From the NCBI GenBank assembly GCA_950295325.1, contig OX485806.1, positions 31,064,001 to 31,128,000 of the forward strand: 64,000 nucleotides of DNA. Direction: 5' to 3'. Under the pieces are notes generated by a model that made no database searches, was not told where the DNA came from, and saw nothing but the letters and a program-made list of their open reading frames with translations. Positions 1 to 64,000 of the stretch are shown in pieces. Origin of the DNA: Polytrichum commune. Its lineage: Eukaryota; Streptophyta; Polytrichopsida; Polytrichales; Polytrichaceae. The number at the start of each line of letters is the position of its first letter. The first letter of the stretch is position 1. Both the position numbers and the translations under genes were made by a program.

Positions 1-615
1 AGCATACGGCATTCCATCAAGCAAGAACATGGTATGCACTCCTGTCTTACACAAATTAGAACTGAATAGGAAGTGGTGGTTGTCTTGGATGTATATATTG
101 TTATCCTGTTAGGAACTCTTCTATGATTTTCTAACAGTCTTAGTGGTTCTTATTCCACCATGTAACCAAGTAGCCAAGTGATATTCATTTTATTTTACTT
201 TGAAGTGCTATAGTCAACACTTCACTCTGTGAAGTTAGTTTTATGGAACAACATCTATTCCTGAAGTGTTATCATATTAGTATCAAGCCAATAGCTTGAG
301 TGGTTGGGACTCATCTCCCCTTGCATGTGGTATGGGCTATGATGCACCCAAGTTTTTATGTGGGTCACCGGATCAACCAATTATCTTAAAAGTAGTTGGT
401 GCTGCGGGGCTTGGCGAGCCTAGTAGGGACCAATGGGTGAACAAGTTGCCCCACTTACAACCATCAGACAGAATCCACCTCTTAATTCATGCTCATGTTG
501 ACAAACATAGTCGTTATCCTTTTTGTTCTTGTATTTAGCTGATGCGAACGGGCTTATATGTTGGTAGATTTAGTTTGCGACTTGGTTTGCAAATTGTGCG
601 TGTCATGTGATGTAG
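1..615 (+). other. Intron or unassigned upstream part of PIGN
   Basis: No exon could be assigned with confidence. The sequence ends in a good acceptor (tgatgtag) just before the first recognised PIGN exon at 616, so most of it should be intron. The N-terminal sulfatase-like half of PIGN must lie to the left of the window. The first 31 bases end in a donor-like aacatg/gtatgc and could be an exon end, but the peptide they give is not recognisable. Confidence 0.5.
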
Positions 616-3600
616 GTGCGCCTTGCAGGGGGAATATTCATGGGAATATGCTCTCTAATACTCTTTGTGGAGAGGTCCCCACCTCTCTATCACGCTTATC
701 TTGGATTATCCGTGTTCTTTTGGACGGAGATTTTGTCAAACATGACCCTTTTGAGGAGCATTGCAAGTGCAGTCCAATCAGCAAAAGTCTCCCAACTACT
801 TGAGGTTACCTTTACAATGGCCATCTCCTTCCTTGTCTTGGAGGTTCTGGTAAGCTTTTCTATCATGGTTCAGCAGCATTGATCTTGTCTTGCAAGTGAT
901 TACTTTTGTAATATTTATGTAGAGGTATTATGTTTACTTGACGGGCATAAATGATCAGTTAAGAAATCCTCAATGTTGCACAACTACCTGCAATAATCTA
1001 TGAGCAGTAGGCTTACTGAACACTTTGCACAAAGATGACGACCTTAGGTCCATTATAAAGATATGGTACCATATTGTATGTTCTTGGTTTTGAAAATAGA
1101 CATATAGAAAGAAAACTTGAGGTAATCTCCAAGTAGCTGCCATTCTAGTAGATTAGAGCTATTCCTTACTAAAGCTTTGTGTTATGAGGGTCTGTCACAT
1201 GCTACACATACATCTTATGTAGTGTGGCCGACGCTCTTCGGCATCGACCCATGTAAATGATCTTGTGATTATTGGGTTGCAACTAACGAAGTTTGCATTG
1301 AACACTTCCTGCTACACATGAGGTCATAGCGGCCACTCTAATCAGCATGGCACATAAATTTCAATGCCACACTAAATCAGATATATAGTGTAGTAATTTT
1401 CTATCCTCTTGCCTTTATTACCGAATGTCAAATCTATTTCACAATCTTCAAGTTAGGCAACTGATGAATATTTCTAAATGACATATACTACTAGCTTTAT
1501 CATCTTACACTTCCTGCTGAATAGGTTGCATGGATTCTGATTGGCAGGTTGGTAGTTTTTTCCAGCGGGAAGTCTACACAGGAATTTTCCTGGTTGCTGG
1601 AGTTGTTGGCACAGTCGTTGTATTTCGTAAGACCAAAAATTTGTATATGATGACCATGTTCGTGTGGGGCTCCTGCTGGTTTTTATCGGCCTTCACACTC
1701 ATGCCAACACAAATTTTAGACAATACTGCTATTGTGTAAGGCTCTGCCCAACTCACCTTTGTATAATTTGGAATTAATATGGTTTTCCCCTTCATACCTG
1801 ATTATCTCAAAACAATACTTAACGCTGTTGAAGCTTTGAAAAGAGACATGCAATTATGGAACTTGGATTTATTATTCCAGTATTTGGGCATTCACATATA
1901 TGTTGCTCTTAATCTCAAGTGAAGGCTCAGTAATCAATACTTGAGTGTGAGTTTTTATCGGGGTTCACACTCATCCAAACACAAATTCTAGACCATGTAT
2001 TTCTTGTGTCAGGCTTTGATGAAATTTCTCCTGTTCAGTATGGAACTCTATACGATGGTTCTCCCTCTAGACATCTATATCTCAAAACACCACTCAACAC
2101 TGTTGAAGCTTTAAAAGGGATAGGCAATCATATTATGGGACTTGGAAATATTACTCTGGTACTTGGGCATTCACATGTATCTCAGTATTAATGTCAACTG
2201 AAGGATTAGTAATGAAAATTTCAGTTTGTGTTTTGTCACTGATGGTGGATTTGTTACCAGGGTGGGGAGTGGAATGGTGGTGATTTTTGTTTCTACATCT
2301 GCTTGGTGGCTCTATTCAATACCCTCTTCTGACCCAGCCAGGAAATTGAAATCCTCGGGTGGTCTCTGCAATGCGAACTACTCGTCTCTTTTGTTCTTTG
2401 CTCAGGTTGCACTTCAAACTTTTTATATCATAGTGGCATTGGCATGCTTTTCAGTTAACTGCTGAATAAGTAGCTGTAAAAGGCCATAGCTTCATTGATG
2501 GAATTAAAGGAGAGAATTTTTGTAGTGCCAAGATGCCACCACAAATGGTCTCACTTGTTCACAATCATGATCATGATCCAACATTTTAATCATATGAGAT
2601 TTAAAGAACCTAAACCCTAAACTGGCTCTGGTACAAATTTCTCTTTTTATGTGTTTTGCCAGTGATCCATATTTGTATGTGAATATTTACTCACTAGTTT
2701 TCTGCATTGTTGAGCAGGTGCTACTGGTTTTGGGAGCATCAGGCATGGTATGGGTCACAACATCATACAGGGAACAGAAGAAAGGCCTTCCTCTCCTCCA
2801 TCAAATCACTAACTGGTCACTGGCTGTGGTGGCCATTCTACTCCCTTTAAAATCACCTCACGAAATGCTCGCACGATTAAACTCGATATTCCTCGGCTTT
2901 GCCCCACTTTTCCTCCTCCTGTCGATTGGGTACGTGATTTATCAATTTGGACTTTGAGAGTGTTTATTTAGATCATTTTTACAGGTGTCTAAAGCATGGG
3001 TATATTTTATTGAAGGAATATGGTCTACCCACCTACTGTTTGTGCAAGTGGAGGTCACAAAGTCACAAGGCCTCAAGGTCACAAAGAGAATAACAATTGT
3101 GTATGTGACACCACAATGATTTGATCATCATGCATAACATTTAGCCTGACCATTTCAATGGTACTAAATACTTTCTGCATGGAATTGGCCTTGGGTTTGC
3201 ATGTTATATACTGATGCTTGTGTGCATGTTCTTACAGGTACGAGGCCCTGTTTTACACTGCTTTGGCCTTGGTACTTCTTTCATGGATAGTTGTAGAATC
3301 TGTAGTTAGTCACACCATTTCACCAAGCTTAACACTTGTATCTAAAAAGTCCAATTCATTGTATATGGTTGAGCCCTCTAGCATGAGACTCCCCAAGGTT
3401 GCACTTCACAGTGTTGAGCTTCAGCATACAAGGGTTGGACTTTGTTTTGTAAGTTATTTCCCCTCAGACCTTTTCTTTCTAGTGATGTTGAATGATAAAT
3501 TTCCTCGTGTTTATGAAATAATCGGGATGTGCAATGCTCATTGTGGTAGGTCTACATGAAGCACTGAACAATTCTATGGTTTTGGCAGCTTGTATTGATC

Positions 3601-4925
3601 AATGTTGCATTTTTTGGAACCGGAAACATGGCCAGTGTGGCTAGCTTTGAAATCTCGTCAGTGTATCGATTCATCACTATATTCAATGTGAGTTAAATAT
3701 CCACTTACATCTTTTTTTGGTTCTATCATAGTGAATGTCTAACCTTGAGAATGAAGCTGATTTTCTTTCTTGTGAGATGGTTTAACTGAAGTTTGTGGTA
3801 TAACATTGTGATTTGCAGCCTTACATTATGGGATCACTCTTGCTCTGCAAGATATTTGTCCCCTTCATTCTTGTCACGTATGTCCTCATTCCTAACCTAT
3901 GCTTTGCTAAAGTATCTAATACTATAGGGTTGCCAAAGCTTCAGATATTTATCATGTCGCCTGTAAATGGCATGGAAAGTTGTGATGGGCACAAAGTCCT
4001 ATATTTACAAACAGTCACAGTAATCACTACAGAAATCCTGCCTTTGCTCTGGGTCCAGGGGTATTTTTTTTTTAAGTTCAGTGGGACAGTTTGAATATTA
4101 TCTGTAGGGTACATCTTTCAACATGGTTGCATAGTATTGTTGATAGCATTTAGTCTTGACCTTAGAAACCCCAAAAGTAAAGTCGGCTATATGGAGGCTA
4201 GACAATATGGTCTTCATGACAATTCATTTTTCAAGAGTCACTTATATTAACCCGGGGGTGGAAAGCTGTGATATGCAGGTGTGCATTTAGTGCTGTTACA
4301 AGGTTATTAGAGCTCCCAAGGCTAGGCTGTTACTTCATTGTCCTTTTGCTCTCTGATGTCATGACCATTCACTTCTTTTTTCTTGTAAGTTCCAAGCATC
4401 CAGGCTCTTCTTGTGTTTTCTTGGGAGAATTTGTATCAAGAAGCCACACTAAACATCTGACTTAGAGTGACATCAAAATCGGTGTGTCATGTTAATTAGA
4501 GTGGTCTCACGGCTTGTCATATACCAGGGAGTCTCAATAAGACACCCTCTCTAGTTGCCACCCTGTGATTGCAAGACAATTAGTGCGGGCTGATGATAAA
4601 TAGGGTGGGCCACATTAAATCAGATCTAGTCTCAGGTGGTTTTCCTGAGCCTTACCTTCCAAATCTTTACATGCCCCATTTTTATATTCATCCCTTATAT
4701 TACTGACAATGCAAAACGTTGGGCTTGCAGGTAAAAAACTCTGGAAGCTGGATGGACATTGGACAGAGCATTAGCCACTTTGGCATCATGAGCGCCCAAG
4801 TAGTGTTTGTGTTGCTTCTTTTTGCTCTGTCTAGTGTATTTACGCAGGGTTTTGACCTCACGGCACACCAAGGACATTCCATTGCCTCATTCCTGCAACC
4901 CACTTCTAATTCAAAAATTCAATAA
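616..4925 (+). CDS. PIGN: GPI ethanolamine phosphate transferase 1, C-terminal half (nine exons)
   Basis: PIGN adds ethanolamine phosphate to the first mannose of the GPI-anchor precursor in the ER membrane. Exons I see are 616-849, 1548-1735, 2261-2405, 2718-2929, 3238-3448, 3589-3687, 3819-3877, 4279-4384 and 4731-4925. All have AG acceptors and GT donors. Intron phases agree at every junction, giving 482 codons and a TAA stop. Family landmarks in order are ERSPPLYHAY, a run of hydrophobic membrane segments, GLPLLHQITNWSLA, NVAFFGTGN, SFEISSVYRFITIF, SDVMTIHFFFL and DIGQSISHFGIM. These belong to the multi-spanning PigN domain; the catalytic sulfatase-like half is off the left edge. The donor after exon 3 (gttgca) is weak. 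The last ~20 residues after VFTQGFDL do not resemble a conserved family end. Identification is firm; exon ends are inferred by eye. Confidence 0.93.
1679..2229 (+). repeat. Tandem duplication inside PIGN (exon end plus intron)
   Basis: Positions 1679-1950 are repeated, diverged, at 1951-2229. Both copies start with gtttttatcgg and share ttcacactcat, acacaaatt, tgttgaagcttt and cttgggcattcacat. The first copy holds the last 57 bases of the second PIGN exon with its GTAAGG donor. In the second copy the donor has become tgtgtcagg, so it lies silent inside the intron. Confidence 0.85.
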
Positions 4926-6389
4926 CATAAAAAATCCTCTCACATTGTCCATTGCAAGTATGTGCATATTTGGTTCTTTGGTGTCTGCCAAAAAGTGGGC
5001 TCCTAATTTTTCTCCTCTATCCCGGAGGAAACAAAAGTAGAACTGAAGCTGAGCTATTTGCTTCAGCTCAATATGGAAGGTTAATAATAGGGAGGTGGTT
5101 TTATAATTTTGTGACTTGACATCATATGGTTGCTTATGCAGGGAAAACAAATTCCGAACTATCTGACTTCATGCAGCTAAGTAACTAAAAGGAAATTTTG
5201 GGTGGAAGTGTGTCTGATATTTTCAAATTTGTTCCAATTTTGCAAATGTGAAGAGGTTCAATGTTTTTGCGTTTCTGGGTCTGACCCAAGATGACCATAG
5301 GAATCATGAGAGGCAATGCTAAGAAAAATGCTGACAATGAGCTAATGAGCTCTTAATAGAAAGTTTTTCATACCCACATATAGAATTCTAGATATCAGTG
5401 GATCCAAGGCTTATGCAAGTTTCAAAATAATAATGCACCTCAAATTTCCAATGGTGGGGTATCATTGATTGTTATGATATATATTATATCTAGTTGTGTA
5501 TATCATAATTATCTTCTAACATACTTGTAATTCTTCTGTAACAATTTGCACAATGTGACAAATGTTTTAAAAAATCTAAGAAAATTGTGCAATCATGATG
5601 CATTAATCATGAATTTATGATGTTAATCCAACAATTCCTTGTTTGTACATGACAATTTTACTTCCTGATGTAGGCAATATCTTCTCATCCTTATGGTTTT
5701 GAAGAAAGTTGAGACTTTCTTTTCCTTGACAAGGTTCTTTTTGTTTACAATCTATTCCACATGTACATTCGACAAGTTATGTATGTACTGTCAACTGTAC
5801 TTGATAGTAATTCCACCATACATGTGCATTTATGTAGCATTTAAGCCACTTGTAGATGTACAAATAATGAACACATTAATGATCCGGAAACATAAAAAAC
5901 TCGATATATATTTCTTATCTCTAAAAGAGGTAATAACTTCTCGAATGACTAGTATTGTACACACCTAGTATGACACCCAAAGTAATTGTCAAGGACACAA
6001 ACATACACATTCCTCAAAAAGGTAAATTACACATGTACGCCTTCAATGTAGAGAATGACGACTTTAAGCATGTACCGTAAGTCCCATCCTTTCTCCACTA
6101 AAAAGAATCCCTCATTTCGTGGTCCACACAAATACCATTCATGTGGCTTTCATCTAGATCTAACTTAGGTATTCCTTATTTGTTCCAACCTTGAATCTCA
6201 TTACGTGTCACCCTCTCCATATCCTTATATTGTGCCGAATATTTGAAATCCCACAAACTCCTCTTACCTCATTCTCTTATTCACCATTATATTTTGTTGC
6301 CCCCCACCCACCTTTCCTTGGGCTTTGCCCTCGATCATTGAGCTCAAAAGCAAGACAACAAAGGTATCCCTTCAAGGCCCACAATTAAC
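4926..6389. other. Intergenic, AT-rich, no gene seen
   Basis: This is the 3' flank of PIGN. It contains scattered AT-rich stretches and short frames only. I recognise no conserved protein, RNA gene or repeat ends here. Confidence 0.6.
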
Positions 6390-6392
6390 TTA

Positions 6393-6879
6393 GGGCCACT
6401 TCACACACGAGCCAAGAGCCGTTACCATGAAATTGTGAGAGCCCAAAAGAAAGTGTCCAAAGGCCGTCCCAAGACACTTTCAAAATCATGTACTGTGGTA
6501 TTAGGCCCTCAAGTGTAGTGTGAAGTCACATGTGACTAGGCCCTCTACCAAATGCTATTTCAATGAATTTTTTTTCATGCTAGCTCCTCACACATGATAA
6601 TATATAATAAACCAACGGTGGTGAGCGTCCAGAGTGTAATGATCTCCTGGTTTTGTGTTAGGTCTACCTCCAAGAAGTGGTTTTTGAAAATAATCCAAAT
6701 GACCATGAAACATGATCCATTCGTTGCCATGTAGGAATCCATGTAGACTTTACATCCATTTTGCATTCACATACTCCGTTGGTCTCTCAAGCAAACTTGG
6801 ACCGGCTCCGCCTTTCCCACCAATGAGAGTGCTTGAAGTGCAATGGTCACGGGCCCTCAGTCTCGTGTATGAGTGGCCC
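6393..6879. mobile_element. Harbinger-type MITE, copy A (487 bp)
   Basis: The termini are inverted repeats: GGGCCACTTCACACACGAG on the left, and on the right the complement of GGGCCACTCATACACGAG. Both sides carry the 3-bp target duplication TTA (6390-6392 and 6880-6882), as expected for PIF/Harbinger. It has no coding capacity. Its right ~100 bp match the right end of the 7.5-kb element at 26476-33983. Most of its length matches, in inverse orientation, copy B at 53992-55361. It is therefore best read as a deletion derivative mobilised by that family's transposase. Confidence 0.85.
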
Positions 6880-6882
6880 TTA

Positions 6883-9800
6883 GTTCGCCGATTCCGGTTT
6901 AAAGTATACACATTACATGACACAGGGAGAACTAACCCTCACAAATTAAGGTGGGTGGTATTAAGTTGACACTTTTTTCTTTTTGCTTTTTCTGAATTAG
7001 CCCACTTTTCCTAGAACAACAAACATCCGATTAATATGACATGATTAGCAACTCCAACTCAAGGTCTTACCCATTTTCTTCATAATTTTCAAAGCTTACA
7101 TGAATATCTTACTCATTATGTAGCAAGGTGAAGATTCTCCTTCCCCAATTAGGTTCCCGCTATTGTTCTTACTCTTGAGTCTTGAGTAATTTACCAAAAT
7201 TTGAGCACATAGTCCGATCTCTTTTGACATTGTTGTTGTGTCCGATTTAGATCCACACACCACACAAATATAGGTGACCGATGACGATAAGTGACCGAAT
7301 TAGGGCCCATTAACCTTCGAGATGTCGTGGGCCATATCCGACCCATACAATTCTTGTGTACCCTAAATCACGACTCCCAAGACCCACTTGGCACACCCTT
7401 GGACCATTAAAATAAAGAGGGATTTTTGTCAGGCTACAAGCCTACGTTTCATGTCGGCTTATTGTCAACAAGCCAAAAAGTATCAAAGGTGGACTCGCCA
7501 ACATGGACAATTTCGCTCTTTTGAATTGAGGATCCGATTCAACCACAACATTGTGTGTGTTTGTACACAACTCTTTGACTGTATTCCATGGGACCATGTA
7601 TCACGTGAGCCTAGTTTTATTATTACTTATTATTCATTTATTATTCATTTTACACTTTTAAATTTTCGGGATTTTTTTTGTTTATGTAGAGCACTCGTGT
7701 TTTGAACTGTGAACTTTTCGACAAGTAGCTGTAAATTATCATTGTTCTTTGCTCGCATCCTCTTTCTTTGGACAAAGGCCATCATTCAAGCTACTTATAG
7801 TAAAATCATGCCACCGTCTCTCCCTTTACCCCTAGAACATTCTTCACCAATTACCCAATAGGAGGGTTGTTGGAGGAAGGGGGCAGGGGGGGGAGGCTAG
7901 ATATCTTGTTGTTTGAGTGGTGTTGTCACCAATCTTACCAAGGTAAAAGTAATAAAATAGAATTGTAATAGTTTTGATTGCATTTATCATGTGAGGTGAG
8001 ATTGATGGTAATGAACAAGACATTCAACCTTGGCTCGTGAACGTGAGCATTTCAAAAGAGATCCCATTCAATAGTTATTATCTTGTACACTATGGTCAAT
8101 CTACTTTGGTTAGACCCCTCGTAACTTGGGGGGGGGGGGGTAATGCTAATTATGAAGTCAAATCATATAAGCATTATTCACATTTTAAAAGAGTTATTCA
8201 TATTTTTATATGAATATTTATTCTAAGAAATAATATTCATAAGAATAATAATTTGATGGTGTTCTTAATATCCCTATTACTCATATTATTCACATTATAT
8301 GAAGAATAATAATATGAAGGATATTATTCATATTATTCATTATAGTTGACTGCGCTTTCACCTCATGTCAAATTGGTGTGGGGCAAATTCAAAGAACAAG
8401 ACATCAATTAGCCATGGCAAGAGGGGGGGGGGAGGAAAAACATTAAAAAAAACATTTAAAACCTTTTTAAAAAAGAAAGAAGAAGAAGAAGAAGAAGAAG
8501 AAGAGCATGAATGAGGTCCTTTTGGAAAGCCTAGAAGTAGCTAACTAAGCCCTACCTACTCTTCTCCTAAACTAAAATTTGAATGAGGCAAGCTTCGTGT
8601 GGATTACAAAGAAAAATTAACATAAGTACAACCAATGTGTAAATGATGCAAACACCTATATTTTGTGCATATGATGGGCAATTTTGCATAACATTATTCA
8701 AATCCATAACAATGTTATGTGGGACTGACAGTATTCCACGTGACTCTGAATGTGGGGAAGATCCAGGAATACTATGTGAAGGTTGGCATAATTGATGCAT
8801 GCAAAGGGCTCAAAGCATAATCCATTAGCTCAAGTGGAATGATGGAAGTCAATTGTTTGGCACTTGCTTGAGAATCTCACTTTGTGTAATATCCACTCAA
8901 CTTTCTAGAACATCTTGACTTTCACATTTCACATCTAAAATCACCTCATGTTCATGCTCCATAAATGTGATTGCATTTATCTCTCCTAGTGAACTTAGTG
9001 TTCTTAATGTATCTTATAGATTTTTATTCTATATTCACTTACCTTGCAATAAAACATGACAAATCAATCAAGGGCGCAAGCATGGTCAAGTACACAACTT
9101 CATTATCATGCATAAATTTAAATGAAAGTGATTCAAAACTATAAACTAACTTTGAGTTTTGTGAAGGGAAAAACCATAAATAGTTGGAAATTACATTGAT
9201 CTACAATGCCAAGCAATTTATGTTGACAAAAGTTTTCCTAGAAAAGTCTACATATTCTAGAAGACAATGCAAGTAGTGTGCAAGTAGGTATATTGAACAT
9301 GTAATTGGTTAAATTTTGTTGGAAATATGATAAAATGACATAGTGTTGATGTTTTCCCATAATTTTTTGTGATGTTGTTCTCAAGTATATATTGAATTCA
9401 AGGAATACGAAACAAAATGTAACTTTAAAATATTTAAGGTCATGAAGTCTACGTCCAAAACCATATTTAGCCATTACCTTCTGAGCAATACTTTAAATGA
9501 TAAGTTTTGACGATCATATCTTGATATTCTATATTTGAGTGCCTAACACAACAATAAAGGGTGCCATGCAAAAAAAAATCCAATTTAAATAACACTTTGT
9601 TACTACTTTTAGGCATTTGACCCCCCAAAAAATGGTTTTAATATAACAATTCACTTTTTCGTATACTTGACCGTGTTTGCTCCCTCAACAAAGATCCACA
9701 AGGGTGTTGGGGTGTCTTAAGCCCAACCACATTTTTTGTTAGGATGTCAACATGCCATCCGATATATTTACCATCCAAATAACCAACCTCATCAACAACT

Positions 9801-12539
9801 AAGTAAAGAACACATTAGGCCCAACGGCCATGGAAACATTAGTGCACAACATGGCTTTTGGGAATCCACTTTGGTAGTGGAGCCAACATTAGCTAGACTT
9901 TGGGCTTAGATACATTTTGCACATCATAACACATGGTTTTTTCAATTTAGAAACAAATACAAATTAAATCATGCACTCTCATATTAATTCTCATACATGA
10001 TATAAGTAGATTTTGTGATGGATTATGAAAGCGGTGTGTGCGGTGACGCCTCCTTTCTTGATTGACTTATGTAGTTGGCCTTAAAGCTCAAATTATCTTC
10101 ATGATAATTAGTGTATGTATAAATACACATAAGTTTCTCAAACCCAATGAGTTGGAGGTCAAGTGAGCATCAATCCCGACATTAAATTTGTAGCCTTCTA
10201 TCTCGCATGTGTGCCACTAGCAGTACATTCTTTAAGAATATGTTTTTTTTTTTCGCTAGAATAATTTGATCCCAAGGGATGCACTGCCCAAGTTTTTGTT
10301 GGCAACATGCAATCAAAAGTAGGGGTATTTTAATTAATGTGCATAATCATCTGAATGGCCCAAAACACACGAAAGTTGTGGAGGATGCGGTAAATGCAGC
10401 CAAACAACTTGTGATGACCAGTCAGAGAGGGAGGCCAACTCGATCTTCTACAACTAGCACGCACTCCAACCAATCGGATTTGCATAGTTGGTTCAACAAT
10501 TATAGTCAACAAAACCAACAAGGTGAGTGTGGATCTCCGGACATGGAGCCCTTAAGGTCTTTGATGTGTTGTGGTATTCATGGTCCCTATGTTAAGTACG
10601 TTGGACTATCATATGTTGTGACAACCATCATACAAGATGGTATACTGAACCTCATTTGTTTGCTTCACTACAATTAGGGGATGGATGTGTAGAGATTGCT
10701 TGTAGTTTTCGTCACCACGTTTGTAATAGGATCTCATTAATTAGGTGGACCATTCACCAATCTAACTTGTAGCATGTGCACCCCAACTCCCCATGAGAAT
10801 GATTTTAAGATGAGGGTGCATAGAGAAGAGAAAGTGGTGGTGAAGAGAGGTTGTAGAACTATTGCTAGGGGGGGGGGATACAACTTGATTACCTTTTAGT
10901 GGAGAAAGTGGTTACCATGACCTTTTGCTTTCAATTACCTTTTACAATTCAACCTAAAATTATCTCAACAATCATGGGAGGTCATTAGGAAGCATAGACT
11001 CCAAACACTACATTATTGGCATGCTCATTCTAGGATAGTTCAATTGAAAGCTAGAAGAATGACGTTGACAAAGATGAAGATCAATTCGTCTTCATGGGAC
11101 ATCATCTACTAGAAACCTCGTCAATGAAGCTCCGTTGTAGTTGTGGTGTTTCCATTTGGGAATATTTCAATTGTGTTCGTGATTGTTCAATTTATAGTGG
11201 TGCTTCCCAAATACCTAACAAGGTAAACATGGTATCCTAAAAATCTAGAACGCCTCGCAAGGCAAAAAAATGCAAGTTCCTACCAAACCCTAAACCCAAA
11301 AGCTAGAGAAGCAATCACAAGAAGAACAACCGATGAACTCCACCCTTGCTCCACCTGCACCACAATGCGAAACCTTTGGGGTGTCCAAAGGGTGGTCCAT
11401 CCCTCTCTTGTCCTAAACCCCGATTTTTGGGATAAATGTGGTTAGCATAGTGGATGAAAATATTCATTTGGACCTCCTTGTACATTACCCACTTCATTAC
11501 AATTGATGATAGGCTCAAAGGTAGAAATACAACTAGGATCATTTGAATAATATGCCTAGTATATTTACAAAATTAGAATAAAAAACACATGTACCTTACG
11601 TATGTTTTGTAACCCCTAGGCATAATTAATACCCCTTTCGTGCATCCCCATGGTTCTGTATATGCCACATCAAGTGCACCCCACGAGATTTATCATGAAG
11701 ACATTCTTCATCATTCATTCATATGAGCGATGAAGGCGATGTTCTTTCCTCTTGTCCCCCATCCATTGGTATCCCCCTCGTAAAACCGTAGTATGGCTAA
11801 CAATCCAAACACAACCCAAAGCAAGCTACAGAACACATGTTGTTTTTACATTGGATACCACAACTGAATTTAATTATGGTAAGATAGCTCTATGTCATTA
11901 TATTGATGAATAAGAAAAAAAACGTTGTAAGCACTTGTGTAGAGAGACTCGTCCATCGAAGAGTCGACAATGAAACACTTGGAAAACATTTTTTGTTGAT
12001 CACTCACATGGACCACATCAGGAAGAGAACTATGTATCATATAACCACTGTGAAGAGGTGAATGATGAACAATGAACGTAATGAATCATTCAATATGACT
12101 TGCGTTGGTTTCCAAGGCTTAGTTGGTGTTCACCATATGAAATTTGTTCACCATATGCTTGAATTTGTTGATCATGTTTTGGTGAAGAATAGACTAAAGT
12201 TTTATGAAGAAAATCGCACCACATTGCTTGCCCCTCATAGAATCATGTTCCAACACTCAAACGGATGAAGCATATAGATAAGATTGATACCCATCATGCC
12301 ATGCTCATGGGGCTGTTTTTTTAAATAAATACCCAAACACAAAAACACACAAGTATCGTACACTCTTCTGTACTCAAAATATATTTTCACCATTCATTTA
12401 TAGGAACCACCGTGGGTTAACATTATGCATAAAATCATTGGCGTGCATCGGATGGATGACTCAATGCATTAGTGGCTTGTCATCCACCTCTTCACACCAA
12501 ATACCATACCTAATTATGTTTGGTGTTTATTTGATTAAA
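6883..12539. other. Intergenic, no recognised gene
   Basis: The stretch is AT-rich with several oligo-G runs (near 7886, 8128, 8423 and 10868). An AT-rich stretch with inverted similarity lies at about 8160-8340. The longest open frame is 10279-10677 on + (about 130 codons; it includes a low-complexity Ser/Thr/Asn/Gln part). I do not recognise it and cannot show it is a gene. Confidence 0.55.
8474..8503 (+). repeat. (GAA)n microsatellite
   Basis: About ten copies of the GAA trinucleotide follow an A-rich run. Confidence 0.9.
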
Positions 12540-13125
12540 ACATGTTTGAATTTTGGATGAAATACGATGCATGTGATTGAACACCGATCACAATACATGT
12601 CAAGGAATATGTCACAATATGTTGGGAAACAAACGAGGTTTTGAGAAGAGAAAATGAAAACTTGATCGGTAGTACATTCATTGAACATTGGATATTAGAC
12701 ATAAACCAATGCACTTGGATGAACACCAATTACAAATTGTCGATAGAGAAGTACAACACAATGAATTGGATCCCATGGAGTCATGAGCACAAATCATGCT
12801 TTGACACTCAAAGTGATGAAGTGGAAATCAATGTTTGTAAGATCAAATACACTCAAATTTTGGAAGGAACGCTATGTTATTAAACACTAACCAATCATAA
12901 TTTGTCACAAAGAGAAATGCACTGCATTTGCTTGGAACCCCTAAAATTGTGAGAAAATAATGTTTTTGACACTCAAAGTGATGAAGCGGAAAAAGGTGTT
13001 TATTGGAGCAAAATATGTTCAAAATTTGGACAAAAATGTGATGCTCTTGGATGCGTATTTATTACAATTCATAAAAAAAATAAAAAAATCCACCACATTG
13101 GCTTGGACCCGTAAAATTGTGCACA
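12540..13125. repeat. Diverged ~166-bp tandem repeat
   Basis: Recurring landmarks show the period: a ttttgga(t/a/c) motif near 12551, 12857 and 13023, and tgacactcaaagtgatgaag at 12802 and 12967 (165 bp apart). The units are strongly diverged. A further piece with acattcaaagtaatgaag lies at 15425-15510, beyond the LINE remnant, so the array seems to have been split by later insertions. Confidence 0.6.
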
Positions 13126-13511
13126 TTTTTTTTTGAAAGTAGAAGAGATGAGTAGATAGATAGAAACATCAGCCTTGATTGGAGACAAACATGAATGAAG
13201 AGTCACTTCGCCTATGGGCTATTGCCACCTTTCAGTGGTGGACTCTATGTAATGGACCAGGTCAAACGTAGTTGGTAACTTCCCCGGCCAGGGACGAGAG
13301 GGAGATTTGGGCGAACCAACCTGCACACTCGTTCCTTGTTGGATGCCTAAACCCTCGCCTCCAAGGAACCAGTGTACGGGTTAGTTTGCCCCAGCATGAG
13401 AGGGGTAGGCGTATAATAGGAGAAGCACTTATAGGGAAGTTGGAGGACTTGGTTTCAACTTTGCATTTGTTAAAAACGACAGCAGAAAGGGAGCAAATGG
13501 TGGTGGTGTAT

Positions 13512-13826
13512 AAGGTAGAGGGGCCCTTTCCCGCTCGGATTTCAGATTGGCATGTTCATTGGGGAGTTATTAAGGGGAAATCAATCTTGGAAGATGTGCA
13601 AAGTACATTGGAAATTGGACCAATTGGAATAATTAATTTTGGATTAATATTGAATTAGATATGAATTTTGGAAGGAGAACTCATAGGGGTACCCAAAACC
13701 ACTCACCCCAAAAATGTACACCATGATTACATAGAAATTTGAGGTTGGAAGCTATAATGTACCTCTTGTTTGGATAGCTCTAGTGAGCGGTTTAAGGACC
13801 TGAGCGGGAAAGGGCCCCTCTACCTT
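13512..13826. repeat. Perfect 25-bp inverted repeat around ~265 bp
   Basis: The arms at 13512-13536 and 13802-13826 are exact reverse complements, beginning aaggtagaggggccc and ending gggcccctctacctt. The left arm lies inside the open frame 13272-13658. Perfect arms in diverged surroundings suggest a recent small inverted-repeat element or a local inverted copy. No clear target duplication flanks them. Confidence 0.8.
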
Positions 13827-13999
13827 AATTTGGTTTGCATTGTTTTCATGTGACTGGGTGAAGTTCAAAATACCAACTATGTCGACCCTCTCCCTAGAGA
13901 GTAGGCCGATCCCGTGAATGCGTCTTCAACTTTTTTCACATGTTCGTCAAGGTAAGATGTCTGCATAGTCTTATTTCCTTATTGAGAATGCTCCTTGGG

Positions 14000-14027
<28 letters not shown>
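14000..14027 (+). repeat. A28 homopolymer
   Basis: There are 28 consecutive A residues. The adjacent LINE remnant is on the - strand, so this is not its poly-A tail. Confidence 0.95.
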
Positions 14028-14030
<3 letters not shown>

Positions 14031-14315
14031 CAGCCTCCATTATACCTACTAGAAGAACCGATTATGGGACCAAGTCGTTACCCGCCGGCTTGGTGAATGT
14101 TGTCATTCAACAAGTATATAATTTGGATTCATTAGCCTCATCAACCCCAACAATATTTCTCGAGTCGTCCTTGGAAATACGAGTCTCATGTGACTTGTTT
14201 TTCCATAATATGTTTTTTCCACGCGCATTGCAACAACACTACCTTTGGGTGATGTACTCTATTAACGCAAACTGGAGATCATGCACTTGGACATGCCCAT
14301 AGCGACAAAGGCATC

Positions 14316-15430
14316 TTACACGATGCACTTTGTAAGGGTTTTGAGGGTGGAAGTGTGAACTCCTCCTCGTTGGCCATCAGTTAGGACAATGAGTTGTTGA
14401 ATTTGCCAACTGCGAGTGGCGATGGTGGTAATGAGTGGGGTATATTTGTCAACTTCCCTTTGTGTTGATGTTTTTGGGAAACTGTTGTGGCGGTGTGTGA
14501 ATTCGATGTAGTGGAGTTTGATGTTGGTAGTGGGTTGGTTGGGAAAAGAATTGTGGGTTTGGATGCCTTCTATGAGAATATTGTCTAATCGGAAGCCATA
14601 TTGGCAGAACCAATCGGGAGAAAGGCATATACTTGGGAGTAGTAGGGGAGTAGCCAACGCGGGATGGTGTTGTTGTTGTGGGTAGTAGAGAAAGATTTAC
14701 CAAGAGGAGAGTAAGAGTTGTTGAATGTGTTCCAGACCCTTGTTATGCATGTCCGTGTGCAAGCCCTTGAGGATAGAGTGGGTGCGATTTGCAAGAACAT
14801 GGGGCCATGTGTCGAGGTAGGAGCCTTTGGCGTGCCTCCGGGGGGCATAGTGAGTAGAATGGGGAAGGGAATTTTTTGGGCCAAAAAAGGTGTTTGTGAT
14901 AGCTGCCCATGTATTGAGAATTATAGTATTTGGAATGGTGGAGGTGCTCCAAAAGGTGTTGGAGAGGTTGTGGTCTAGTGAAGTGTTATTTGTCCATTTA
15001 TGAAGGGATGGATGGTGGGGGTTGACTTCTTGGGCGAGGTGTTTGTAAAAGTGGGGAAGTTATGTGTCAAGATTTTGGATGGGGCCTTTCTAGAAGTTTT
15101 ACCATGTTAGTACCGAGAGTAAAATTGGCAAATGTGAATGGCGTTGCTGTTGGGGGTGTTAAGGGGAGCCTTGGCACCAAACTTGACGAGATTGTTGGCC
15201 ACGTCATTGCCTTGGATGCCTATCTATAATTAGGCTTTGATGATATGTATCGGGAGGGGATGAAATTGTATTTGTATGAGGATGTTGTGTTGAAGAAATT
15301 TGTCGAGGTGGTGTCTGTGGGTTGCGGGGGAGTGTTTGTAATTCCTTAGGAGACATATTGAGACAAGGTTGTCAATGCAGATATAGGTTGTGAGGTAGAA
15401 GTAGAAGAGTGTATAATAGATTAAATGCAC
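14316..15430 (-). pseudogene. Decayed LINE 3' half: RNase H, zinc motif, restriction-like endonuclease (copy A)
   Basis: Read leftward from 15430, the first part resembles RNase H: ICIDNLVSI...HRHHLDKF...IKA, two stops, then GIQGNDVANNLVKFGAKAP, matching the HxGIxGNxxADxLxKxGA end of that domain. Then follow YMGSYHKHLFWP (about 14890), a CxxC remnant, DTWPHVLANRTH in a shifted frame, and the endonuclease core LHYIEFTHRHNSFP and KYTPLITTIATRSWQI (about 14510-14400). The order and many residues match the open copy at 44532-45425. There are several frameshifts and stops, and one zinc-ligand Cys has become Arg, so it is dead. The reverse transcriptase domain is not seen. This is the only copy here with a clear RNase H segment. 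Confidence 0.8.
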
Positions 15431-16440
15431 TCAAATTTCAAATGGAAATGCACCACACAAAATCCTAGGTGATAATTACATTTCAACATTCAAAGTAATG
15501 AAGTGGAAAAGAATGACCTTGAAAACAAACATAAGGCAAACGTGCTTAATTTGGTTACTTGTCTTAATCGGACACCTATAGTTAAGTGCCATGTGGTTAG
15601 GTGTGGCTTCAAGAACGGATACCAAAAAGACACATGCTTAAAAGAGATTGGACTACGTGCTCCAAATTTGAAAACCAATCTAGACTCATCAATCAACATA
15701 ATTGGGGGAACTTATATGACGATTTAATGAGCACAAACATCTCCTCTTTAATAATGAATGAAATATTCATATAGGCTCCAAGAATTGTGAGGAAAATTGC
15801 TCCGGCCTCCATTTGGATTTGCTAACCATCTTGTACTAATCGCGTGATTCATATCCTAGGAGGCGTGTACTAGAGAGAGAGAGGGGGGGGGGAGCACACC
15901 ATTTCTAGACCCATATTCTACCTTAGAGGAGAGAAAACACCCATAGAGAAGAGAGGATCCTTTTTCCTCCAAAAACCCCTCCGGAAATAGCAAAGCCAAC
16001 CCAAAACCGCGCCCAAGCAAGGAAAGCCAACCCAAAACCGCATAAAATTTGTTTGTTGGGAAGAAGCAAGCAAGGCAACAAAGACTCCGCGCCACCGAAG
16101 AAACCTGAATCGCGCATCATCATCATCACCACCCCCACATCGCACATCGGCATGAAATGAATAGCTCACAGAGGATTCTTGCGGCCACACATCGCACAAC
16201 AGTACGTTCCTTCACACTCAAAACAATCAAACAGACTCAACATCTCATGTAAGTATTCGGAACAGGACCGGTAAACATGGAGCACACAAGAGTTTCTGGC
16301 GCCTTTTCTCGGATCCCCAAACCTTTTTTCTTAACGCAAGTTTTTCATGTTGCTGTGTAGGTTAGTGCCGATTCCAGGCTCGCAGTCTCGCCTTCAGCTC
16401 TTCGGGTGAGCCAGCATTGCCGTGAAGGCCCAGAATAGCA
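15431..16440. other. Upstream flank of the MPB2C-like gene
   Basis: The left part (to about 15510) is a leftover of the ~166-bp array. The rest holds no recognised gene. From about 15870 the base composition rises in GC towards the gene, so promoter and 5' leader are likely between 15850 and 16516. No TATA box or start site can be assigned. Confidence 0.45.
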
Positions 16441-16442
16441 TT

Positions 16443-16463
16443 GGGTTTGGGTTTGGGTTTGGG
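16443..16463 (+). promoter_or_regulatory. Possible G-quadruplex motif in the 5' leader
   Basis: Four GGG runs are separated by TTT, followed by tttagg, about 55 bases before the start codon of the MPB2C-like gene. It fits the usual G3N1-7 pattern and resembles a degenerate plant telomere repeat. Any effect on transcription or translation is inference. Confidence 0.5.
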
Positions 16464-16516
16464 TTTAGGAAGTGGTTTTGGGAAGTGGGTTTTTGAAGAG
16501 AGAGAAAGATTGAGGA

Positions 16517-19383
16517 ATGGCAGCGTTTCGTGGATCTGGTGGTTCATTGCCACCTGCGAGCAATGGAGGGGGCCCGGAAGTGGACCCTGCTCTGTACCGG
16601 AACTTGGTGGAGATGTTTCCATTAATGGAAAGCTTCATGGTGTGTGTGCACTTCTGCTTACCTTACCCTAAATTACCTCTCGTTTGTGTCCTTCAACTTT
16701 GGTACAATCCTTGATGGGGGAGGAGTTGCTGTGCACAGATCTGATTTGAATGTGTGGGGAGGGATGGTGCCCGATCACATTCATTTTGTTTGTTGAGAAA
16801 TCTGTGTGAGGTTTAGGGGTTGAGAACTTGGTAGCTCAAACTTTTTTTGAGGGTAACCGCTATTAGCCGGTTGCTTCAAATCAACGCTACCATCGGGGTT
16901 GTCATGTCTCAGGCGATTTATGTGTTTTTTGGCTGTGTTTGCCGGGGTGCATTGTTGGCGGATTTTCGTCGTTTAAAGGAAACATGGTTTGAAATGGCAG
17001 GACCAACAAGGAGCTCGGACTAGCATGTTTGGACACCATGCGTCCATGATCTACACACCTGCGCCCCTCCGTGAATCGATGTACAAGGTCTTCGCTCTCA
17101 CATTGCTCACACTGAATGCTTCGTTATTGAGCCACTTTTTTTTGAAATGGGCATGTGTTATAAGCTGGTGCTCCTGCAGGTTGTGTATGTAGTTTGACGT
17201 AAGGCAGAGAACGTGAATGTGCGGGCAGGTCCTGTCTATGTGCACCATCCACTTGCATCTTCAATTTGATGAGATATTTTAGGAATTTCGAACAAACAGG
17301 GACATGCTTCACTAGTTTAGTATCGATCTGTGCTATCGGGCATCCATTAGAGCTACTTCTCCATAACATTACTTTGTTAAAGTTGATGGGTAATAGGCTA
17401 TTATTCTTTTTGGGTGCTAATAAGACCCATCAGGGATTCGACATGATAACCAACCAATTAATGAAGCCAAAGGAACTCACATTCACCTGCTGAATGCTTC
17501 TTTTGCGAGCCAATAATGGGAACTGGAAATGATATAGGATGGTGGTATAGCAGGTTGTGTATGCAGTTAACATCCTCTTTCATCTTCAATTTGATGAGAC
17601 ATCTTGAACAAACCTGCTCGACTAGTTTACTTTGATGGTCTTAATTGTTGGGGCCAACAGCTTGATTGATGTCATGTAAATTGATGGCCAGTTTAGGGTT
17701 ATGATAGGAGCCATCAGTTGAATTTGACTAACTTGAAGATGAAGCAACACCACAATTCACACTAGTGGCAACGTCAAAGTCATCTCTTCTCCTCTCTTCC
17801 TAGACTCATTAGGGATTCAACATGAAAATCAAGAAATTGATGGAGTTAGAGGAACTTGTTGTGTTATCATTGTTTCTGATTTCATTTTTGCTCTAACAGA
17901 ATTATGAAAGCCCTTTGAAAGCAAAGAAGACTCTAACCCCTTTGAAGCGCACACCCGGCCGTGAGGAGGTGAAGGAAGAATCTCTTTGGGAGGAAAGTGA
18001 GAATATCCTGCGACGCATCGAAGGTGACTCGGCACAGGAAGATTCAACTGGTTGCCACTCCTTCTGCAAAGACACGTGTCATCTTCAGTTAGAGATTGAG
18101 GAGCTGAAGCAGAAGTTGTGGGAGAAGGACTGCCTTTTGCAGACCATGGGCCAACCGTCAAACCAAGCCATGGAGGTTCATACTTCACAAGTGTCGGAGG
18201 AGAAGCCTTGGGAGAAGGATTCTGTGCACCAGAGGAATGGGAACTGGCACTATACCAGCTCACAGCAAATGAATCTGGAAAGAAACGATTCCCAGTACGA
18301 TGCCTTGGAGAATGACAGTCCAGCAGGGATTAAAAATGTGAGCAAAGATCTTAAGGTCGAGGACATGGTGCTGTTGAAATCTCAAGTTGAAAAATTGCGC
18401 CAGGAATTGTGTGAGAAGGATCGGTACATTCAATCAGCTCAATTGGAGTTGCATGAGCAACAGGTACACTAGTCTCCCCTTGTGATACATCACAGTATAG
18501 TTAAAGTTGCAAATTGTTCTCTCGGTTTTTTAGTAACTTATTAGTGCACTCTCATTTATGCCCATTTAGAGATTTGCATAGTCTATCACTAAGCCAATGC
18601 ATGCTAGTGTCTCAAAATGCAAGCCTTATTGGTATCTGGGGAGTGTTGCCTTAAAGTCCATGTCATCACATGTGGTGTATTTAGATCCTGTATGCGGTAT
18701 CAAGTGTGTTAGAGGGATGAATTATATTCAACTTCTGTTTGTGCAGCAAGGGCTTGGAGAAATGAGATTGCTTCTTGAGCAAGCTGAGATAAGCATGGCA
18801 AAGACAAACCACAAAGCTGCAAGTATGGAGGCAGAACTCAACAGTTTGAGATGTCAAGTATTGACATTGCGATATCAGCTTGATGCTGTTGATGCTACTG
18901 ACCTAACTGCTGATGTCAGTCAGCCACAGCAGGTAATATTGTCAATTGTGGGTGATGTCAATTCGAGTGCTTTGGTTGTTTGTTGGAAGTGTTCCAGTTA
19001 CTGTGGTTTACTAGAAAGCGTCTGTGCCTTTCCTAATTCATCTTTACTTCCAAATGCAGGAGGATGCAGACAGAGAGGGTCCACCATACCGAGTGGACAT
19101 GGTTTCCACCATCTCAGAGCAAGAAGTGCATCAGAAAACGACATTTCTGGTTTGTGTTTCAGGTCCAAACGATGAAGAGCAGGTGAACACTGTGTCGGAG
19201 GAGTGCAAGGAAGAGAAAGAGAAGCTTGAATTTGTAAGGCGCAAATACCTAGCCTCTGTAATCGCTGCACGAGAAAAACCTGTGGGGGAGTCCCTTTTAA
19301 TGGTTGCTGAATGTCGGAGGCAGCTAAATAACTATCTGACAGATATTCCGTTTATGGCCTTTTTTGGTTCTGAACGCCATTGA
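16517..19383 (+). CDS. MPB2C: MPB2C-like microtubule-binding coiled-coil protein (five exons)
   Basis: Exons are 16517-16639, 17001-17087, 17900-18463, 18747-18932 and 19060-19383, all phase 0 with GT/AG borders, giving 427 residues. The start ATG is followed by a Gly/Ser/Pro-rich leader. Residues 27-70 hold LYRNLVEMFPLMESFM and HHASMIYTPAPLRES, the N-terminal signature I associate with plant MPB2C, which decorates microtubules and limits KNOTTED1 and viral movement-protein traffic. Coiled coils are predicted by heptads at about 132-152 and 223-310. The middle (about 75-220) is acidic and low in structure. At 427 residues it is longer than the ~330 I recall for angiosperm members. The short C-terminal exon is hydrophilic until its last 20 residues. 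If not MPB2C, it is still a plant coiled-coil cytoskeletal-type protein. Confidence 0.72.
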
Positions 19384-20809
19384 TCCTCATGGTGAGGACT
19401 ACTACTGTGTCTTCCCACCATCGATCCAATGTGAAAATCTTCATGTACTTGTGAATTATACATCCCATACAGCTGAGCTTGCAAACTTATTCAAGTCTGT
19501 ATGTGCTCATCAGATACACACCATCTGCGACTCACATTGATTTCCAATTTCACACCCTCCCACTTGATTTGTATCTAATTGTTTGCATGCAAAAACTAGG
19601 TAACCTTCCTCGTTCTAATATAGTCCTTTAGGACGCATGAATCTTGAAAAATGCTTACTGTGCATTGTAAGTGGATTTGTTCTAAAGGAGGTGTTCCATT
19701 GAGGTAGCCTGTCCTTCGAGCAGGTGTTAATCTAAGGGCTTCAAGAACGTAAAACTTCTTTGCAAGGTGGATACTGATGAAAAAACAATTAGTGAGGCTG
19801 GATTCTTTATATCATCCTTTTGGCAAGGTTTCGCTGCATGTCAGATTTGGCAATTTAAAGTTGAGAGTTAATTTTGGCTATCCAATCATGTACACTGTTT
19901 ATGGCATGTAAAGTCACATGCGTATTGGTGTGTCACTCACCCTATTTTGAGGCGTATGTTAGGTTACACTAATGATCAACAACTTTATCATTACCGTTAC
20001 CTCATGACACTTGGCCGTTACCTCATGACACTTGGCGTTCAGGTTCGCTTACTGATATCTTGGCATGAGTATGTTCAATAGCATTATGAGGTGTATGTCT
20101 ATGTTGCACAAGGGTCTCCAATTGACTAAAGTGTACACAAGTGGCACTTGACACGAGTGCGCTCAAGGATATTTTTCTCATGCATGCTAAAATGTAGTAC
20201 GCTCAACTAATTTCTTCCCCTTGCATACTTGTACGCACAACTATAATCTCAAGTATTCTAGTGTGCTGCACTACATGTCATAAACTAAATATTTTTTTCA
20301 CTGAAATTTTTCACTTACATTCACGTATAGTATCATGTGCACAATTAGTGGACAAGAACACTTTGAGACCTCTAGGCATCTACTTCATGCCCTTCACAAA
20401 TAGTGTACATTAAATTGGATACCATAACCGGTCTAGTCCTCCATGCATGGTAGGAGCTTTTCATTTGGTTTTGAAATTGAATGATTCTCTATTTCATGCA
20501 ATTCAAAAGCTATTACTATATTCGTTAATCGGAGACTTTGGAAAGTCTCAAAATAAATGCAAACGGTTTAATATTTGGTTCAATTTCTTATTTTGATGAC
20601 ATGTATTTGTGCCGAATTGGTTAGTGCCACCCATGTGAATCGGTTTATTAAGTCACATTGAATATATATTTCCATTTTCCTTGTCCTTTATTTGAAAACC
20701 ATGTCCTTAAGTAGTCTCAAAATCATGAAAAAGTCTCCAATTACCGAATATAGTGATAGCTGGTGTTCAACAATGTTTTCTATCTTTTCTGTTTTGGATG
20801 TGTAAGTTA
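19384..20809. other. 3' flank of the MPB2C-like gene, no gene seen
   Basis: The first few hundred bases are probably the 3' untranslated region. The remainder is AT-rich with a short direct repeat (ccgttacctcatgacacttgg twice near 19995-20035). No further gene is recognised. Confidence 0.55.
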
Positions 20810-22268
20810 GGGCCGCTTTACACTACGGTGGAGAAGTGCACCGGTCGGTCAAGAATTTTAACCCAAGACATGGTTATTTGAGGTGAGGGATGGTTTGCCG
20901 GAGAGGATGAAAATACAATACAAAAACGCCTTCAGAAGTCTTGACTGGCTGTAGTGTAACCACCAAGAGGAGAAGTGTATTGGACAACTTCACCGAGAGG
21001 AGAAGTTCACCAGACAACTTCACAAAATGGTCATAGCCGGCCATAGTAGAAACCTTAACTCCTAAATGACCATTGTATTGAATTTAAATTTTTTTTATAT
21101 TGATCCAAATAAAAATGTATATGGCAATGTTTTAGAACTTCTTTAATGACAATAATTTATTTGAAAATGTTCCACCTCTATAATACATCCAAATTAAGGT
21201 AAATAAGTAGGTAACATTATTTTCTTATTGATTTTTTAACGAAATTATATGTTGGTATAGTCCAAACTTTTGAGTTAAAATCTCCCTCTTTTATACAACT
21301 ACAACACTTGATAATGCGACATTCAAAATCTCCGTTTTGTCATATTAAAGAGGTAGTTAATGCTAGAATTCCTTTCATTTGTATTATATACATCTAAAAT
21401 ACATCCATTTTCACTAGGAAACTACTTGGGAACTTCACTTATTTTTGAGAACTTAATGATAATCAAGGATACTAGTGTAGAGTGGACATGGTTAGAGTTA
21501 GAGTGGCCTCTGGCCTAGTATGTTGCCTTGTACATGGGTGATATACTATCGCTAGTATCTTGATGCTAAATGTCATGCATCATTGTTTGCCTAGTTTCTT
21601 ATTAGAGAACTCTTTATATTTTGGTGTTAATGGAATTATTAGTTTCCAAAAGTTAGTTGGGAATTTAGATAAGATGACAGTTGCTAACTTGGGTAGGCAA
21701 CATCGAAGATTGTTGGACTCCTATTTCAAGAGTTCTTGAGAATATTTGTATTTGTTTGGAGTTATGAGTTATTATTTCATACCATCTACATTGCTTAAAC
21801 TCGTTGTATATATTTCTAAGCTCATATTACATATGTTTTCGTATTCCCTCAATAATACAACAACTTTATGCCATTTGTCATATTAATGAGAAGACGACAC
21901 CTCGATAATACAACTTTTTTGTGTTTCCCAAACGTGTCATACTAAAGAGGATGAACAATAGTGCACAAATTGCTCTAAGGGAAAAATATTTTATTCAAGT
22001 TGGAGTTCTCTCCGGAGGCCAAGTTTCTTGTTTGAGGCTTTGAGGTTGCCCAAGAAACTTGACCTCCGGAGAACTCCCCTTCAAAAAAGTGTTGCCATGT
22101 TGGCAGCCATGTCATTATTTCATCCATGTACAAAGTTCTCCACCAAAGGACTCTTGGCCGTAGTGTAAACCACCACTGGACAAAAGTGTCACTCCCGGCC
22201 AATCAAATTCCAGAATTCCCCTAGAATTCATGACCAGTGGACTTCTCCACTGTAGTGTAAAGTGGCCC
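20810..22268. mobile_element. Harbinger-like inverted-repeat element (1,459 bp)
   Basis: The left end GGGCCGCTTTACACTACGGT and the right end (complement GGGCCACTTTACACTACAGT) continue as matching inverted repeats for about 40 bp (gtggagaagt, then ccaccggtc/ccactggtc). The flanks are TTA on the left and TTG on the right, a near-match 3-bp target duplication. Subterminal copies of gtagtgtaa-accacca and aggagaagt occur at both ends. No transposase is seen. The ends resemble those of the 26476-33983 family. Confidence 0.75.
22002..22077. repeat. Strong hairpin inside the 1.46-kb element
   Basis: The arms 22002-22030 and 22051-22077 pair almost fully (ggagttctc...ccaagtttcttg against caagaaacttg...gagaactcc), with a two-base bulge and a 20-base loop. 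Confidence 0.85.
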
Positions 22269-22299
22269 TTGGTTGAGATCAAACAACTATATATTGAAG

Positions 22300-22510
22300 T
22301 CAATTGACGGACAAATGATTTTCATCCCAATTTCAATCATCCATGGCATCACAAGTTGCTCACAAGAGAAGGTAGGATTTTGAACTCATCCATCATCCAT
22401 GATCGTATTTGTTCACTTATTCATAAGAGTCGTCATCCGAAAAGTTACCATAGTGACATTGAAATACCCTATGACACTAAATATCATATTAAGAGTACTT
22501 AATGAGAATG
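22300..22510. repeat. Dispersed repeat, first copy
   Basis: About 200 bp are repeated, diverged, at 60910-61120 in the same orientation. Shared landmarks are tttgttcacttattcataag, catccatgacaata-like, aagttaccata and gacactaaatatcatatt-like. The family is not identified. Confidence 0.7.
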
Positions 22511-23226
22511 TAACATTTTAACAAGCAAAATCATTCATGTTCTATCATGTCCGAACAACCCGGTCAATTTTTGTTAGTAAAAGTTTGAACTCATGAGTGA
22601 GAAGTTATTGCATTGCGTATTTCCCAATAGTAACATGCATTGGGTGGGATAATTAGTTTAGTATAGGGAACCCCAAAAATATCTAGAAAGTAAATGGCAA
22701 CAACAAATGAGAGAAAGGGGCTTATTAGGGGTATGGAGACTAGGGATAAAAGACTAGAAGGATTGAGGTGGGGTCACATGTGCATTGAAACTAAATTCAA
22801 GTAATGCATTGACAATCAAGGTTGTAGCATTTTCTTGTGTCAACTAAGAGTTGCCAAAACGCACATACCAAATCTATGCGGAAGTTGATCCTAACAAAAG
22901 CCTTACAAACTCCAAAAGATCACATAAACCACATAAATCAATGCTAATAGTAATGTCTCTAGGATGGCCACTTTTAGAACTTGGAAGAATGCTCACTTAA
23001 ATTTTTATAACTCAATTAGGTAACTTAGATGAAATCTCCTATCCCGCATAGTGTGGAATTTGACTTTGTATTTCTCCTAACCTATGAGCGACATATTTGG
23101 TCTTCAAAATGATAGGTTTAGGATTCTTTATGAAGTATATGGTTGCCAACTTTGGGATAAAAATTAAGGGTTTCAATCGGGTCACAACCTGAGTTGAAAC
23201 AAAATTAAGAACATCTTCTTGGCTAA
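22511..23226. other. Intergenic, no gene seen
   Basis: No conserved protein or repeat ends are recognised in this AT-rich stretch. Confidence 0.55.
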
Positions 23227-23433
23227 GAGCATCTCCACCGTTGGCTTTAAGGCTGACGCCAACGGTGGAAACCGCGTCCGTTGGCCGGGTATAGGGCCCA
23301 CCGGCAACGCGGCAACGGTGAATCACACCCCGGTCACTTCAAAAACTCTCCCGATGCCGCTACCTTGCCGAGACCATTTCTTCACGGCAAAGCAGAAAAT
23401 TCTAGAATATATCTGGCTTCGAAATTTGCGCCA

Positions 23434-24346
23434 ATGGTAAATGGGAGGAAGAAGCAAGCGCCCAGGGTTGCGGAGGAAGGAGGTCCTGTGCGACCTGGTG
23501 TCAAAGGCAAGAATTTCTGCAAGGATGAGGAGGAGCAGCTTTGTAGAAGTGTCTTGCATGTGACACAAGATCGCATTGTTGGTAATCAACAAAGAGCAGG
23601 TGTTTTTTGGGAGCGGATCACCACTCACTACCAAGAGACCAGCCACAGGGACCTCGGCCGCAATGCTCATTGGAGACGAAGTGGGGCATCATCAAACATG
23701 ACGTCTCCAAGTTCATTGGTGTGTACTCACAGGTGATGCGGTTGAATCGAAGTGGGACGAGCGCTTCAGATACCTTGAGGAGGGCGCATGAATTGTACAA
23801 GCAGAAGAACGAAAAGGGATCGGATTTCGCATTCGAACACTGCTGGGTATTGCTGCGAGACCACCCGAAGTGGTCGGAGGGGTGGACACAGGTGAAGGTT
23901 GTGATGCCGAAGAGGAAAGCGCCTTGCTCAGAGGAGGACAGTGACTGCTTCAATTTGTCCGAGATGGAGCGGGGCGTAGCAACAGCTTCGGAGGAGGGGG
24001 GCGGATCAGCGGAGGGAGGGAGTGTGCGTGCAGAAGCATCGCAGATATTCAAGGGGCGCCCTGGAGGTGTCAAGGCTGCAAAGGAGGATGTGCGACAAGG
24101 GAAGATCCATGAGGGTCTTTTGTTGGCACACGCGGAGGCCACGAAAAGCATGGCTGCGGCACACATGAGGAAGGCTGCGATTCTGGAGGACCAGAATCTC
24201 CTCATGCTAATGTCCATGCCTGATGTTGATGAGGACGCCAAGGAATACCTGCGCCTCCGAAGACAAGTGGAGTTGAAGAAGCTCCGCAAGCTTGTGGCTG
24301 AGGAGGAGGGCCGAGATGCGGAGGCCAATGCTGTCAAGAATCCACA
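23434..24346 (+). pseudogene. Harbinger accessory protein, Myb-like / NAM-associated type, frameshifted
   Basis: In PIF/Harbinger elements the second protein (Myb/SANT-like) binds DNA and helps import the transposase. From ATG 23434 the frame gives GKNFCKDEEEQLCRSVLHV...GVFWERITTHYQE...DLGRNA, a trihelix/SANT-like start. It then shifts near 23660 into SLETKWGIIKHDVSKFIGVY, FAFEHCWVLLRDHPKW and a long charged, helix-rich tail ending in YLRLRRQVELKKLRKLV. This matches plant proteins often annotated as NAM-associated or 'glutathione S-transferase T3-like'. The single frame change, and a (TG)n run that overruns the C-terminus, argue that it is inactive. A one-base sequencing error is the alternative. 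Confidence 0.85.
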
Positions 24347-24402
24347 TGTGTGTGTGTGTGTGTGTGTGCGCCCACTCTGATTCTATTTTACTTGAAACCC
24401 AG

Positions 24403-24436
<34 letters not shown>
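24347..24436 (+). repeat. (TG)n and (CT)n microsatellites inside the Harbinger element
   Basis: (TG)n runs at about 24347-24368 and (CT)n at 24406-24436. The first lies at the end of the accessory reading frame. Confidence 0.95.
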
Positions 24437-24438
<2 letters not shown>

Positions 24439-25124
24439 AATCCTCCATATCAGCTTCAACACCGCTTCTTCCGCGGTTTAAGAGATCCATTATGATGTAT
24501 GCAAACTCCGGTCTTCAATCCATGGCCTCGTCTACGCTACTCCTTCTTGCTGCCTTTGACTCCCCGAATTTGAACTTGCACTACTGATCGGACTGAATTT
24601 GGAGTCCGATCCAGAAGCATTGCAGAAGCACAGAGGGGATGTAATCTGCTGTTAGCACAGACTGCAATCCTGTTCTCCTGTCCACCACACAGATTTGCCG
24701 AGGTCAGGTCGAGAATGGTCACCATTGCGAAGCATCGAACGCCGCTGACTCACGTTTCCAGCTTGCACATCTCCTCTGTCAGGAAGTTCCACTGCCGTCG
24801 ACAATAACTGGGGCTTGATTAGGAACTACTGTTGTCACTGAACTTATATCACCAGGGAGGGAGAGAGAATTTTATCACAGCAACCTCCTCTTCGAATTCA
24901 CAAACTAGGCAAAAACCCAGTGCGTCCCAACTCGTCTGAAACCCTAATGTTCCTCTCTTCGTGGGTGATGAGAGAGCAGCTACTTGCTTCTCGATTTCCG
25001 GGAGCTGGGAGACGAAGTGTCTGCGGTGGGGGGGATGCCGGGTCCCGCGACCGGCCACCTCATTTGGCACCGGCCAAGCCCCCGTTGGCGTGCCCGTTGC
25101 CGCCAATGGGTGGAGATGCTCTAA

Positions 25125-26472
25125 GGTCTTTAAAGATATGTCCTTTATAATGTAATTGGTGGGCAACAAGGGAGATTTTGGTTATAAATGGAGGGACAAC
25201 AATGTTGTCATGCCTTAACCTTTTATCGTCACTGGGTGCATTCTAATGAACTTGGAACTTTCATGCAACCTTTGATGTCCACGATAATTTAGCTCACTAT
25301 CACTGTTGCATTGTACCTTGTATGTGGAAACCACTTCCATTTTGAAGACTTGAGGAGAAAATTCTCGTTTCAACATGAATTTGAGAAGATCCAGCAGTTG
25401 CAAGTTGGGGTAGTCAATGCAAATATTGTTTCTTTTTTTCATTTTTCTTTTGAATTTCAAGGAGGGGATGGATGAGGGGACCTTGCTTTAAACATAGATG
25501 ATGGTATATGTTCAATATAAATATATGTGAGAATTTGAGTTCCCAAATTTGGAGTTCATATGTCTATTCTAGAGGTGGTCAAGGTTCATTCAGAAGTGAT
25601 GAGAACCTCTTAGTGAGCTTAATGCCATTTTTGAATCATGCTTGTGTCAAGGTATTGCACACATTACTAAAGATGGTTGTCCTTACGATGGGCAACACTT
25701 CTGGCCAAGAAAATTTGCTTCCTTGTAGTGGTTTCATTCATTCATTCATTCATTCAAGTCTTGGTGCCTTCTATGATCTTCAAGATCCTTTCAAAGCATT
25801 GTTCTCCTTCAAACTAAAACAAAATTGAACAAGACTTGCACCTATTTGTTCCAGAGTCATAAAAGAATCTTCATGCCAAGCTGGGGGGGGGGGGGTTCAA
25901 TAAAGATTTGATGTTGCTCCAAGATGGCTTCTCTTTTTGAGAAAGAGCCCGTGGGACTCATGGTGTCAATATAAGGCTCAAGAAAATCTCCAAAGTTGAT
26001 GGTAGCAAGAAATTTTGTTCAATCCCGAGTGGCTTAGGCTACATGGTGTCTAGATAATACATCCATTGTGGACAAAGAGGCTCTAATGAAAACATTCCTC
26101 CTATACATTGATGGCCCGTTCATTCCAATTGTACTTCACAAGACTAATTCAAATCATAGAAGTAATTTTTAGAATCAAATGTTTAGCTTCATATACAATA
26201 TTTTAGGCTATCGTCATGAACCTCCAAAGGGTGATGAATAATTTATTTACTCTATAAACAGAGTGTATTTATGTAACAATCTGTTTGTAATATTAATAGG
26301 CAATATACAATACAAGAGTGTAACAAATCAATTTAGTTTCCTTGACTATTAATTGCAATTAATGATGTTATTTCCAGCATTTCATGATTTTACATTATTA
26401 CTTTGCCTCCAGAAGTGTGTGCTGTTAGAATAGCTCATTGGTTTGCACTTTCCCACTATGAATTTATTAACC
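25125..26472. other. Intergenic, no gene seen
   Basis: It holds a short (ATTC)n run near 25736-25756 and a 13-base G run at 25883. The longest frame (25508-25828, +) has no recognisable features. Confidence 0.55.
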
Positions 26473-27794
26473 TAAGGGCCACTTTACACTAAAGCTTGAG
26501 GGCCCTTGACTTGTGATATGCAGATTATGTGATTGGTCAAGAAGCCGGAGACGGTCCAAGTTCACTTTACACAAGACCATGAAGATCCGAGGGACTATAC
26601 AAAGTCTAGCAAAAGAAAAATGTACATGGCGTCCTACATGATAACAAGTGGATAATGTTCATGATCTACATGATATTGCATTAGGCCCATCAAAAAGAGG
26701 TGGGTCTAATGCAAAACAAGGGACAATGTAATCGCCACTGCTCCTAAATTTATTATATTGCCATGTAGGGACCTAAACCCAAACATGCGTTGTAGTCCTC
26801 AACATGGTCTACTTTCAAATCACACCAAGCGTGATGGTCCATCAACTACAAAAATGGATTTATATTTCTCATGGTATGGCCTTTGGATGATTTTCAAGGG
26901 TCCTTAGAATTTCATGATCACGGCTCCTGCTCTGCATGTACACCACAAAGCTCTAGCAGAGCCTTGGCATGAAATCGAGGTTCTATGTATAGCACTAGGT
27001 ATCCATATATATGGATTGTTCTACTACTAACAGTGCAAAAAAATTGGTTTTTGTTTCTTGTTTCTTGTTTTTCGTTTTTTGGTTCGGAACAACTCAATGT
27101 AATCACTCTCACTTAGGGCCTGGCCGCACTAGGTAGTCCTAGGCCGGATACATGTAAATATTTTAGTTGGGGCAATGGTTCTAATAAGTTCTTAGCCATA
27201 ATTCATGTTGGGGCCATAACGGGACGGTCCTAATCTGCCGCACCAACACTACTTAGGAGCAAGGCCCACCAAACTATCATCCAAGTAGCCTGGCAACATA
27301 CACCCAAAAATCATCCCAACCCCTGCACTCCTCTCCCGCGCAACACCCACCTGGCAGCCACGGCATGCAACATCATTACACATCCTGCACACAGACTCCC
27401 ACACTTCCCTCGTGAATCCCTATGTGTCTATGGTAGTTGGTTCCCATGACTAAGTACATCAGGCCATCTATCATCACCTCAAGAAATATGGCCTATTAAG
27501 CTTTGTCACAACTCCAATGGACTCCAAATTGAGGGACATATGCTTCAGGTAAGCATTCTTTTTCCCTTTGCTTGGTTTAAAAAAATGTAGGTCGGATTTG
27601 GAATTTTGAGGTGTCAATTTATGAATGCAGGGTGGAAGACTACTTGATCGGTTATAAATCATTATGCTATGCTTACTACCTGCATTCCCAACCTCATTAG
27701 GGCATTTTCCAAAGCAACTTGCTTGGTCAATGTTTGATTTTTAAAATTTTCATTGAATTCCACCATTTCACGTATGCTCTACATCACCTATCAT

Positions 27795-28865
27795 CATGCT
27801 ACTTTAATATAGGGAAATTTGATAAAATTCCCTATTTTCCCTATATTAGCAGGTGTTGTCATTCTTTTATTAAGGACTGCAAGCCAAACGCAATTTGGTG
27901 GGTGTTCATGCTTGCTCTGGACCGAGTCGCAACGGAGCCAGCTAAAGTCGTGTCCCGCCTTCAAGGTTTGAACACTCTCTGTGGTCAACAAGCAACACAA
28001 CTCCAAGCACTCATTGTGACCCTGAATGGACTCTGCAATGTTTCAGGATCACATGACAAAGTTGCCATTGCTGTGATTGACTAGTTTGACACGGTCTTGC
28101 ATGGATCGTATTCTGTAAACGTCAGTGATGCGTGGGCATATTTGCAAGACCTCGGAGGGTTCAATATCGAATCTTTGGCAAAGTTGGTGCCTTGGAGCGT
28201 TCGATTGCAGGTTTGGTGGATGGGATCTCTAGAGTTTTTGCCCAGCGAGACTCGGACAATGAACCCGACAAAAATGTTGAATTGTTACCAGTTCTACCGC
28301 ATATGCTTGTCAAGACCCGAACCTCTGAAGTCTCCCGTTTGATTCTCCAGTTTAGGCCTCACCTTATTGCAACTGGGTGGGCGCCTTCTTCAATTGAACA
28401 AATCGAGCGAGACCATCGCAACGTGCTACACGCGTATAATGTTGAACCTTGGTTTGTTTCAAGTGTCAACCGATGTAGTGTTGAGCGAACAAGTTTTGAC
28501 AAAAGTTTGGCTCCTACCAATGGTCGCTTCGAGGGACTTTGTGAGTTTTGTGGAACACTTGCGACAATGTTCCCAAACACAGTGCCGGTCAAGGCGGACT
28601 TTTGTGTCATTGGGTGGAAAAAGAACTACCATTGATAGAATAAAACGGACTTCTCCCTCGAAGGAATCGTACAGGCAAAGCAATACAAACATCTGCAAAC
28701 ATTAGTTTGATTATAGGCTCATGGCCTCCTTACAATACAACAATTCCTTATGTTTACTTCGCATTTGTATGGCATCCCTAATTTTCCCTATATTAGCAAG
28801 CGGCTTTGACCCTATAATACGCTAGAAGAGGTAATATAGGTTTTTCCCTATATTAAAGTAGCATG
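27795..28865 (+). mobile_element. hAT-type element with decayed transposase (1,071 bp)
   Basis: Terminal inverted repeats of at least 23 bp begin CATGCTACTTTAATATAGGG and are matched exactly at the other end. The flanks are CCTATCAT (27787-27794) and CCTATCAC (28866-28873), an 8-bp target duplication with one difference, as expected for hAT. The motif ttccctatattagcaag/g lies subterminally at both ends. The element sits inside the 26476-33983 Harbinger element and so is younger than it. Confidence 0.88.
27866..28710 (+). pseudogene. hAT-like transposase remnant
   Basis: The first part reads AIWWVFMLALDRVA...LQGLNTLCGQQATQLQAL. A frame change near 28100-28130 leads to IERDHRNVLHAYNVEP, SFDKSLAPTNGRFEGLCEFC and FPNTVPVKADFCVIGW. 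Then come two in-frame stops at about 28633-28638 and TDFSLEGIVQAKQYKHL. From memory this matches the C-terminal half of a hAT-like transposase family common in plants and oomycetes (FPNT..VE.DFS...WEK...SL.DLSLEG...KQ). The N-terminal BED finger and catalytic front part are absent, so it cannot act alone. Confidence 0.75.
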
Positions 28866-29391
28866 CCTATCACTCATTTGTAAGTGTATCATTGAATCCT
28901 AGCTCCCATTGTTTGTTGGCAATCCTAGCTTGTAGTTTGGCCTCCCTTCATGATGTTTGTGGCAATTTTTTCTTGCCAATCAATCCTCTGCCATGCATAA
29001 TATTCTGGATGCTCAGAATTTCAAGCGAGGCCATTTGTGATTGGAAATGCCATATTTTGTGTGGGTTCTAGAGAAGACATGTATCATCTTCATTTTGTCT
29101 ATATTGCTTCTTTGTTGAGTTTAATATTTGTATTTTGTGGTTTCTACTGATTGAGCACTTATTTCAGTTCTTTTTCAACATTTGTCTATATATTCTAGGT
29201 TTAGGAGGCCCACATCTAACCACACACAACACCATTATAGGTGTTACAAATATTGAAGCAACTAAATAACATTCACATACGTTAATTTGTAGGACAAATA
29301 ACATGGAGGCATCACGATGGGTTCCCTAATCATGGCAGGATAACATACGAGCCACCTGCTTGCATATCTTCCCCCTCATGGAGATGACTGC

Positions 29392-29712
29392 ATGTGGGAG
29401 CTGAATGAAGACTACAACAATTTACATGCTCTCATGGTTTGCTTTGATGACGAGCATCAACTTGAACAATCTACGATAGGAGAGTCTCTTTTTGCAATGA
29501 TCAAAGATGAACCGATTGGGTTTGAAGGCCCTGCAAGACATGTTGTGAAAGATGCTATGGAGGATTCATTCATTTTGTGTTGTAAGGGAGAGATTGGCTA
29601 TAGTAAACAAGGCTTTAAATGCCCTCACAATCTACATATTCTTTCCTTGTACCGTTCCTACTCTCTACCCATGAATGGCATTGGCCTTACATATTATGAT
29701 TGCATGCAATGA
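29392..29712 (+). CDS. Unrecognised open frame inside the Harbinger element
   Basis: About 106 codons start ATGTGGGAGCTG. I recognise no family. It lies upstream of the transposase remnant within the same element. It may be a shortened part of an element-encoded protein or chance. Confidence 0.25.
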   Translation: MWELNEDYNNLHALMVCFDDEHQLEQSTIGESLFAMIKDEPIGFEGPARHVVKDAMEDSFILCCKGEIGYSKQGFKCPHNLHILSLYRSYSLPMNGIGLTYYDCMQ

Positions 29713-30475
29713 ACAAAAAATATGAGTGAAACCCAGGATTGCAAAATGGTGGGTGCACAATAATGAAGATACATCTTTCAATCTGCCACTATGGCCATTT
29801 GTACATAATTATAAACGCTTGAAATCAAAATTAAGCTTGGTTTTTTGTATAATGAGCCAACCTCCACTATAACAAATTTGTTCCTATGCATTGCACTTGC
29901 AAAGCACTGCCTTTTTCCATTGCATGTAGTTGACTACATTCAAATGGTTTCATGTTTTGTGATTGAATTCTCATGTTTTTCGTGTCTTCATTCTTTCTAG
30001 CAATTACATGCGGGTGAGGCTCTCACATCCGTTGGCCTTCATGTTCAATCCAACTCTAATCAAGGTGAGGCCTCATGAGCATGATGTCCCAAATATCACT
30101 CTCCCTACCCTCGCAATGTTCCCTCTTTGGGTGGCATTCTTGGCATGTAGGGAAGTCCACCCTGGTGTCCACACCTCCCCCCATGCTGAACTTGCCATCA
30201 ACCCTTTGAACCACCAACACCGACCTTCATTAGTGCAATTAGCCAACATCAAAGCTATCATGTCCACCATGCTCTCATGCATAAAGGTTGCAATCATAAT
30301 TATGAACATGTACATTATTATCTCTAAGCCCTTTAGTGCACACGCGTAGTCAAGGAAAAGGGTGAGGGAGGTAGAGGGACTTGGATTACATGTGAAAGTT
30401 TGGCAACGATAATGACAACCAAGATGACTGTATGAGAAGCAAACCATTGACCTCCTCACATGGCACATAGGGATC

Positions 30476-31325
30476 TTGGATGACAAGTGGTACCTAAAAC
30501 CACACTCTAGTTCTTGGTTCGAGGAGTTCTTTTTCCGTATCTATATGCTTAACATGTTCTACTCCATATTGCACATAAGGAGGAGGACATTTGAGAGGCT
30601 AGTGCACGACATTGGACCTTTCATTAAGAGGCAATGTAGTACCTATAGGCAACCTATTGGCGTGGAAAAAAGAGTTGTGGTTACACTTTTCAAACTAATG
30701 CATGGTGCCCCTATGTTGTTTGTGGCCAACAAGGCTGCTATTGACATACCATACATGACATACTTTTGGAAGTATGTCCCACCATTTGTTGCTACTATGG
30801 TCGCCTCATAGCATGGCCAGCTAGGAGGAGACTTGCTTCGGACACTAAAAGATTCCAGTCCAAGTAATGGTTTCCAAATTGCTCGGGTGCTATAGATGAC
30901 TCCCGCATCTATATAAACGCTCCATCTAACAATATTGTCACATCAGACCATCACAATAGGTACAAATCATTTCCTATACTACTCCAAGGAGTAATGGATA
31001 GCCGGTGCCACTTTACCTTGTTGAATACATGACTGCCATGCTCACTACAAAACAATGTGCATTTCATAGGCACTGAAGTATACAATAAGATGTAGGCTAG
31101 GATCATGGGCGATTCCCATGATGATTTGATGGGACTACCTACAAAGCTATCATTTCCTTCTTGTATTGTCACAAATTGGGGTTATCCACTCTTGAGCTGG
31201 TGCATCGCACCATTCAAGATGGGTTCCATGGGTACAACATTGACATTGGAAGAGGATTGATTCAACTTGAAGCTCACATTGTAAGTGCATTCATTGATGA
31301 AGCCATCATTATAAAGCATTTGTCA
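30476..31325 (+). pseudogene. PIF/Harbinger transposase (DDE_Tnp_4 type), decayed
   Basis: The open first part (111 codons from 30476) reads FERLVHDIGPFIKRQ, then RQPIGVEKRVVVTLFKLMHG, the helical N-terminal region of plant Harbinger transposases. Beyond a stop at 30809 the homology continues: FPNCSGAIDDSRIYINAPS (the first catalytic Asp in GAID), HNRYKSFPILLQGVMD (about 30955-31000), then GYPLLSWCIAPFK near 31185 and a FNLK remnant near 31265. Stops interrupt the later part and the second Asp region is unclear. It would have cut and joined the ends of this element family, including the MITEs at 6393 and 53992. Confidence 0.85.
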
Positions 31326-31689
31326 TGACTAGCAGTCCTTTGTACATCCAATTCATATAATTTCCGGTCCTTGTCTATGGTGAGTACGTCTTTTTGTGCA
31401 ATTCAAACCTCCCTCTATTGCAACTTGATGCGCAATAGGTATTCGTTATTAAAGTCCTTGACAAAGTCGATTGAGTTGCTAGTTCCCACTTTGAGTTGCT
31501 TGCAACCCGTGGACCCAGGCATTCCATCACCTAGAGTGTCGTCGCCCGGAAACTCCGATGTAGCTATAAACAATTAGGGAGTGTTGAGTATAGCATTAGA
31601 CACCGTTGGACCTAGAACAATAGTTGTAGCGGGCACCCAAGAAGGATTGCCACCTCAGCCACAATGCTTTGGTGTTGGACCCACCACCA

Positions 31690-32242
31690 CGTCAAAGTCC
31701 ACAACACCCTTGCCCTTGGCAAAATCTGTTTCTTCCCTACCAACTCCTCCATTTCATTAAACATTGCCTCACTAAATTCAAGTGACATCTTCCTAGACTT
31801 TGACAGAAAAAATAAAATTACTCCACTTTATTCATGCCCCACTAGTCCGTGGAACTGGTGGCCTCTAGATAAGCCTTGATTTTTTTTGTAGTCCCTGATT
31901 AACCCATTCCATTTGTTTATTAATTGATCTACATGTCTTTCTTTGAATCCTACCATTGCCATACACCCAAAGCAACACCTATTTCCAAGCCGTTGTGCCA
32001 TAAACAAATTTGGCACGTGATGGTTGCTTTGCATTGTGTCTCCCGTCTCACTCTACACGTTTCTCACCTATGAAAATGAGCATATCTTGCTTTGTCCAAT
32101 TGGGACCTCTAGTGCTCTGAGTGGGTTGTAACTGAGATTGAGAAAAGACTATATTGGGATGACCTCTACCCATACGGCCCACAAGATCCCTTGCCCCACT
32201 ACTAAAAGTTGCAATTGGCAAAGGTTGTGTCAAGAACCTCAA
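31690..32242 (-). pseudogene. Harbinger Myb/trihelix-like accessory gene, decayed
   Basis: Read leftward, RGPNWTKQDMLIFIGEKRVE (about 32140-32050) is followed, near a frame change, by VPNLFMAQRLGNRCCFGCM, then VDQLINKWNGLIRDYKK (about 31930-31880). The spacing W...(about 55)...W..L..DYK fits the trihelix/Myb-like fold of Harbinger accessory proteins. It converges with the transposase remnant, as is common in these elements. It lacks the NAM-type tail seen in the element at 23227. Confidence 0.65.
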
Positions 32243-32249
32243 AATATTG

Positions 32250-33975
32250 AGATATCACACAATCCCCGTCCACTCCACCCAGTGTGGTTGGCCCACCAAT
32301 ATTTGTTTCTAGCCCAAAAGAAGCCTCCGTTGTGGCATCTATGGCAAAAATATATGCAGCTAGGAAAACAAAGCATGGACCCACTAAGGAGTTGTAAGCA
32401 CCACACGTACTATACATACACACAAACACTTAGCAATCGATAAACAACCCAAAATATATATATATAAAATTTGATTGCTTCAAACCTACCAATTCAAATC
32501 GCATTAGTGTGAAGATTTCCAACCCCAACACAAGATTGGAATAACATAAATGTGGAGCCAACATTGACATGAAAGCTTATGGATGCAAACATCAAGAATG
32601 CAGAAGCCACAGAAATTGAACTCCCAATATCCAAGGTAAATGGTTGAACACTATATGCCATTTGGCCATTTCAAAACTACACATGAATTTTCAATAGCAT
32701 AGTCAACCTATACCTATTCTATATGTGATGAAGGTTGGTTGCAAAGCTCCCAAAATGGTAGTAGACCCTTTGATTCATGTACCAAGTGACTGCATCAACC
32801 CCAACTGCAATTCCAATTCCACATGAAGTTGATTGTAGGGCCAAGACTACCAAAAACTATCACAAGCACATGCAAAACAATTCGCACCAAGATTTTGGTC
32901 ATGGCCGCCAATCCCAAATGACCTTGCCAATTGACAACAATGGGAATATGGATTAAAATTGGGTTGAACATGAGGGATTACAAATGGGGAACTTTCCAAA
33001 AGTATGGAATATGAGGGCATGGAATGGAGAAACGAGAGTGAACACAAAAATGTATAGTAGAAGCAAAAATTAACCACATCCACATAAATTTAGCCAAAGT
33101 TGAACTAAATTTGGGCCATGCTTGCAAGCACACTATATTTCTTGCATCAAGAATAGACAGCAAATTTGGCACATCCCCAAAGTGGCCCACACACCCCAAA
33201 GAGCAAGAGTATCGAAATTCCTTTGGCATACCTTTGCATGGGCTCACCTACAAGGACTCTACAACCGCAAGCAAGTAGAAACAAGATGAAAATTTACCAA
33301 ATCTTGCTTCCAGAAGAACCATGCCACCTCCTAAACGGTTGCCAGAAGGCCACGCAACCAAATCTTGGGTGGCCATGTAGAACACCCAGTAATCTCTTCC
33401 ATGCCAAAAGAAAAAGAAATAGCAAAGGGAGACCAAGATTATGCACATGGGATCTTCAAGGAAGATACAAGTGGCTAAACTCAAAACCACTACACAAGAA
33501 GGTTAGAGCCTCCAACTCTAGTCACTTGCAACTTCACAAGGGAATTGCCGCCCTCAAGGACCCGCAATTCCAAACCTTGTGCCCTGGCAAATCACCCTAA
33601 AAACTCCCCTTGAGCTGGTGGATTAGCTCTACTCATGCCCTCCTATGATCAAAACCCTAACCCTACCCACAAACCACGTACTCAACATGTCATCCTCAAT
33701 CATGCTCACATCACTCCTTCACCACTCCCACAGACAAGCACAAACAAATGGGTGACATCATGAAATGTAACTTGCTTACCTCTCAAGTCAACCTTGACCG
33801 CATCTATCCAATTTGGGGATGACATCCCAACTCAATTGCCCTTCAAAAACCCTTAATTGACCTAGGGAGCAACCTTCACCTTCTAGTGTGAAGTGAACTT
33901 GGATGGTGGTTGATCTTTTCAACGAATGAGAGATTTTAGAATGCAATGGTCACGGGCCCTTAGTCTCGTGTGTGA
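32250..33975. other. Right non-coding part of the long Harbinger element
   Basis: No conserved protein is seen. The 33166-33600 (+) frame is open but unrecognised. A short TA run lies at about 32455-32465. Confidence 0.45.
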
Positions 33976-34219
33976 AGTGGCCCTAAACCTCAATTTGTGA
34001 CAAAAATGCAAAGAGCATATATTGGTATGCAATCTTCGTAAGTGGTTACATAGGTTTGCTTGCAATGGTTAGTATTGGGCAAGTGTTGAGCTTTACTAAC
34101 CCAAACAATGACCCATCATATTTATCCTCATAATGATATGGGAGGTGATTGTTTTGGGAGAAAGTTAAAATCGTTATGCATCCAAATAAAAATGTTTAGA
34201 TAAGACATGTCTATCTTAC

Positions 34220-34246
34220 TATATATATATATATATATATATATAT
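34220..34246 (+). repeat. (AT)n microsatellite
   Basis: There are about 13 AT units. Confidence 0.95.
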
Positions 34247-34303
34247 TCATAGACATGTGTGTGCGTGCCTACACATGCAATGGTGTTTATTTCAAAACCT
34301 CTA

Positions 34304-34452
34304 TCATAACATTATTTAGATCCATAATAATGTTCAGTGGAATTGACATTATTATGCAGAATATTCCTCCCATTCACATTGAATGTGAAAAATATTTTGC
34401 ATAATATTGTCAGTCTCACAGAACACTATTATGGATCTAAATAATGTTATGA
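34304..34452. repeat. Hairpin MITE-like inverted repeat (149 bp)
   Basis: The left arm tcataacattatttagatcc...tgttc and the right arm gaacactattatggatctaa...gttatga pair over most of the length, with inner arms gacattattatgca / gcataatattgtc. Similar sequence (cataacattattcaaatcc, gggactgacagtatt) lies near 8690-8760, so it is dispersed. No clear target duplication was found. Confidence 0.75.
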
Positions 34453-37261
34453 TTGCACCATATATACCCACATAACAAAATACTTACACCACATAGACGG
34501 TATTAAAATTGTCAATTGACGCGTTGAATATAGGTACTAAAATCTATTAAAACAAATTATATGATTACCATTGGAGCAAGACCACATGTCCACATTATAG
34601 ACACTTCTAAACAATTTAGAGGTGAATCTTACCATAGAGGGCGTTCACATGTTCTCAATATCATTAATTTAGAGGTATTCTCTTCATAGTCTCTTCTAAA
34701 CGCCTCTACCCCTTGTAATATGCAGCTTATAGAGGGGAGAGTTTCAATGCCTCTATCACCATATTCGTTAATTTGGGATTTTTTTCAGCATTTTGAGACA
34801 ATTACAAATATAAGAACATGGATAAAATCACACATATATTGGGGAATGTTGTAAGATGCAAATACTTTGAAGCGGGTGTTCATATCAAGAACCCAATTAA
34901 GAAATCATATCAACCCAAACATTAGACCATGTTGTTGTGGTCCATATATTAATTTGAGACAAGAGAAAGTCTCAAATAAACGAATATAGTGATCTCTATA
35001 AGGGAGTCAACTATCAATTCCTCACAACCTTTGACCAAAAAGAATCTAGCTTCAACTCTTTCTATGCAAATCTAGAGCCTTGTATATTGTAAGATATTAG
35101 TTTTCATCATGGGACCACAACTTAGAGTGTTTATATGGAGTGACCATGTGGAACACATAATGGGACTCTCGAAACTAAAGATACTTGATTTGAATTAATG
35201 ATTATTGTAGATAATGATGATGTTCTTAGCAATTAGAACATAATTTCAATGCATGAAAATTTGAAGTCAATATGCAAAAGTGCAAAAGGTTCAAATTTTT
35301 ATGGGTAGATGACCCAAGCTCATAGCACGTTATTGTGATGGTTTTGGGTCATCTACCAATAAAAACTGGAAGGTGTGGTACATGGAGGACACTCTCCAAA
35401 TCAATATGAGCTTATTGTACAAGAATTTAGAGTGTCGGGTTTGGGTGGGGTAATGGTTTTAGCATACTCTACATTGTGATGGACGTTCTATATCATCTTT
35501 ACATATGCCAATTTAGAGTGTTTGCACATGAAAATGTTTTTACCATAACAAACTCTAATCGACAAAAATATGGGCGACCTTCCTAGCAATTGATATTAGG
35601 TGCAACCTACCACTTATGATCCTCCCAATCCTACTGAGGGTATCCAAGTGAACCAAATATTGATATCCAACCATGTGGGAGACATGTGTTGGCCGGCTTG
35701 TTCGCGCCCATTCAAGGTGTTCATGGGCAAAAGGAGCCAGTAGTCATGAGGGCCCCTCTAAATCTCATAATGTTTGTTTTGGGATTACACATAGATTCAT
35801 ACCAACTCATGAACAAAGCAACACCATAATTCATGCCCCTGGGAACATCGGAGTTGTCTTTCTTTCTTTGTGTAGGGAATCTCAAATTATCATGGTCGGT
35901 TAATTTATTTCTTGACACCCGTGGATGCCTATATTCTTAAACTACATTATAAATAGGTTGATAACCATCCACAACATGTATAAACGGCCAACACCTTGAG
36001 TGAACTTTTAGTAATGTTGTGTTACTAGGTTAAATACACGAGAAATGAGAGGACGAAACTTGGAGAGGGAGAAGGGTTGACATATGCAGAATTGTAGACT
36101 ATTGAGATTATAAATATTCACTGCAAACATTGGTTTTTCAAAACTACACATTTTACACCTATTATTGTGGCCCACTAATGTTGACATACCACGATAATGT
36201 TAGTCCATGTAATTTTCCTTGACCCACATAGTCTTGAGCCCACACTATTACATGTTCAAAACTTAGAATATGAAATCTATTTTTTAAATAAGAACATTAG
36301 TAATTGTGGATTGAAATTTTAATATCAATATTATACCAAAATTATAAAAATTGTAAACATTTCATCATTTGGTAAGCCATCTTAATTCTCAACTTTATCT
36401 AGCGTATTGTTCAAACCTATAGTTTGTCTATTTCATCAACCCACCATATCACCAACCAATGTAGCCACCTTAGTGAACAAGATGAAGAAGTTTTGGGTCT
36501 TGCCTAGGTTTGTTTGTTTGGTTAGGGCTAGTTAGAGTTTGTTAGAGCCCCCAACAAGTTTGAAACCGCATTTGATGAATTGAACGGCACACTACGGCTT
36601 GCTAATGTGGAAACACCTTTGGGGAATGAAAACGGGGTGTCACTACTCATGTTTTGTCTGGGCTCTCATCTAAACCGAGTCTTAGAGCCACACCAAACCA
36701 CATACCACTCAACTATAGGAGTCCGATTAAGATAAGTAACCTAATTAGACATGTCGGCCTTATTCTATGTGGCATTATAACATGGTTGTTGACTATCCAC
36801 TACATGTAAGTATAACCAGCCAACACATTTAGTGAACTGCTTGTGATGTCATGTAGCTAGATTAAGTTATAGTCGAACCACCTATTCCCGAATAGGACCC
36901 CATGGGGAATTTGTAGGTGCAATAATTTTGATCAGTCCGGGACCAAATTTTGATTAGGCCGGAACCAACAATGCCATGACACATGGCCATGTTTCCAATG
37001 CTTAAACGAGGAGTAATGAACGGTTATGGCAGACTATAGACATTGGAAATATGTTTGTGCCAACTTTGGGCTTAAAAAAATCGTAATAATTTCATTTTAA
37101 GAATAAAATTACCAAAAAAAAAGTTGTAGTCCTCTTTATTTCTACCTTCCTGCGTGGGAAAAATTTGCACCGCTTTATACTTCTCCGGATTTGGCACATA
37201 ATCTCTTCAGTGGTCGGTTACAACACCTCTACTCTAAAATGTTAACCAAACATAATGGTGT
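34453..37261. other. Intergenic, repeats only
   Basis: No gene was recognised. A repeated block (atccac-acatgta...ggccaacac...agtgaac...tgt-actaggtta) occurs at about 35955-36035 and again at about 36785-36870. A hairpin is listed separately. Confidence 0.5.
35296..35365. repeat. 21-bp hairpin
   Basis: The arms 35296-35316 (tttttatgggtagatgaccca) and 35345-35365 pair at 20 of 21 positions around a 28-base loop. Confidence 0.85.
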
Positions 37262-37265
37262 CTAG

Positions 37266-37912
37266 GAAGATTTTTGGGCATAATCGGTTGAGATCCTAGT
37301 GTTTCCAAGTCCAACCGGTCACATGTTAACATCTTTCAGTTTTTCTATATTAATTTGAGATATATTCTCTAAATTCCTCTAAAATGATTGGTTATTATCC
37401 TGAAGTCTTGAACTTCAACCGGTTATTTCTCAAACTCAACCGGTTCATCTACAACTAACTGCCGGTTCTCCCCTTTCATTGAAATGGACAAAACTTGGAG
37501 AGAGAGAGAGATGCAAATTTAAAGCTGCTTTCAAGCTCCTTAAGTTATAACCCCCTCTTGAATACACAATGACTTTTTGGAAGCAAGAATATACCAATGT
37601 CATTACTTCAAAAGTGATATTAAAAGGAGAGCTTTAATTTCGACTCGGGATTATTTGTTTGGCGAATTTTGGTCACATAATTAATCGAGGTGTGCCTTTA
37701 GCCTGTGAAAGGGGAGAATCAACTGCTATTTACAGATGAACCGGTTGAGTTTGAGAAATAACTGATTGAAGTTAAGGAAATTTACCGACCATTTAGAGGA
37801 ATCTATAGAATATGCCTCCAATTAATATAGGAAAAACCGAAAGATGTCAACATGTAGTAACCGGTTGGACTTGGGAACACTAGGATCTCCAATTATGTCC
37901 AAAAATCTCCCC
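37266..37912. mobile_element. Element with ~220-bp terminal inverted repeats, ACCGGTT-rich
   Basis: The left arm (37266-37488) and right arm (37712-37912) are diverged reverse complements end to end. Shared parts are agatttttggrcataat, gagatcctagtgtt-ccaag, tccaaccggt, tttcrgtttttc, tttctcaaactcaaccggtt and ttctcccctttca. The ~220-bp middle is AT-rich and non-coding. Single arms of the same repeat occur at about 42390-42615, 50140-50320 plus 50622-50670, 51100-51320 and 52078-52270. It is an unnamed non-coding fold-back or MITE family; superfamily unknown because target duplications are not evident. Confidence 0.75.
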
Positions 37913-40372
37913 ATGCACTCGCTTTAGTGAAGTGAATGTACTATATAAGGTAGGTAGGTCTTAAACGGTTATTTTTTTTGGCTAGCCCACTTGTTCTTTC
38001 TACTTATGGAACATGTGATTAGAATGAGATGGTTAGCAGATCGAAATTGTGCCCATAGTCATTTAGCTCATGATTTTTGGAGCTCATATGAATATCTTAT
38101 TCATTGTCAAAGTGAAGATTCTCATATTGGTCCCCTCCAATCATTTTTTACTAATGAGCCTAGAATATTTAGCTTATTTTGAGCATGTACTCTAATATCT
38201 TTAGAACACATGTCATTTTGGTTCCAGAACTTAGATCCACACCTAACCACATGTCACCCACATATAAGGTGTCCAAATTATTGTTGTGTTCAATTCATGC
38301 ACATCTACCTTACTATAAATTTTTGAGTACAATGTTACACATGCTCATCACAAAACATCACATTGATGCATGTCTACTTGGATGTGTTTCTTTTAGCTCA
38401 CACTAATTTATAGGCCACAGTAATTTAGGAAGCATGAATTTGGTGAGTTGCACTCGTTTTTTCCATTTTGAAATCAATAAACATATTGTCAATAACAGTA
38501 GATTTTCTTATATAGATTTACTCGTACGTTAATTCAATCTATTGCTGTACTATTGTATGATCGAAAAACATATTCTATTTAGTCTAAGTTGCAATATTTC
38601 TCATGAATCAATAATTGTTGTGATGCATAGTAAAACTGTGGTACAACTTTTTGGTCTCAGAATAGTCATTTTAGGATTTTGATAGGATGTGAATTCATAT
38701 CGACACTCGAAATGTGAAATGGACACTAAAGTAAGTCATTAGTGACCAATTATCCGAAATGAGCTAAGGGTGAGACATTTAGTTCATATGAAACAATTTC
38801 CAAGAGGAAGAGTCTTTTGGGCAGGGCAATAGACATGTGACCAAGTCGAAGAGCCTTATGAAATCTGGCCCCAAGAGACAAGGAAGCTAGTTCAGGGGAT
38901 ATAGAGGAGAAGAGGGGGAGGAGAAAGGAGTTGTGGAGGGCACCTTCAACCTTCCAGCCTCAGACGGTGTAACCCGCTACTGAACCGGTTTACATGGAAG
39001 TTACTCCCACCAAAATTAGATCTTCTCTCTAAGTCTCGTGAAGGTGTTTGCATTCTTCTGTGTCTCAATCCCGTAACATATAGTTCCAATGTTCTTATAA
39101 GTTCTCCAGGAGTAGTTGATCTAAGATCACAAGTTTATGTTCCCCGAAAGCGTCCTTAACCGGAAACACGTAAATGCATTCTCAATATCTCTTAATAAAT
39201 TTCTAATGAATTCTTAATGTGTAAGTGCCTTTAGAACTCAAGATAATGTTTCCTCAAAAGTGTAATGTCACGGTTAAGTGTTACGAGGGAAAACGCTCCT
39301 ATACAATATCTTTCATGGTTGAAAACATTCACAATCCTATTTATCCATTCAAGTTCTTATAACATATCTCTCGTTCCTTTCAAGTCTTCAAGCATCTTGC
39401 TCAACTTCTCTATAAGGCAAGCATACTCCCTCGCTAAGTCAAAACAACCTAATTCATAGAGTGTTCTTCATTTACTCTCTTAGAATATTTTATCATTCCC
39501 GTAAGTCTAATAACTTCTAGGATCACTCCCCATTATTTCATAGTTCGAATGTCCATTCAATTATCTCAAATCCGAGTCACGCTATCTAATTTACGCAAGC
39601 GTATACCCTTGCTAAATTAGATCTCTCGGGTGCTTATTTGGTTATGTTTACGGCCTTGACTTAATCCTCAGTTCATCCACCTCAAATTCCCTTTCTCATG
39701 TTCAAAATCTAACCTCAAGGAAGAATAATATCTCTCAAATTCCTTAGGGCATCTCACTAAGATATGGCTTAAGTAATCCCTTCATGTATCCCTCAATTCC
39801 TTACTCATTACTTTTTAAGTTATTCTTAGATTGATATGAGGTAAAGGTTCGATATGAGGTCTTGATATAAAGGTATGATGTGGCGGTACATTGATTTGCC
39901 TAATTGACGAATCCTCTCCCTCTTATGATTATGCTCCTACGTCATGCGGAGGTGTAATTCCAACAACTCAAGTTCGAATGATGGTTAGGTATGTAGACAA
40001 TGTAATATCCTTTTTATGCTTAAGTGTAATTACATTCATCAATCAATTCCAATCATGTTACATATAAGTTACTTCTCTTAATCGTTTCCTTCGGTGAATT
40101 TGTGTCCACTTTCCTAAGGTCTTTGAAGTTCCCGCAACTCCAAAATCATGTGGCCTCCTCGGTAATTTTAGTTTATTTTCTAAGCCTTTAATCGTCCCGC
40201 TTCGGCACGGAAATCCCAACCTCGCCCGCTTGAGTAATAATACTTGGCGAGTTCGATTCGTTGCCGCGGTTGATTGTATTGTTTCCACGAACGTTCTTAA
40301 GTCCGAATACCCTTCGGTGCCTCACGTCTCGGATTAATTCTCTAATTCCTAAGCTAATTAATCACCATAGGT
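37913..40372. other. Intergenic, no gene seen
   Basis: Short frames only. No conserved product or element ends are recognised. Confidence 0.5.
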
Positions 40373-40490
40373 GCCTCACGTCTCAACAAAAGTCCGAGTT
40401 CGGACACTCATGCCTCACGTCTCAACAAAAGTCCGAGTTCGGACGCTCAAGCCTCACATCTCAACAAAGTCCGAGGTCCGGACACTCATT
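40373..40490 (+). repeat. 39-bp tandem repeat, three units
   Basis: Each unit runs gcctcac(g/a)tctcaac...gtccgag...cggac(a/g)ctca. The third unit carries small indels. A partial earlier unit lies near 40318. Confidence 0.9.
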
Positions 40491-40789
40491 TAAAATATTC
40501 GGAGTAGAATGAAGTGTATTAGGGCCCTCTAGTGGCCTCTTTATATAGGCTCACAAATCTATATTTTTCTAAGATTTTTGTAAATGTTAGCTCGGCTAAA
40601 TATAGCCCTGTATCTAATAATAGCAGAGTTTAAATGTCTTAATTCATAGAGTTTAAATCTAAAAAGTTCAACATGTACTACCTACATACATATCCCTTCA
40701 TATCACCTAGCTATTTAATTGACATGTGCTCCTAAATCGGGGCATTCGTGCCCCTTTAATTCTCGGGAGTGGCCCTACTTCCGTTCGGC

Positions 40790-41101
40790 CGTTCCCGTCC
40801 CCAGTGGCCGCCCACGTTCCCGGGCTCTCGCGTTCCCAATGGCCGCTCACGTTCTCTGGCTCTCGCGTTCCCAATGGCCGCTCGCGTTCCCGGGTGCTTG
40901 CGTTCCCAGTGCGCTCACGTTCCTGGTCTTCCTCGCTCCTACTGGCCGTCTTCATTCCCCGTTGGCCGTCTTCGTTCCCAGTTGGCCGTCTTCTCTCCTA
41001 GTTGGCTGTCTTCGTTCCCAGTTGGCCGTCTTCTCTCCTAGTTGGCCGTCTTCTCTCCCAGTTGGCCGTCTTCTCTCCTAGTTGGCCGTCTTCACTCGCT
41101 G
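40790..41101 (+). repeat. GC-rich minisatellite cluster (~35-bp then 20-bp units)
   Basis: First come ~35-bp units built on cgttcccaatggccgctcacg (about 40790-40940). Then eight 20-bp units of ttggccgtcttc(t/g)(c/t)tccta/cag type fill 40942-41101. The block is much richer in GC than its surroundings and keeps all three + frames open, so the apparent proteins here are repeat translation, not genes. Confidence 0.9.
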
Positions 41102-44100
41102 GTCCTCCAGCCCTTTCCCTAGTCCCTCAGCCTTTGCTCCAGTCCCTCAGCTTCCTCGCTGGCTCTTCATTTTCCAGCACCGGTCCCTCAGCTCCGCAAT
41201 GGTCTTGCAACACTTGTCTTTCTCCGGCCGTTTCTTGCCGGTGTAGCGAGGGTGTCTCTACAGGAGTTCCTCTCGAGAAGAGAGTCTCCCTTGTCTTGCA
41301 GTTTTTGAGCGAGTCTAGCTTGGGCGTGAAGCCCTTTTGAATGTACATTTTACTCTACATAATATCATAAGCGTGAAGCTATATTATTACTTGTGTGTGT
41401 GAGGATTAAATATGTTGTGTTGGTGCTGGTCGTGAATCATTTACATCAAATTTGTAATTCCCTGGTCCGGGAAGAATCCATATTGAATTTGTGATACCTT
41501 ATTCCTGTGAAGGGAGTGAGTCTTGATGTGTGGTTGTTTCTCTCAAGGGAATTGAGAGAAATTGCTTGTGGGAATGTTGAGTCTCTTCTTAGAAGGAAGA
41601 GATCCTTCCGGGTTCATTGAAGTGAATGGAATTCCATGAATTGTCCTGAAAGCCTCTAGTTGTAATAAGTCGTGTGGTGAATGTATCTAAGTACGAGGAG
41701 GTGCTTTAACAATGTAATCCGGTGAAAGGAGTTTGTTTGAGAAGATACACGGATTGTGTCTTGAATCCTGTCAAAGGAGATTGGGATAGTCTGTAAGTGT
41801 CCCTCTGTCTGGTGCATAGAATGTCAGAGGGAGTTTCTGTCACAGTGCTACTGCAGTTGATGTTGCAACATATTCGTATGTTTCAGAAGTGTGAACACCT
41901 ACTTTAATCGAGAATAATTGTCCACCCATTGAAGTGGTCTTGCAGAATCAGTCTGAGAGAACCTCGGATATAGAATTCTAATATCTGTTTGAGTTTGAGT
42001 ATGATGGTGCGGTGAATCCCTCTTGAGAAAGGAGTGAAGTAACTACCCTTAATCTTATGAGTACAGTGAGAAGTAATGGCGAGTAGTGTGTCGTCTCCCT
42101 TGGTAGTGAAGTGAATGAAACTTGTAGGAGTGACACTACTTTTCTTTGGGTGTGATCGGCCAAGTGACTTGGTTGTGGCGAACTTGAGCTATCTGATGTG
42201 AAGTCAGAGCAAATGCCTAAGCAACAACTTCTCACATAATTCATGATTCCAATAAGTGTGCACGTTGAGATCTAAAACCTGTGAAAGGAAGATTGTACCT
42301 TTAGGAATGCCCAGTCAAGTAGTTCAAGAGGGGAGAATCCTAACCAGTTCGCTGTGCGTTTTAATTCTCGAGAAGAAATGGAGATTATGGAAATAATGAT
42401 CGGAGAGAACCAGTAGGTAGTTACAGATGATCCAGTTGAGTTTGGGAAATAACAAGTTGAAGTTCAAGACTGCAAAAGAATCACCGGACGCTCCAGAGGG
42501 ATTCACAGAATACTCCAATTCAATCAAGAAAAAATCGAAGGAGGTCATTCTGTAACTGGTGAGACTTGCAGATTCTCGAGACTCAGTCGATTGTGTCCGA
42601 AAATCTCCCCAATTATGGAGTGAGGTTGATCAACACAACAACCCAAGGATTAAAGAAAGGAGGAACTTTAAGCTATGGAGTCTGCGGGATTACAAGATTA
42701 ATCTCGAAATATAAAGAAGGCGATAGAGATCGCCCTGCAAATTACCTTGGTGAAGCCGACGCAACTGATCGTGAAGAGAGGCGGTGTAGTTGTGGCGAAG
42801 AGGTAAGCCCCTTTAACCCATATGGTTTGGGAGAGACTGGTAAGGCAAGCATATAAGGAGAAGGTGCCACCTCCAAGTCCGAGAACAAGACGCTGACTTG
42901 GTTACTGGTTACTTGTTACTGGTTACTTGTTACTGGTTACTAAGACTATGGCCCTCTCTATGAGACGTGACTTGACACTGGTGACTAGACTATGGCCGTG
43001 CCGTGCAGACTATGGTCCTACCGATTAGACTCTTACGGTCCCGGTCCGGTTCAGTTCGCTTCGCTTAGACTCGGTCACTAGGTTACTGTCACACGTTAGA
43101 CTTTTGTTAATTTTAATAATTAATTTTAATGCATTCAATTCCACTGTGAAAGTGTTAAGTCTAAAACTGACTAAGGAAATAATTCATTTCTGTGGTCTTT
43201 ATCTAATTAAATCAATCACTTAACCATAGGAGGAGTCAAGTGTGAACATGATATCCTTACTAATTGTGGTGTGGCCTTTTGGTACTTGGTTACTTTACTG
43301 AAGGGACTATGGTTCACTCAAGGAGTTCATGCCTTGGGTTTTCTAAGACTATGGCGTAACCAAATGACAATTGCTGAGCTGTGACTCCCTAAATTGCAAA
43401 ACACATTATAAGAGTGATGTTACTGATGAGAGTGGGTTGTGAGGGAGTGACTGATCAATTGCATGTACTGCTGTGAGTGACCCTCAACCTTAATTGAATC
43501 AATCCTAAAACTCGCTCTAGAAGTCTTCTTCCCTATGTTTGTTGTCCTAAATACATCCTAATTCTCTTGTAATCTATCAACTAACTCAATGGTGATCCCT
43601 AGATGTAACACCTGACACTCATTTGGTCTTCCCTGTGTGGTTTTCTTAATTGGAACCCAATCTAAAAACCTATCTACAAAAACCCACTGCACTAAGTTAA
43701 TCGAGAAGTGTCTTTGACATTATAGAAATCATCTGTCTTCATGTCATATAGTGCTGGTGTAAAAATGAATCCATCATAGAAGTTAGCTAAGGAGAGAAAC
43801 ACAAAATGTTAAATTTGACAATGACTCGTGGATAATGGACTATAATTTTAGTCATGTTTACACTAATTACAGTAAATAGTGTGTCCCAATATTTAGCTTA
43901 TTCCCATTCTACAAACATTAGGGAAATAATTATGGGTGCACAATATTTACCAACCTATAATATTTAACTTTAGTGATTCATATTGTAGTTAAAGTTGAGG
44001 GTGGAGCGTTAGATTGCTCGTAGTCATAGAAATGTAATACCATAAAGAATGAGGTTGTGATAAGCCCACAAGGTTGGTCTGTAGTGGGAGAAGAGTTATC

Positions 44101-44438
44101 CCATATTTTTTGTGAGAACGAAGTTGAAAATGAGCAATAAAGGGCAAGGCAAGGGGATGACCATCTCACTCCAAGCATTGTTCATATGCCTTTGTGTGTG
44201 TGTTCTTGCTTATGCAATCTCATCTCTAGTCCTATTGAGTTCCAATAGTTAAAGTATTTGTATTGAATTGAAAATAAAGTGCATTTGAACAACATCTAAT
44301 CAAGGGTAAGGATTGTTCTTATTCCATCATTATTCCCATTTGTATTCGATATACTATGATTGCAATATGGGTAAGCCACGCTTGGGTGTTGGCATGATAC
44401 GTAGTAGTTTATTGACGCACAATGAACAATACTCATGC
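41102..44438. other. Repeat-derived intergenic region
   Basis: No protein is recognised. It holds one arm of the ACCGGTT family (about 42390-42615), a 7-bp tandem run, and a segment near 43450-43665 (tgcatgtactgctgtgag...gtcttccctg) similar to 49560-49730. The overall look is of degraded repeats; no LTR pair could be defined. Confidence 0.45.
42901..42940 (+). repeat. GTTACT(G/T) 7-bp tandem run
   Basis: About six units alternate gttactg and gttactt. Confidence 0.9.
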
Positions 44439-44439
44439 T

Positions 44440-45425
44440 AACAACTGTTCATTTTCGAAGGGTGGCCCGACATAAAAGGGGTATAATGTTGGCAAAAGTC
44501 TTGACATTATACCCCATGGTGTAGCAGCCTAATGTTGAGTAATATTGACATCACACCAAGAATACACATAGCCCGCACTACCCCATATTGGCTAGCAAGT
44601 TGTCCAACCGGCACACACGACGGAGCAATCCGTAACCTCCGCACATTCATAACAAAAACACATGAAAGCCAAGAATCCGCATCAGCCAACCAAAAATACC
44701 TATACGTCAACAAATGGCTATCATACGAACAAATAAACCAAAAACTGTCAAACCACTTCTGGAAAAGCAAGCAGGTTCCCGACACACAAATTACCCAAAC
44801 CCTCAAATTTAGATATGCACAATACATGGGCAACCATAGGAAACATATATTTTGGCCTCTCCAATACCCAAATCCTAATTGTACACTATGCCAAAGAAAT
44901 GACAGAGACACATGGCCCCATCTACTCTCAACATGTGAACACCCTTATTTAAAAGGGCTCAGAATCTCAAGACATAACAAAGCCGTCCACCTAATCACAC
45001 AAACACTACAAGCCAACAAAAATACCCAATTCTTTACATTGGCAAATGGGGGTAACCTCAACAACCAACCGCCAGACAACACAGTACCCGAATGGCTCCT
45101 AGCATGCACATGCCCGCATACGACATGCCACTGCCAAGCCAAACTAAGACCTGACATAATGTGCATTATAGGAGCCCACAACCAAACATCAACACCGATG
45201 CTACCCTCCCCTAAACACACAATCCAATTCATCGAATTTACATATTGTCATGACAGATTTCCTGAAGAAGCACTCACCCACAAACACACCAAATATGACC
45301 CACTCATCAACACTATACAAAACAACGGATGGAAAGTCAACCCCCTAATCACCATCACAGCCGGAGTAAGGGCATCGCCAGTGGATCTAGGTAAAGCTCA
45401 CTGCAAACCAAAACCTATCTTTTGA
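44440..45425 (+). CDS. LINE 3' coding region, open, with zinc motif and restriction-like endonuclease (copy B)
   Basis: A single open frame of 297 codons runs from 44532 to 45425 with no start of its own; it is the 5'-truncated end of a LINE protein. Residues 117-135 form CTLC...H...C (Cys117, Cys120, His130, Cys135), the CCHC motif preceding the endonuclease in R2-like LINEs. Residues 192-201 form a second cluster CTCPHTTCHC. Then RPD (206-208), IEFTYCHDRF with Glu235, KYDPLI (254-259), GWKVNPLITI and AGVRA (277-281) give the PD-(D/E)xK restriction-like endonuclease pattern. Just upstream, in another frame (about 44440-44510), HFRRVARHKRGI and LAKVLTLYP could be the end of an RNase H domain. 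The intact frame suggests a fairly young copy. No tail or target duplication was identified. Confidence 0.82.
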
Positions 45426-47449
45426 CTGACCTAAAATTAGAAATTGAAATTACCATCATTAGAAGCACACCTAAATAAACGTGAGATATTTCTCAAGAAA
45501 AAAGAATTGTAAAAATTTGACGTAGGTGAAATCCCTCATTGAAAACACCACATTTTCAAAATTTAGAGGGAGTGCACCAAATCTTGCTTAAAAATGGAAA
45601 GATCCTCCCACACTCCCTCCAAATTTCTGAAATTAAAAGTAAAACACAAAAGTAAAACATGCCATTAAAAGTAAAACACAAAATCCTATATTGGCAATTC
45701 TATAGAAAGCAACATCTTCATGAAGACCTACCACAATGACAACTGAAAGAATAAATAAAGGTGAAGATATAGACGAAGTATTTGGATTAAGCTCTATAAA
45801 ATGGAAGGATAGTGATGTAGACACATTAATTGCTTACATGGGGGAGAGCCTTAATTTATGAAAAAAGGTGAAAAAAAATTCTAAAAAATTAAGAAAAATA
45901 TTTTCAGAGCCTTTGTCAAATTCAAATAAAATTTAAAGAATTGAAAAAAAAAACTTTGGCATTGTGAAGTAGTATGAAGATGACATATTGGCCAATGTGC
46001 TTATATGCAATTTTTATGAATACATAAACCATTGGTGGCATCAAGTAGCTTGTCAATTGATGAAACATGTGATGGTATCGGCAACTAATGTAAAATAATC
46101 ATCAAGTCAAAGTCAAGGCAATTGTTTTAAAGAGAAGACCAACACTCAACATAAACACTTCTTTAGCTTCAAAAATTAAGCAAAAATTTCTTGACAAAGC
46201 CATTGGGATTTTTGAAATAGTGATAGGAAATAGTGTTATCATGATGAATACATTTTATGAAAGTTAATGTATTGCTAAAATGAGTAGATTATCAAAGTGG
46301 CTCTTTCCTACAACAATATGAAGTTAGATCCCAAGGAGGTGCAATGATGGTAATGTGACTCCCATCAATTGCTTCCAACATGTATAGAATGTTATATAGG
46401 TCTTTAAAATTTGAAGCTATCTTTTGAATACGAGCTAATGTTTGTTTCTCAAAACCAAAAGCCTCGCATGATTTTTAATAGCTTCAAAACATTCTCGTAA
46501 ATTGATAGAAGCAGTAATATATGCTATTTCATATGAATCAACACACAATATCAAAGTAATAACATCTCCTATTAGTGATAATGTTAAAGAAATTCGAAGG
46601 ATGTATGGGAATACATTTTCTCATATTCGTGCCCATTTTTTTTTCTAAAACATGCCCTAAAATGATGCATACATATCTAAATGAGGGTAGATTAACCCAC
46701 AAACGTTTTTACAACATATTCTCTAGAAATGAGCTCAAACGATTTTGCTCTATATATCTAGCTACCCTCACATATTTCCACAGAGTCCTTAGTGTATCGA
46801 TTCCACCCCCTTCAAGAATAAAAACAACCATCAATATCATCTCAACTTTTTGTTCATGTATAACAATCTGTTGAAATGCCAATAAGGAGACACTCACATG
46901 TTTGGTAATCACATAGAGTGCAAAGACAACATGAATGTGTTGTTTTCTTTCATCCATGAAGAAGAATTATGAAAAGAGATAATACATACTTTCATGATAA
47001 TAAAAGTACTTAAGAAAAATCTCAAGACTTTGCATTCGACACATGATTTGGGACTTGTACATGGAGCTTTGCACTTCACACAGAAAAGTTCCAAGTCCTA
47101 TATAAATCTTCCTTTCACGGGCTCTTGAGGCTCTAAAGTTGGGACTTGGCCTCCATGTTGGGACTTGGGACTTGGGACACCACGTGGACCAACCCTCATT
47201 CTACCCAAACTACATGGCCCTTGAACTTAGCACCCATATTTAAAGATATGTTGGTCCTTGGACAAGAACCTTCGGCCTCCATTTGCCATAAGGTATGTGG
47301 CCAGCCTGGCATATTCTTGGGATGATATACATGGTGTTGTTGTTTAGTACCATACTCATACGAGATCTTTTGAGGAACATGTAAATATCCCCACTTAACA
47401 TGGCCACGGCAAACATTTGTAGCACCTACCAACGAGGAGGGTGAAGCTA
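45426..47449. other. Intergenic, no gene seen
   Basis: A low-complexity A-rich stretch lies at 45850-45960. No conserved product is recognised. The 3' end of LINE copy B lies somewhere after 45425 but has no visible border. Confidence 0.5.
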
Positions 47450-47769
47450 CACTAAGTAGTCCTACTAGTGTGGGAGATTAGCATGGGCCACACTAATTTT
47501 CTAGACAAGGTGAACTTGATGTGGGTCCAATAACCCATCTTAACCTAAGTCTTTATAAAAACCTTCTTACCAACACATTAAATATTAGTTAAAATAAATA
47601 ATCACCCACTATTTTTTTTAGGAAATGCTTTTACTATGGTTCACATAATTTCTACTATAAATTTAGCGTGGACTAAAAATTAATGTGGCCCACATTCATT
47701 CTCGTTATGAGAATTAGCACAGGCTCTAAAAAATTGGTGTGGCCCACAGTAATTTAGGACTATTTAGTG
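47450..47769. mobile_element. TA-flanked MITE, CACTAA-type ends (320 bp)
   Basis: The ends CACTAAGTAGTCCTA (left) and, complemented, CACTAAATAGTCCTA (right) are inverted repeats. TA lies directly outside both (47448-47449 and 47770-47771). The interior holds repeated gtgg(g/c)ccacactaattt-like motifs and no gene. It is a diverged member of the family at 47993 and 51734. Confidence 0.75.
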
Positions 47770-47992
47770 TACTTATTGATAAGCATGCATAACCTAGTAA
47801 AAAAAAACACTCAATTCCATGCATGTGCCCATTTCTTACAAGTAGATTTGCATCAAATTGCCCCCATAAAGCGCCTTTATCCTCAAAACAACTTTCAATA
47901 TGAAGGTCCACAACAATGTTTGGCTCACAATTACAAATGCAAATTTCATCACATGAAGCTAAGACTTTTGCTAACATATAGAAATTGTACTA

Positions 47993-48330
47993 CACTAAAT
48001 AGGTAGATTAGTGTTAGATGAAGATTAGTGTTAGATGCAATAGTTACCTAAAACACTAATTTTCAACTGATATTACAATTAGTGTTTGAATAGGGTTTGA
48101 ACAAATTATACCTTTTACGAGGTTCTCATATTCTTCTTCCTTCAATTCTTCATTCCAAGATTTACAAAATATCATCTAACACTAAATGCGCTCATGTAAA
48201 TATTTAAAGTTACTACTTGGTACAAATAGTGTTAGAGTTGACATTTAGTGTTCTAACACTATAGAGACAATTTACATTTAGCGTTTTCGTCGACTATTAG
48301 TGTTTCCAACACTAATCTACCTATTTAGTG
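47993..48330 (+). mobile_element. TA-flanked MITE, CACTAAATAGG family, copy 1 (338 bp)
   Basis: The ends CACTAAATAGGTAGATTAGT and its exact complement are flanked by TA (47991-47992 and 48331-48332). The interior has several attagtgtt / aacactaa repeats and no gene. It is identical in length and about 99% identical (three differences seen) to copy 2 at 51734-52071, which is inverted. A TA target with short matching ends points to the Tc1/mariner (Stowaway-like) group. Confidence 0.88.
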
Positions 48331-49739
48331 TAGCTTCGAGCCACACTTGTTTTAGACTTCATCATTCCAAGACTTAAGGTTTCATACTTGTATTGTAGTT
48401 CTTTCGACTGTGTATAGACATTTGGCATTCATTAACTATGCTCCTTGAAGCCGATAAAGCAGAAAAGGAAAAAAAGACGTGAAATAGATTTTATTTTATT
48501 TTATTTGCAAGGGGGTGAACTGCAACCGAATCATATGTATGTTTTCACTCTTATTTGTAGACGAATAAAAAAAATACTGATAGATGTAGCAAAGAGCTTC
48601 TGTTGCTTTCATAAAGTCTTAACTAATATAAAGGAGGGAGTCATCAAGCAAGTGTAGTCAATCAACCGAATTGGGATACAACCTTGGCAAACAATAGGCC
48701 CAAGATCATAAAATTAAATCATGAGTTACATGGAAATGGTAAGTGTGAATACATCTAATTATACCTTGCAAGTAAATTAAGCAAGAACTTGAGGGACAGT
48801 TAAAGTGAGCGCATTTTGCGAGTGTATATAAGAGGTGCATTACATGAAACAACCTCTTCGTCAATCAATATAGAGTTGGTAAGACCAATTATTTGTGGAT
48901 GTTGAGACAATTGACTGAAATGTGCATGGATTGTTCGAGTCATGAAGTACTAGGGATTTTCAAGGGATTGCAAAATATCATTGCACGGGGAGATTTCATA
49001 TACCATCGTTGAAGTATATGTTGATAAGGAAGGGCATGAATAGAAAATAAAGTGAGATGCCTGAGTCGAACAATCACAAAGGTCAATGGTGTGGATAGTG
49101 TGAACTCTGTATATTATATTATCCTAACCCTAGGCACATACTAAAAAGATAACACATCGACACCATAGGCTACAAAAGGTTAATGGAATGCAGAGGAGAC
49201 CAGAAGACTTGTTGACCGAGAAATTGGGTTGTTATCATTACTTTGGCCAAGGCTAGGTAAAAGACCATTACCCGACCATGTAATTAAAATCATGTTTAAT
49301 CAAGGAAGACTCAAAATCATGTAAGGAGGACCGCACTTCAATTTCAAGTTACATAAACAAAAAAGTTAATTAACACGAGATTATTGACCATTCCAAAGTG
49401 TCTTTGGCTTTGTAAGATACTCAAATGGGATACTTCTGCAAGATTATTGTTGATTGTTGTGCCTATGCTTGTGCACTGCACTTGGTCCAAATAAAAATGA
49501 ACTCACTGCCAAACTATTAACTAGCTAGGTAAATAGTGTGAGTTGAGTGATTGCCACAACTGCATGTACTACTATGAGAGTTTATGAGCCTTTGTCCCAT
49601 AAATTAGTACCCAATTGCTAGCTGACACCTTAAATAACCTAAAATAATCATGTAATTGTCCTTAATTACCTTATTTGTGACACCTAGATGACATGTGAAT
49701 CACCTTTGAGTCTTCCCTGATTGTTTCCTTGGTCTTTGT
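48331..49739. other. Intergenic, no gene seen
   Basis: Only short frames. The part at 49560-49730 resembles 43450-43665. Confidence 0.5.
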
Positions 49740-51395
49740 CATATCCAAAATCCTAACTACATTCGCTATGACAATGCAAGTGCAACGAAGCACTATTGTA
49801 TCCAACATAGTCTCATAGAAGAGGAAACTTTGAGTTTCTATAAGTGCCCTTTCTAAACATGGTCTTGTAGTTCTAAACAAGGATTTTAGTTGTGGATTTT
49901 ATTAAGGTCAAGGTCTTATTCAATTTTTTTCCATATTCTCCAACTTCTACATAATAGATTCACACAACGAGACATGTGTTGCATTAGGAAGTTTGCGATG
50001 AGGAATCAACAAAACTCGAATTAAAATTCAAACCTCCCCTTATTTAATTATGACTATCAAAAGTGCTCATTTGAGTGTGGAGTAGTTCACATAAATTTGA
50101 AGATGTGATCCGGTTTCTTCTAAACACGTGGCTTTCCAGTGTCCGAGGAGTTTTTGAAGCACAATCAATTGAGATCCTAGTGTTTCCAAGTCTAACCGGT
50201 TACACGAAGTGATCTTTCGGTTTTTCTTTCTCAAATTGGGGTAGAGTACATTCTCTAAATTCCTCTAAAACAATGGGTAATTTTCCTGAGGCCTTGAACT
50301 CCAATCGGTCTATTCCTCAAGCTCAACTACACTAAATATGATATTTAGTGTTTGATTAGATTTAACGTTTTACCACCCTACTATGCTCAACACTAATTTT
50401 TAATTCTTTGATAATTAGTGTTAGACATAAATGCGCCGCCGCTGCTTTCCTTGTTGCCACCTCTTTCCTGGAAACAGTCAATCGCCTTCCTTGTTGCCAC
50501 CTCTTTCCTACTAAACACTAAATTCGTGCATGTAACTTTCACATATTACCATAGATGATATTTAGTGTTTGAGTTTACATTTAATGTTACTTACTTTCAT
50601 AGGGTTAATGATATTTAGTGTAGTTCATATGTAACTACTGACCGGTTTCTCCCCGTTCATTATGTCTTATTATGATGTTTGTTCTTGTATCTCCACCAGA
50701 CCACACACCAATCAAATAGAGGTGTCCAAACTCCTAACTACATCTCTTTGACAATGCAAGTGCGAAAAAACCCTCTTATATCCAACATAGTCTCATAGAT
50801 GAGGAAACTTTGAGTTTCTATAAGTGCCCTTTCTAAACAAGGTCTTGTAGTTCTAAACGAGGATTTTAGTTGTGGATTAAGGTAAGGGTGTTGTTAAATA
50901 GATTCACACAACGAGGCATTAGGAAATTTGCGACAAAGCATCGACAAAACTCATATTAAAATTCAGACCTCCCCTTATTTAGTTATGATTATCAAAAGTG
51001 CTCATTTTTTAGATTAAAAAATCTAAACTACATACTCAAGTCCTCCCTAATTGTATTCACTAATTTGAGTGTGGAGTAGTTAACATGTGTCTTTCTAGTG
51101 TCCGGGGAGATTTTTGAGCATATTCGGTTGCGATCCTAATGTTCCCAAGCCCAAACAGTTACACGAAATGATCTTTCGGTTCTTCTTTCTCAAATCGGGG
51201 TAGAGTACATTCTCTGAATTCCTCTAAAATGATGGGTAAGTTTCCTGAAGCCTTGAACTCCAACTGGTCTATTCCTCAAACTCAACCGCTTCATCTGCAA
51301 CTAGCAGCCGATTCTCCCCGTTCATCATGTCTTATTATGATGTTTGTTCTTGAATCTCCACCAGACCACACACCAATCAAATAGAGGTGTCCAAT
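49740..51395 (+). repeat. Direct tandem segmental duplication, two diverged units
   Basis: Unit 1 (about 49740-50735) and unit 2 (about 50736-51395) share the same order: actacat...gacaatgcaagtgc, tccaacatagtctcatagaa/tgaggaaac, gtagttctaaac, acctccccttattta, an ACCGGTT-family arm, then ccgttcat(t/c)atgtcttattatg and ccagaccacacaccaatc. Unit 1 is longer mainly because of the 291-bp MITE at 50330-50620. Confidence 0.85.
50330..50620. mobile_element. TA-flanked MITE, CACTAAATATGAT subfamily (291 bp)
   Basis: The left end CACTAAATATGATATTTAGTG and the right end (complement CACTAAATATCATTAACCC) are flanked by TA (50328-50329 and 50621-50622). It sits inside unit 1 of the tandem duplication. Unit 2 (around 51284) keeps the uninterrupted sequence ctcaaccgcttcatctgcaac, so the empty site is visible. 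Non-coding. Confidence 0.88.
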
Positions 51396-51460
51396 TAAGA
51401 AAAGCAACCGAATAACACTCGCATGCATACGTTGGGGGAGGTGAGTCCCAAGCCCATGAA

Positions 51461-51594
51461 GGCGCACACACACACACACAATCTAAGTACATCAAGGTCA
51501 AGCTTGTACTCGAATAACATAACATAGTGGATGCACACACGAAGTACATCAAATCCACTTCAGACGAGGTATATATATATATATATATATATAT
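51461..51594. repeat. (CA)n and (TA)n microsatellites
   Basis: (CA)n runs at about 51464-51480 and (TA)n at 51570-51594. Confidence 0.9.
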
Positions 51595-51733
51595 GAATAT
51601 ATGAATATGAGAGCACAAGCTCAGGGTACACAAGCACAAGCTTCATAAAGGCAGCCAGGACGACAAATGCATACGATTTCCGGTGCAAAATATGCAATAG
51701 AACAAACAGGCAGAAGCGACATGACCCTTACTA

Positions 51734-52071
51734 CACTAAATAGGTAGATTAGTGTTGGAAACACTAATAGTCGACGAAAACGCTAAATGTAAATTGTCTC
51801 TATAGTGTTAGAACACTAAATGTCAACTCTAACACTATTTGTACCAAGTAGTAACTTTAAATATTTACATGAACGCATTTAGTGTTAGATGATATTTTGT
51901 AAATCTTGGAATAAAGAATTGAAGGAAGAAGAATATGAGAACCTCATAAAAGGTATAATTTGTTCAAACCCTATTCAAACACTAATTGTAATATCAGTTG
52001 AAAATTAGTGTTTTAGGTAACTATTGCATCTAACACTAATCTTCATCTAACACTAATCTACCTATTTAGTG
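51734..52071 (-). mobile_element. TA-flanked MITE, CACTAAATAGG family, copy 2 (338 bp)
   Basis: The flanking TA pairs are 51732-51733 and 52072-52073. It has the same 338-bp length as copy 1 but inverted. In copy 1 orientation the three differences I count are all C in copy 1 and T in copy 2. Outside its right end lies gtggtagatgaaaccggtt, the start of an ACCGGTT-family arm, so it landed at the border of that repeat. Confidence 0.88.
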
Positions 52072-52077
52072 TAGTGG

Positions 52078-52270
52078 TAGATGAAACCGGTTGAGTTTGA
52101 GAAATAGCCTATTGAAGTTTATCAAGGCTTCAGGAGAATTACCCATCAATTTAGAGGAATCTATGGAGGAATATACCTCAAATTAATAATGAAACACCGA
52201 AAGATCGCAACATGTAACCGGTTGGATTTGGAAACACGCTAGGATTTTGAGCGATCATAGCCCACAATTT
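52078..52270. repeat. ACCGGTT-family arm
   Basis: It runs gatgaaaccggttgagtttg, then ccgaaagatcgcaacatgta, accggttgga and the tail ctaggattttgagcga. It matches the right arm of the 37266-37912 element. Confidence 0.8.
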
Positions 52271-53988
52271 CCTCAAAGATTAAGTTTTTGTGGCAAAATG
52301 CGAAGACAATGTGTGCCATGTTGCGATGCATATCGTGAGAGAGGGAATTATCGCATACAAGTGATACCTCTCATTCATCCAATGTAGACTTCTTGAAATG
52401 ATATGCAACTTGAAGGTTATTCTTTTGAGTTGGTTTCACAGTAGGACTGGTTTTAGAGACCTCGAATGAGTTTAGTGCAAGTCATTTGAGATGAATAGTC
52501 CACAAACTTACAGGGGGTCATGTTTTATGTTGGATGGAGGATGAGCAGTATGCTTGCTTGCAATAGTTCCCTCTCTCATGGGGATCATTGATCACAAACG
52601 ACCTCACGAACATTACCGGGGCATGGAGAAACATCATTGGATGAGTATTAGACTGAATCGTCTTTCACGTTATTCATTTCACATATCCGCTCACAAACCA
52701 ACTCCAATGCAATCTTCCCATCTCTTCATAATCCAACGAGGGATTGTCTATCAATGCATCTTCCCCAATGCTTGGTGTTGTTCCTCTTTCATCTTCTTTA
52801 AAGAAACCACATCGGACATGAGGCAGTAGCACGTGACTCAATAATCATGCTTTGTAAACTCGGCCCATGTTTAAATACGGGTTTACAACTTATGATAAAG
52901 AATGAAATGTCTCACATTCATGTCAACTTGTGGTTGGCATCATCTATTTCTTCTCCCACTCTCTCGTATAACATTATGCAAACAATTCGATCATGTTCCT
53001 TGCTAAATGACAATTGATGGTACTTGATAATGCCATCAAGGATTTGTTAAGAATAATCTCATAATGAAAGATCCTTGAGGTTTATTTCATTATTATTTTG
53101 AATTAATCTTCAAGATCAACAAGTCCATCCATAATGAAGTCGGATTTCAATTGTTTGCAATGAAGGTTGAAGGGAAAATGTGGTAATTGGAGTTTGGAAC
53201 ACTTTCATTCAAAACATCATACTCCAACCCATGAGAGGAGGAGATGTATGCTCTCATGACATGTAACAATTATGTGTGCACATTAAATTCACTATGTAGG
53301 TGTGGAAGATGTGAAAGGTCAATATTTGATATTGAATGGGCAATGATAATTGTGAATGGTTGTAAAGTATATGAGAAGTTGAGCTTGAAATGTAAATAAA
53401 TGTGACTCAACCCCCATCACCCTTTGATTCACATGATTGCCCAACAAACCATGTGATATGTCCTTAGGCTCACCTGATTTGCTTGTGTCCCTTAAGGTTG
53501 AGGCATCTATAACCGATAAAATAAGAGAGTTTGCATTTGTTTAGAAAATAAAAAAAGGGAAGTAATTTTCTCGCAAAGACCAAAAAAAAATCAAAAAAAT
53601 CAAAAAAAAATTCAATTTTTTTCATGAATATGGAGATTGCTACAAATCTCGAAGTGGTAACATCAGGGTAACACATAGTCAATCTATACGTTAACCCATA
53701 ACCACTCATCTAACTTCTAATGCTTGGCTATGACTCATGTCAAAACTCCTATAAGGTATTCAATCATAAGCCACCAACACATAAACTTCAACGTTCCTTT
53801 TTCTTTTTCTTTTTGTGGAGCCTTTTGTATTGTAAGATATTAGTTTTGATCACGAAACCCACGGTTTATGAAGCTCGTATAAAGTGAACGTGTGAGATTC
53901 ACAATGAGACTACTCCCCTCTAAAATAATGTTACCCAATTTAGCACCATTTTGTGTTTGCTTTTGGTGCACAACATGTGAACATGCCC
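52271..53988. other. Intergenic, no gene seen
   Basis: No recognised gene. An A-rich run with atcaaaaaa units lies at about 53580-53615. Confidence 0.5.
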
Positions 53989-53991
53989 TAA

Positions 53992-55361
53992 GACAGAGTT
54001 CACACACGAGACTGAGGGCCCGTGACCATTGCACTTCAATCATTCTTGTTGGTGGAAAAGGTGGAGACCGTCTACAAGAAGAAAAAAGAAGAAAAACTTC
54101 GGTCTCCGGAGGAGACCGACGTGAATTAAGTGTTTGTTCGATCTACCCCCAATCCAATGCCCACATGACAAAGGTATGGAAGTATAGATCTACTCCTCCC
54201 TTTCGAGAGTAGACACTATAGTCACCAGTCATCGGTAACAAGACCTAGAATGGTTAGTATTTAAGTATTTTTAATATGAGTTTGGTCATCCGGTCTCTAG
54301 TGCATTGTTAGTGGATGGAGTGGAGTGGCTTAGTTGTTAAGGTTTTATGGCTTTATCTATGGGGGGTCTAGTGTTTGGGGTAGCGGTTGGTGGTTTTCTA
54401 TTCTTCTTTTGTGGAGGAGGATAGACATGGCATATTTTATAGCGATAGTATTGATGTTTTTAAAGGTATTTTTAATTGTAGGCATAGGTATTTTAAATTT
54501 ATTTTCGAGTGATTTCATTGATGGAATGTGTGTAGTGGCTCTGGCGCCTGCAGTGATTATAATAAGGGGGTCGACTTTCCATCCTCTAGCAGCAATACTA
54601 TTTATTAATGGTCTATATTTGCTATTTTTTGCTTCGAGTGTTTCTGGTGAAAATCTATCATTACAGTATGTGAATTCAATGAATTGTATGGTGAGGTTGG
54701 GGTCTATGTCTGTGGGGGGGGTCATTTTGGTATGGTAATCCTCTAACACACATGATGTCAGGTCTAAATCTGGAGTTACAATGGCATCTTTGTGTACCGC
54801 ATGTGCAAGGGAGTAGCCAATTGGGAACGGTGTTTTCTTGGGGTGTGTTATTGAAGGTGCCAGCATTCATGAGAATATAACATCGAGATTTTTCGGATGA
54901 GATTAGTAGTTTCCTAATTTCCCATACTGCTTTGTTCACCGTCTAAGTTCACTTCACACTACGATTGAGAGACCAACAGACTAAGTGAATGCAAGATGGA
55001 TGTAAAACCTATATGGATTCCTACATGGCATCAAATGGGTCATGTTTCATGATCACTTGGATTATGTTCAAAATCCACCTCTTAGAGGTAGGCCTATCAC
55101 AAAACCAAGAGACCATGGCACTCTTAAATCTCCCAACTATTGATCTATTATATTTTATCATGTGTAAGGACCCCGAATGAATGAAAATTCATTGAAATAG
55201 CGTTTGGTTGAAGGTCTGGTCACATGTGATTTCACACTACACTCGAGGGCCCGTGACCACACCACATGAATTTGGAAGTGTCTCGGGACGGCCTTTGGTC
55301 ACTTCTTTTGGGCTCTCACAATTTCGTGGTCACGGCTCTCAACTCATGTACGAAGTGGCCC
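53992..55361. mobile_element. Harbinger-type MITE, copy B, interrupted by a LINE
   Basis: The left part 53992-54074 (cacacgagactgagggcccg...ggtggagaccgtcta) and the right part 54946-55361 (...cgaagtggccc) together match copy A (6393-6879) in inverse orientation. TAA lies left (53989-53991) and TAC right (55362-55364). The outermost 9 bases at the left have changed. Removing the LINE at 54075-54937 with one target duplication rejoins ggagaccgtcta to agttcactt, matching ggagccggtccaagtttgctt of copy A. Confidence 0.85.
54075..54937 (-). mobile_element. 5'-truncated LINE insertion with 8-bp target duplication (copy C)
   Basis: ACCGTCTA lies on both sides (54067-54074 and 54938-54945). Coding runs leftward from 54937: NKAVWEIRKLL, NWLLPCTC with TQRCHC, FRPDIMCVRG, then after a one-base shift IQFIEFTYCNDRF, KYRPLI, GWKVDPLIIITAGARATTH, ending near 54357. 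These are the same endonuclease landmarks as copy B, with RPD and Glu in place. The shift falls at an eight-base homopolymer (54714-54721), so the frame may be truly open. The 3' untranslated part (54356-54075) ends in a T/C-rich tract in the sense direction rather than poly-A. Near it is an 8-bp perfect stem with a 3-base loop (54100-54118). This is the best-defined copy. Confidence 0.88.
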
Positions 55362-55364
55362 TAC

Positions 55365-55929
55365 GAACCATATACCTTATTGTTGTTAATTGGGCCATCA
55401 TATTTGCTAATACGGCCCACGCATATTGAATCACATCGGCTGCACGTAAGCTTAAGTTAAAGTGTGTACATAATCTTTGATTGCATGAGGTAACTTGAGC
55501 TATATCAAAAATCATGTCCAAATGTTAACATACATCAAGAATTCTCCGCTCTATTAATTGTTTTCTATAACTAACAGTGGAGCCTTCGATTTATAATAGA
55601 CATAGCCAGGCTAGTGAGTGTGAAGATTAGGCCACAAGGCAAGGAGTCACACCTATACCAAATTACCAATCCTACATAATTACCTCCAACTCCGAAATAG
55701 CATTCCTCATCCATGTCATTAGAATGATACCATTTATGGTATTTAGTGTCACCGGGTTATTTGGATGGATGTATGTATGTAGTGTAAGTTATTTCTACTT
55801 CATTAGAGATAAGTTTTCATCATTGAAAAAAAAAAGCAGGATGGAACGTTGGTGTTAGTATCACCAGCATGAATATGAGCATGTTCACCCTATATTGATT
55901 ATGATTATCCATAATGTAATACTTAAGTA
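55365..55929. other. Spacer between the MITE and the LINE fragments
   Basis: No gene seen. An A10 run lies near 55828-55838. Confidence 0.5.
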
Positions 55930-56437
55930 ATTGTCTTCCTTTCAGAAGGTGGACTATGTGGTTAGGTGTAGATCATGGGTTGCTAGTTCCATAGTATCTT
56001 GGCTTCTTAATTCGAGGTTGTCGTTTTTTGTCACAACGGAGGGGTTATGGAGTTTTATTTGCACTCAAGTTTTTCCATTTGTTTGGTATGAGGTATGTGA
56101 GGTATTAGATGACGTTTTGGTGTATGTGTTTCATCAAGCTCTTTATGTTACTTTTTGGGATGTTGAGGTCTTTGAGTTATGACATTGGGCACTCATGCGT
56201 GGTGCCTCTGACTCATGTGATGATGGTTATGAGGGGATTTACTTCCCATCCTTTATTCTTTAGCGAGTCTATGAATAGGTTGTAGTGTTTTTCTCCAATG
56301 CATTTTCGGAATATCGGTTGTGGTAGTATGTAAATTCTAGGAGTTGTAGGGCTATTGTGGGTGCATGATTTTCTGGGTAGTTGGCTATGGCTTGCGGTGC
56401 CTATTACGCATGGGATATCCGGTCTAAATTTACTTAG
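55930..56437 (-). pseudogene. LINE endonuclease fragment (copy D)
   Basis: Reading leftward from 56437: RQCLSKFRPDIPCVIG, a diverged centre (IYILPQPIF where IEFTYC stands in other copies), YNLFIDSLKNKGWEVNPLIT, then a stop and VRGTTHECPM, similar to ARATTHIPSM of copy C, and LKDLNIPKSNIK-like sequence. The key Glu region is lost and there are stops, so it is inactive. It belongs to the copy C subfamily and is cut off exactly where a + strand LINE end begins. Confidence 0.7.
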
Positions 56438-56590
56438 GCATTGGCGGTGGGGGCTAGAGCTCATGCCATTTGGGTGGGCCCCAACCGGCTGAGCCATGAC
56501 CCCATAAATGGGGAAGGGGGAGTCAGGGCCAGGGCTCGCCATCTAGCACCCCATGAAGTCCCACATAATAATAATAATAATAATAATACC
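56438..56590 (+). mobile_element. LINE 3' end with (AAT)n tail (fragment E)
   Basis: It reads VGARAHAIWVGPN, then a conserved non-coding block (gagccatgacccc, ggggaaggggg) ending gaagtcccac and a tail of about eight AAT/ATA units (56565-56588). The same block, inverted, is at 57110-57240 with an (AAAAT)n tail, showing that this is a shared LINE 3' end with a short-repeat tail. It abuts copy D 5' end to 5' end. Confidence 0.65.
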
Positions 56591-57107
56591 CGACTGCCAA
56601 CTGTTGCCTGTCCCACCCGATTCAATAAGAAAAGAAAAGAAAAGACAAAAAAGGAAAAAGGAAACCAACCAAAAAAAACAAAACAAAAACGCCTTTGCAT
56701 TCTCGAAGGTCGCTTGTCCACAAATCCCATATTGAGTGCACTTCATCTTCACCTTGAAGGCCCAAAATTCAATATATATGTTCACTTCCCCTTAATAAAT
56801 AAGCAATTGACTGGGGTTTCATTCCCAAGTTCAAAATGAAAGCATGTAAATGAATGTCAATAAAGCATGTAATGAACTTGGAAGATCCTCATTAGCATTT
56901 TATAAAGTATGTACCTTACCATTCGAAAGGGTCTTTTGTTATTCCAAAATGAAACTTATGTTTGTGTGTTATTTGTAGTTTTTTATTTTATGATATTTTA
57001 GTTAATGCCTTCTACTTTCACAAGCATTCATACATATTCAAACTCATTAAGTTGTTATTTTGGGGAATCGGGCAAGGCGGGCAATAGTTGTTTGTTAAGA
57101 TCAATAT

Positions 57108-57480
57108 TTTATTTTATTTTTGGCGGGACTACCTGGGGGTGATGGATCATGGGCCCAGCCTTGACACCCCTTTCCCCCAATGATGAGGTCATGGCTCGGC
57201 CAGTTGGGGCCTGCTCGAATGGCATGAGCTCTAATCCCAACCAACAATGGCATGGGGGATTTTGGCATGTACAAGGGAATAACCATTATGGTAATATTGA
57301 GTTTGGGGGGTAGGTCATTAAGGGTGCCAACATTGGCTTGGGTTTATTTGCATGGAGGGTTTGAACTATTTGGTGTGATGCTTTGTTGTACTATTTGGTG
57401 TTGAGAATTAGTTGGTTTGAAACCATCTTGAAGTACTTTCAGTCCCACTAACCTTCTTGACTTCCCAGACTTTAAAATCA
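57108..57480 (-). pseudogene. LINE 3' fragment with (AAAAT)n-type tail (fragment F)
   Basis: Reading leftward: NVGTLNDLPPK (matching NAGTFNNTPQ of copy C, about 57335), then VGIRAHAIRAGPNWPSHD (about 57230-57180) and a non-coding end ctaggtagtcccgcca-like, followed by aaataaaataaaat. The endonuclease core between these parts is missing, so it is an internally deleted copy. It links fragment E to the endonuclease-bearing LINEs. Confidence 0.6.
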
Positions 57481-60400
57481 ATTTCATTTCATTCATTCCA
57501 CTTCAATTATTATATTTATCATGTTAGATGTGATAAGTTATTTTGTATAATTTTTATATTACTACGTCGTTTATGCTATGGAATGCCACCTACTATTCGA
57601 ATTACGTATTGCTATAACTTTTTGCTAAGAATGTAAGTTTCTACCAAGTTAGGTCATTTATGTTTTGTGATGTCCATAAAACTCATTTAAGCTTTGTTGG
57701 TAAAGAATGAAACCTATGATAAGAAGTTGTAGCATTGTGTAATCCCAATTTGTAAGTGACACAAAATAACATGAATGGTGTACTTGCTTTTGTTTACTTT
57801 GTAAAAGATGAGATCTTTAGTAAAACTTTATGGCAACACAAACATGCCCTTCCTAAGCTTCTTGTTGATCAATTTCAAATGGTTTTCATTGGACTAACTC
57901 TTGATCTACAGATTTAGAGGGGGGTTTTGTCCCCTTAAAATGGGAACCATGCCATTCAGTTTTTTTTTAATAATTTAAAAATAATAATAATAATGCTTTC
58001 ACTCTCTCTCCCATGTAGGTGCACAAAACTTTATAATGCAACCCTGTTTCAGATTTTACATGCGAATTCAGTCTATGCATCCAAGAGTGAAATGACTCTC
58101 ATTCACAACAACCCCTAGTTAATGTTCTCTCTTTTGCCCCAATCACACCAAAATTTTCACCCAGTTCGGCCATGAAATTGTTGGGGATTATGTTGAGAAA
58201 CAGATGTTGGCCCACCACTTTTCACACTATTACAACTGCAAATGTTGACGGATGGTGCCATAAATGACCAGTGTGATCTCTCACTCTCTCTCTCACTCTC
58301 TCTCTAAAAAGTATGTGTGCATTCCACATGACTTATTTGACATGTGTGATATGAGGGTTGTCACATGTTTGTCAAAGTGGGACTATTCAGTGTACAAAAT
58401 GCGTTAAATTGGATAATTTTTATTTTTTGTAAAATGCAAGTAGAATGGGTAGAGTCCAACAACCCCATGCTTCATAGGACACCCCATTTGCTCATTATAG
58501 TCGTGGACATAATATATCTATGTTTAAACCACCTTTATGTCTTTGTAGTGTTGGTGTAATAAGAAGACGTTGTGTTTTATATTTTGGAACAAGAGAGGCG
58601 CACAACCACCTTGCTGGTGCTCTCCGTCAAGTAGAGAGAAGATTTCATGGTTGGGAATCGAATCGCCAACCACTCAATTCAGTTTTGGGTACCTCTCCAT
58701 TATCATCCAGTAGTTTAAAATCGAGAGAGGGAGAGAGACTTTTTGTTGTTTGTTTCTTTATGGATGCACTTACAAGGTAACGAAGAGTGACTACATAAAG
58801 CATGTCTTTTGACAACAACTATGAATCTATCCACATCATCCTAGTAGAAGTAGCGAAGGAGAGATATGCAACATGTTAAGTTAGATTGAATAATGTTTAA
58901 TCTAACTTCTAGTTGATTTTGAATTGATCACACGTATTTGCATAATGGTAAGGGGTCAGCAACAAAACACGTAAATGTTGTATATAGTGTCACACGGTAT
59001 TTGATGTCATTGTGATTAAAAAGAAATTCAATGGCACTTCTTATGAATAAATCTACAAGTCTTGTTATTCCAACTTATTTTTAGTTCATCCACTAACCAA
59101 AACCATGCCTACTCCACCGGGAGGTTGATGTGCGACTATGTGCCCACTCTTGCTTGTCCACTACTATGTGGCACAATGCATGAAATCCATACCAATTATT
59201 GAAATATTTTTTTGGTATATTTTGTATCCTAACATTTTGTGATGAAATGTTGTCATGGATGATTTCAATTTGGATGAGAAAACACTTAGTAAGTGATAGT
59301 TATTGCAAAATTGTTAATTTGCATTGTCCATAAAATTTACAAGGAATGGCAAATAGTTTAAGGTTTACACCAAATACAATATTTAGTGTAGTTGGTGTTG
59401 CCTATTGGGGGGGGGGGGATCGTTGCATAATATGAGCATATCTCTCATTTATTCAACATAAAGGCCCATAAATAGTGTGTAACCCATATGTTATCCTTCC
59501 TAGTTGATTGGCATCATAAGTAACCTCACAAACCCCAAATCAACCCAATCCATTTTCATTGGAGATGAATTGGCCACAAACTTATAATGGTTTAGTGTTG
59601 CAGTTTAGTGTGACACTCCAATTCAATGACGAAATTAGTGTGAGCCACACTAAATTAAGAGTCGAGGTTAGGTTGATTGTGATCACAAGTTGTGCGTTTT
59701 ATTTATTTATTGAAGGAGGCCATAGAAACTATCCTTTGCAAGGCCACTAATTGGACCACCGATTCCCAACACATATTCTTTCGCCCGTACCATGACAACA
59801 ACAACAACAACAACCCAACCCCCCAAAAAAGAAATCCCCAAATTCTCGTATTTGATCTTAAACTAATGAATATCGGGAGCTCCTTTGACTAATCCGAGAC
59901 CTTCCGTCCCAAATGAAGCATCAAATCTTGCCCAAAATAGCCACCAATAACCATCCTCCATTTTCTTTTCCTCATTGTGGAAGTACCACCGTAAGTAAGT
60001 AAGCAAGTATGTTAGTGTTGGTATACCTTGACTACGGCCATATGACAACACTTGTTGTGACACATGGACAATAAACGTCATCTTTTGGTCATAAAATGAG
60101 GTGAGTGAGATTCTCCCACCGAAATGACGTAAGCACGGTCCGGGATATCTAAGGGCCCGCTCACGCCATGGATCATGAAGTCGGACCATGGAAAATGGTC
60201 TTTTTTCATGGTATGAGTCAATAGTCCAGCTTTCATGGTCCGATTTCTTCAAGACAACAATTTACAAAGTGTTTTTGGGTCTCTCATCGGGTGTAAACCA
60301 AATGTGGATCAAGAGGGATGACCATGCACCAAAATTTGAATGTGCTGATTTTTTTAACATATGTCCAAAAAAGGCAATTAAGAAAGAAAGAAAACGAAAC

Positions 60401-60744
60401 AAATTCGATCATTCGTTTGTCTTCTCTTGTCTTCATCTTCTCTTCCCCAAAAATATTTCATTAAAATTTTATCATAAAAAAAGTTCTTTGCCATGGGTCT
60501 CTACCTTTTTTTCTACCGGAGCACATTTTTTGCCTCCCCCATCACAAAACTTGTTGGACCGTGTTAGTGGGAAATGTAGGCCTTTAAATATATTGATGAA
60601 AACTTATCTCTAATGGGGTCACATAGGAGACTCGACGCAAATTGTGCCTCATTTTCAATTGCATTACAAAAGCAAAAGTGACATATTCTACTATCCCTAG
60701 AGATATAGGGACACTCAATCGACGACCATCCAGTACTAATAACT
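57481..60744. other. Intergenic, no gene seen
   Basis: Short frames only. It contains (CT)n-like tracts near 58278-58305, (AAC)n near 59796-59813, a G12 run at 59407, and a lone right end of the TA-MITE family (atatttagtgta, 59378-59390). Confidence 0.5.
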
Positions 60745-60745
60745 A

Positions 60746-60767
60746 CACTAAATATGATATTTAGTGT
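60746..60767. repeat. Lone terminal repeat of the TA-MITE family
   Basis: The sequence cactaaatatgatatttagt follows aacta, exactly as at the left end of the MITE at 50330. No matching right end was found downstream, so it is a truncated copy. Confidence 0.6.
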
Positions 60768-60909
60768 CACCAATTCTAATTGTCTTGCTCAACACTAATT
60801 GTAAACCGAGGTATAGTGTCACCGATACCAAATGTTAACCCCACATTATTTGTCATTCCTTGTAAAATTTTTGGGGGATTATAGATTTATTGTGTTGCAA
60901 TTACTGTCA

Positions 60910-61120
60910 CTGACCAAGTGATTTCTCATCCTACTTCAAATCATCCATGACAATATTTCATCACAGGTTGCTAACAAGAGGAGATATGGTTTTGGCCAAC
61001 GGATGAACTCATCCTTCATCCATGACAATATTTGTTCACTTATTCATAAGAAGTGTCATCCAAAAGTTACCATATATAGTGACGTCAAATACCATAAGAC
61101 ACTACCTATCATATTTAATG
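60910..61120. repeat. Dispersed repeat, second copy
   Basis: It matches 22300-22510 in the same orientation (gttgct-acaagag, catccatgacaata, tttgttcacttattcataag, aagttaccata). Confidence 0.7.
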
Positions 61121-61726
61121 TCATGGGTTGAGAAAGACAATAATATCTATGGAGACACAAAAGTCACTTTTGTTTGGGGTTCTAATTAATCCTTGACACA
61201 TTTTTCTTTGTGGATATAAAAAATCCGAAAATTTAAGACACGTAACCTAACGGATAGCTTTAACCACTTGTAAGCATGTATCTTGTCCCTTCTGACATGA
61301 GGTTCACATTTCCCAAGTACATTATTGTCAAAAATTAGGGTTATTGTGCACATTTAGTGGGTATTTTGAGGAGGGGCGGCAAATCACATGATGATATTCT
61401 ATTTACAAAAATCATAGTAAACCTCACATAACCCCAAACCCTAAACCCTAAATCCTCCACATTGAATGAGCCTAGCCCAGGCTAAAGGAGAGAAGTTGAG
61501 CGCAAACACCCACATACTAATTGTCTTTAATGTATAGACAAACAAACGAAATCGAGAATAACTAGGAACCGGAGGCCACTACACTATCCATTTGGTTTAG
61601 TGTGGCCCACACTATTTATCATCAACCAACGTAAATGACTTACAATCACTAGGTGGCAACTATAGTAGATGGCATGTGACACTTGATGTTACATGTGTCA
61701 ATTTGATTGTCACATTAAATAAATAA

Positions 61727-61775
<49 letters not shown>

Positions 61776-64000
61776 TGCTTTTCATATTTCTTGTTGTGGT
61801 TATAACTTGAGCGAAGCAAAATAAGTCCTACTAAAATATCTTTTAGAATTGGGCCTATCACAATAATTAGTTGCATAATTTCCCTACTTACAATAGGCAA
61901 GAGGGAGATATCTCATTCGAGAGCACCTCACATTCATCGAATATAAAAGCCTTGAAGTAATTGTAGTGTGGGTTTGTTTTAAAAGAAAAAGTTTATTTGA
62001 CACCAAAACTAGCTTCCAATATTATAAATTAGTTTACTCCGAGTCATTTTGAGATGGATTCGCGACAACATGTAGGGGGTTGAGTTTGTATGGTGGACGG
62101 ATGAGGGATAGGCTCGTATGCGACACTTCCTTTCCTTTTGGCTTGGGGTTCGTGGTGCTGGTGTAAACTCATCCATTGTGGATAGAAGGACTTTAAGAAA
62201 AAACAAGCGCCCCGCACAAGGTTGAGGACCGATACATTTCAATTGGAGTCCACTAGACCAATCCAGGTCTTTGATGCTATTTATGGAGTTGAATGGTCTT
62301 ACAATATATATGTTTTCAGACTATAAAATAGTTGGATGCTTTTTTCCACCTTGCTAATGGATGAGTGTACGTAGACACCACAAATCCCATACCTTCTCGC
62401 CTTTACAATACTGCATGACATTAAGCTTTGTAGAACGATGGGGAACTCCATGACATCTAGGTAAACTTTTTATCGATCACGGTAAAACAACATCGGTAAA
62501 AAAAACAATCACCCCATAAGTTGACAACCGATTCACACAAAATTAAAGCCACCCAAAAAGTACTTGGGCGGTTATGAAACCATTCTTGAAATAAAAGTAG
62601 CAAGAAAACAATGAATTGTGCACCATAAAAAACCTCGTTGTGTTTTCAAGGAGAAAAGGAATTATCATATACGACTGTACCTCCCATCCATCCAACGTGA
62701 AAACTTGACCCTCTACAAGTTTGCTCTCGATTCATCTCAAATGACGTCAAATAGATTGATCTTGGGTCTTTAAAACTAACTCCACTTTAAAAGTAACCTT
62801 TGGACTGCATACTATTTCAAGACCTTTATGTTGGATAATGAGAGATATGCTCGTATACGGTAATTCCCTCTAGACCCTTCTTTTTCACCACCTTCCCAAA
62901 TGAGAGGAGTTTTACCCACCTAGACTCCACAAACTTTTAGCTCCACATTTTATAAGAACTACAACTTACACTAGGGCCAATCTTTTTAAGGAAGTTTACG
63001 GAATACACACTAAAAGCCGCTTTTAGCCACCGATCGGGGGGCACTTTGTTATATATAAATGTGGCAAAAATCCAAGTCTGACACATATATTATATTGTTA
63101 AATAACCATCGCGACATGCAAGCCATGGGACTCATTATAGTCTAGGCGTCCACTTTGGGCGCATTTTAAAGGCCCTCAAGAAAGATACATGATAACTTTA
63201 GAATCTTGGAAATCGGAAACCTAAATTCAGAAAGATCATTGTAATTTCCGTCCGGAGGACATCAATCACAAACACCTATTTCCGTCACTAAATCAAAAGG
63301 TGGGTGTTGGGTGTTTTTGTTTGTGCCCATATTCGAGGTGTGTGTACGGTAAAGTAAAAGGAGATGAAACCGGGGGTTTAGTCCCAAACCACACGTGAAG
63401 TAAACACAAAGTCACCCAAGTTCTTTTAATGCTTAATTTACCATTGGTTAGAAGTGGTGTCGGGCTGGGCTATTGAACACCTGCTTTTTAGCTTGTCCTG
63501 TTAGGATGGGTGGGCCCAGCTAGCCTTGCACATGCCAATTCGGGATTTAGGACAGCGAGTCCCATTCATCGATATCTACCCCTATTTTAGAGTCTAAAAT
63601 TCTTTCGAAGTTTAAGAGATGCAAAAGTTAGGTCTCGAAAGTTACACCCCACTTTCAAAAGAGGTTCTAAATGTAGGGCTAGATAACTGCCAACGAGCTC
63701 TTAGTAGATTGTTTTTCTCAAAGAAGGATCAAATCCACGGTGTCATTCCTCATTGAGAGACTTTGCAAAAAACCTCTTGTATAACTTTACGTTACATTCC
63801 TACCTTGGTAATCGCATCGTAACCGTGACGTCATTTGAGCAATGCCAAAGATCATATTGCAATGTTGAGGGACTCCAATTGAATAGGATTGACCGTATAG
63901 TTGTAGCACCAATTGGGCACCGATGAGGCACCAACACACATGTGTTCGAAGGTATATGTAAAGTGCCCAATTTATGGTCAAAGTGTATCAAAGGTGCAGT
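61121..64000. other. Intergenic, no gene seen
   Basis: It holds a telobox-like ccaaaccctaaaccctaaat at about 61434-61453 and the adjoining microsatellites listed below. No conserved coding region is recognised to the window end. Confidence 0.5.
61728..61776 (+). repeat. (TA)n(GA)n compound microsatellite
   Basis: TA units run at 61728-61749 and GA units at 61750-61776. Confidence 0.95.

Follow-up and report, generated by a model that had tools for sequence, protein, structure and literature searches.

To our knowledge LINEs (non-LTR retrotransposons) of the R2 type carry neither an AP-type endonuclease (APE) nor an RNase H, and plant L1 elements carry an APE but no restriction-like endonuclease (RLE). 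The Dualen element of Chlamydomonas, described by Kojima and Fujiwara in 2005, is reported to possess a cysteine protease. As far as the accessible parts of the cited papers go, Dualen/RandI elements unite APE and RLE in one element (PMC4640811, PMC3636483) and also possess an RNase H, with no cysteine protease in the definition given, and their position has been read to mean that APE elements arose through replacement of an RLE by an APE (PMC4640811). They are described for Chlamydomonas and its relatives (PMC8226300, PMC3747384), the RandI 3' tails of algae being short repeats without poly(A) (PMC3747384); LINE/Dualen is also annotated in cryptophytes (PMC12747079), and RandI/Dualen is a listed Repbase clade (PMC5753468), again judging by partial texts. 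In the available portion of a study of Physcomitrium elements LINE-1 and LINE-2 are mentioned, but neither Dualen nor RandI (PMC7466625), and among the literature matches listed, with Repbase and the original Dualen description outside that scope, there was no report of a land-plant Dualen/RandI.

Here we analysed a window of 64,000 nucleotides together with the genome that contains it. We consider it very probable that the locus derives from a LINE of the dual-endonuclease type with a Dualen/RandI-like architecture, a reading that includes the mechanism proposed below and that is made with no activity shown and nothing outside this genome compared. The window holds remnant A and three more remnants of this LINE group, B, C and D, as follows.

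15119..15412, minus strand: remnant A, 3' half of the RNase H, about amino acids 1966-2056 of the ORF2 of locus L002 and a little more, with internal stops and in a frame that differs from that of the RLE
14265..15086, minus strand: remnant A, CCHC region and RLE (by tblastn), zinc Cys and RPD decayed, from an old divergent family
44547..45377, plus strand: remnant B, family 1, starting just past the RNase H and spanning CCHC and RLE, truncated at both ends
54075..54937, minus strand: remnant C, family 2, 5'-truncated with a complete 3' end
54936-54360, minus strand: remnant C, C-terminus of the RLE with one frameshift, then the 3' UTR
about 54120-54099, minus strand: remnant C, terminal hairpin, then a T/C-rich repeat tail to 54075
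54938..54945, minus strand: remnant C, 5' copy of the target-site duplication, TAGACGGT
54067..54074, minus strand: remnant C, 3' copy of the target-site duplication, TAGACGGT
56042..57390, minus strand: remnant D, a further family, RLE pieces 57390-57229 and 56458-56042

Remnant B is 94.6% identical in amino acids to the family-1 copy L001 and retains the zinc residues and the PD and E of the RLE, and remnant D is 35-46% identical to family 1. The 8-nt TAGACGGT directly flanks remnant C on both sides and occurs three times in the window when both strands are counted. A structure model built for the RLE pieces of the window itself (alignment A5) was uninformative, with a mean pLDDT of 36. Elsewhere in the window there is an ORF at 23586-24380, which presumably resembles plant Harbinger-associated or NAM-associated proteins.

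The first-pass annotation had claimed that an RNase H segment stands ahead of the zinc motif and RLE on the minus strand in remnant A, and this was borne out by tblastn against the window, in which amino acids 1966-2056 of the L002 ORF2 match 15385-15119 (35% identity) and amino acids 2067-2350 match 15086-14265 (30% identity), both on the minus strand and with a joint E of 5.6e-34 (the 15412 boundary is set by the L007 match and not by L002). The best single match reaches 106 bits, whereas 17 of 500 shuffled versions of the region matched at all, with a maximum of 26.9 bits. The order RNase H, CCHC, RLE and its spacing are the same as in better-preserved copies, and because the two pieces are collinear with those copies and score far above the shuffles we take them to be one element. 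That remnant A has the same zinc motif and endonuclease as remnant B, as was also claimed, holds for the homology of the region and not for its state, since zinc motif and RPD have decayed: most zinc cysteines are lost and RPD has become RLD. In the RNase H the Asp of 'ICIDNLVSI' is the only one of five catalytic residues still visible, 'KA*L*I' stands at the His site, the final Asp has become Asn, and the part with the first Asp and the Glu is missing. The RLE part is 27-31% identical to families 1 and 2 (33% in a single short match), its relatives in a genome search do not exceed 62% identity, and 13 of the 16 next-best genomic places have internal stops, with open frames of at most 226 amino acids. 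Judged by its letters alone, with frameshifts, stops and decayed catalytic and zinc residues, remnant A is therefore a dead copy of an old family, outside both families that have long open copies. Such decay, with RNase H and RLE lying in different frames, is what could also be expected if the RNase H piece came from a different element adjoining an R2-like remnant, which the annotation had itself named as a possible refuter; however, order, orientation and spacing match copies with both domains in one open frame, and since those relatives carry RNase H and RLE in a single frame we regard this explanation as refuted, with next to no chance of being correct. On the 3' side of remnant A, at 13511-13826, a segment around AAGGTAGAGGGGCCCTTTCCCGCTC occurs in inverted copies (13826-13801 and 13536-13511), which may be a small inverted-repeat element.

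The genome (407.8 Mb, 64 contigs) contains four LEAFY matches (PF01698), three of them near 100 bits or more, from which we infer that the host is a streptophyte. With the remnant B protein as query 129 scored places matched, with 6,388 candidates. Eleven loci (L001-L011) were picked for long frames, with 5' flanks added for some, so that they stand for the better-preserved copies and are no unbiased sample. Their longest frames range from 1,699 to 2,924 amino acids, and in six (L001, L002, L007, L009, L010 and L011; 2,372-2,924 amino acids) a 2A-like motif, APE, RNase H and RLE share one frame. The long frames of L003 and L004 hold all but the 2A-like motif; that of L005 begins within the APE, that of L008 begins past it, L006 stops ahead of the RLE, and the RT of L001 has lost the stretch after YADD. 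For at least 16 of the 24 best RLE places in the genome an RNase H match lies immediately upstream in the same orientation; the remaining eight include remnant B, whose RNase H is cut off. Near full-length copies measure 11,859 (E2), 11,870 (E6) and 11,829 bp (E5) in family 1, where they are 98.6-99.4% identical, and 13,320 (E9) and 13,315 bp (E10) in family 2, where they are 99.7% identical; these lengths were set by the similarity of near-identical copies, and the 5' ends are uncertain by about 20 nt. On this basis the group comprises a minimum of two families that retain long open copies (about 11.8-11.9 kb and about 13.3 kb) together with older decayed families, and such near-identical copies argue for recent activity. 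Profile scans A1 and A2 of viral contigs for relatives outside the genome gave 46 and 64 pattern matches, none of them confirmed, and nothing in an Rfam scan of 13 loci reached the gathering threshold. Of the 12 RLE places closest to remnant B (at least 91% identity, with remnant B itself counted) 11 are in plus orientation on their contigs, and the next 12 divide into six and six; this excess could be fortuitous or result from the way candidates were chosen.

The order in ORF2 is 2A-like motif, APE, RT, a weak chromo-like segment, the PCIF1-like domain, RNase H, CCHC and RLE, and in L001, L002 and L007 Pfam places APE, RVT_1, PCIF1_WW (PF12237) and RNase_H in that order in one open frame. The APE is matched by PF14529 (E 1.1e-7) and PF03372 (E 2.2e-6) in L001, by PF14529 (E 9.7e-8) and, below the Pfam cut-off, PF03372 (E 2.8e-4) in L002, and by PF03372 (E 1.3e-5) in L007; profiles against the PDB found exonuclease III for the APE (E 3e-4) and RNase H1 for the RNase H (E 2.3e-13). 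Invariant in the alignments are APE N9/E38/Y130/D165/N167/D224/D249/H250 (6/6 rows), RNase H D11/E58/D83/H132/D142 (8/8 rows), and zinc C118/C121/H131/C136 with RLE P208 D209, E236, K252 and K255 (9/9 rows including remnant B), and we take the APE, RNase H and RLE positions to be catalytic residues. The rows come from six of the eleven loci for APE, eight for RNase H and PCIF1, eight plus remnant B for CCHC/RLE, and seven for RT; L005, L006 and L010 were omitted throughout as near-duplicates or broken, L008 from the APE rows (its APE lies outside its frame), L001 from the RT rows because of the deletion, and L004 from the APE rows through a miss of the motif pattern, its APE motifs being present. 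The chromo-like segment rests on PF00385, found in five of eight rows at E<=10 with a best E of 0.0038 and 17.5 bits, under the cut-off of 25.1. No Pfam match covers the RLE region, and CCHC/RLE profile A1 met R2 in the PDB at E 0.6 only, at the zinc and RHNK block, so that the identification as an RLE is provisional and rests on motif order. A Pfam protease at E<=1 was found neither in three ORF2s nor in four ORF1 stretches, although a diverged protease could escape such a scan.

Dual endonucleases had been made to depend on an N-terminal AP-type endonuclease in fuller copies, and PF14529/PF03372 in L001, L002 and L007 supply it. A proposed check of the RNase H catalytic residues is met by the invariant D-E-D-H-D in 8/8 rows, and in the fuller copies, examined separately and not as a consensus, the RNase H stands in one frame with CCHC and RLE. 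Of the two outcomes that were to refute the annotation, neither occurred. The suggested Dualen/RandI-like pairing is thus supported as an architecture (APE, RT, RNase H and RLE), without implying a place in the Dualen clade of an RT tree. As for a dual-endonuclease LINE in a land plant, both endonucleases do lie in one frame, but the host evidence from LEAFY reaches streptophyte only. In substance the first-pass annotation is correct, and it claims less than the data bear out; new beyond it are the PCIF1-like domain, the 2A-like motif, a large ORF1 that overlaps ORF2, a 3' end that is structured and has no poly(A), and a length of 11.8-13.3 kb.

Selection was estimated as dN/dS in nine pairs among eight loci, most of them saturated or nearly so at dS. 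In the sole unsaturated pair, L009-L011 (dS 0.38-0.67), dN/dS is 0.07 for the APE, 0.05 for the RT, 0.09 for the PCIF1-like domain, 0.05 for the RNase H, 0.09 for the RLE and 0.22 for the stretch past PCIF1, and because these values are low we infer that both endonucleases and the PCIF1-like domain are kept by selection.

The PCIF1-like domain is matched by PF12237 at E<=0.01 in 8/8 rows (best 1.1e-13, 51.5 bits against a cut-off of 31.1), while in the whole-ORF2 scan the matches in L001 and L002 stay below the Pfam cut-off. In the genome 150/150 scored places, of 697 candidates, lie above the cut-off, host PCIF1 exons not being separated out, and there was no PF12237 in 14 control genomes, those named being prokaryotes. 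At E<=1 the domain finds only PCIF1 in the PDB (6irv, E 6e-4; 6irx, E 0.0038; with the profile 6irx, E 0.011). The alignment spans the catalytic region, where the catalytic NPPF lies opposite HPPN in L007, and that motif is intact in none of the eight rows and degraded in all of them. This degradation leads us to favour a role without methylation: methyl transfer is presumably lost or changed, and binding of RNA or of the cap would be the likelier function, an inference for which there are no binding or activity data. It remains possible, if improbable, that the domain is an active methyltransferase with an altered motif that acts on the element's own RNA or cDNA. The PF12237/PCIF1 match does extend through the catalytic region, and dN/dS in the domain is 0.07-0.13 in six of the nine pairs and 0.22 in one (two were not computable, and most dS values are near or above 1), which would suit an active enzyme; the change to HPPN in L007 and the lack of NPPF in every row do not. 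Among the literature matches listed, which leave Repbase and the original Dualen description out of scope, no LINE with a PCIF1 domain was found.

Upstream of the APE all eleven loci carry GD[IV]xxNPGP, which in seven lies within the longest frame. According to the available part of PMC12846837 the 2A core is (D/G/C/N)(V/I)ExNPGP; five of the eleven (L001, L004, L007, L008 and L011) have it exactly, the other six carrying K, Q or H for E. Across all six reading frames of the eleven loci there is one stray NPGP elsewhere. The same source reports, as far as its accessible text goes, that plant viruses have not been found to use 2A naturally (PMC12846837), and for that reason natural 2A-like motifs in a plant element would deserve attention. 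L002, L005, L006 and L008 have a tandem 2A-like region with two motifs, about 290 bp and 71% identical in L002/L005/L006; there is a stop ahead of the first motif in L002, and in L008 the second motif, at the homologous position, is NPGS and the upstream one intact. The long ORF1 contains a conserved domain that shares 58-76% identity with the first of four rows and for which there was no Pfam match at E<=1 in four stretches and a best PDB match of E 0.27. The ORF2 ATG lies within the last 8 nt of ORF1 (ATGNNTAG), and this overlap is found in six of seven copies (E1, E2, E3, E6, E9 and E10); E5 has the same overlap letters, but its ORF1 frame is broken ahead of them. From that ATG ORF2 is open past the RT in E6 and E9, two of the seven, the others breaking earlier. 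In E11 (L020 joined with L011) a 747-amino-acid ORF1 at 1845-4085, upstream of the family-2 copy L011, looks at first sight unlike the ORF1 of E9, with the shared motifs WLGF, NVQCLN and SLDG; an exchange of ORF1 between families is possible.

At the 3' end the family-1 UTR folds far better than shuffles in four of four copies (z -7.95, -6.92, -6.65 and -8.87), and among four sequences 8/38 consensus pairs are changed on both sides and 5/38 are broken or gapped in one of the four. Family 2 folds more weakly (z -2.24 and -3.66), yet has a strong terminal hairpin. The tails consist of (TTTTC)n-like or (ATCT)n/(TTC)n repeats, without poly(A). Repeats past the 3' boundary of L006 were considered as part of the element and rejected as a flanking tandem repeat beyond the tail. 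In the family-2 3' UTR of L007 and L008 there are stretches TAGCTCAG..GG and, on the opposite strand, GGTTCGATTC, which by eye we take to resemble a tRNA A box and B box, respectively; an ARAGORN tRNA scan of seven loci found no tRNA-like pieces in the 3' UTR. Target-site duplications are visible at E10 (11 nt, its end lying 7 nt short of the similarity-based 5' boundary) and E6 (about 10 nt, within a tandem repeat), and none is clear at E2, E5 and E9, three of the five full-length insertions. By eye there is no common target site at the 3' ends of 11 loci or at both ends of the five full-length copies; because the flanks differ between copies, no fixed target is seen.

The RT profile has as its three best PDB matches the R2 chains 9nl2 (128.9 bits, E 1.7e-36), 9nl3 (115.8 bits) and 9dou (115.3 bits), with 8gh6, which we take to be Bombyx R2, at 82.7 bits and human LINE-1 ORF2 (8uw3) at 79.9 bits. 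Since Bombyx R2 is barely above human L1, the term 'R2-like RT' leans on the three other R2 chains, and we read the similarity as leaning to R2 and as no proof of membership in the Dualen clade. These R2 matches suit a different history, in which a plant-lineage LINE of the RLE type (R2 group) gained APE and RNase H independently, by convergence and without kinship to algal Dualen, as do the failure to find a cysteine protease in three ORF2s and four ORF1 stretches and the presence of ORF1, PCIF1-like domain and 2A-like motif, none of which is known to us from the description of Dualen. We hold that history to be unlikely, without dismissing it. The view that an RLE was replaced by an APE, as given in the accessible part of PMC4640811, allows an R2-like RT as well, and the short-repeat 3' tails resemble those of algal RandI in what is available of PMC3747384. 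The dual-endonuclease LINEs may also not be novel, as RandI/Dualen families of bryophytes, which may even share the additional domains, could already be known in Repbase or the literature. We think this somewhat doubtful, though it cannot be set aside: RandI/Dualen is a Repbase clade (PMC5753468) and LINE/Dualen annotation extends to cryptophytes (PMC12747079), at least in the parts of these sources at hand, but the literature matches listed hold neither a land-plant Dualen/RandI nor a LINE with a PCIF1 domain.

For a dual-endonuclease LINE we propose the following mechanism. ORF2 would be translated by reinitiation at the ORF1/ORF2 overlap, and at the 2A-like motif the ribosome would release an N-terminal peptide, so that the replicase begins at the motif's Pro. 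The RT would recognise the 3' hairpin and prime at the nick (target-primed reverse transcription), the first nick being made by one endonuclease, most likely the APE, and the second strand being cut by the RLE, whose counterpart in R2 likewise attacks that strand. The RNase H would remove the RNA, CCHC and linker would position the DNA, and the PCIF1-like domain would most likely bind the element's own RNA at its capped 5' end without methylating it. At present we can only speculate that giant dual-endonuclease LINEs (12-13 kb) of a plant lineage acquired a PCIF1-type cap methyltransferase domain and converted it to cap binding, by which the replicase stays attached to the 5' end of the mRNA that encodes it, with 2A-like skipping freeing the replicase from the N-terminal peptide, both RNA ends being held (the cap by the PCIF1-like domain, the hairpin by the RT), and the APE cutting first and the RLE second.

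How LINEs passed from restriction-like to AP-type endonucleases is a question on which dual-endonuclease elements can throw light. This plant-type genome has many copies, some of them almost identical over 12-13 kb, so that the respective tasks of APE and RLE can be tested in a host that is not an alga. For LINEs, a PCIF1-like domain would represent a novel type of module, one that hints at how an element may recognise its own capped RNA. Similar to the cap m6Am methyltransferase PCIF1/CAPAM it matches PF12237 through the core, but here the domain lies within a LINE polyprotein and its NPPF is degraded. SymbioLINE-Dnmt and DIRS likewise join a retrotransposon to a methyltransferase domain, which according to the available part of the source is a cytosine DNMT or Dam-like enzyme (PMC5890265), whereas here it is of the PCIF1 type. 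In oomycete Utopia families the RNase H is upstream of the RT, and here it is downstream. APE, RT and RNase H are shared with plant L1, from which these elements differ by the presence of an RLE, an invariant RNase H His and the lack of a poly(A) tail; the plant L1 RNase H is reported to be archaeal-like with Arg for His, which the accessible text of PMC4640811 cites with reservations. R2 provides the best RT matches among solved structures and, similar to the elements here, has CCHC and RLE (by motif) after the RT, but our elements have in addition an APE and an RNase H, and their five full-length copies sit at unrelated flanks. Compared with Dualen/RandI, the host here is a streptophyte, no cysteine protease was found, and there are a PCIF1-like domain, a 2A-like motif and a large ORF1, for which the status of algal Dualen was not compared; what the two have in common is APE and RLE with RT and RNase H in one element, and a short-repeat 3' tail without poly(A).
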